DNA from: Cyanobacteriota bacterium
GTDB taxonomy: Bacteria > Cyanobacteriota > Cyanobacteriia > PCC-6307 > Cyanobiaceae
NCBI GenBank assembly: GCA_026389265.1
Contig: JAPLIE010000096.1
Location: 1-33,271, forward strand
DNA: 33,271 nucleotides
Direction of reading: 5' to 3'
Of this stretch, positions 1 through 33,271 are shown in pieces; within the stretch, counting starts at the first letter, position 1, and every line of letters starts with the position of its first letter. The notes below the pieces were generated by a model, which was not told the origin of the DNA, made no database searches, and was given only the letters and a program-made list of their open reading frames with translations. The position numbers were made by a program, and so were the translations under genes.

Positions 1-78
1 GGCACCCACCATCAGATGATTGCCGGCGTGATCGCCGGCATGGTTGTGATGAGCACGAGCCTTCTCTTTCTGGCCTGA
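1..78 (+). CDS. C-terminal end of an unidentified membrane protein (partial)
   Basis: An open frame runs in from the left edge and ends with TGA at 76-78, giving the last 25 residues of a protein. They start Gly-Thr-His-His-Gln-Met and continue as a hydrophobic stretch rich in Ile, Val, Met and Leu that looks like a final membrane helix. Only one base separates the stop from the ATG of the next gene, so the two are probably co-transcribed. The family cannot be recognised from this fragment. Confidence 0.5.
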   Translation, partial: GTHHQMIAGVIAGMVVMSTSLLFLA

Positions 79-79
79 C

Positions 80-1276
80 ATGAGCAGCCTCCAGCCCTCC
101 CCCGCAGACACCAGCAGCCAGCGATGGGCCTGGTGGCCGCTGCTGCCTCTCTATCCCTATGGCCGTCGTCCCACGCTGATGCGCGAGTTGGTGCCCAACC
201 GGGTCTGGTGCTTCGAGCAACTCCACGGGGTGTGGTATGTGGCGGTACCGATCCGGATGACGGTAGTGAAGGTGGAGGGTGGACTGATGTTGTACGCGCC
301 CCTGGCCGCCACCGAGGAGGTGATCCGAGGCATTCACGCCCTGGAGAACGCACATGGTCCGGTGCTCTCAATCGTGCTGGCCACCTCCTCCGGGCTAGAG
401 CACAAGTTGCCTGTGCCAGCTCTATGCCGTGCCTTCCCCAGGGCCGCCCTGTGGGTGAGCGATCGACAGTGGAGTTTCCCGCTGCAGCTCCCATCCAGTT
501 GGCTTGGCTTCCCGGCAGATCGCACCAAGATCCTTTTTCGTGATGGACTGCCCCATCCTGATCAGTTGAGCTGGATCCCGCTGGGACCGATCAATCTTGG
601 ACTGGGTACGTTCCATGAAGTTGCCTGTCTCGATCACTGCAGCGGCAGTCTTCTGGTCACCGATGCCCTGGTTTCGATGTCCTCTGTGCCTCCGCCGATC
701 TTTGGCCTGGATCCCACCCCTTTGCTGTTCCATGCCAGGGAGAGGGGGGCGGAGGCACTGATCGATTCTCCGCTTCAACGTGTGAAGGGCTGGAAAAGGA
801 TTCTTCTGTTTGCAAATTACTTTCGGCCAGGATCAGTCAGTGTGCCGCATCTATCCGAACTTCTGGCTGACGTTGCACAAGCTGAGCATCGCCAACCGGC
901 TACTCATTTCGGCTTATTCCCATTTCGTTGGTCGGAGCATTGGGAGAATGAGGCAGATCTTTTGATTGCCAACTCCGCAGGCGACATCTCTTTTGGCCTT
1001 GCTCCTGTATTGGAACGCCTTGTATTTGTCCGATCCAAAGGGCCCTTCTTGGCCTGGTTGGGAGCCCTATCAAAGCTGCAGGACGTACGTCAGTTGATAC
1101 CTGCTCACTATGACGCTCCTAAGCCGATCTCCTCAGCCAGCCTTGCTGGACTTGCCCAACGGATCAAACAGCGCACTTGGGCTCCGTCGGAAGGAGCATG
1201 GCAGTTGCTCGCATCCATCGACAGCACGTTGATCGAATGGCGTCTTGTTCCGAAGCAGAATCAAGTTCCAGAATGA
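80..1276 (+). CDS. DUF4336 domain-containing protein
   Basis: This 398-residue protein resembles the DUF4336 family found in cyanobacteria and plant plastids, whose fold is related to metallo-beta-lactamases but whose reaction is unknown. Supporting segments are the N-terminal YPYGRRPTLMRELVPNRVW block, a central VTDALVSM segment, and a C-terminal HYDAPKPI segment near residue 345. There is no signal peptide. The ATG lies one base after the stop of the upstream membrane gene, which supports this start. From about position 780 onward base composition becomes more AT-rich, like the glycosyltransferase island that follows. The gene converges with the GT8 gene, with 47 bases between the stops. 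Family call fairly sure; function unknown. Confidence 0.75.
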   Translation: MSSLQPSPADTSSQRWAWWPLLPLYPYGRRPTLMRELVPNRVWCFEQLHGVWYVAVPIRMTVVKVEGGLMLYAPLAATEEVIRGIHALENAHGPVLSIVLATSSGLEHKLPVPALCRAFPRAALWVSDRQWSFPLQLPSSWLGFPADRTKILFRDGLPHPDQLSWIPLGPINLGLGTFHEVACLDHCSGSLLVTDALVSMSSVPPPIFGLDPTPLLFHARERGAEALIDSPLQRVKGWKRILLFANYFRPGSVSVPHLSELLADVAQAEHRQPATHFGLFPFRWSEHWENEADLLIANSAGDISFGLAPVLERLVFVRSKGPFLAWLGALSKLQDVRQLIPAHYDAPKPISSASLAGLAQRIKQRTWAPSEGAWQLLASIDSTLIEWRLVPKQNQVPE

Positions 1277-1323
1277 TCCGGTTTGGTGGTTTTCCTGACG
1301 ACTTTCCAATGGCTTGCGGAGTT

Positions 1324-2235
1324 TCAGGGATTTCTTACCAATTGGTGGCGGATCATGCACTTGGCTTTAAACACTGTCTGTTGCCATACTTGCTTCCATC
1401 GCGGTGGTGGAATGTCCAGTAGTTCTGTAGCAGCCCATGGAGTTTTTGCTTTGGCATCCAGATAACTTTGCTTCAGAGGATGATTGCAACGTGCATTCCA
1501 TGGCTTCACGGGGCCTGGTCCGGCAAAATGCACGATGGCAGGCGACTTGATCGCAACACGTTCATCAGAATTAAGATCGTCAAACTCAAGTGAATAGCCA
1601 GGTGTCAAGCCAAAAAGATGCGGACAGGCATTCCAGCGATCACCTAAGGCAACCCAGTCATCGGCAAAGACGTGGTTGAGAACATCTTGATCCCAGTGAC
1701 GTAAGCGTTCAGGATACTGGCTCGCAAACGCTCTGCCCCGTTCCAGAAGACCAGATCCTCTCCAACGTTGTAGATCCACCTTCATGATGCCAGCATTGAA
1801 GTAGCCACCATGCTGATAGCCGTGGTCCTTGCAGGAAAGACGATGCTCGGGCACAGCGGCCAACGCTTTGCCATTCAATGGAGTCTTCCACAGGTCATCC
1901 AGGCTATCCGTGATAATGGTATCGGAATCAATGAAGATGACCTTATCGAGTCCTCCCGGCAATAGAACTGGTAAGAGTAGGCGAAAATACGTTGCTACTG
2001 TTGCATGACCGTTGACTGGGAAGCCCTGGAGTGGTTCAGGATTTGCCTGTAAAAAGGAAATCGATGGCAGGAGTCGATGTAGATGGGTTAGTGCAATGCC
2101 AAGGTCTTTCGAATCAGCGTTGTCAGTGATCAGGTAGACGCGCAGGTCACTTCTTTTGTTGCGTTCCCACAGTGACTGGAGCATGGCCACGCAGTGCGGT
2201 AGGTAGTTCCCATCGGTTGCGCAGACGATATCCAT
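1324..2235 (-). CDS. Glycosyltransferase family 8 protein
   Basis: 303 residues with the hallmarks of a GT8 retaining glycosyltransferase, the family of LPS galactosyl/glucosyltransferases and glycogenin. It has an N-terminal nucleotide-sugar segment (MDIVCATDGNYLPH), a metal-binding DxD motif (DSD at about 103-105 within VIFIDSDTII), YFNAGIMKVDL at about 145-155, WDQD at 181-184, and the C-terminal HFAGPGPVKPW at about 236-246. No membrane segment is visible, so it probably acts on the cytoplasmic face on a lipid-linked or LPS-type acceptor. Donor and acceptor cannot be read from sequence. It is the last of three same-strand genes (radical SAM, GT-A-like, GT8), all AT-richer than the surrounding chromosome. 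Confidence 0.85.
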   Translation of the reverse strand: MDIVCATDGNYLPHCVAMLQSLWERNKRSDLRVYLITDNADSKDLGIALTHLHRLLPSISFLQANPEPLQGFPVNGHATVATYFRLLLPVLLPGGLDKVIFIDSDTIITDSLDDLWKTPLNGKALAAVPEHRLSCKDHGYQHGGYFNAGIMKVDLQRWRGSGLLERGRAFASQYPERLRHWDQDVLNHVFADDWVALGDRWNACPHLFGLTPGYSLEFDDLNSDERVAIKSPAIVHFAGPGPVKPWNARCNHPLKQSYLDAKAKTPWAATELLDIPPPRWKQVWQQTVFKAKCMIRHQLVRNP

Positions 2236-2381
2236 CGGTTGGTCAGTGGCTTTACTCAGGCTAGCAGTGGCTTGTCGCCTGCCGGCCTTATTTGACGACG
2301 AGATGCATCAGCGAATGTAAACGTAATCGTGATTAGCAAATGCATATAGGATTGATGGTAAGTCAATCCAGCGAGATATCT

Positions 2382-3281
2382 TTAGCGACTAACGATGGTT
2401 TTAATCGAGGATTTAAGCTGGCTTAGAGCGTGAGAGATTTTTGCTTTAGGCCTCTTATAGAATGGAGTTCTCCAGAAGACATCCTCAATAATACTTTGGA
2501 GTGGTGTGATGGTCTCGCCAAATTCTCTATGGTGAAGAATAATGGTGTTGCGCTTTACGGGCTTCGCCTCGTAATGAATATCCTTAAGGTAATCCGAATA
2601 AGGTAGCATTCTTAATCTGTGCGCAACAATGCCAGCAGCAACTTGATCGCATCGATGTCCACATACACGTGGATCTTGTGAAACTCGAGAGTTGTTATTC
2701 CAAAAGATCTCCTGATATTCATCCCAAGTTTTGATCTTCTCCTTGATACCTCTTGCCGTTATCCCATCTGCCATGATTCGGTGCCATCCATCAAGAAAGC
2801 TGCTGGCCAATTCTGATCTAAAGTTTAGGCCAAGGACTGAACAAGGGATTTCTGGCATTGCAAGGGCTTCCTCCCGACTGACGTTATTCATTGCTAAGGC
2901 ATCATCGCTTGACCATTGTCCCATCATTTGTCCATAATTATTGTTGAAGAAAATATAACCATGCTGTTCAATAGAGCGAAAAACAGGTGCTAGATTCCGA
3001 ATTGCTACGCAAGGCGCATCAATCCAAAGCACTTGCTCATAGCCAAGTTCTTTTGCTTTGATAAAACAATAGGTTTTAAATCCGAACGGCGCTTCAAACT
3101 GATTGGGGCAACCGCTTGGCAGTGATTCATCCCAATAGAGATAATCGCCATCAAAACCGACACGTTTTAGGCTTTCTCCCAGTCGTTGCAGGGTAAGCTT
3201 GAAAACCGGCTTACCCACTCCAAGGCTAATCACGCACTTTTTGGTGCCATTATCTTTTCCCTCAATATGCACAAGCTTCAT
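2382..3281 (-). CDS. Putative GT-A-fold glycosyltransferase-like protein, unclassified
   Basis: A 299-residue protein without a confident family. The pattern resembles GT-A nucleotide-sugar transferases: a central FIKAKELGYEQVLWIDAP segment (WIDAP at 86-90) where a DxD-type metal site would sit at the end of a hydrophobic strand, a Phe/Asn-rich loop at about 110-116, and a CDQVAAGIVAHRLRM segment (211-225) like the acid/base region of several glycosyltransferases. No signal peptide or membrane helix is seen. ATG start. It lies 146 bases upstream of the GT8 gene and 60 bases downstream of the radical SAM gene on the same strand, in notably AT-rich DNA. Alternatives are a polysaccharide-modifying or purely structural protein. 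The transferase role is inferred. Confidence 0.5.
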   Translation of the reverse strand: MKLVHIEGKDNGTKKCVISLGVGKPVFKLTLQRLGESLKRVGFDGDYLYWDESLPSGCPNQFEAPFGFKTYCFIKAKELGYEQVLWIDAPCVAIRNLAPVFRSIEQHGYIFFNNNYGQMMGQWSSDDALAMNNVSREEALAMPEIPCSVLGLNFRSELASSFLDGWHRIMADGITARGIKEKIKTWDEYQEIFWNNNSRVSQDPRVCGHRCDQVAAGIVAHRLRMLPYSDYLKDIHYEAKPVKRNTIILHHREFGETITPLQSIIEDVFWRTPFYKRPKAKISHALSQLKSSIKTIVSR

Positions 3282-3341
3282 GGTAACATCTACGAATCAA
3301 TCCCTTTGGTAGTCAATCTATTTTTAATATTAAATGTGAAT

Positions 3342-4409
3342 CTAATTACTAGTGGGAAAGAGTAAGTTATCTAAGTCGGAATGTAAAGTTTCTTTTATAG
3401 CTTCCTGGATCTCCACTGGTTCTTCATAGCCATAGGTTGCAAAGATATTTATGCCTTTCTGGGTGCATTTGGCGCACAGTTCACTGGTGACGCGAGCTTT
3501 CTGCATGGCCGAATAGCTGTCGTCAAGGTAGTTGCCCAATCTTGGCGAGGAGGGGGATTCCACACAACAGACGGAATAATTGCCATCCATATCGAGGGTG
3601 ACCTGCGAATCACGCATGAAGCATCGCTGGGAGCGATGCGTGCCGATGGCTTGGCTGACCATTTGGGGAGAATATTCGATGTAATCAAACCCATCCGGAA
3701 CGCCCTCAAGGCCCTCAAACATGCGGTCGATTGGCATGTAGTAGGCATGATAAGGTGTGAATTTTAGACCAAGCTTGTCGCAAAAGTGTTTGAAGAGGTG
3801 CACTTCGTGTTTGTTGTCGCGATGCACCAGGTAGCGAACGTCGATATCTTTGTAGCTTTCCCAGTCAGATAGGGTCTCGGAGATTCGGATCAGATTGGCT
3901 AGAACAGGTTCAATGCGTCCACCGCGGTGATTAATTGCATAGGTTTTCTGAGTGAAGCCCGATACGGTGATGGTCAAATTCCAGAGCTTGTATGGTTTTA
4001 ATTTTGACCAGTCGTAATCATGGTTTAAATTAGAGGAAATCCCGCAGGGAATTCCATGCTTAATCGCAATCCCGATCAGATCGTCAAGACGAGAGTGAAG
4101 CGTTGGCTCTGTCCAGTTATACAGTCCCATACGCAGATTGCCACCAGTATCTGCCTTCGCCTTGATGCATATCTTTTCAAACATGTCGGGTTCCATTTCT
4201 CGCAGCGACTGGCCGATGCTATTGGAGAACTCGGGCATACCCACTGGGCAAGCCGTGCAGCGGAGGTTGCAACCGCTCACGACATCGATCCAGAACTCAA
4301 TTGGCTTTTTCTGGACCACGGGTAGTGGATCCTTGATGCCGATCAAGTCCTTGATCTTGTGCTTCACAGATACGGGGACAACCTGTTTTAACGATGAGGT
4401 GAATGCCAT
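3342..4409 (-). CDS. Radical SAM protein with SPASM-like C-terminal cysteine domain
   Basis: 355 residues. The radical SAM [4Fe-4S] motif CxxxCxxC lies at Cys47, Cys51 and Cys54 (SGCNLRCTACPVG). A C-terminal SPASM-like set follows at Cys263, the Cys281-Cys282 pair and Cys312/Cys315 (ELCAKC), with VTLDMDGNYSVCC typical of such domains. Members of this superfamily reduce S-adenosylmethionine to a 5'-deoxyadenosyl radical; SPASM proteins often modify peptides or sugars. No peptide precursor is visible beside it. The linked glycosyltransferases suggest a surface-glycan modification (inference). The ATG at 4409 has a TAGGAT hexamer 24 nt upstream. It probably leads the three-gene cluster. Confidence 0.85.
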   Translation of the reverse strand: MAFTSSLKQVVPVSVKHKIKDLIGIKDPLPVVQKKPIEFWIDVVSGCNLRCTACPVGMPEFSNSIGQSLREMEPDMFEKICIKAKADTGGNLRMGLYNWTEPTLHSRLDDLIGIAIKHGIPCGISSNLNHDYDWSKLKPYKLWNLTITVSGFTQKTYAINHRGGRIEPVLANLIRISETLSDWESYKDIDVRYLVHRDNKHEVHLFKHFCDKLGLKFTPYHAYYMPIDRMFEGLEGVPDGFDYIEYSPQMVSQAIGTHRSQRCFMRDSQVTLDMDGNYSVCCVESPSSPRLGNYLDDSYSAMQKARVTSELCAKCTQKGINIFATYGYEEPVEIQEAIKETLHSDLDNLLFPTSN

Positions 4410-4433
4410 GTAGATTTTTTGATCGATCCGCCA

Positions 4434-4439
4434 ATCCTA
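4434..4439 (-). promoter_or_regulatory. Candidate -10 element of the radical SAM gene
   Basis: On the minus strand this reads TAGGAT, 24 nt before the ATG at 4409. No convincing -35 was found. The spacing matches candidate -10 elements of several other genes in this window. Confidence 0.3.
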
Positions 4440-4557
4440 AAGCACACTCAGGTCAGGAGGATGGTTTGAGGCCGGAACATAGGGGTGTCACAGGAATGTC
4501 AGCTATGGCTGTTCCCATCGGGGCCATGGGATGCCGGTCTCGACCGCCTGGCTGGTT

Positions 4558-4917
4558 TCAGAGCCTGAGCGGGCCAGGGTCGTCGGACTGCAGGGGATCG
4601 GCCTGGCCTGTTCCGATCAAAGCCCCTTCCAGCTCCATCCGCTGCTCCATCTGGCGCAGGAAGTAGCCGGTCATCATGGCAGAGGCCAGTAAACCAGCAA
4701 GGTTGTCGCGGCTGGTCTGGATCTTCACGTCGAATTGCTCGCCCGGCAGCATCCCGAGCAGCCCTTGAACGTTGTGGCGGATGATGTCCTGGATGTCGCC
4801 ACTGGCGGAACGGGCCACCCGCTGGAGCACGTCGGGGGATTGCTCCTGCAGGTACTGGATCAGGGAATTGCCGCTGATCGCCTCGTTGTCGCTGGTCAGG
4901 AACTCCGGATTGAACAT
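4558..4917 (-). CDS. DUF760 domain-containing protein
   Basis: The start is placed at the ATG at 4917 (119 residues, beginning MFNPEFLTSDNEA), because upstream in-frame sequence is unlike protein and a GGGAG precedes this ATG. The protein matches the DUF760 pattern of small cyanobacterial/plastid proteins: SLIQYLQEQSPDVLQRVARS, IIRHNVQGLLGMLPGE, and DNLAGLLASAMMTGYFLRQMEQRM. It has no signal peptide and is predicted soluble and helical. Function is unknown. It lies 74 bases downstream of lepB on the same strand. Confidence 0.75.
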   Translation of the reverse strand: MFNPEFLTSDNEAISGNSLIQYLQEQSPDVLQRVARSASGDIQDIIRHNVQGLLGMLPGEQFDVKIQTSRDNLAGLLASAMMTGYFLRQMEQRMELEGALIGTGQADPLQSDDPGPLRL

Positions 4918-4991
4918 GGGACTCCCGCTCGGCTGGCCAAGTCCCGGGCCAACGCTGGCCCTGGGTTTGCGGAGAACCATACCGCAGCTGA

Positions 4992-5687
4992 TCAGTCTCC
5001 CCCTTTGGGCGTGCTGGAGGAGAACCGTATCGGGCCAAAGCGCTGCAGGGGCCAGTAGCGCCAGAAGGCCGTGCCGATCACCTCCTGACGGGGCAAGGGG
5101 CCCCACACATGGGAGTCGAGGCTGGCGTTTCGGTTGTCCCCCAGCACCAACAGGTGGCCCGGGGGAACCACGACCGGTCCGAATTGATAGTTCATCGGCT
5201 CGGCACCCCAGTCGGGCTCCACGGGGATGCCGTTGCGCAGCAGCCTCCCCCCCAGGATCTCGACCCGGTCACCGGGTCCGGCCATCACGCGTTTGATCAA
5301 CGCCGAGCTGGGGTCATAGCCCGCCTCCACCAGCTGGGCAGGGGGATGGAACACCACCACCGTGCCGGGCTTGAAGTTGCGGCCGAGGTGGGGGCGGACC
5401 TTCTCGACCAGAATTCTGTCCTGCAGCTGGAGGGTGGGAAGCATCGATCCGGATGGGATCCAGCGCGGTTCCACCACCAGCCAGCGCAGCAGCAGCGCCA
5501 CCAACAGCCAGAGAAGCAGGGAGAGCAGCTGACTTCGCATGCCGTCCGTGGGCCCAGTCGCCACGGCTTTGGATTGGCTCGGGCCCCCGGCCCGGGGTCG
5601 CCCAATCGATCCGGACGCTGTCGGGACCTTCCCGATCGGCTCTGAACTGCCGTCGTCCATCGGCGGAGGCCCGTGAGGATGATCCAT
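4992..5687 (-). CDS. lepB: Signal peptidase I
   Basis: Type I signal peptidase (S26), which cleaves signal peptides of exported proteins at the membrane. From the ATG at 5687 it has 231 residues: a Pro/Gly/Ser-rich N-terminal tail, a membrane helix at about 53-72, the catalytic Ser81 in PSGSMLPT, the catalytic Lys132 in ALIKRVMAGPGD, and the family boxes GDNRN (183-187) and DSHVWGP (191-197). A second possible start is the ATG at 5540, which would give 182 residues beginning just before the helix. A GAGAAG stretch and a TAGGAC hexamer lie upstream of 5687, so the longer form is kept, with moderate certainty. It diverges from menD. Confidence 0.9.
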   Translation of the reverse strand: MDHPHGPPPMDDGSSEPIGKVPTASGSIGRPRAGGPSQSKAVATGPTDGMRSQLLSLLLWLLVALLLRWLVVEPRWIPSGSMLPTLQLQDRILVEKVRPHLGRNFKPGTVVVFHPPAQLVEAGYDPSSALIKRVMAGPGDRVEILGGRLLRNGIPVEPDWGAEPMNYQFGPVVVPPGHLLVLGDNRNASLDSHVWGPLPRQEVIGTAFWRYWPLQRFGPIRFSSSTPKGGD

Positions 5688-5713
5688 GCATTCATCTTCT
5701 CGTCCTAGCCGCC

Positions 5714-7666
5714 GTGGCTGCGGAATCTTCCTCTGCCGATCGGGCCGAAGCGAACCTCAGGGCCGCCCTGCTGCTCTTCGGAGCGCTCCTGCGGGCCGGC
5801 CTCGTGCACGCCGTGCTCTGTCCAGGTAGCCGTTCGGCTCCCCTGGCGGTAGCGGCCGGCCTGCTGCAGCGCCGGGGACTTCGCCTGCACACCGCCCTCG
5901 ATGAGCGTTCGGCCGCCTTCTTCGCCCTTGGGCTCGCCCGGGCCACTGGCATGCCCGCTGCCGTGATCACCACCTCCGGGTCGGCGGTGGCCCAGCTGTT
6001 GCCCGCCTGCGTGGAGGCCGACCATGGCGCCATCCCCCTGTTGCTGCTCAGCGCCGACCGACCCGATCGGCTCAAGGGATGCGGCGCCAACCAGAGCGTG
6101 AACCAGGAAGACTTTCTCCGCCACAGCTGCCGCTGGTTCGGCCAGGCATCCGGTACCGGCATGGGGGGGATGGAACCAGCCGCTGTGGAGGCCCTGGCTG
6201 CCGAGGCCTATCTCAGGAGCCTCGGGGGGAACGCAGCGCTTCCGGCTGGCCCCGTGCACCTCAACCTGCCCTTCGAGGAACCCCTCCACGTCGGGGCTGC
6301 GTCTCTGGCCTCGTTGTCCGGCTCCCTCGATGTTGTGGCAGAGCTTCCGCTTGGGCCTGCCCTTCCGGTTGGGGCGGCCACGACCATGCCAGCTCCGGCC
6401 ACCTGCGCTGCCTCCCCGACCAGATCCGCTGATCCGGCCCGGGGCGCTGCCCACGCCCTTCCCACCTGGATCGCGGCGTTCGGTGCTGCCAGCCCCTCAA
6501 TGGCCCTTGTCGCCCTAGATCCCGATCGTCCCGGCGTGGTGGTGGCCGGGCCCTGGCGTGGGCGCCCCCAGGCCTGGGAGGCTCACCTGGAGGGACTGAT
6601 CCGCTGGCAACAGCGGAGCGGCTGGCCTGTGCTCGCCGATCCCCTCTCCGGCCTGCGGGGGCAGGCGCAACTCGCCTGCGTGGGGGGCTACGACCTCCTG
6701 CTGGAGTCCCCGGACCCGGCCCTGGCCCCCACCCAGGTGCTCCGGCTCGGCAGCCTGCCCTCCAGCCGCCGCCTGGAGCGGTGGTTGGCAGGCCTGGATG
6801 CCGAACAGGTGCTCGTGAGCGAAGGGGACCCGCGACCTCTCGATCCCCTGGCGGTGGTGAAGGGCCAATCGGCTGCAGGGATGGGGACCTGGGTGAGCGC
6901 CCAGCTCGCCGGCGACCAGACGGAGCCCCGGCCGGAGGCGGAGGCCCGGCGGGGGCCGGAGGCGGATGGTTCCTGCCGCTGCCTGGCGGAGGCCTGGCGG
7001 GGGGCGGAGGAACGGCTGCAGGCGCTGCTGGATCGGGAGCTCAGCACGTTGGAGGCTGCCGCCAGGCCCTGGAGCGAACCCGCCCTGGCCCGGCGGCTGA
7101 GCCGGCTGCTGCCACCAGGGCTTCCCCTCATGCTGGCCAACAGTTCCCCGGTGCGGGACTGGGAAAGCTTCGCCGATCCCGCCGCTCCACCCCGGCTCCT
7201 GGTGGGCTTTCGGGGGGCCTCGGGGATCGATGGCACCCTCTCGGAGGCCTGTGGGCTGGCGGAGGCCCTGGGCTCCTGCCTCTTGCTCACCGGCGACCTG
7301 GCCCTCCTGCACGATGCCAACGGTTGGCTGTGGCGGCCCCAGCTGCGGGGCCGGCTCACGGTGCTGGTGATCGACAACGGCGGTGGCGGCATCTTCGAGC
7401 AGTTGCCGATCCGCATCGAGCCCGCCGAGTTGCTTGATTTTGATCGTCTTTTCGCGATGCCCCAGCCGGTGGATCCCCTCGCCCTGGCCCAGGCCCACGG
7501 AGTGCCGGCACGTCTGATCACCTCCCCTGCAGCTCTGCCGGAGGATCTGGCCTGGGCCCTGGCCCAGCCCTTCAGCCTGTTGGTGGTGCGTACGGATCGT
7601 CGCCACGATGCCGAGTTGCGCCGCCGGCTGCGCACAATGGCGGCACTCGGTTCCGCCTCCAGATGA
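5714..7666 (+). CDS. menD: 2-succinyl-5-enolpyruvyl-6-hydroxy-3-cyclohexene-1-carboxylate synthase
   Basis: ThDP-dependent MenD, which joins isochorismate and 2-oxoglutarate in menaquinone/phylloquinone synthesis. About 650 residues. Visible signatures are [15 protein letters not shown] near the N-terminus, the catalytic Glu64 in [35 protein letters not shown], and the C-terminal ThDP/Mg site [12 protein letters not shown] (from 527) followed by [14 protein letters not shown]. The start is uncertain. The open frame extends back to an ATG at 5453, but that region is antisense to lepB and unlike MenD. GTG at 5714 puts the first conserved helix about 10 residues in. The middle carries a Pro/Ala/Arg-rich insertion (about residues 215-240 and 400-415) that makes the protein longer than usual. 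It overlaps menB by ATGA. Confidence 0.92.
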
Positions 7667-8529
7667 GCGCAGCGCCCCCCGCCAGCCAACCGGCCCCGGT
7701 GCAGTGGGAAGCCGTAGGCACCTACCGCGACATCCGCTTCCTGCGCAGCGAGGAGGGCATCGCCAGGATCAGCATCAACCGACCGGAAAAGCGCAACGCC
7801 TTCCGACCCGGCACGGTGCAGGAACTCTGTGATGCCTTGTCCCGGGTCCGCGATGACCCCGGCATCGGGGTGGTGCTGTTCACCGGCGACGGCCCCGCCG
7901 CCGATGGGGTGTGGGCCTTCTGCGCCGGTGGCGACCAGAGCGTGCGGGGCGACGGGGGGTACCTCGACGACACGGGCCTGCCCCGACTCAACGTGCTCGA
8001 CCTGCAGCGCCTGATCCGCAGCTTGCCCAAGGTGGTGATCGCCCTGGTGGCCGGCTACGCGATCGGCGGTGGCCAGGTGCTTCACCTGCTCTGCGACCTC
8101 AGCCTGGCGGCGGATAACGCCGTCTTCGGCCAGACCGGGCCCCGGGTGGGCAGCTTTGACGCGGGCTTCGGCGCCGGTTACCTGGCCCGGGTGGTGGGGC
8201 AGCGCAAGGCCCGGGAGATCTGGTTTCTCTGCCGCCGCTACGACGCTTGTGAAGCCCTGGCCATGGGGTTGGTGAATGCGGTGGTTCCCTTGGAGCGTCT
8301 GGAGGCCGAAGGGGTGGCCTGGGCCCGGGAGGTGCTGGCCCACAGCCCCACGGCGATCCGCTGCCTGAAGGCGGCCTTCAATGCCGAAACCGACGGACTG
8401 GCCGGCATCCAGGAGCTGGCGGGGCAGGCCACCCATCTCTTTTACCGGACCGCCGAGGGCCAAGAGGGACGCAATGCCTTCCTGGAGAAGCGGGATCCCG
8501 ATTTTTCCCAGAGTGGGTGGTTGCCGTGA
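7663..8529 (+). CDS. menB: 1,4-dihydroxy-2-naphthoyl-CoA synthase
   Basis: 288-residue crotonase-fold MenB, which cyclises o-succinylbenzoyl-CoA to 1,4-dihydroxy-2-naphthoyl-CoA in phylloquinone synthesis. Features in order: [15 protein letters not shown] (35-49), oxyanion-loop FCAGGDQ (87-92), AIGGG (133-137), and [14 protein letters not shown] (157-170), which is the MenB-specific active-site segment. The C-terminus ([14 protein letters not shown]) is also typical. The ATG overlaps the menD stop as ATGA, indicating translational coupling. Pathway neighbour and sequence agree, so the call is firm. Confidence 0.96.
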
Positions 8530-8692
8530 CGTTCGTCAGCCTCTGGCCGGGCTGGGTAAGGTGCGCCTTGCTCAAAACTTTGGCCGCCTTCCGGGATCCG
8601 TGTTCGCTTCATCGCTCAGGCCCGTGCTGGGCGGGCTTGGCCACCGGCTTCGTCCGCTGGCGGGGAGCAGCTTCTCCCTGGCCCGTTGGCCC

Positions 8693-9559
8693 GTGGGGCT
8701 AAGCCGCTTCCGGCTCCATCTCGCCCCGCTGCTGCTGATCTGGTTGCTGCCGTCGCTGACTAGCCCAGGGCAGGCCCAACCCCTCCCGCCTGCCTCAGCC
8801 CTGAGCGAACAGCCCGCGACGCCAGCGTTGCCGGCGCCACCACCGCCCCTGGGAGCGGCGGCTCTGCTGGGACCGGAACCGTTGAGCGTCGGCGGCGACC
8901 CCATTTCAGCGCCACCGTCCCCGCTGCCGATGGCTGCGGCAGCCCTGGAGGGTCCCAGCGGCCCTTCACCAGGCGCTGCTCCCGCGCCTTCTCTCGCGCC
9001 TGGCAGCATCCCAGCCGCGACTTCCGCCACCGGTGCCCCCACCACGGTGCTGCCCCCGGCCAGCCCGACAGCCCCGCCGGGTACCGCGCCATCACCCGCT
9101 GCGACAGGACCCGGCACTGCGGTGGATCGGGCCCTCATCCTCGACCGCCAGCGGCGCCTGCTCAGCCTGATCGAGAACGGCCGGTTGGTGCGTCGTTTTC
9201 CCGTGGCCGTGGGCATGCCGGGTTGGGAGACTCCGGTGGGCCGTTTCCAGGTGCTCAACAAGACGGAAAATCCCGTGTGGGAGCACCCAGAGAAGGGCAT
9301 TCACACCCCGGCCGGGCCTGCCAATCCCCTTGGCAGCCGCTGGATTGGCTTCCATCAGGACTGCCTGGGACGCCGCGGCTGGGACGGTGAACACATGCTC
9401 GATGTGAAGGGCTGTGTGGTGGCCGGCTTCCATGGCACTCCCCACCGCTGGACCGTGGGCCAGGCCCTCTCCCATGGCTGCGTGCGTCTGTATGAGGAGC
9501 ATGTGCGGCAGGTGTTCGATTTCGTCTCGATCGGCACACCGGTCACCGTGCTCCCCTGA
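8693..9559 (+). CDS. L,D-transpeptidase (YkuD family), secreted
   Basis: The C-terminal half is a YkuD domain, which makes 3-3 cross-links or attaches proteins in peptidoglycan. It begins around VDRALILDRQRRLLSLIENG, continues with ETPVGRFQVLNKTENPVWEHP, and ends in the catalytic motif SHGCVRL, with the nucleophile Cys at about residue 263 of 288. A long Pro/Ala/Ser/Gly linker of about 110 residues separates this domain from the N-terminus. The GTG at 8693 is chosen because it gives a compact signal peptide (MGLSRFRLH, a hydrophobic core, then GQA before Gln). In-frame GTGs at 8561 and 8600 are alternatives. The enzyme should act in the periplasm. It follows menB by 163 bases. Confidence 0.85.
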   Translation: MGLSRFRLHLAPLLLIWLLPSLTSPGQAQPLPPASALSEQPATPALPAPPPPLGAAALLGPEPLSVGGDPISAPPSPLPMAAAALEGPSGPSPGAAPAPSLAPGSIPAATSATGAPTTVLPPASPTAPPGTAPSPAATGPGTAVDRALILDRQRRLLSLIENGRLVRRFPVAVGMPGWETPVGRFQVLNKTENPVWEHPEKGIHTPAGPANPLGSRWIGFHQDCLGRRGWDGEHMLDVKGCVVAGFHGTPHRWTVGQALSHGCVRLYEEHVRQVFDFVSIGTPVTVLP

Positions 9560-9595
9560 GGACCGAATCCGGCTGAGTGCCGGCAGATGAGGTCC
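9560..9595 (+). terminator. Nested hairpin between the L,D-transpeptidase gene and glgA
   Basis: An inner perfect stem CCGGC/GCCGG (9569-9573 with 9579-9583) is flanked by outer GGACC/GGTCC arms (9560-9564 with 9591-9595). It follows the upstream stop directly. There is no T-tract, so terminator function is only plausible. Confidence 0.3.
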
Positions 9596-9596
9596 G

Positions 9597-9602
9597 TACA
9601 CT
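9597..9602 (+). promoter_or_regulatory. Candidate -10 element of glgA
   Basis: TACACT, ending 23 nt before the chosen glgA ATG at 9626. A conserved -35 is not evident. The geometry matches other genes of the window. Confidence 0.35.
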
Positions 9603-9625
9603 GGCCCCCACCATGTCTTGGAAGG

Positions 9626-11170
9626 ATGCGGGTTCTTTTCGCCGCGGCTGAATGCGCCCCGATGGTCAAGGTGGGGGGGATGGGCGACGTGGTGGGATCC
9701 CTGCCGCCGGCCCTGGCGGCCCTGGGCCATGACGTGCGCATCATCATGCCGGGATATGGAAAATTGTGGAGCCGGTTGCAGATCAGCCCGGAGCCGATCT
9801 GGCGCGGCCACACCATGGGCACGGATTTCTCCATCTTCGAGACCCGACATCCCACCAATGGCCTGCCCATCTATCTGGTGGGTCATCCCGTGTTCGATCC
9901 TGAGCGGATCTACGGAGGTGAAGATGAAGACTGGCGCTTCACCTTCTTTGCCAGCGCCACCGCTGAATTTGCCTGGAACGGTGGCTGGAAGCCCCAGGTG
10001 CTGCACTGCCATGACTGGCATACCGGCATGATTCCGGTGTGGATGCATCAGGACCCGGAGATCAGCACGGTCTTCACCATCCACAACCTCAGGTACCAGG
10101 GGCCCTGGCGCTGGAAGCTCGACCGCATGACCTGGTGCCCCTGGTACATGCAGGGAGACCACACGATGGCGGCGGCCCTGCTCTATGCCGACCGCGTCAA
10201 TGCGGTATCGCCCACCTACGCCCAGGAGATCCGCACCTCCGAGTACGGCGAGAAACTCGAGGGGCTCCTGAACTACATCAGCGGCAAACTGCGCGGCATC
10301 CTCAACGGCATCGACACAACCGACTGGGATCCGTCCACCGATGCGGCCCTGGCCTCCACCTTCAGCTCCCGCAACCTGGAGGGCCGGGCGGCGAACAAAG
10401 CCTTGCTCCAGGAGCGGATGGGACTGACGGTCCATCCCGACACCTACCTGATGGGCATGGTGAGCCGCCTGGTGGACCAGAAGGGGGTGGACCTGCTGCT
10501 GCAGGTGGCCGATCGGGTGCTGGCCTACACCGACAGCCAGTTCGTGGTGCTTGGCACGGGCGATCGCGGCTACGAATCGGGCCTCTGGCAGATGGCGTCC
10601 CGCCACCCCGGCCGCTTCTCGGTGTTTCTCACCTATGACGATTCCCTCTCCCGCCTGATCTACGGCGGCACGGATGCCTTCCTGATGCCCAGCCGCTTCG
10701 AGCCCTGTGGCATCAGCCAGCTGTTGGCGATGCGCTACGGCTCGATCCCGGTGGTGCGCAAGGTGGGCGGTCTGGTGGACACGGTGCCGCCCCACGATCC
10801 TCGCGCCCACACCGGCACGGGTTTCTGCTTCGACCGCTACGAGCCAGTGGACTTCTACACAGCGATCGTGCGCTCCTGGGAAGCCTTCCGCCATGCCGAC
10901 AGTTGGCACGAACTGCAGCGCCGCGCCATGGAGCAGGACTTCAGCTGGGAGCGTTCAGCCGGGGAGTACGACGCGATGTACCGCGAGGTGTGCGGGTTAA
11001 AGGAACCCACCCCGGCGGCTGAGGAGGTGGAGCGCTTCTCCCAGGGTCAGGGGGCTGACCCCAGCCTGCGCCAGGCCGTGACCAACCAGGAGCTGGAGAT
11101 CGGCCCAGACTCCGAGCCGCCCCGTTCCCGCAATCCCCTCTCGTTGCTGCGCCGCCTCAGCGAGGGTTGA
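9626..11170 (+). CDS. glgA: Glycogen synthase (ADP-glucose), GT5 family
   Basis: Transfers glucose from ADP-glucose to alpha-1,4-glucan; it forms the main carbon store of cyanobacteria. The ATG at 9626 gives 514 residues beginning [18 protein letters not shown], the usual GT5 N-terminus with the ADP-glucose-binding K-V-G-G at 15-18. GGAAGG sits immediately upstream. Further signatures are [46 protein letters not shown], and the C-terminal [11 protein letters not shown] (from 356). An earlier in-frame ATG at 9587 would add 13 uncharacteristic residues. The tail after about residue 460 is variable. Firm assignment. Confidence 0.95.
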
Positions 11171-11171
11171 G

Positions 11172-11208
11172 CGGTCCCTGAGCGGCGGCCGTTGCCGTTC
11201 AGGAACCG
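11172..11208 (+). terminator. Strong hairpin after glgA
   Basis: A 15-bp stem with few mismatches (CGGTCCCTGAGCGGC against GCCGTTCAGGAACCG) encloses a 7-nt loop, immediately downstream of the glgA stop and just before the next start. It lacks a clear T-run, so it could be a terminator or an mRNA-stabilising structure. Confidence 0.45.
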
Positions 11209-11214
11209 TACTCC

Positions 11215-12249
11215 ATGGCATCCCCTCCGTACTCCCGCGAGGAACCTTCCTCCCCCCTGCCGGCTCCCTATGTGGATCCCTGGAGGCGTTTGGCCACCGA
11301 CCTGGCCGCCGTGGTCGCCACCGCCAGGCTGAAGGCCCAGGAACTCTGGCGGCTCAATGGCGAGGGCACTCTGGCCACACCGGTCTTCTGGCCCAGGGGT
11401 TTGGCCCCCCTGTTCTGGCCATTGCTGCTGACACTTGGCCTGCTCCTGGTGGTGGGATTGGCCCTGCGGCTGCCGGGAGGGTGGGAACGGCCCCCTGCGG
11501 ACCCTGCGGGGGAGCGGACTGCGGCTGTGGCTCCGCAAGCTCCCGGGCAGGGCACGGGCTCCTGGCCCCCGGGAATCCCCGGCGCCAGCCAGGCCCCGGA
11601 TTCCGTTCAGGCCGACCAACTCCAGGGCGATGTCGCTGCGCCGCCGCCTCCCCCGACCTCGGGGATCCCGGAGGACACGGGCTCAGTTGGGGGCCCATCG
11701 GCGGCTCGCAGACCTGTTGATTCGGGTGGCGGATCTCCTGGTCGGCCGAGCCGGTGGCCCTGGAGGCAGGGTCGTGGCGGCGATGGGGCCGAGGGGGCAT
11801 CAGGTGGGCCTGACACGCTGGATGGCGGTGGCGGCCCTGCGGCTGACCCGGTGGCTGGAGCCCCATCCAGGACCGTTGGGGGTCCGTCTTCGCCGCTGGG
11901 TTCCGGGGACGGACCGGGTGCCGGGAGCGCCGCCGACAGTGCAGCCGACAGTGCGGCGGTGCCAGCTGCTTCGCCCCTGGCTGAATTGGTGGGGGCCGAC
12001 CCTCCCGCTTGGGTTCTGGCTCTGGAGCAACGGCCCGCAGAAGGTCTGCTGCGGCTGCGGCTGGCCGGCGGCTATGGCGCGCTGCCCCTCACCGAGCGCC
12101 TCAGCATGGCGGAGCGGTGGCTGGATCGCGCTCGGGAGCTGGGCTATGAGCGCCTTGATCTGGTGGACCCGGCCGGGGGCCTGCTGGCCCGGCCCGCCCG
12201 GGTGGGCTCGGGCATGATCCTGCTCGACGCCGACTCCACCCCTCCATGA
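11215..12249 (+). CDS. Membrane-anchored hypothetical protein with a low-complexity middle
   Basis: A 344-residue open frame with no recognised function. The N-terminus (about 1-65) looks cytoplasmic, with an amphipathic stretch VDPWRRLATDLAAVVATARL. One membrane helix follows at about 63-83. Residues 90-260 are Pro/Gly/Ser/Ala-rich and disordered. The last 75 residues form a compact-looking segment (LLRLRLAGGYGALPLTERL, then MAERWLDRARELGYERLDLVD) that seems conserved-like. Within 11690-11990 the +1 frame is also open and reads as more ordinary Leu/Arg/Val-rich protein, so compensating frameshifts or overprinting are possible. The stop overlaps the first murF ATG as ATGA, so it is coupled to murF. 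Confidence 0.6.
   Translation: MASPPYSREEPSSPLPAPYVDPWRRLATDLAAVVATARLKAQELWRLNGEGTLATPVFWPRGLAPLFWPLLLTLGLLLVVGLALRLPGGWERPPADPAGERTAAVAPQAPGQGTGSWPPGIPGASQAPDSVQADQLQGDVAAPPPPPTSGIPEDTGSVGGPSAARRPVDSGGGSPGRPSRWPWRQGRGGDGAEGASGGPDTLDGGGGPAADPVAGAPSRTVGGPSSPLGSGDGPGAGSAADSAADSAAVPAASPLAELVGADPPAWVLALEQRPAEGLLRLRLAGGYGALPLTERLSMAERWLDRARELGYERLDLVDPAGGLLARPARVGSGMILLDADSTPP
11932..11954 (+). repeat. Short tandem repeat inside the hypothetical gene
   Basis: GCCGACAGTGC is repeated with a 12-nt period, encoding Ser-Ala-Ala-Asp units. It is a likely slippage site in the low-complexity region. Confidence 0.6.
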
Positions 12250-12395
12250 CCCTGCCCCTGGATCCCCTGCTGGCGCTCTGGGGCGAGCCCCTCGGTGAGC
12301 CAACCCGGCGTCCCGCCAGCCTGGCTGCCGTGAGCACCGACAGCCGCGCCGACCTGAACGGTGCCCTGTTCGTGCCGCTGGTGGGGGAAGGAACT
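12246..12395 (+). pseudogene. murF: N-terminal fragment of murF, out of frame with the rest
   Basis: The ATG at 12246 overlaps the preceding stop as ATGA. The frame encodes the start of a MurF N-terminal domain: residues 1-49, including VSTDSRADLNGALFVPLVGE, which is the UDP-MurNAc-tripeptide-binding region seen in MurF generally. After that the frame turns into non-protein-like sequence and stops at 12623. The expected next block (family pattern RFDxHxF and about 40 residues following) is absent, and the MurF sequence resumes in the +1 frame with ELGRLWRRQLG. By comparison with E. coli MurF as remembered, about 125 nt are missing. This is the natural 5' end of the murF gene at 12361-13563. 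Confidence 0.75.
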
Positions 12396-13563
12396 CGGAC
12401 GCCTCTGGCGCCGCCAACTGGGTGTACCGGTGGTGGCCGTGACGGGTTCGGCCGGCAAGACCACCACCCGCGAACTGATCCGCGCCGCCCTGGCCTACCT
12501 GGGGCCGGTGGTGGCCAGCAGCGGCAACGAGAACAACGATGTGGGGGCCCCGCTCACCCTGTTGAAGGCCGATGCCACCACTTGTGCTCTGGTGGTGGAG
12601 ATGGGGATGCGGGGCCTGGGTGAGATCGAGCGGCTGAGCCGTTGCGCCGAGCCCGACGTGGCCGTGATCACCAACATCGGCACCGCCCACATCGGCCGGC
12701 TCGGCAGCCGCGAGGCGATCGCCATCGCCAAGTGTGAGATCAGCGCGGCCCTGCGGTCCGATGGTCTGGTGGTGATCCCGGCTGGCGATCCCCTGCTGGA
12801 GGCGGCCCTGGCCGTCGGCTGGAGCGGCAGGGTGCGGCGGGTGGCACTGGCCGACGACGAGCTGGCGCCAGGAACGCCGCCGCCCGACCTGGTGGGCCGG
12901 CTGGCGGCGCCCTCCCCAGCCTCTGGCAGCGACAGCGAGCGCCCCGAAGCCGAGCGCCTGGACGCCGAGCACCTCGCTATTGAACGCCTTGAGGTGGAGG
13001 GCCTGCCGCCGATCACCCTCCCCCTGGCGGGCCGCCACAACGCCCGCAATTTGCTGCTTGCTCTGGCGGTAGCCCTGGAGCTGAGTGTGAAGCCCGCTGC
13101 CCTATGCGACCTGACGGTGGAGGTTCCGGGCGGCCGCAACCGGAGGCTGCAACTGGGTGGCGTGACCGTGCTGGATGAGACCTACAACGCCTCGCCGGAA
13201 GCGATGCTGGCGGCCCTCGACCTGCTGGCGGCCCAGCCCGTGCCGGCTGATGCGGCCCGCTATGCGGTGCTGGGCACGATGCTTGAGCTCGGGGAGAGCA
13301 GCCTGACGCTGCATCGCCAGGTGGCCGAGCGCGCCCGCAACCTGGGCCTGGATGGTCTGGTGATCGTGGATGGGGGCGCTGAAGGGGCGGCGATGCTGGA
13401 GGCGGCCGCTGGTCTGGAGGGGCTGGTGCGGGTGGCGCGGCCCGAGGAGGCGCTCGAGCCCCTGTTGGGCTGGCTACGGCCCGGCGATGCCCTGTTGCTC
13501 AAGGCGAGCCGCGGCGTGGCGCTGGAGCGGTTGCTTCCGCTGCTGCAGGAGCGGCTGGGCTGA
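12361..13563 (+). CDS. murF: UDP-N-acetylmuramoyl-tripeptide--D-alanyl-D-alanine ligase, N-terminally truncated
   Basis: Central and C-terminal domains of MurF, the last cytoplasmic Mur ligase, which adds D-Ala-D-Ala to the peptidoglycan precursor. The ATP-binding P-loop GSAGKTTT is at 29-36 of this 400-residue frame. It is followed by SGNENNDVGAPLTLL, VVEMGMRGLGEI, ITNIGTAHIG, AGRHNARNLLLALAVA and LDETYNASPEAM, all Mur-ligase signatures. The catalytic core is therefore intact. The N-terminal substrate domain is broken: its first 49 residues lie in another frame from 12246, and about 40 residues are missing. The GTG at 12361 is simply the first available start in this frame. MurF is normally essential, so either the sequence is wrong here, a second copy exists, or the damaged gene still works. 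Confidence 0.85.
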   Translation: MPCSCRWWGKELGRLWRRQLGVPVVAVTGSAGKTTTRELIRAALAYLGPVVASSGNENNDVGAPLTLLKADATTCALVVEMGMRGLGEIERLSRCAEPDVAVITNIGTAHIGRLGSREAIAIAKCEISAALRSDGLVVIPAGDPLLEAALAVGWSGRVRRVALADDELAPGTPPPDLVGRLAAPSPASGSDSERPEAERLDAEHLAIERLEVEGLPPITLPLAGRHNARNLLLALAVALELSVKPAALCDLTVEVPGGRNRRLQLGGVTVLDETYNASPEAMLAALDLLAAQPVPADAARYAVLGTMLELGESSLTLHRQVAERARNLGLDGLVIVDGGAEGAAMLEAAAGLEGLVRVARPEEALEPLLGWLRPGDALLLKASRGVALERLLPLLQERLG

Positions 13564-13705
13564 TCGGCGGGCGCCCCGTTTTGGAGCGGTGTCTTTCGCT
13601 TGGCATGTCGGTCCGTGTGGTGGGGCAACCAGCCAGGGAGTCCCGTGACCTCTTCGGAGTCCGACTTCATCGTCCCGTCAGTGGCATGTCCGTCTGCCTG
13701 GCTGG

Positions 13706-13852
13706 GCCGAGTTGATGCACGGCGCCGAGAAGAGTTCAGATCCGGAACGCTCGCTGGCCGTGGTGGAGGACTTCTAGGGCCTCACCCTGGTGAGCAACAA
13801 CCTGCGCGAGTTCGAGCGGGTGGACGGACTGCTGTACGAAAACTGGGTCTGA
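13706..13852 (+). pseudogene. vapC: vapC (PIN-domain toxin) remnant with internal deletion
   Basis: The 392-base stretch between murF and the next gene (13564-13955) holds this remnant and nothing else recognised. One frame encodes AELMHGAEKSSDPERSLAVV then EDF, a TAG stop at 13775-13777, and GLTLVSNNLREFERVDGLLY then ENWV with TGA at 13850. Both blocks match VapC-type PIN-domain ribonucleases: the first carries the ELxxGAEKS acidic segment, the second the C-terminal LVxNNxREFxRV segment. The N-terminal Asp strand and roughly 45 central residues are missing, so the toxin cannot be active. No vapB was found beside it. Confidence 0.75.
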
Positions 13853-13955
13853 CTACTCGCTCGCAGGGGTACCAGGTCTGCTTTGAGCGTTCAAAGGTGA
13901 ACTCCAGCAGATCTCCGGCGTCTTGGGCTGCTAGCGCCGCTACCGAGTCAGGGGG

Positions 13956-14225
13956 TCATTCGTAGTGCGTCCACAGCCTCAGCACCTTCACGATCCTTTC
14001 CTCGTGGAGAACCTGGTAGACGAGCCGGTGCTGGATGTTGAGCCGACGGGAGAAGGCTCTGCGCAGATCACCCACCAGCGCCTCATAGGGCGGAGGTAGG
14101 CGGAAGGGATCCTCTGCCAGGAGTTGCAGCAGCTTCTCAGCCTTGGCCTTGAGGGCCGGTGAGGCGGCAGCGAGCTTGCGGGCGTCCTTCTGCGCCTGCT
14201 TGGTGAAACGAACGCTCCAGCTCAC
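13956..14225 (-). CDS. yoeB: YoeB/Txe-type toxin (mRNA interferase)
   Basis: 89-residue protein of the RelE/YoeB superfamily: MSWSVRFTKQAQKDARKL at the N-terminus, PPPYEALVGDLRRAFSRRLN in the middle, and the characteristic end HRLVYQV with LRLWTHYE. YoeB toxins cleave mRNA at the ribosome; the conserved basic residues and the terminal His-Tyr are present, so it should be functional. GTG start overlapping the antitoxin stop by 4 bases, the usual arrangement for this family (antitoxin first). It sits in a decayed accessory stretch beside a broken vapC. Confidence 0.9.
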   Translation of the reverse strand: MSWSVRFTKQAQKDARKLAAASPALKAKAEKLLQLLAEDPFRLPPPYEALVGDLRRAFSRRLNIQHRLVYQVLHEERIVKVLRLWTHYE

Positions 14226-14464
14226 CAGCCGGGCTGCTCACTGAGCTCATCTGACGGTGTGGCCAGCCCTTCGAGGATCGACTCGCGCATCCCCGGGATC
14301 GAGACCAGGTGCAGGGTCTCCTGGATGGCGTTCCAGTCGGCCTCGGAGAGCAGCACGGCATTGCCGCGCTTGCCGGTGATCTGCACCGGCTCGTGCGAGT
14401 CGCCGACCTCATCGATCAGGGCATACAGGCGCTTTCGGGCTTCTGTCGCAGAAATGCTTGCCAC
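14222..14464 (-). CDS. yefM: YefM/Phd-type antitoxin
   Basis: 80-residue antitoxin partner of the YoeB-type toxin. MASISATEARKRLYALIDEV is the DNA-binding Phd/YefM N-terminus; EPVQITGKRGNAVLLSEADW is the family core. The C-terminal tail (MRESILEGLATPSDELSEQPGW) would wrap the toxin. GTG start at 14464. Antitoxins of this family repress their own operon with the toxin as co-repressor; an inverted repeat lies just upstream. Confidence 0.9.
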   Translation of the reverse strand: MASISATEARKRLYALIDEVGDSHEPVQITGKRGNAVLLSEADWNAIQETLHLVSIPGMRESILEGLATPSDELSEQPGW

Positions 14465-14484
14465 CAGAGCAGAGCGTCAGGCAC

Positions 14485-14500
14485 GTACGTCAAAGCGTAC
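14485..14500 (-). promoter_or_regulatory. Candidate operator upstream of the toxin-antitoxin operon
   Basis: An inverted repeat GTACG (14485-14489) and CGTAC (14496-14500) with a 6-nt spacer, overlapping a palindrome ACGTACGT, lies about 20-35 nt before the antitoxin GTG. On the minus strand a TTGACG hexamer overlaps it. It is suitable for autorepression by the antitoxin, but this is not shown. Confidence 0.3.
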
Positions 14501-14559
14501 CGCTGCCTGCCATGGCAATGGGTTGGATCCCAGACCCCCTTGCCGCCATGGCCACGCCG

Positions 14560-14700
14560 ATGACCCCGGAGCGGTTCCAGGACCGCTGGGAAGCCTTCAA
14601 GGGCGAACCCCAGCAAGTGTCCGGCATCTGGGGGCTCTACAGCTCGATCGCCGAAATGGAAGGCAGTGGCGACATCCTCGATGAGCACGCCAGCTGGACC
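14560..14700 (+). pseudogene. Gene fragment A, unrecognised
   Basis: The frame from the ATG at 14560 reads MTPERFQDRWEAFKGEPQQV, then SGIWGLYSSIAEMEGSGDIL and DEHASW. This is natural-looking protein with normal local codon use. After about 14700 the frame becomes Trp/Cys-rich nonsense and stops at 14769. It looks like the N-terminal 45 or so residues of a broken gene. The pattern loosely recalls N-termini of phage or cell-wall-related proteins, but I do not assign it. Confidence 0.4.
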
Positions 14701-14855
14701 TGCGGGTGGTGGAGCGTTATGGCGACACCACCAGCCAGGAGGCTCACGCCAAGGTCCTCGCCGAGTTGAACGCACCCGGTCGGTTCCTCACCAACTGCCC
14801 GGTGGAGCGGGCCAAGGCCGAGCGGCGCTCCCTTGGCTGGGATCGTCGGCCAGCT
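14685..14855 (+). pseudogene. Gene fragment B, unrecognised
   Basis: In the frame opening after a TGA at 14682-14684, the sequence reads RQLDLRVVERYGDTTSQEAH, then AKVLAELNAPGRFLTN and CPVERAKAERRS. It is natural-looking protein until about 14855. It may be the continuation of fragment A after a frameshift or deletion at about 14690, or a different gene. No start codon is convincing. Function unknown. Confidence 0.4.
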
Positions 14856-14861
14856 GCAGCA

Positions 14862-14954
14862 AGCCATCCGCCGCTCCGCATCGTCCTCTGCCCCACGGGC
14901 CTGCTTGATGGCCTCTCTGAGCAGCAGCACATTGTAGGTGGTGATGGGTTCCAC
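14862..14954 (-). pseudogene. Gene fragment C, start of an unrecognised gene
   Basis: From a GTG at 14954 on the minus strand the frame encodes MEPITTYNVLLLREAIKQAR followed by GAEDDAERRM, with codon use like real genes. Beyond about 14860 it runs antisense to fragment B and loses protein character. It is probably the first 30 residues of a truncated gene. Confidence 0.35.
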
Positions 14955-15100
14955 GGCGTGGCTAGCGCTGGTTCAAAGCCATCGTGCCCGAGCTGGTCCG
15001 ATCCGGCTTCTCCTGACCCATCAGACGAGGGGCAAGGGCTTGACAGTCCATAGGAGTGCAGGCGAACCGGCGTGGGGCGGGAAGGCCATCGGCACGATTC
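14955..15100. other. Non-coding remainder with a short coding-like tail
   Basis: On the plus strand, 14976-15016 reads as FKAIVPELVRSGFS followed by TGA, possibly the last residues of another lost gene. Nothing else is recognised before the hydrolase stop at 15101. Confidence 0.25.
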
Positions 15101-16675
15101 TCAGGGGTTCCCCAACCGGCCGGTGACATCGGCCATCGGCAGATCCCCGTTCCCCCACCCCTGAGCGGGCAGGAGTGGGGAGGCTCCTGCGGCCGGGCGC
15201 ACGGCCGGTCCGGCCGCAAAGGCGGCCTCGGTCCAGGCGAACAGCAACGGACCGAGCACGCCGCCATCGGCCGCGCCCTGCGGCCGCAGATTGAAATGGT
15301 CGCCGCCCTGCACCAACACCAGCTGATTGCCGATTGCTCTTCCCCAGCGCATCGGCGCGATCGCTTCGGGATCGGGAGGCACCACCCAATCGCGGTTGCC
15401 GCTCACCAGCAGCACCCGACCACCCTGCTCGCTGCTGAATCCCCTGGCGAACAGCAGCGACATCGGCGGACTCACGGCCCCCACCGCCACAACCCGCGGA
15501 TCGGCGAGGCCGGCATAGCGGACGCCGCGCAGCCAGCTGCACTGCAGGGTCCAACTGAGGTTGCGATCCGGATCGTCCAGGTCCGAACAGCGTTGGAGCA
15601 GCGTTTGCTTGCTCGGCTGGAGCCCCGCCAGCTGCAGGGCGGTGGTGGCCCCCCAGGAGTGGCCCAGCACCACCACCCTTCCGGCATCTACCTGCCGGGC
15701 CAAGCGGAGGCGGCCATTCCCGATTGCATCGAGCACGGCGATCAAATCCTTGGGACGGCGCGCCAGCTCCTTAGGGTCCGGCGGCGGAGACTGCCCCGCC
15801 AGAACGGCCTCCTGCTGGCTGCTGTCACTGCCGGGATGGCGGGGCAGCGCCACGCTGTAACCCCTCGAGGCCAGCAGGATCCCCCAGCCCTCGAAGGCGG
15901 CGGGGCTATCCCAGAGGCCATGGGAGATCAGCACAAGCCTGCCGTTGGCACCGCTCGCCGGCTCCAGCAGCGTGATCTCCAGGGGATCGGGGCGGTGCGG
16001 CACCGGCAGGGTCACGATGCGACGGTTCACGCTCCTCCCCGCCATGGGACTGGCCGTGGCCGCTGCAGAGACCGCTGGGGCAAGCGGTGGCGAGAGGGGT
16101 GGCGAGACGGCGGGTGTAACAGCCAGAAGGGACTCGGCCTGCTGGCGTTGCCGCAGCATCCGGTTGAACAGCTGCCGGGTCCGGCCGAGATCGAGCGTGA
16201 ACCGCTGGCCGGGGATCGCCTTCAACAGGCTCAGCAGGGTGGGCTCACCGTCGCTCGCGGCCTGGCGCAGGGCCTCAGTCAGGGTGCGGCCGCTGAGATC
16301 GGCGCTCCGGCCCTCCACGAATCCGATCGAGGAGAGAACGAGCATGGCCTGCTCCACCAGCGGCGACCCCACCGAGCCGTCAGCCACTTGCTTCACGCTC
16401 AGCGGCACAGGCTGCTGCAGCAGTTCGATCACTTGGCGGCCCACGGCGCCGTTGCTGGCGCGATCCAGCTCCGCCAGGTCGCTGTTGCCCTGGCGGAGGG
16501 CTTCCGCCGACTTCAGCTCCCGCAGCTTCACCGTGAGCTGGGTCTTCAGCAGGGGGAGCTCGATCACCACCTCCTCCAGGGCCAGGGCCGGAGCGGTGGG
16601 GATCAGGGGGCCCAGCAGAGCGGCTCCAAACAGGGCCACCAACAGCCGGCGGGATCGCAGGTGTGCGGGGATCAT
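15101..16675 (-). CDS. Secreted alpha/beta hydrolase with N-terminal DUF1400-type domain
   Basis: 524 residues from the ATG at 16675. A signal peptide (RSRRLLVALFGAALLGPLIP, then ALA before Leu-Glu) implies export. Residues about 35-170 are helical and resemble the cyanobacterial DUF1400 module. After a Ser/Pro/Ala linker (about 190-215) follows an alpha/beta hydrolase: oxyanion region LVLISHGLWDSP, nucleophile elbow GHSWGA with Ser340, probable acid Asp in SGNRDWVVP, and probable His in VQGGDHFNL. This architecture is often annotated as predicted dienelactone hydrolase or lipase; the true substrate is unknown. It lies 31 bases downstream of glmU on the same strand and may share its transcript. 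Confidence 0.85.
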   Translation of the reverse strand: MIPAHLRSRRLLVALFGAALLGPLIPTAPALALEEVVIELPLLKTQLTVKLRELKSAEALRQGNSDLAELDRASNGAVGRQVIELLQQPVPLSVKQVADGSVGSPLVEQAMLVLSSIGFVEGRSADLSGRTLTEALRQAASDGEPTLLSLLKAIPGQRFTLDLGRTRQLFNRMLRQRQQAESLLAVTPAVSPPLSPPLAPAVSAAATASPMAGRSVNRRIVTLPVPHRPDPLEITLLEPASGANGRLVLISHGLWDSPAAFEGWGILLASRGYSVALPRHPGSDSSQQEAVLAGQSPPPDPKELARRPKDLIAVLDAIGNGRLRLARQVDAGRVVVLGHSWGATTALQLAGLQPSKQTLLQRCSDLDDPDRNLSWTLQCSWLRGVRYAGLADPRVVAVGAVSPPMSLLFARGFSSEQGGRVLLVSGNRDWVVPPDPEAIAPMRWGRAIGNQLVLVQGGDHFNLRPQGAADGGVLGPLLFAWTEAAFAAGPAVRPAAGASPLLPAQGWGNGDLPMADVTGRLGNP

Positions 16676-16706
16676 GGCCTGGGCACCGGGTGAATGGCGT
16701 CAGGCT

Positions 16707-18065
16707 TCAGTTTGGAGGCGGCGCTCCCTGCCTGCGTTCCTTCACCACCTGCCGCGCCCGCCCGAAGGCCAGGGCGCCGTCGGGCACGTTCTGGGTGAGG
16801 GTGGAGCCGGCCGCCACGGTCACCCCCGCGCCGAGGCTGATTGGGGCGACCAGCACGGAATTGGCGCCGGTCTTGCTGCCGGCGCCGATCACGGTGCGGT
16901 GCTTGTGAACGCCATCGAAGTTGGCGGTGATCGTGCCGGCGCCCACGTTCACGTTGGCGCCCAGGTCGGCATCGCCCAGGTAGCTGAGGTGATTGGCCTT
17001 CACGCCGGCCCCCAGGTGGCTGTTCTTCACCTCCACGAAGTTGCCGATCCGGCAGCCGGCCTCCAGGTGGGCGCCGTTTCTCAGCTGGGCATAGGGCCCC
17101 ACCACGCAGTCCGTTTCCACGCTGCTCTCGCGCAGCACGGAATAGAGCACCTCCACCCCATCGGCGAGGCTGCTGTTCTCGATCAGGCAGCCCGGCCCGA
17201 TGCGGCAGCCATTGCCGATCACCGTGCTGCCGCGGAAGTGGCACTGGGGTTCCACCAGCACATCGCGGCCGAAGCGGGTGCCCTCGCTGAGGGTGCAGCT
17301 GGCCGGATCCGTGAAGCTCACGCCCTCGGCCATCCAGTGGCGCCGCAGCCGCTCCTGCAGCACGGCCTCGCATTGGGCTAACTGCAGGCGGTCGTTGATG
17401 CCGTTGATCTCGTCAGGGTCGGCCACCTCCAGGTGCACCGCCGGGCTGAGCATCGCCACGGTGTCGGTGAGGTAGAGCTCGCCCTGGTTGTTGTCGGTGG
17501 TGAGCTGCGGCAGCACCGCCGCCAGCCTCGCCCAGTCGAAGCAGTAGATGCCGGCATTGGTGAGGGTGTTGCGGCGCTGCTCCTCGCTGCAGTCGCGGTG
17601 CTCCACGATGCCGCTTACTCGCCCCTGCTCATCGGCGAAGACCCGGCCGTAGCCGCTGGGATCGGCCAGGCGGGCCGTGAGCAGGGTCACGGCGGCGCCG
17701 CTGGAGCGGTGCTTCGCCAGCAGCTCCTCCAGGGTGCCGGGACGCAGCAGGGGCACATCGCCGTTGAGCACCAGCAGCTCGCCCTGGAAGCCGGCGAGCG
17801 GCTCCAGCAGCTGCTGCACGGCGTGGCCGGTGCCGTTCTGGGGCTGCTGCAGCACGAATTCCAGGCCCCCCAGGGCAGCCAGGGAACGCTCCACCCGCTC
17901 GGCCTGGTGGCCCACGATCAGCAGTTGGCGTTCCGGGCCTAGGTGGCGGCAGCTGGCCAGCACCCGTTCCACCAGGGTGGCGCCGGCCAGGGGCTGCAGC
18001 ACCTTGGGCAGGTCGCTCTTCATGCGGGTGCCCTTTCCGGCGGCCAGAACGGCAACGGCGAGCAT
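16707..18065 (-). CDS. glmU: Bifunctional GlmU: glucosamine-1-phosphate N-acetyltransferase / UDP-GlcNAc pyrophosphorylase
   Basis: 452 residues, normal length. The N-terminal uridylyltransferase carries [20 protein letters not shown] (about 7-26), [13 protein letters not shown] and VLNGDVPLL. The C-terminal left-handed beta-helix acetyltransferase shows hexapeptide-type repeats ([20 protein letters not shown]) and [21 protein letters not shown], with [10 protein letters not shown] near the active site. It makes UDP-GlcNAc for peptidoglycan and LPS. ATG at 18065, with a TAGATT hexamer 22 nt upstream. Firm. Confidence 0.97.
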
Positions 18066-18087
18066 CGGATTCGAGCGACTGCGGCGG

Positions 18088-18093
18088 AATCTA
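18088..18093 (-). promoter_or_regulatory. Candidate -10 element of glmU
   Basis: Reads TAGATT on the minus strand, ending 22 nt before the glmU ATG; no clear -35. The 192-base gap between glmU and the next gene holds no other feature I recognise. Confidence 0.3.
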
Positions 18094-18257
18094 GGTGCCT
18101 GTCACGCACCCTTCTCGGGGGATCTAGAATCGAGCGGGATCGGTGCGACAGGTAAGAGCGGCAGGAAATCCGAAAATCGGATACTCGGGGCTTGCCAGGG
18201 TCGATCGGGGTGACAACAGTCCCCGGTTCGGCCGTCAATTTGTTGCCTGCAGACGTT

Positions 18258-19409
18258 CTACTTCATTCGTCGTGTTTCCATCCCCCAGCGCTTGCGCCAG
18301 GCGCTGCTGGAGGTGCGTTCGCCGCGGGCCAGGGAAGCTGCCTGGGCTTCGCGCCGGTCGGCACGAATGGCGGCGGCATCGGCTATGCGGCTGGGGTCGC
18401 GGTAGGGCTCGCCGGCGCTGCTGGCCAGATGCTCGAACTCCATGGCGGTGAGCTGGCGCCAGACGGTTGAAGGCTCCAGCGCAGCGCGGCTGGCCAGCGT
18501 GCCACCGCTCCAGGCCCTGCGCTGGTTCGCACTCTGGTCTGGCTTGAGGCAGTCTTCGGCTCTCTCCATACCCTCTTCTGCTCCTTCCACGCCCTCGGCT
18601 TCTGCGGCGAGGGCGGAATCTGGTTTTCCCAGCCTTGCACCGTCGGCGGTGGCGAGGGCAACCACGTTGAGATTGGCCAGCCGTAATCCTTCTCTCACCG
18701 CCGCTGCCGAGCAGTAGCTGATCCAGCGGCCCCCATCGGCCAGAAGCTCTGCCAGCGATCCCAGGAACTCCACGGTCCAGAGCTGGGGGCAGCGCTGCGG
18801 GGAGAAGGCGTCGTCCCAGATCAGATCCACCTGCCCCCGCCGCTGCTCCAGCAGGTGCGGCAGCATCTGCCGCGCATCTCCCCAGAGCATGCGCCCCGAT
18901 CCAGCCCCCTGCTGCCAGCAGCCTTGCTGCCAGCAGCCCCGCTCGCTGAGGGACTCCAGGGTGTTCAGGGTCTGCGGTTGCCACTGGCTGCGGAACTCCG
19001 GCTTGGCCAGAGCCAGCTGCAAGGGCGCCGGATCGAGCTCCAGCCCCCACCACTCCAGCTCAAGCCCAGCCGCTGCAGAGGCCTCAAGCAGGGCCGCCAG
19101 GTTGGTGCCGGTGCCCACGCACACCTCCACGACCTTCAAACGCTGCCCCTGGCAGAACCGCTCCAGCTGCGAGGGCTGCACAAACGTTTCCTGTGCTTCT
19201 CGCAGGGCACCGCGGCCGCTGTGGAAACCCTCGCCGAAGCTCGTGCTCCAGAGACTGAAGCTGCCATCACCGCCGTGGCGGATCTCGAGATCCCCGGGTG
19301 CCAACGCCACCGCGTCGCTGGTGGCGGTGGAGCCGGCTTGGGCGGCGCTGGCATGCCCCTCGGCATGCCCCTCGGCTGGCGCCTCAGCGCCGCAGGCGGG
19401 CCAGGTCAT
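18258..19409 (-). CDS. MnmC-like SAM-dependent methyltransferase
   Basis: 383 residues from the ATG at 19409 ([11 protein letters not shown]); an in-frame ATG at 19451 would add 14 residues and overlap aroA further. The core matches the methyltransferase part of MnmC (tRNA mnm5s2U34 modification): [23 protein letters not shown] motif [17 protein letters not shown], acidic WWGLELDP, and [20 protein letters not shown] with a following [11 protein letters not shown]. The FAD-dependent oxidase half of fused MnmC is absent, so this is a stand-alone form. It has unusual Glu/Ala-rich insertions and two short tandem repeats. The start overlaps the aroA stop by 26 bases, so the two are coupled. The tRNA substrate is inferred. 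Confidence 0.75.
18911..18940 (-). repeat. 15-nt tandem repeat in the methyltransferase gene
   Basis: GCTGCCAGCAGCCTT is followed by GCTGCCAGCAGCCCC, encoding a duplicated Cys-Trp-Gln-Gln-Gly unit between the SAM motif and the catalytic Asp region. It looks like a recent in-frame slippage duplication. Confidence 0.7.
19351..19374 (-). repeat. 12-nt tandem repeat in the methyltransferase N-terminus
   Basis: GCATGCCCCTCG occurs twice in tandem, encoding Glu-Gly-His-Ala repeats in the variable N-terminal tail. Confidence 0.7.
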
Positions 19410-20715
19410 CCCAAAAGCCGGGGTACGACACCGCTGCAGCGGCGCTGTCATGCAGGCGGGTGTCGCCGCTGGCGACCAGGGAGGCCACCGCCAGGCTCAT
19501 CGCCACCCGGTGGTCGGTCTCGCTGTCCACCTCGGCACCATGCAGGGTGGTAACGCCTTGGATCGTAAGGCCATCGGCGTGTTCCTCCAGGCGGGCGCCC
19601 ATGGCCCCGAGCTGCCTGGCCATCACCGCCAGCCGGTCGGTTTCCTTCACCCGCAGCTCTTCGGCGCCGCGGATCGTGCTTACCCCCTCGGCGCAGCAGG
19701 CCGCCACTGCCAGCACCGGGATTTCATCCACCAGCCGAGGAATCAGATCGCCGCCAATGGTGAACGCCCGCAGCGGACCATGCTCCACCGCCAGGTCGCC
19801 CACCGGTTCGCCGGCCACATCGCGGCGGTTCAACACCGTGATCCGGGCGCCCATCTGCTCCAGCACCTCCAGGATGCCGGTGCGGCTGGGGTTGAGGCCC
19901 ACGTTCTCCACCGTGAGCGCGGCGCCGGGGGTGATGGCGGCGGCCACCAGCCAGAAGGCGGCCGAGCTGATGTCGCCGGGAACCACCACGGTTTGGCCCC
20001 TCAGCGTGTTGCCGGGGGTCACGGTCACCTCGGTGCCGCCCGGGCCGGCCACCACCAGATCGGCGCCGAAGGCCCGCAGCATCCGCTCGCTGTGGTCGCG
20101 CGAGAGGGCCGGCTCGATCACCGTGGTGGGGCCCGCGGCGGTGAGGGCGGCCAGCAGCAGGGCGCTCTTCACCTGGGCCGAGGCCACCGGTGTGCGGATC
20201 GTGGCGCCGTGAAGCTGCCGGCCGGCGATCGCCAGCGGTGCCAGGTTGCCGCCGCCTCTGCCAGCGATGGTGGCGCCCATCTGGGCGAGGGGGCCACCGA
20301 CCCGTCGCATCGGACGGCGCCGCAGCGAGGCGTCGCCCGTGAGCACAAAGTGGCGCCCAGCCCGACCGGCTAGCAGACCCAGCATCAGCCGCATCGTGGT
20401 GCCGGAGTTGCCGCAATCCAGCAGGTTCTCGGGTTCGCGGAAGCCATCGAGGCCCACGCCCTGCACGATCACCTCGCGGCCCGCCTCGATCGGGCTCACC
20501 GCCACCCCCATCGCCCGCAGGCAGGCGGCGGTGCTGAGGGGGTCTTCGGCCGGCAGCAGTCCCTCGATGCGCGTTTCACCTTCAGCGATGGCGCCGAACA
20601 GCAGGGCCCGGTGGGAGATCGACTTGTCGCCCGGCACTCGCACCTGCCCCGCCAGGCTCCCCGGCGCACCCGGCAGCAGCAGTGGGGCCTGAAGGTCGGA
20701 GGGGGCGAGGGTCAC
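19384..20715 (-). CDS. aroA: 3-phosphoshikimate 1-carboxyvinyltransferase (EPSP synthase)
   Basis: 443 residues, full length; sixth step of the shikimate pathway. Signatures: [18 protein letters not shown] with the phosphate-binding Lys31, [36 protein letters not shown], and [21 protein letters not shown] near residue 330. Start is GTG at 20715; TAGGAT lies 22 nt upstream. It is followed by the MnmC-like gene with overlap. Confidence 0.97.
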
Positions 20716-20737
20716 ACCGGCGGGTCAGAACCGCAGG

Positions 20738-20743
20738 ATCCTA
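20738..20743 (-). promoter_or_regulatory. Candidate -10 element of aroA
   Basis: TAGGAT on the minus strand, ending 22 nt before the GTG start of aroA. No obvious -35. Confidence 0.35.
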
Positions 20744-20756
20744 TGGAGGCTCCGGC

Positions 20757-21089
20757 TCAGACAGGGCGGATCCCCGCTGCCCGCAGCGCCGCCGAGAGCG
20801 ACCACACCTCCAGCACCAATTGGTGCCAAGGGGCGATCGTGGCCATCTCCAGAGCCATGGGCGTTGGAGCCGCCTGACGCAGGGCCCGCGCCGCTGCCAA
20901 TTCCGCCTGGGCCCGATCAAGCCGGTCTTTCAGCTCAGAGCGGCCCGCTTCTGGAAGCACCCGATCGGGACAATGCTGCAGCAGCACCTGACCCCGGGAG
21001 AAGCTCTGCTGAAAGTCGTCGAGCAGGGGGGCCAGCACCTGCTCCAGGAGCTCTCCGGCAGATTCGGGGGTGGAAGGCTCGGCATCCAT
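20757..21089 (-). CDS. DUF2605 family protein
   Basis: 110 residues, soluble and mostly helical. The segment LLEQVLAPLLDDFQQSFSRG and the later AELAAARALRQAAPTPMALE, then MATIAPWHQLVLEVW, fit the cyanobacterial DUF2605 family of unknown function. ATG at 21089. It lies 41 bases upstream of aroA on the same strand, but aroA appears to have its own -10. Medium certainty on the family. Confidence 0.65.
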   Translation of the reverse strand: MDAEPSTPESAGELLEQVLAPLLDDFQQSFSRGQVLLQHCPDRVLPEAGRSELKDRLDRAQAELAAARALRQAAPTPMALEMATIAPWHQLVLEVWSLSAALRAAGIRPV

Positions 21090-21164
21090 GGGCCAAGACT
21101 AGGAAGCTAGCGGGCGAGCCGTTTTCAACCCGCTGGCGGGAGATCCGACCCGCTGGCGATCGCC

Positions 21165-21620
21165 TCATCCGAGCAGCAGCCCTCCCTCGTCGCTCAGCTC
21201 GGCGCTGACGCTGCGCAGGTCGTAGAGCAGCTCGGCCAGGGTGCAGCGGAAGAGCTCCCGCTCCAGGGCGGCGCGCAGCCGCTGCTCCATCAGGGCCGCC
21301 ACCCGGTCGGCCGCCCCACCCGCCAGCTCGCCGCTCGCTCCGGCCGCATCACTGCCCAGGCCCTGGCCCAGGGCGGCCAGCACATCGGCCAGAGGAATGG
21401 CGCTCGCTGGCCGGGCCAGCCGGTAGCCCCCCAGCCGGCCGCGCCGCGCCTCCAGCAGGCCGGCCCGCCGCAGCTGCAGCAGCAGCTGCTCGAGCATCGG
21501 TGCCGGCAGCTCCTGAGCGGCGGCCAGGTCGTTCACGGAGCGCCAGCGCCCAGGATCACCCGCCAGCTCCAGCAGGGCCTTGATGGCATGGATCGCCTGG
21601 CGGCCCAGCAGGGGACTCAA
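21165..21620 (-). CDS. Rrf2 family transcriptional regulator
   Basis: 151 residues. The N-terminal winged helix of Rrf2 is visible: GRQAIHAIKALLELAG, DLAAAQELPAPMLEQLLLQL as recognition region, then AGLLEARRGRLGGYRLARPA with the wing and IPLADVLAAL. The three-cysteine cluster that binds Fe-S in IscR/NsrR types is missing (only one Cys, near the C-terminus), so it is unlikely to sense through a cluster. The start is TTG at 21620, preceded by AGGAG at good spacing. It begins 12 bases after the ubiD stop on the same strand, so both probably form one transcript. Target unknown. Confidence 0.85.
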   Translation of the reverse strand: MSPLLGRQAIHAIKALLELAGDPGRWRSVNDLAAAQELPAPMLEQLLLQLRRAGLLEARRGRLGGYRLARPASAIPLADVLAALGQGLGSDAAGASGELAGGAADRVAALMEQRLRAALERELFRCTLAELLYDLRSVSAELSDEGGLLLG

Positions 21621-21632
21621 GGGTTCTCCTGG

Positions 21633-23192
21633 TCAGGCGGAGCGTCCGCTCAGGGCGGCCAGCCTGCTGAGGAGGTGCTCAAAGCTGTAGCCGAACAGGG
21701 AGGGATCCGGTTCGGAACCGCCTAGATCCGCCAGGCCCAGCTCGGCCCAGCGCCCATCCACCCGGGCCTCCAGCTCGGGGCTGCGCCGCAACGGCTCGCC
21801 CCAGCCGTGGCGTTTCTCCGGGCCCACCTTGGTGGTGGCATCGATCGCCAGGCGGCCGCCCAGGCCCAGCCGCTCGCTGGCGAAATCGAGCGTGTCGAAG
21901 GGGGTGTCCTCCAGCACGAACAGATCGCGCTGCGGATCCACTAGGGCGCTGATCGCCCAGATCACCTGGCGCGGATCGCGGATGTTGATCGCCTTGTCCA
22001 CCACCACCACGAACTTGGTGTAAGTGAACTGCGGCAGCGCTGTCCAGAACGCCATCGCCGCCCGTTTGGCCTGGCCGGGATAGGCCTTGTCGATGGCGAT
22101 CACGGCCAGCTTGTAGCTGAGCCCCTCCATCGGCAGGAAGAAATCCACGATCTCCGGGATTTGCTGGCGCAGGATCGGGGTGTAGATGCGGTTCAAGGCG
22201 ATCGCCAGCATGGCGTCCTCCTTGGGCGGCCGGCCGCTGAAGGTGGTGAAGTAGATCGGATTGCGGCGCTGGGTGATGCACTGAATCCGCACCAGCGGTG
22301 AATCCTCCACGCCGCCGTAGAAGCCCATGTGATCGCCGAAGCGGCCATCGGCCCGTTCTTCGCCGGGGGTGATCGTGCCCTCCAGCACCACCTCGCTGTG
22401 GCTGGGCACCTTGAGGTTCACGGTCTTGCACGGCGCTAGCCGCACCCCCTCGCCGCCGTAGAGCCCGGCGAACAGCCACTCGCTCAATTGCACCGGGATC
22501 GGGGTGGCCGCCGCCATCACCAACAGCGGATGCACGCCGATGGCGATCGCGATCTCCAGCGGTTGACCCAACGCCGCCGCCTTGCGGAGATGACGGGCGC
22601 CGCCCCGCACGCTCAGCCAGTGCACGGTCATCGTGTTGATCGACTGCTGCTGCAGCCGGTACACCCCCACGTTGGGGGTGCCGGTCTCGGGGTCCTTGGT
22701 GATCACCAGGCCGAGGGTGATGATTCGGCCGGCGTCACCGGGCCAGGGGCGCAGCAGCGGCAGGGCGTCGAGGTTCACCGCCTCGCCGCGAAACACCTGC
22801 TGGTGGCAGGGGGGGGTGAGGTCCAGGTCGGGAAAGGCGCGCAGCAGGTCCCAGGCCAGGCTGCCGTAGCTTTTGAGCTCCCCCAGCCCCTTGGGGGGCC
22901 GGGGCTGCTGCAGCAGGGCGAGCTTCGCGCCGAGAACCTCGAGCTCCTCGGCCCGCTCCATCCCCATGCTCCACACCACCCGCTCCACGGTGCCGAGCAG
23001 GTTCACGGCCACCGGCATCGTGGAGCCGATCACATTCTCGAACAGCAGCGCCGGGCCGCCCAGCGCCAGCACCCGATCGGCGATGGCGGTGAGCTCGAGA
23101 TCGGGATCCACCGGAGCGCTGATGCGCCGCAGCTGGCCACGGCGTTCGAGCAGCTGTAGGAAGCCGCGCAGATCGCGGCCCTGCTGGGCCAT
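21633..23192 (-). CDS. ubiD: UbiD family decarboxylase
   Basis: 519 residues from the ATG at 23192 (in-frame TTG at 23204 and GTG at 23195 are alternatives). UbiD enzymes use prenylated FMN to decarboxylate; the cyanobacterial member is expected to act on a prenylated 4-hydroxybenzoate in plastoquinone synthesis. Signatures: DLRGFLQLLERRGQLRRI at the start, KDPETGTPNVGVYRLQ, HWLSVRGGARHLRKA, and EGTITPGEERADGRFGDHMG with the conserved Glu/Arg residues, then FVVVVDKAINIRDPRQVIWA. UbiX is not in the window. It diverges from the Ntn hydrolase gene. Confidence 0.93.
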   Translation of the reverse strand: MAQQGRDLRGFLQLLERRGQLRRISAPVDPDLELTAIADRVLALGGPALLFENVIGSTMPVAVNLLGTVERVVWSMGMERAEELEVLGAKLALLQQPRPPKGLGELKSYGSLAWDLLRAFPDLDLTPPCHQQVFRGEAVNLDALPLLRPWPGDAGRIITLGLVITKDPETGTPNVGVYRLQQQSINTMTVHWLSVRGGARHLRKAAALGQPLEIAIAIGVHPLLVMAAATPIPVQLSEWLFAGLYGGEGVRLAPCKTVNLKVPSHSEVVLEGTITPGEERADGRFGDHMGFYGGVEDSPLVRIQCITQRRNPIYFTTFSGRPPKEDAMLAIALNRIYTPILRQQIPEIVDFFLPMEGLSYKLAVIAIDKAYPGQAKRAAMAFWTALPQFTYTKFVVVVDKAINIRDPRQVIWAISALVDPQRDLFVLEDTPFDTLDFASERLGLGGRLAIDATTKVGPEKRHGWGEPLRRSPELEARVDGRWAELGLADLGGSEPDPSLFGYSFEHLLSRLAALSGRSA

Positions 23193-23260
23193 CACACCAG
23201 ACAATTGTCGCGGTGGCGTCAGAGCGCACTATGGCCTGTGGTGACTCCCCCTTGCGGGCG

Positions 23261-23289
23261 TTGGGGAGGTCGAGCTGGGCGAATATGAA
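23261..23289 (+). promoter_or_regulatory. Candidate promoter of the Ntn hydrolase gene
   Basis: TTGGGG (23261-23266), a 17-nt spacer, then TATGAA (23284-23289), ending 19 nt before the ATG. It lies in the 104-base divergent gap with ubiD. Confidence 0.35.
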
Positions 23290-23308
23290 AACTTCCTGCC
23301 TCTGAAGC

Positions 23309-24481
23309 ATGCAGCGCTTTGCCCTTCCTCCCATCGGCTTCCGCTCCGGGCACCGCTGCCGGGCACTGCTGCTGGCCCTCGGCCTCGCCCTCGCCGGCCT
23401 CCCCTCCAGCCCGCGCCCCGCGGCAGCCTGCACTCGCGTGCTCTACACCTCCCCGGATGGCACGGTGATCACCGGGCGGAGCATGGATTGGTCGGAGGAC
23501 ATGCGCTCTAATCTCTGGGCCTTCCCCCGCGGCATCGCGCGCGATGGCGGCGGCGGCGCCCGCACCCCCCGCTGGCGCTCCCGTTTCGGCAGCGTGGTGG
23601 TGAGCGGCTACGACATTGGCAGCGCCGAGGGCATGAACGAGAAGGGCCTGGTGGCCAACCTCCTTTACCTGGCGGAATCCGATTACGGCCAGCCCGATGG
23701 CAAGCCCGTGCTCTCCATTTCCCTCTGGGCCCAGTACGTGCTCGATCAGTTCGCCACGGTTTCTGAGGCGGTGGCCCACCTGCGCAAGGAGCCCTTCCGC
23801 GTGGTGGCTCCCACCCTCCCCAATGGCAAAGGCGCCCAGCTGCACCTTGCCATCTCCGACGCGACGGGAGATTCGGCAATTTTTGAGTACATCGGGGGCC
23901 GCCTGGTGATCCACCACGGGCGCCAGTACGCGGTGATGACCAACTCCCCCAGCTTTGATCAGCAGCTCGCCCTCAACACCTACTGGCAGACCGTGGGCGG
24001 CAGCAGCTTCCTTCCCGGCACCATCCGAGCGGCCGATCGTTTCGTGCGCGCCTCCTTCCTGCTCGCCGCCCTGCCTCGCCAGGCCGATCCCGCCTTCATC
24101 AGCGCCGTGCCCGGTCAGAGCTTCCCCTTCCAGGCCCTTGCTGGCGTGCTCGGGGTGGTGCGCAGCGTCAGCGTTCCCCTCGGTATCACCACCCCCGGTG
24201 CCCCCAACCTCTCCTCCACCATCTGGCGGGTGGTGAACGATCAAAAGCGGCGGGTGCTTTATTTCGACGCCGTCACCTCCCCCAGCCTCTTCTGGGTGTC
24301 GCTGGATCAGCTCAACCTCGCCGCCGGCGCCCCCGTGCGGCGGCTGGCGCTGACAGGTGGGCGGATCTACGGGGGTGAGACCGCCGCCAAGTTCGAGCCG
24401 AGCCCCTCCTTCGCCTTCGCGCCCGCCTCCGGTTTGCCGACGCGCCCGAAGCCAGGCCTGGTGCCGACCGAGCGGCGCTGA
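23309..24481 (+). CDS. Secreted linear amide C-N hydrolase (choloylglycine hydrolase / penicillin V acylase type)
   Basis: 390 residues. A signal peptide (hydrophobic run [13 protein letters not shown], then AAA) is followed directly by Cys41, the expected N-terminal nucleophile once the peptide is removed. Relative to that Cys the family residues sit where expected: Arg57 and Asp60 in GRSMDW (positions 17 and 20 of the mature chain), Asn212 in MTNSPSF and Arg307 in TIWRVVND. The active site thus looks complete. Family members hydrolyse bile-salt, penicillin V or acyl-homoserine lactone amides; bile salts are an unlikely substrate here, and the true one is unknown. Likely periplasmic. The N-terminal ATG is well placed. 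Confidence 0.9.
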
Positions 24482-24486
24482 ACCCA

Positions 24487-24542
24487 GGGGGCTGGGGTCG
24501 ACAGCGCAGCCGGTTCGCTCTGCCACACTCGGCCCAGCCCCC
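24487..24542 (+). repeat. Long-loop inverted repeat between the Ntn hydrolase gene and comB
   Basis: GGGGGCTGGG (24487-24496) and CCCAGCCCCC (24533-24542) form a perfect 10-bp stem with a 36-nt loop. It starts 6 bases after the upstream stop and ends 10 bases before the comB ATG. It may be a terminator or a leader structure. A CACACT hexamer in the loop (about 24524-24529) sits where a comB -10 would be. Confidence 0.55.
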
Positions 24543-24552
24543 GGCGCGATCC

Positions 24553-25308
24553 ATGAACATCTCTTACTTCCACACCTCCGAAGCGGTGCCCGCGGTGTTG
24601 CCCACCGCCGAGGGCGGACCGGATGCGGCCGTGGTGATCGATGTGTTGCGGGCCACCACCACGATCGCCTGGTCGCTCGAGAACGGTGCCGAGGCGATCC
24701 AGGCTTTCGCCGACCTCGCTGAGCTGGAGGCCGCCGCCGCCGCCTGGCCAGCCGAGCAGCGGCTGCGGGCCGGCGAGCGCGGCGGCCAGCGGGTGGAGGG
24801 CTACGAACTGGGCAATTCCCCTCTGGCGGTGACGCCGGAGCTGGTGGGGGGCAAACGGATCTTCATGAGCACCACCAACGGCACCCGCTCCCTGGCGGCC
24901 GTGCGGGAGGTGCCGCTGCTGCTCACCGCCTGTCTGCCCAACCGCACCGCCGTGGCGCGCCGCCTGATCGAACGGGATGCCCAGCAGGTGTGGATCGTGG
25001 GCAGTGGCTGGGAGGGCGATTACTCCTTGGAGGACACCCTGGCGGCAGGGGCCGTGGCCTCGGCGGCGATCGAGCTGGCGGTGGCCCCCCACCGGGGGGT
25101 CACCTGCGCCAACGACGAGATGCTCGCCGCCCTGGCTCTCTGGCAGCAGTGGCGCCACGACACCGAAACCTGCCTGCGGGCCGCCAGCCATGGCCAGCGC
25201 CTGATTCGCCTCGGCAACCACGACGCCGACTTTGCCTGCTGTGCTGCCGTGGACAGCCTGCAGGTCGTGCCGATTCAGGCGGAAGCGGGGGTGCTGCGCG
25301 CCAGCTGA
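24553..25308 (+). CDS. comB: 2-phosphosulfolactate phosphatase family protein (ComB)
   Basis: 251 residues matching ComB, the Mg-dependent phosphatase that makes sulfolactate. Segments: [20 protein letters not shown] with the catalytic-site Asp, [34 protein letters not shown], and [20 protein letters not shown]. In methanogens it belongs to coenzyme M synthesis; cyanobacteria are not known to make coenzyme M, and no ComA or ComC is seen here, so the role may be sulfolactate production or another phosphoester. ATG at 24553. Confidence 0.9.
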
Positions 25309-25396
25309 GCTCACCGCGCCCGGCTCTCCGAGTGGGTGTCGCCCGGCAGCTCCGGCTCCCCATGCCCCAACCCTGGCTCGCTCGGGTACGGCCCCT

Positions 25397-25402
25397 TACA
25401 GT
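25397..25402 (+). promoter_or_regulatory. Candidate -10 element of the nitrilase-family gene
   Basis: TACAGT ends 22 nt before the GTG start at 25425, and a GGAG ribosome site lies between (25416-25419). Confidence 0.4.
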
Positions 25403-25424
25403 TCGCCCGAAGATTGGAGTAACG

Positions 25425-26243
25425 GTGGGTAGTTTCCTGGCAGCGGCCCTGCAACTCACCAGCGGCTCCGATCCGGATGCCAACTTCGCCGCAGCCGAGG
25501 AGCAGATCGAGCTGGCGTCCCGCCGCGGCGCCGATTTGGTGGGGCTGCCCGAGAACTTCGCCTTCATGGGTGACGACCAGCGTCGCCTGGAGCTGGCGCC
25601 GGCCCTGGCGGAGCGTTGCAGCCGCTTTCTGGTCACGATGGCGCGCCGCTATCAGCTGACCCTCCTCGGCGGTGGCTTTCCGGTTCCGGCCGGGGAGAAC
25701 CTCACCTACAACCGCTCCGAGCTGGTGGGCACCGAGGGCCAGCTGCTGGCTCGCTACGACAAGATCCATCTTTTTGATGTCGATATCCCCGATGGCATCA
25801 CCTACTGCGAATCCGCCACGGTGAAGCCCGGCGATGCGCTTCCCCCTGTGGTGGATGTGCCCGGTCTGTGCCGTATCGGCCTTTCGATCTGTTACGACGT
25901 GCGCTTCCCGGAGCTCTACCGCTACCTGGCCTCAGCGGGGGCTGAACTGCTGATGGTGCCGGCCGCCTTCACCGCCTACACCGGCAAGGACCACTGGCAG
26001 GTGCTCCTGCAGGCCCGGGCGATCGAAAACACCGCCTACGTGGTGGCGCCGGCCCAGACCGGTGTTCATTACGGCCGCCGCCAGACCCATGGCCATGCCC
26101 TGGTGATCGATCCCTGGGGCACCGTGCTGGCCGACGCCGGCCAGGCCCCCGGCCTCGCCGTTGCCCCGGTCGATGGAGGCCACGGCGCGCGAGTCCGGGC
26201 CCAGATGCCGAGCCTGCAGCACCGGCAACCGGCATTGTTCTGA
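25425..26243 (+). CDS. Carbon-nitrogen hydrolase, Nit2/omega-amidase-like
   Basis: 272 residues from GTG at 25425, chosen because GGAG precedes it and the nitrilase fold begins immediately (FLAAALQLTSGSDPDANF). The catalytic triad is complete: Glu43 (GLPENFAFMG), Lys113 (RYDKIHLFDVDIP) and Cys156 (SICYDVRFPELYR). The context around Cys and the overall length point to the Nit1/Nit2 branch that clears deaminated glutathione or 2-oxoglutaramate/2-oxosuccinamate, not true nitrilases. An ATG at 25362 is a longer alternative. The amidase gene follows after 7 bases, so both are probably one operon. Confidence 0.9.
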   Translation: MGSFLAAALQLTSGSDPDANFAAAEEQIELASRRGADLVGLPENFAFMGDDQRRLELAPALAERCSRFLVTMARRYQLTLLGGGFPVPAGENLTYNRSELVGTEGQLLARYDKIHLFDVDIPDGITYCESATVKPGDALPPVVDVPGLCRIGLSICYDVRFPELYRYLASAGAELLMVPAAFTAYTGKDHWQVLLQARAIENTAYVVAPAQTGVHYGRRQTHGHALVIDPWGTVLADAGQAPGLAVAPVDGGHGARVRAQMPSLQHRQPALF

Positions 26244-26250
26244 TCGGTTG

Positions 26251-27378
26251 ATGGGGATCCGGCCCACGCTGCCAGCCCTTGTGAGGGGCGGATGGCGCCC
26301 CTGGCTGGGCCTGGTCGTCCTGTTCGGGGCGATGTTCACCGGCCTGCCGGCCCTGGCGGCCAGCAGCCTTTCGGCCTGGCGGGTGAGCCGCGAGGGGGTG
26401 CTCGAGCTGCGCACCAGTCCGGGCATCCAGGTCCGGGCCTTCTACGAGGAGGGTCTCGGTAGCAGGGGCCCCCGCATCTGGTTCGACCTGCCGGGGGCCC
26501 CCCTGCGGGCCCGTTCGCTCTGGCTCGGCTACAACCTCCAGGAGGTGCGGATCGGCAGGCCCGATGACGGCACCACCCGCCTGGTGCTGGAGTTTCGACC
26601 CGGCACGGTGCTCGATCCCCGCCAGCTGCGCCTGGTGGGCACCGCAAGGGATCGCTGGCGGATGGATCTGCCCCCCAGGGCCACGCGCCTGGGGGTTGCG
26701 GCCGGCGAGGGTGATTTCGAGTCGGTTCCCCGCGCGCTGGCGGTTCGGCCCCGTGCCGATCCACCGCGCTGGTCCCTGCTGCCCCGGCGCCCCCTCTCCC
26801 CGGAGGGCCTACCGGTGGTGCCCCGCGGCCGCTACCGGGTGGTGATCGATCCCGGCCATGGTGGACCAGATCCGGGCGCCGTGGGCATCGAGGGCCTGCG
26901 CGAGACCGATGTGGTGCTCGATGTGGCCCTGCAGGTGGCCCAGTTGCTGCAGGCGCGGGGGGTGCAGGTGCTGCTGACCCGAACCACCGAAGTGGATGTG
27001 GACCTGCCCCCCCGCGTGGCTCTGGCCAATGCCAGCGGCGCCCAGCTGTTTGTGAGCCTGCATGCCAATGCCCTCAGCCTCGATCGCCCCGATGTGAACG
27101 GCATCGAAACCTTCTATTTCGAAGGGGGGGCCTCCACCCGGTTGGCCCAGTTGGTGCAGGACTATCTGCTGGCCGTGTCCCCTGGCACGCCGGACCGGGG
27201 GGCCCGGCCTGGCCGCTTCTTCGTGATCCGCCGCACGGTGATGCCCTCGGTACTGGCCGAAATGGGATTCGTCACTGGTGAGATCGACGCACCCCGCCTC
27301 AGCGATGCAAGCTTCCGGAGGCGCCTGGCCCAGGCCATTTCCGGCGCGATCCTCACCTACCTGCAGCAAGCCTCTTGA
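26251..27378 (+). CDS. N-acetylmuramoyl-L-alanine amidase (AmiC-type)
   Basis: 375 residues from ATG at 26251. A signal peptide (WLGLVVLFGAMFTGLPALA) is followed by an AMIN-like beta domain (about 30-160) that targets such amidases to peptidoglycan or the septum. The Amidase_3 zinc domain follows: VVIDPGHGGPDPGAVG with His203, Glu218 (LRETDVVLDVAL), His271 (VSLHANALS) and the catalytic Glu337 (VLAEMGFVTG). All zinc and catalytic residues are present. It should split daughter-cell peptidoglycan in the periplasm. Its stop overlaps the murI TTG start by 4 bases. Confidence 0.95.
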   Translation: MGIRPTLPALVRGGWRPWLGLVVLFGAMFTGLPALAASSLSAWRVSREGVLELRTSPGIQVRAFYEEGLGSRGPRIWFDLPGAPLRARSLWLGYNLQEVRIGRPDDGTTRLVLEFRPGTVLDPRQLRLVGTARDRWRMDLPPRATRLGVAAGEGDFESVPRALAVRPRADPPRWSLLPRRPLSPEGLPVVPRGRYRVVIDPGHGGPDPGAVGIEGLRETDVVLDVALQVAQLLQARGVQVLLTRTTEVDVDLPPRVALANASGAQLFVSLHANALSLDRPDVNGIETFYFEGGASTRLAQLVQDYLLAVSPGTPDRGARPGRFFVIRRTVMPSVLAEMGFVTGEIDAPRLSDASFRRRLAQAISGAILTYLQQAS

Positions 27379-28199
27379 GTCTCCTTGTTGGATTGTTCGA
27401 TAGCGGCCTGGGCGGCCTCACTGTGCTGCGGCAGGTCCAGGCCCTCTACCCCCACACCCCCTGCCTTTATCTGGGCGACACGGCGCGGGTGCCCTATGGC
27501 CAGCGATCAACCCAAGAGATCCGCGCGATTGCCGCCGAGGTGGTGCACTGGCTGCGCCAACAGGGCGTTGATGTGTTGCTGATGGCCTGCAACACCTCCA
27601 ACGCCCTCGCCCTCGATGTGGCGGTGGCCGAGGCGGGCGTACCGGTGCTGGGCCTGATCGATAGCGTGGCCGCTGCCATCGATAGTGACCGGGTCGGCAT
27701 CCTGGCCACCCCGGCCACCGCCGCCAGCGGGGCCTACCGCCGCGCCATCCACGCCTGCCGTCCCTCCGCCCAGGTGCGGGAGGTGGGTTGTCCCGACTTT
27801 GTGCCCCTGATCGAGGCGGGGAACCTGGAGGTGCCGGAACTGCGGCAGGCGGCCTTCGGCTACCTGGCTCCGCTGCTGGAGGACGGCGTCGACACGATCG
27901 TGCTGGGCTGCACCCACTACCCCCTACTGAGGCCGCTGCTCAGCTCGTTGCTCCCTCCGGACGTGCAGCTGGTGGATCCTGCCGTCGCCACGGGCCACCG
28001 ACTGGGACCGTTACTGGCCAGCCTGGGCGAATCCCCCGAGGCCGAGCGCGCAGCAGAGCCCGTGCTCTCCACTCCGGAGCGCACCACCTATTGCGTCACC
28101 GGGTCGGCGGAGGCCTTCGCCACGGCAGCCACCACCTGGCTGGGACAGCGACCCACCGTGCATGGGGTCAACCTGCAGTCCCCGGCCCGCATCCGATGA
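27375..28199 (+). CDS. murI: Glutamate racemase
   Basis: 274 residues; supplies D-glutamate for peptidoglycan. The two catalytic cysteines are Cys72 (LLMACNTSNAL) and Cys179 (IVLGCTHYPLL); the substrate-binding FDSGLGGLTVLR (8-19) and YLGDTARVPYG are also present. Start is TTG at 27375, overlapping the amidase stop as TTGA, and begins the protein precisely at the conserved VGLFDSG strand, so the unusual start codon is well supported. Translational coupling to a wall amidase links precursor supply and remodelling. Confidence 0.96.
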   Translation: MSLLVGLFDSGLGGLTVLRQVQALYPHTPCLYLGDTARVPYGQRSTQEIRAIAAEVVHWLRQQGVDVLLMACNTSNALALDVAVAEAGVPVLGLIDSVAAAIDSDRVGILATPATAASGAYRRAIHACRPSAQVREVGCPDFVPLIEAGNLEVPELRQAAFGYLAPLLEDGVDTIVLGCTHYPLLRPLLSSLLPPDVQLVDPAVATGHRLGPLLASLGESPEAERAAEPVLSTPERTTYCVTGSAEAFATAATTWLGQRPTVHGVNLQSPARIR

Positions 28200-28207
28200 G
28201 TCGGGCC
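28184..28207 (+). terminator. Short hairpin at the end of murI
   Basis: GGCCCG (28184-28189) pairs with CGGGCC (28202-28207) over a 12-nt loop spanning the murI stop. No T-run; weak evidence. Confidence 0.25.
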
Positions 28208-28210
28208 TCC

Positions 28211-28216
28211 TAGGAT
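28211..28216 (+). promoter_or_regulatory. Candidate -10 element of the prenyl diphosphate synthase gene
   Basis: TAGGAT ends 20 nt before the GTG start; GAGGAGG sits between as ribosome-binding site. No clear -35. Confidence 0.4.
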
Positions 28217-28236
28217 CGCGTCACTGAGGAGGTCCC

Positions 28237-29208
28237 GTGACGACCGTTGCAGAGCTGCTTCAGCCGGTCGAGACCGACCTCGATGCCCTGCTGGCTGATC
28301 TGCGCGCCCTGATCGGCGCCGGCCATCCGATTCTTCAGGCGGCCGCCGAGCATCTGTTTGCCGCTGGGGGTAAGCGTCTACGCCCCGGCATTGTGCTGTT
28401 GATTTCCCGGGCCATTGCTGCCGACGGCCAGCTCAGTTCCCGACATCGGCGCTTGGCTGAGATCACCGAGATGATCCATACCGCCTCCCTTGTGCACGAC
28501 GACGTGGTGGACGAAGCCGCCACCCGCCGCGGTGTCGCCACGGTTCATAGCCGCTTCAACCACCGCGTGGCTGTACTGGCCGGCGATTTTCTCTTCGCCC
28601 AGGCCAGCTGGCACCTCGCCAACCTCGATGACCTCGAGGTGGTCAAGCTGCTCTCCCGCGTGATCATGGATCTGGCCGATGGAGAGATCCGCCAGGGCCT
28701 CTACCGCTACGACACAGGCCAGAGCTTCGAGACTTACCTCGAAAAGAGCTATTGCAAAACCGCCTCGCTGATCGCGAACAGCGCCCGGGCTGCTGGCGTC
28801 CTCACCGGACTCCCACAGGAGAAGCTAGAGGCGCTGCACCACTTTGGCCGTCAGTTCGGGCTGGCCTTCCAGGTGGTGGATGACATCCTTGATTTCACCG
28901 GCAGCGACCAGCAGCTCGGCAAGCCGGCCGCCAGCGACCTGGCTTCGGGCTACCTCACCGCTCCCGCCCTCTACGCCCTCCAGGAGCGCCCGGCCCTCGC
29001 CCGCCTGATCGAGCGGGAATTCAGCGAGGAGGGCGATCTTGAGCAGGCTCTCGACCTCGTACGCGGCTGTGAGGCCATCCCCCGCTCCCGGGCCCTAGCC
29101 GAGGGCTTCGCCCGCGAGGCCCACAGCGCCATCGACTGGCTTCCCCCCTCTGAACCCCGCAGTGCCCTCAGGGCTCTGCCTGAGTACGTGCTGAGCCGGC
29201 TGTACTGA
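28237..29208 (+). CDS. sds: Long-chain all-trans-polyprenyl (solanesyl) diphosphate synthase
   Basis: 323 residues. Both aspartate motifs are intact: DDVVD (88-92) and DDILD (215-219), with GGKRLRPGIVLL (44-55) and KTASLIANSARAAG in between. Small residues before the first motif (HTASLV) rather than bulky ones fit long-chain product synthesis. The likely product is the C45 solanesyl chain of plastoquinone-9, which suits UbiD in the same region. GTG start with a strong GAGGAGG ribosome site. It ends inside a perfect hairpin. Confidence 0.92.
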   Translation: MTTVAELLQPVETDLDALLADLRALIGAGHPILQAAAEHLFAAGGKRLRPGIVLLISRAIAADGQLSSRHRRLAEITEMIHTASLVHDDVVDEAATRRGVATVHSRFNHRVAVLAGDFLFAQASWHLANLDDLEVVKLLSRVIMDLADGEIRQGLYRYDTGQSFETYLEKSYCKTASLIANSARAAGVLTGLPQEKLEALHHFGRQFGLAFQVVDDILDFTGSDQQLGKPAASDLASGYLTAPALYALQERPALARLIEREFSEEGDLEQALDLVRGCEAIPRSRALAEGFAREAHSAIDWLPPSEPRSALRALPEYVLSRLY

Positions 29209-29219
29209 GGCCGGCTCAG
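29191..29219. terminator. Hairpin between convergent prenyltransferase and HAD genes
   Basis: CTGAGCCGGC (29191-29200) and GCCGGCTCAG (29210-29219) form a perfect 10-bp stem with a 9-nt loop, overlapping the stop of the plus-strand gene and just before the minus-strand stop at 29224. It probably serves both genes, although no T-tract is present. Confidence 0.55.
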
Positions 29220-29223
29220 AGGC

Positions 29224-29874
29224 TCAGAGCACCACCTCCTCAAGAGACTCCAGCATCACGCTTCCGACAGGAAACACTGCATCCTGGGTGGCTTCCGTCA
29301 GCAGCACATGCACTCGGCAGCCGGCAGCCGCTGCCGCCATCGCCCCGGCTGGCGAGTCCTCGAAGGCCCAGCAGCTGGCTGCATCAACCCCGAGCCTGGC
29401 GGCGGCGATCAGAAACACGTCGGGGGCCGGCTTGCCGGCGCCAAGCTCCGCATCATCGCCATGCACGCGGGTGGCAATCAGCTCCAGCCAGCGGTGGGGG
29501 GCGGCCTTGAGCTCCACCGCCGCGCGGGAGCTGCTGGTGGCCAGAGCCATGGGAACCCCGAGCCCATAGCAGTTCCGCACCAGCCGTTCCGCACCGGCCA
29601 TGGCCGGTGCCTGCGCCAGCAGCCGCTCGGCAATCGGCTGGCGCACCGCCAGCAGAGCCTCCCGGCCGTCGCAGGGATGGCCAGCGTCGCGGATCCAGGC
29701 GAGCACCTGATCCGCACAGTCGAGGCGCCGGCGGCCCCTCAGGGCGAGCAGTCGGGCCGGATCGAGATCGGTGTCGAAGCTCCGGGCCGCATCCCGCCAG
29801 GCCCGGGCATGCAGCGGCTCAGTGTCGAGCAGCAGACCATCGAGGTCGAACAGGCAGGCGGCGGGATAGGCCAT
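29224..29874 (-). CDS. HAD superfamily hydrolase, beta-phosphoglucomutase-like
   Basis: 216 residues. HAD motif I FDLDGLLLDTEP with nucleophile Asp10 and acid Asp12; a helical cap (about 15-80); motif II Ser in LATSSSRAAVE; motif III Lys in AGKPAPDVFL; motif IV FEDSPAGAMAAAAAG. Subfamily IA, acting on a small sugar phosphate or similar metabolite; the substrate cannot be read. ATG at 29874. Confidence 0.9.
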   Translation of the reverse strand: MAYPAACLFDLDGLLLDTEPLHARAWRDAARSFDTDLDPARLLALRGRRRLDCADQVLAWIRDAGHPCDGREALLAVRQPIAERLLAQAPAMAGAERLVRNCYGLGVPMALATSSSRAAVELKAAPHRWLELIATRVHGDDAELGAGKPAPDVFLIAAARLGVDAASCWAFEDSPAGAMAAAAAGCRVHVLLTEATQDAVFPVGSVMLESLEEVVL

Positions 29875-29925
29875 CGAACCAGCATGGCGGGTCGCTGTTT
29901 GCTGCTTGGCGGGGATTCCCGGATG

Positions 29926-30234
29926 TCAGTCCGGATCGGAGTCGGGGTCTTCCAGGCTCGTCTCCAGGGTGGTCAGCAGCAGCACCAGGGCTGAGCGGTG
30001 GTCCAGATCGGAGCTCTGCACGGTTTTGATCCACTGCTGGCAGAGCGCCTCGATCCGCAGCAACAGGTCTTGACCATGGCGGAGGTCGCCCATCACCCGC
30101 TCAATCCCTTCCCCATCGGTGTCAGGGGGAAGACCCACCACGTAGCGCCGCCCATCGTCTCCCACATAGGTGAGCTGCCCCTCGGAATCCAGGGTCGGTC
30201 CGGCATGGGGCGTGATCGGTTGCTCTTCGGCCAT
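29926..30234 (-). CDS. Small acidic hypothetical protein
   Basis: 102 residues from the ATG at 30234 (MAEEQPITPHAGPTLD); an upstream in-frame ATG at 30288 would add 18 less likely residues. It begins with a short beta-like domain (GQLTYVGDDGRRYVVGLPPD), followed by helices (RVMGDLRHGQDLLLRIEALC and ALVLLLTTLETSLEDPDSD). No signal peptide or membrane segment. I do not recognise the family. It lies between the TspO-like gene and the HAD gene on the same strand. A TAGGGA lies 25 nt upstream of the start. Confidence 0.65.
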   Translation of the reverse strand: MAEEQPITPHAGPTLDSEGQLTYVGDDGRRYVVGLPPDTDGEGIERVMGDLRHGQDLLLRIEALCQQWIKTVQSSDLDHRSALVLLLTTLETSLEDPDSDPD

Positions 30235-30295
30235 CGCGTCTGCAGATGGGACCGCACCCTCCCTAACCAGGGTCTTGGCAACTGCCAACGATGGA

Positions 30296-30754
30296 TCAGG
30301 AGGACTGATGGCGGTTCAACTTCTGCATCCGCCAGGTCACGAACGTGCCCACCGGGCTCCAGAGCAGGTAGGGCACCAGCAGCAGGGCGGCCTGGCCCGA
30401 GAGGGGAGCCACGATGGCGGCCAGGGCCACGCCCCACACCCAGCCGGCAAAGCCCACGGCGGTGCCGCTCTGCAGCCGGCGGGTGCGGCAGATCAGCAGG
30501 GTGTAGCTCTGCACCAGCACTTGCAGACCCAGGTAGCCCAGCATCGGCAACCAGCGCCCCCCCGCCTGCCAAGTGAGCAGGGCCGAGGCGTAGAAGCAGC
30601 CGTAGATGGCCATCCAGATCAGGGGGATCCAACGCTCGAAGGTGAGCCAGCGGGGGCGCTGCAGCTTCAGGAACCAGGCGAAATCATCCCGGCCGGGGTT
30701 CAGCAGCACCGCCACCAGAACCATCACAGCGGCAATCGCCAGCCAAGCGGGCAT
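30296..30754 (-). CDS. tspO: TspO/MBR-like integral membrane protein
   Basis: 152 residues from the ATG at 30754 (MPAWLAIAAVMVL); sequence upstream in frame is not protein-like. Five hydrophobic segments are visible, and the segment LQRPRWLTFERWIPLIWMAI followed by YGCFYASALL, plus the end PYLLWSPVGTFVTWRM, match the TspO/tryptophan-rich sensory pattern. TspO proteins bind tetrapyrroles and are linked to stress and pigment control. It diverges from acsA, with 113 bases between starts. The family call is good; the role is inferred. Confidence 0.7.
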   Translation of the reverse strand: MPAWLAIAAVMVLVAVLLNPGRDDFAWFLKLQRPRWLTFERWIPLIWMAIYGCFYASALLTWQAGGRWLPMLGYLGLQVLVQSYTLLICRTRRLQSGTAVGFAGWVWGVALAAIVAPLSGQAALLLVPYLLWSPVGTFVTWRMQKLNRHQSS

Positions 30755-30867
30755 CGGCTCGTCAGCGGAGGGATGCCACCAGCCTGCCCTCCCGGGGGCC
30801 CTCCCGGCTGGTCGGCTGCCCGTTCCGGGCTTGAATGACCCCACAGCGGCTTCCACGACGCCAGCCC

Positions 30868-32886
<2,019 letters not shown>

Positions 32887-32906
32887 TCCTTGGCCGGGGG
32901 GACATG

Positions 32907-32926
32907 CTCAATCCGGCTCAATCCGG
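32907..32926. repeat. Perfect 10-bp tandem duplication
   Basis: CTCAATCCGG occurs twice back to back in the convergent intergenic gap after acsA. Confidence 0.8.
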
Positions 32927-32941
32927 CCACTGCCAAAGCAA

Positions 32942-32971
32942 AAGCTCCGATGGATGACCAGCGGGGCTTTC
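32942..32971. terminator. Bidirectional hairpin terminator between acsA and the DUF805 gene
   Basis: AAAGCTCCG pairs with CGGGGCTTT (9 bp, one G-T wobble), with an inner TGG/CCA extension. The A-run on one side and T-run on the other give both strands an intrinsic-terminator shape. It lies between convergent genes. Confidence 0.75.
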
Positions 32972-32982
32972 GATTTCTAGGT

Positions 32983-33271
32983 TCAAGCGGCGCGAAGCAG
33001 GGGCGTGGAGGGCAGGGTGTGGAGATAAAGAAGCCAAAGGCTGCCAATGCCGGTGATGCCCACGAAGATCCACTGCCAGTCTTTGCCAGCATCGCGCAGG
33101 CGACGCACCGCTAGGGAGAGATGGGGCACTAGCTCAGCAATCAGATAAAGGTTGGCCAGCAAACCGATGAACGGCACGAAGCTGCCCACGATGTTCAGGA
33201 CCAGAAGAAGAATGAAGCTCGCCAACACAAACCACCAGTAATCGCCGCGATCGGAGCGGCCGGAGTAATCG
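32983..33271 (-). CDS. DUF805 family membrane protein (5' end outside window)
   Basis: The frame enters from the right edge, with the first complete codon at 33268-33270. It reads DYSGRSDRGDYWWFVLASF, the usual N-terminal GR..R..YWWF signature of DUF805, so the gene is not limited to the TTG at 33228. Two or three membrane helices follow, with the conserved LVPHLSLAVRRLRDAGKDWQ loop between them. Function is unknown. Only a few N-terminal residues are missing. Confidence 0.85.
   Translation of the reverse strand, partial: DYSGRSDRGDYWWFVLASFILLLVLNIVGSFVPFIGLLANLYLIAELVPHLSLAVRRLRDAGKDWQWIFVGITGIGSLWLLYLHTLPSTPLLRAA

Follow-up and report, generated by a model that had tools for sequence, protein, structure and literature searches.

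Among described systems, the closest counterpart of the gene considered here is murF, which encodes the UDP-N-acetylmuramoyl-tripeptide--D-alanyl-D-alanine ligase (NCBIfam TIGR01143) and is, like rpoC1, indispensable. A further MurF-like ligase is known in the form of the MurF-alanine racemase fusion (of the NCBIfam NF008897 type), and 20 of the 42 genomes of the genus compared here apparently have a second, long MurF-like gene that may be of this kind. At the level of the assembled sequence, many putative bacterial pseudogenes have been attributed to assembly errors (Cooley and Wright 2024, PMC11017572). The genes concerned in that study resemble the locus described below in appearing broken in a draft genome in a form that is not shared by relatives; however, they are typified by frameshifts and internal stops, whereas the present gene shows a blunt loss of 155 bp.

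The locus lies in the window, i.e. the whole stretch of DNA that was analysed, which is 33,271 bp long, contains no Ns and represents the entire contig C27 of a draft assembly that totals 3.49 Mb over 214 contigs (by estimate 95.4% complete and 3.0% contaminated). The 42 genomes used for the genus comparison comprise the window's own and 41 others. The closest relative found among them is Cyanobium LBMAG bin3 (BJHE01000005.1; G023 below), a metagenome bin that is approximately 92% identical to the window's own assembly, and gaps are therefore seen in both directions between the two. Its murF locus (L040) was the only one of the 80 relative loci collected that entered the detailed comparison, from which the following features were defined:

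11215-12249: upstream gene, the stop of which is overlapped by the murF ATG at 12246
12246..12388, plus strand: 5' piece of murF, residues 1-48 in the numbering of the relative, read in the frame of the 12246 ATG
12388..12389, plus strand: junction at which 155 bp of the relative (L040:2847-3001) are absent by alignment
12389..13563, plus strand: 3' piece of murF, which begins at residue 100 in the numbering of the relative and runs to the stop, with the Mur ligase middle and C-terminal domains in an uninterrupted frame
12246..12623, plus strand: mechanical ORF of 125 aa from the murF ATG, which leaves the MurF frame past the junction
12361..13563, plus strand: mechanical ORF of 400 aa from a GTG, which spans the 3' piece and has no counterpart of the N-terminal domain match seen in the intact relative

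In the relative murF is a single uninterrupted ORF of 495 aa. Alignment of the window to this ORF shows that exactly 155 bp, or 51 codons and 2 nt, are gone between 12388 and 12389, with residues 49-99 of the 495-aa protein being lost whole. Given that 155 leaves a remainder of 2 when divided by 3, the murF frame shifts at the junction, and the MurF reading restarts one frame over at ELGRLWRRQLG to end at 13563. Both pieces are more than 90% identical at the DNA level to the single ORF of the relative, indicating that the resemblance is not by chance, and the presence of the frame break in the assembled sequence is confirmed. The junction is blunt, with no bases common to both ends in our own reading of the alignment. 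Other than the 155-bp gap and a 15-bp in-frame gap at 12934, the murF locus is collinear with that of the relative. The preliminary description had proposed both the coupling of the murF start to the upstream gene and a break at which the first frame departs from MurF before its resumption at ELGRLWRRQLG, and it is borne out on these points, including the position of the break; its estimate of the gap as about 125 nt or 42 residues, based on E. coli MurF, proves somewhat low.

Analysis of the domain matches showed that the 3' piece covers positions 63-201 and 242-418 of the TIGR01143 model and retains the middle ATP-binding domain (PF08245, 3.6e-36) and the C-terminal ligase domain (PF02875, 3.9e-13). 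The 400-aa ORF scores 272.4 bits against TIGR01143, below the curated cut-off of 288.6, which is itself exceeded in only 9 of the 13 control genomes with a match. The N-terminal Mur_ligase domain (PF01225) spans residues 28-102 in the intact relative and yields no match in either of the two window pieces at E <= 1, and in solved MurF chains the counterpart of the lost residues falls, by alignment, in the N-terminal part. Thus, the window gene shares with known murF genes the model match of its 3' piece and an upstream part collinear with the relative, but differs from them in an N-terminal domain broken by the gap and the frame shift and in a score under the family cut-off.

In the 5' piece of murF, the 47 codons compared differ from those of the relative by 3 synonymous and 0 nonsynonymous changes, and the 3' frame contains no further stops. 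Past the junction the dN/dS relative to the same genome is 0.32, a value that equals the highest among the Pfam-matched genes of the window (0.04-0.32); the upstream gene, which is without a Pfam match, has a value of 0.57 (the survey listed ORFs below 0.7, with antisense ORFs included). When ten outgroups were used alongside the relative to polarise the murF replacements, 12 proved to be window-derived and 9 relative-derived, and 13 were unplaced on either branch. Hence, there appears to be no clear sign of an excess of protein change on the window's branch, which suggests that the defect is either recent or not real; likewise, a decay of the kind expected of a pseudogene is not clearly seen in these counts. 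As for the other genes of the window, 21 of 22 ORFs match G023 in one frame over nearly their full length and without stops, while the remaining one (24990-26243) has an over-long start and matches in one frame in its main part, from residue 127 onward.

The gap is not a shared feature of the genus. In 39 of the 42 genomes a single match to murF runs across the gap region, the three exceptions being the window's own genome, G016 (64% complete), in which murF is apparently split over two contigs with the larger piece covering the gap region, and G005 (84% complete), in which no murF orthologue was found. Counting the apparently split gene of G016, the gap region is carried by 40 of the 41 other genomes, and a check at the level of residues recovered 50 or 51 of residues 49-99 in all 29 other genomes entered into it, as against 0 in the window's genome. 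Relatives with the same gap, a prospect raised in the preliminary description, were therefore absent from the genus genomes examined. A second murF elsewhere, which it had also envisaged, was searched for in the 95%-complete own assembly with the same outcome: family and protein searches, which scored all candidates of their initial pass, recovered only the two pieces described here and other Mur ligases. Among the latter, the candidate on C32 is MurE by reading of its translation, and those on C46 and C104 are presumably MurC and MurD. A DNA search of the own assembly for the missing segment, in which 40 of 165 candidates were scored, likewise returned no copy, the best matches being 26 bases at 96% and 62 bases at 76%.

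The apparent second, long MurF-like genes of the genus have frames of 667-904 aa and about 40% identity, and in G005 a long gene of this kind was the only MurF-like gene found. The one such gene that was scanned, from G019 (L127, G019:C1:3132800-3136500), is a MurF-alanine racemase fusion by its domains. Neither the genome of the window nor G023 yielded such a fusion; in each of them a racemase is matched on a different contig and separately from the Mur ligases. Accordingly, no murF backup of this type is seen in the window's genome.

A comparison of the own genome with G023 provides a wider context for the gap. It extended over approximately 126 kb of aligned sequence, with HSPs below 85% identity or about 500 bp being dropped and a few of the kept HSPs overlapping slightly, and it uncovered one similar defect in another indispensable gene, namely rpoC1, which encodes the RNA polymerase gamma subunit (TIGR02387) and is without 78 bp, or 26 residues, again with blunt ends:

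L170:6868-6869, own contig C111 around 21,868: rpoC1 deletion, by alignment to G023

On either side of this loss the protein is almost identical to that of the relative. The affected stretch is whole in 37 of the 42 genus genomes, at 93-100% identity; among the other genomes three are without a match and one has a match that ends at a contig end, and two abutting rpoC1 halves occur in the window's genome alone of the 42. Among the matches listed, the 26-residue block is free of gaps in 5 of 5 alignments (three cyanobacterial and two other bacterial RNA polymerases), and the own rpoC1 additionally has His in place of Pro within a conserved motif, at a position occupied by Pro in all of those five. 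Across 42 ORF pairs with at least 95% identity, which include antisense shadows, gaps of at least 8 residues are found twice in the own genome, in rpoC1 and htrA, and never in the relative. In the case of htrA (L170:17235-17241), 66 bp encoding 22 N-terminal residues are missing with respect to the relative, in frame and before the conserved domains. Other gaps of at least 20 bp relative to G023 include one of 222 bp (L168), one of 38 bp (L171) and several that are repeat-like or intergenic-looking; indeed, many of the gaps between the two genomes fall within repeats, intergenic sequence or variable parts of proteins. Indels in the opposite direction also occur, e.g. in-frame ones of 60 and 45 bp in glycosyltransferase-like genes. 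The presence of indels in both directions implies that not every gap is an error, and the argument developed here rests on rpoC1 and murF.

Two blunt deletions that are private to this genome and affect indispensable genes, within about 126 kb of sequence that is otherwise well kept, are best read as assembly drop-outs. We place at roughly 0.77 the probability that the 155-bp gap is an assembly error and that the living cell has an ordinary intact murF. Under this proposal the deletions would have arisen in sequencing or assembly and not in the cell: a short segment of murF would have been dropped and its two flanks then joined without Ns. The route might, at a guess, involve poorly covered G+C-rich segments or the closing of gaps; the missing murF segment has 72% G+C, compared to 66% for the whole window, which could conceivably lower its coverage. 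The preliminary description had left a sequence error, a second copy and a shortened ligase as its three options. With the murF gap confined to this genome within the genus set and a like deletion in rpoC1, the error is the best supported of these, while the second copy was not found and the shortened ligase is very unlikely. Certain observations nevertheless weigh against an assembly error. The absence of Ns and of frame breaks in the gene parts of the 22 other ORFs of the window suggests a good base quality, and neither the rpoC1 nor the htrA deletion disturbs the reading frame, as is the tendency of real deletions. Further, overlap-based misassembly does not usually give blunt joins that lack homology, which makes the murF junction itself a point against this explanation, and the position of the murF dN/dS at the top of the local range could fit a weakened constraint. 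As a caution, given that short segments of two indispensable genes appear to have been dropped from this assembly, broken or missing genes in it need the support of reads before they are given a biological reading.

Several of these same observations lend themselves to the main rival of an assembly error, namely a real and very recent deletion that left murF dead in the lineage or in part of the population, with cells surviving on intact copies, which might be supplied by the several chromosome copies of a cell or by a copy in the unassembled portion of approximately 5%. The clean junction without Ns, the intact frames of the 22 other compared ORFs and the dN/dS of murF are all consistent with such an event, as are a genome that is only 95.4% complete in 214 contigs and the apparent presence of a second long MurF-like gene in 20 of the 42 genus genomes. 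Nonetheless, neither a second copy nor the racemase fusion was found in the own assembly or in the closest relative, and a real deletion would have to coincide with that in rpoC1; hence, we regard it as unlikely. Still less probable is a mosaic of populations, whereby the contig would be a consensus drawn from several strains, among them one with a defective murF, and the junction would occur in some molecules but not in the main strain. A draft in 214 contigs with 3% estimated contamination would be compatible with such a mixture; however, the sequences on the two sides of the junction resemble one and the same relative to a similar degree (93% and 92% DNA identity).

Two further explanations are very unlikely. 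A working shortened MurF could in principle be produced either through +1 frameshifting at the junction or by internal initiation of translation, in line with the open 3' frame and with protein change that is not in clear excess over that of the relative. Such an enzyme would be mostly devoid of the N-terminal Mur_ligase match and of residues corresponding to the N-terminal part of the solved chains; it fits poorly with the frame break, and its form was seen in no other genome examined. It is equally far-fetched that both the murF and rpoC1 deletions are real and that the organism lives with a MurF whose N-terminal domain is mostly missing, made through frameshifting or internal initiation, together with a gamma subunit without its conserved 26-residue block; were these deletions real, what two near-universal enzymes minimally require would have to be reconsidered. 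Finally, a programmed frameshift can be set aside, the relative being in frame through the region and the form of the window not being shared, and so can a repeat-mediated deletion, as none of the repeats found in the intact sequence of the relative ends at the junction; these comprise a single direct repeat of 13 nt, which is imperfect (L040:2830-2842 and 3037-3049), along with two inverted repeats, both of them weak.

Two larger differences between the genomes were also observed. The own genome contains hardly any sequence that corresponds to the region at 60-78 kb of contig 5 of G023. Conversely, a stretch of about 1.5 kb downstream of murF (13568-15060) is absent from the closest relative, which has about 80 bp in its place, and within it lie the following genes:

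13956-14225, minus strand: YoeB/ParE-like toxin
14222-14464, minus strand: Phd/YefM antitoxin
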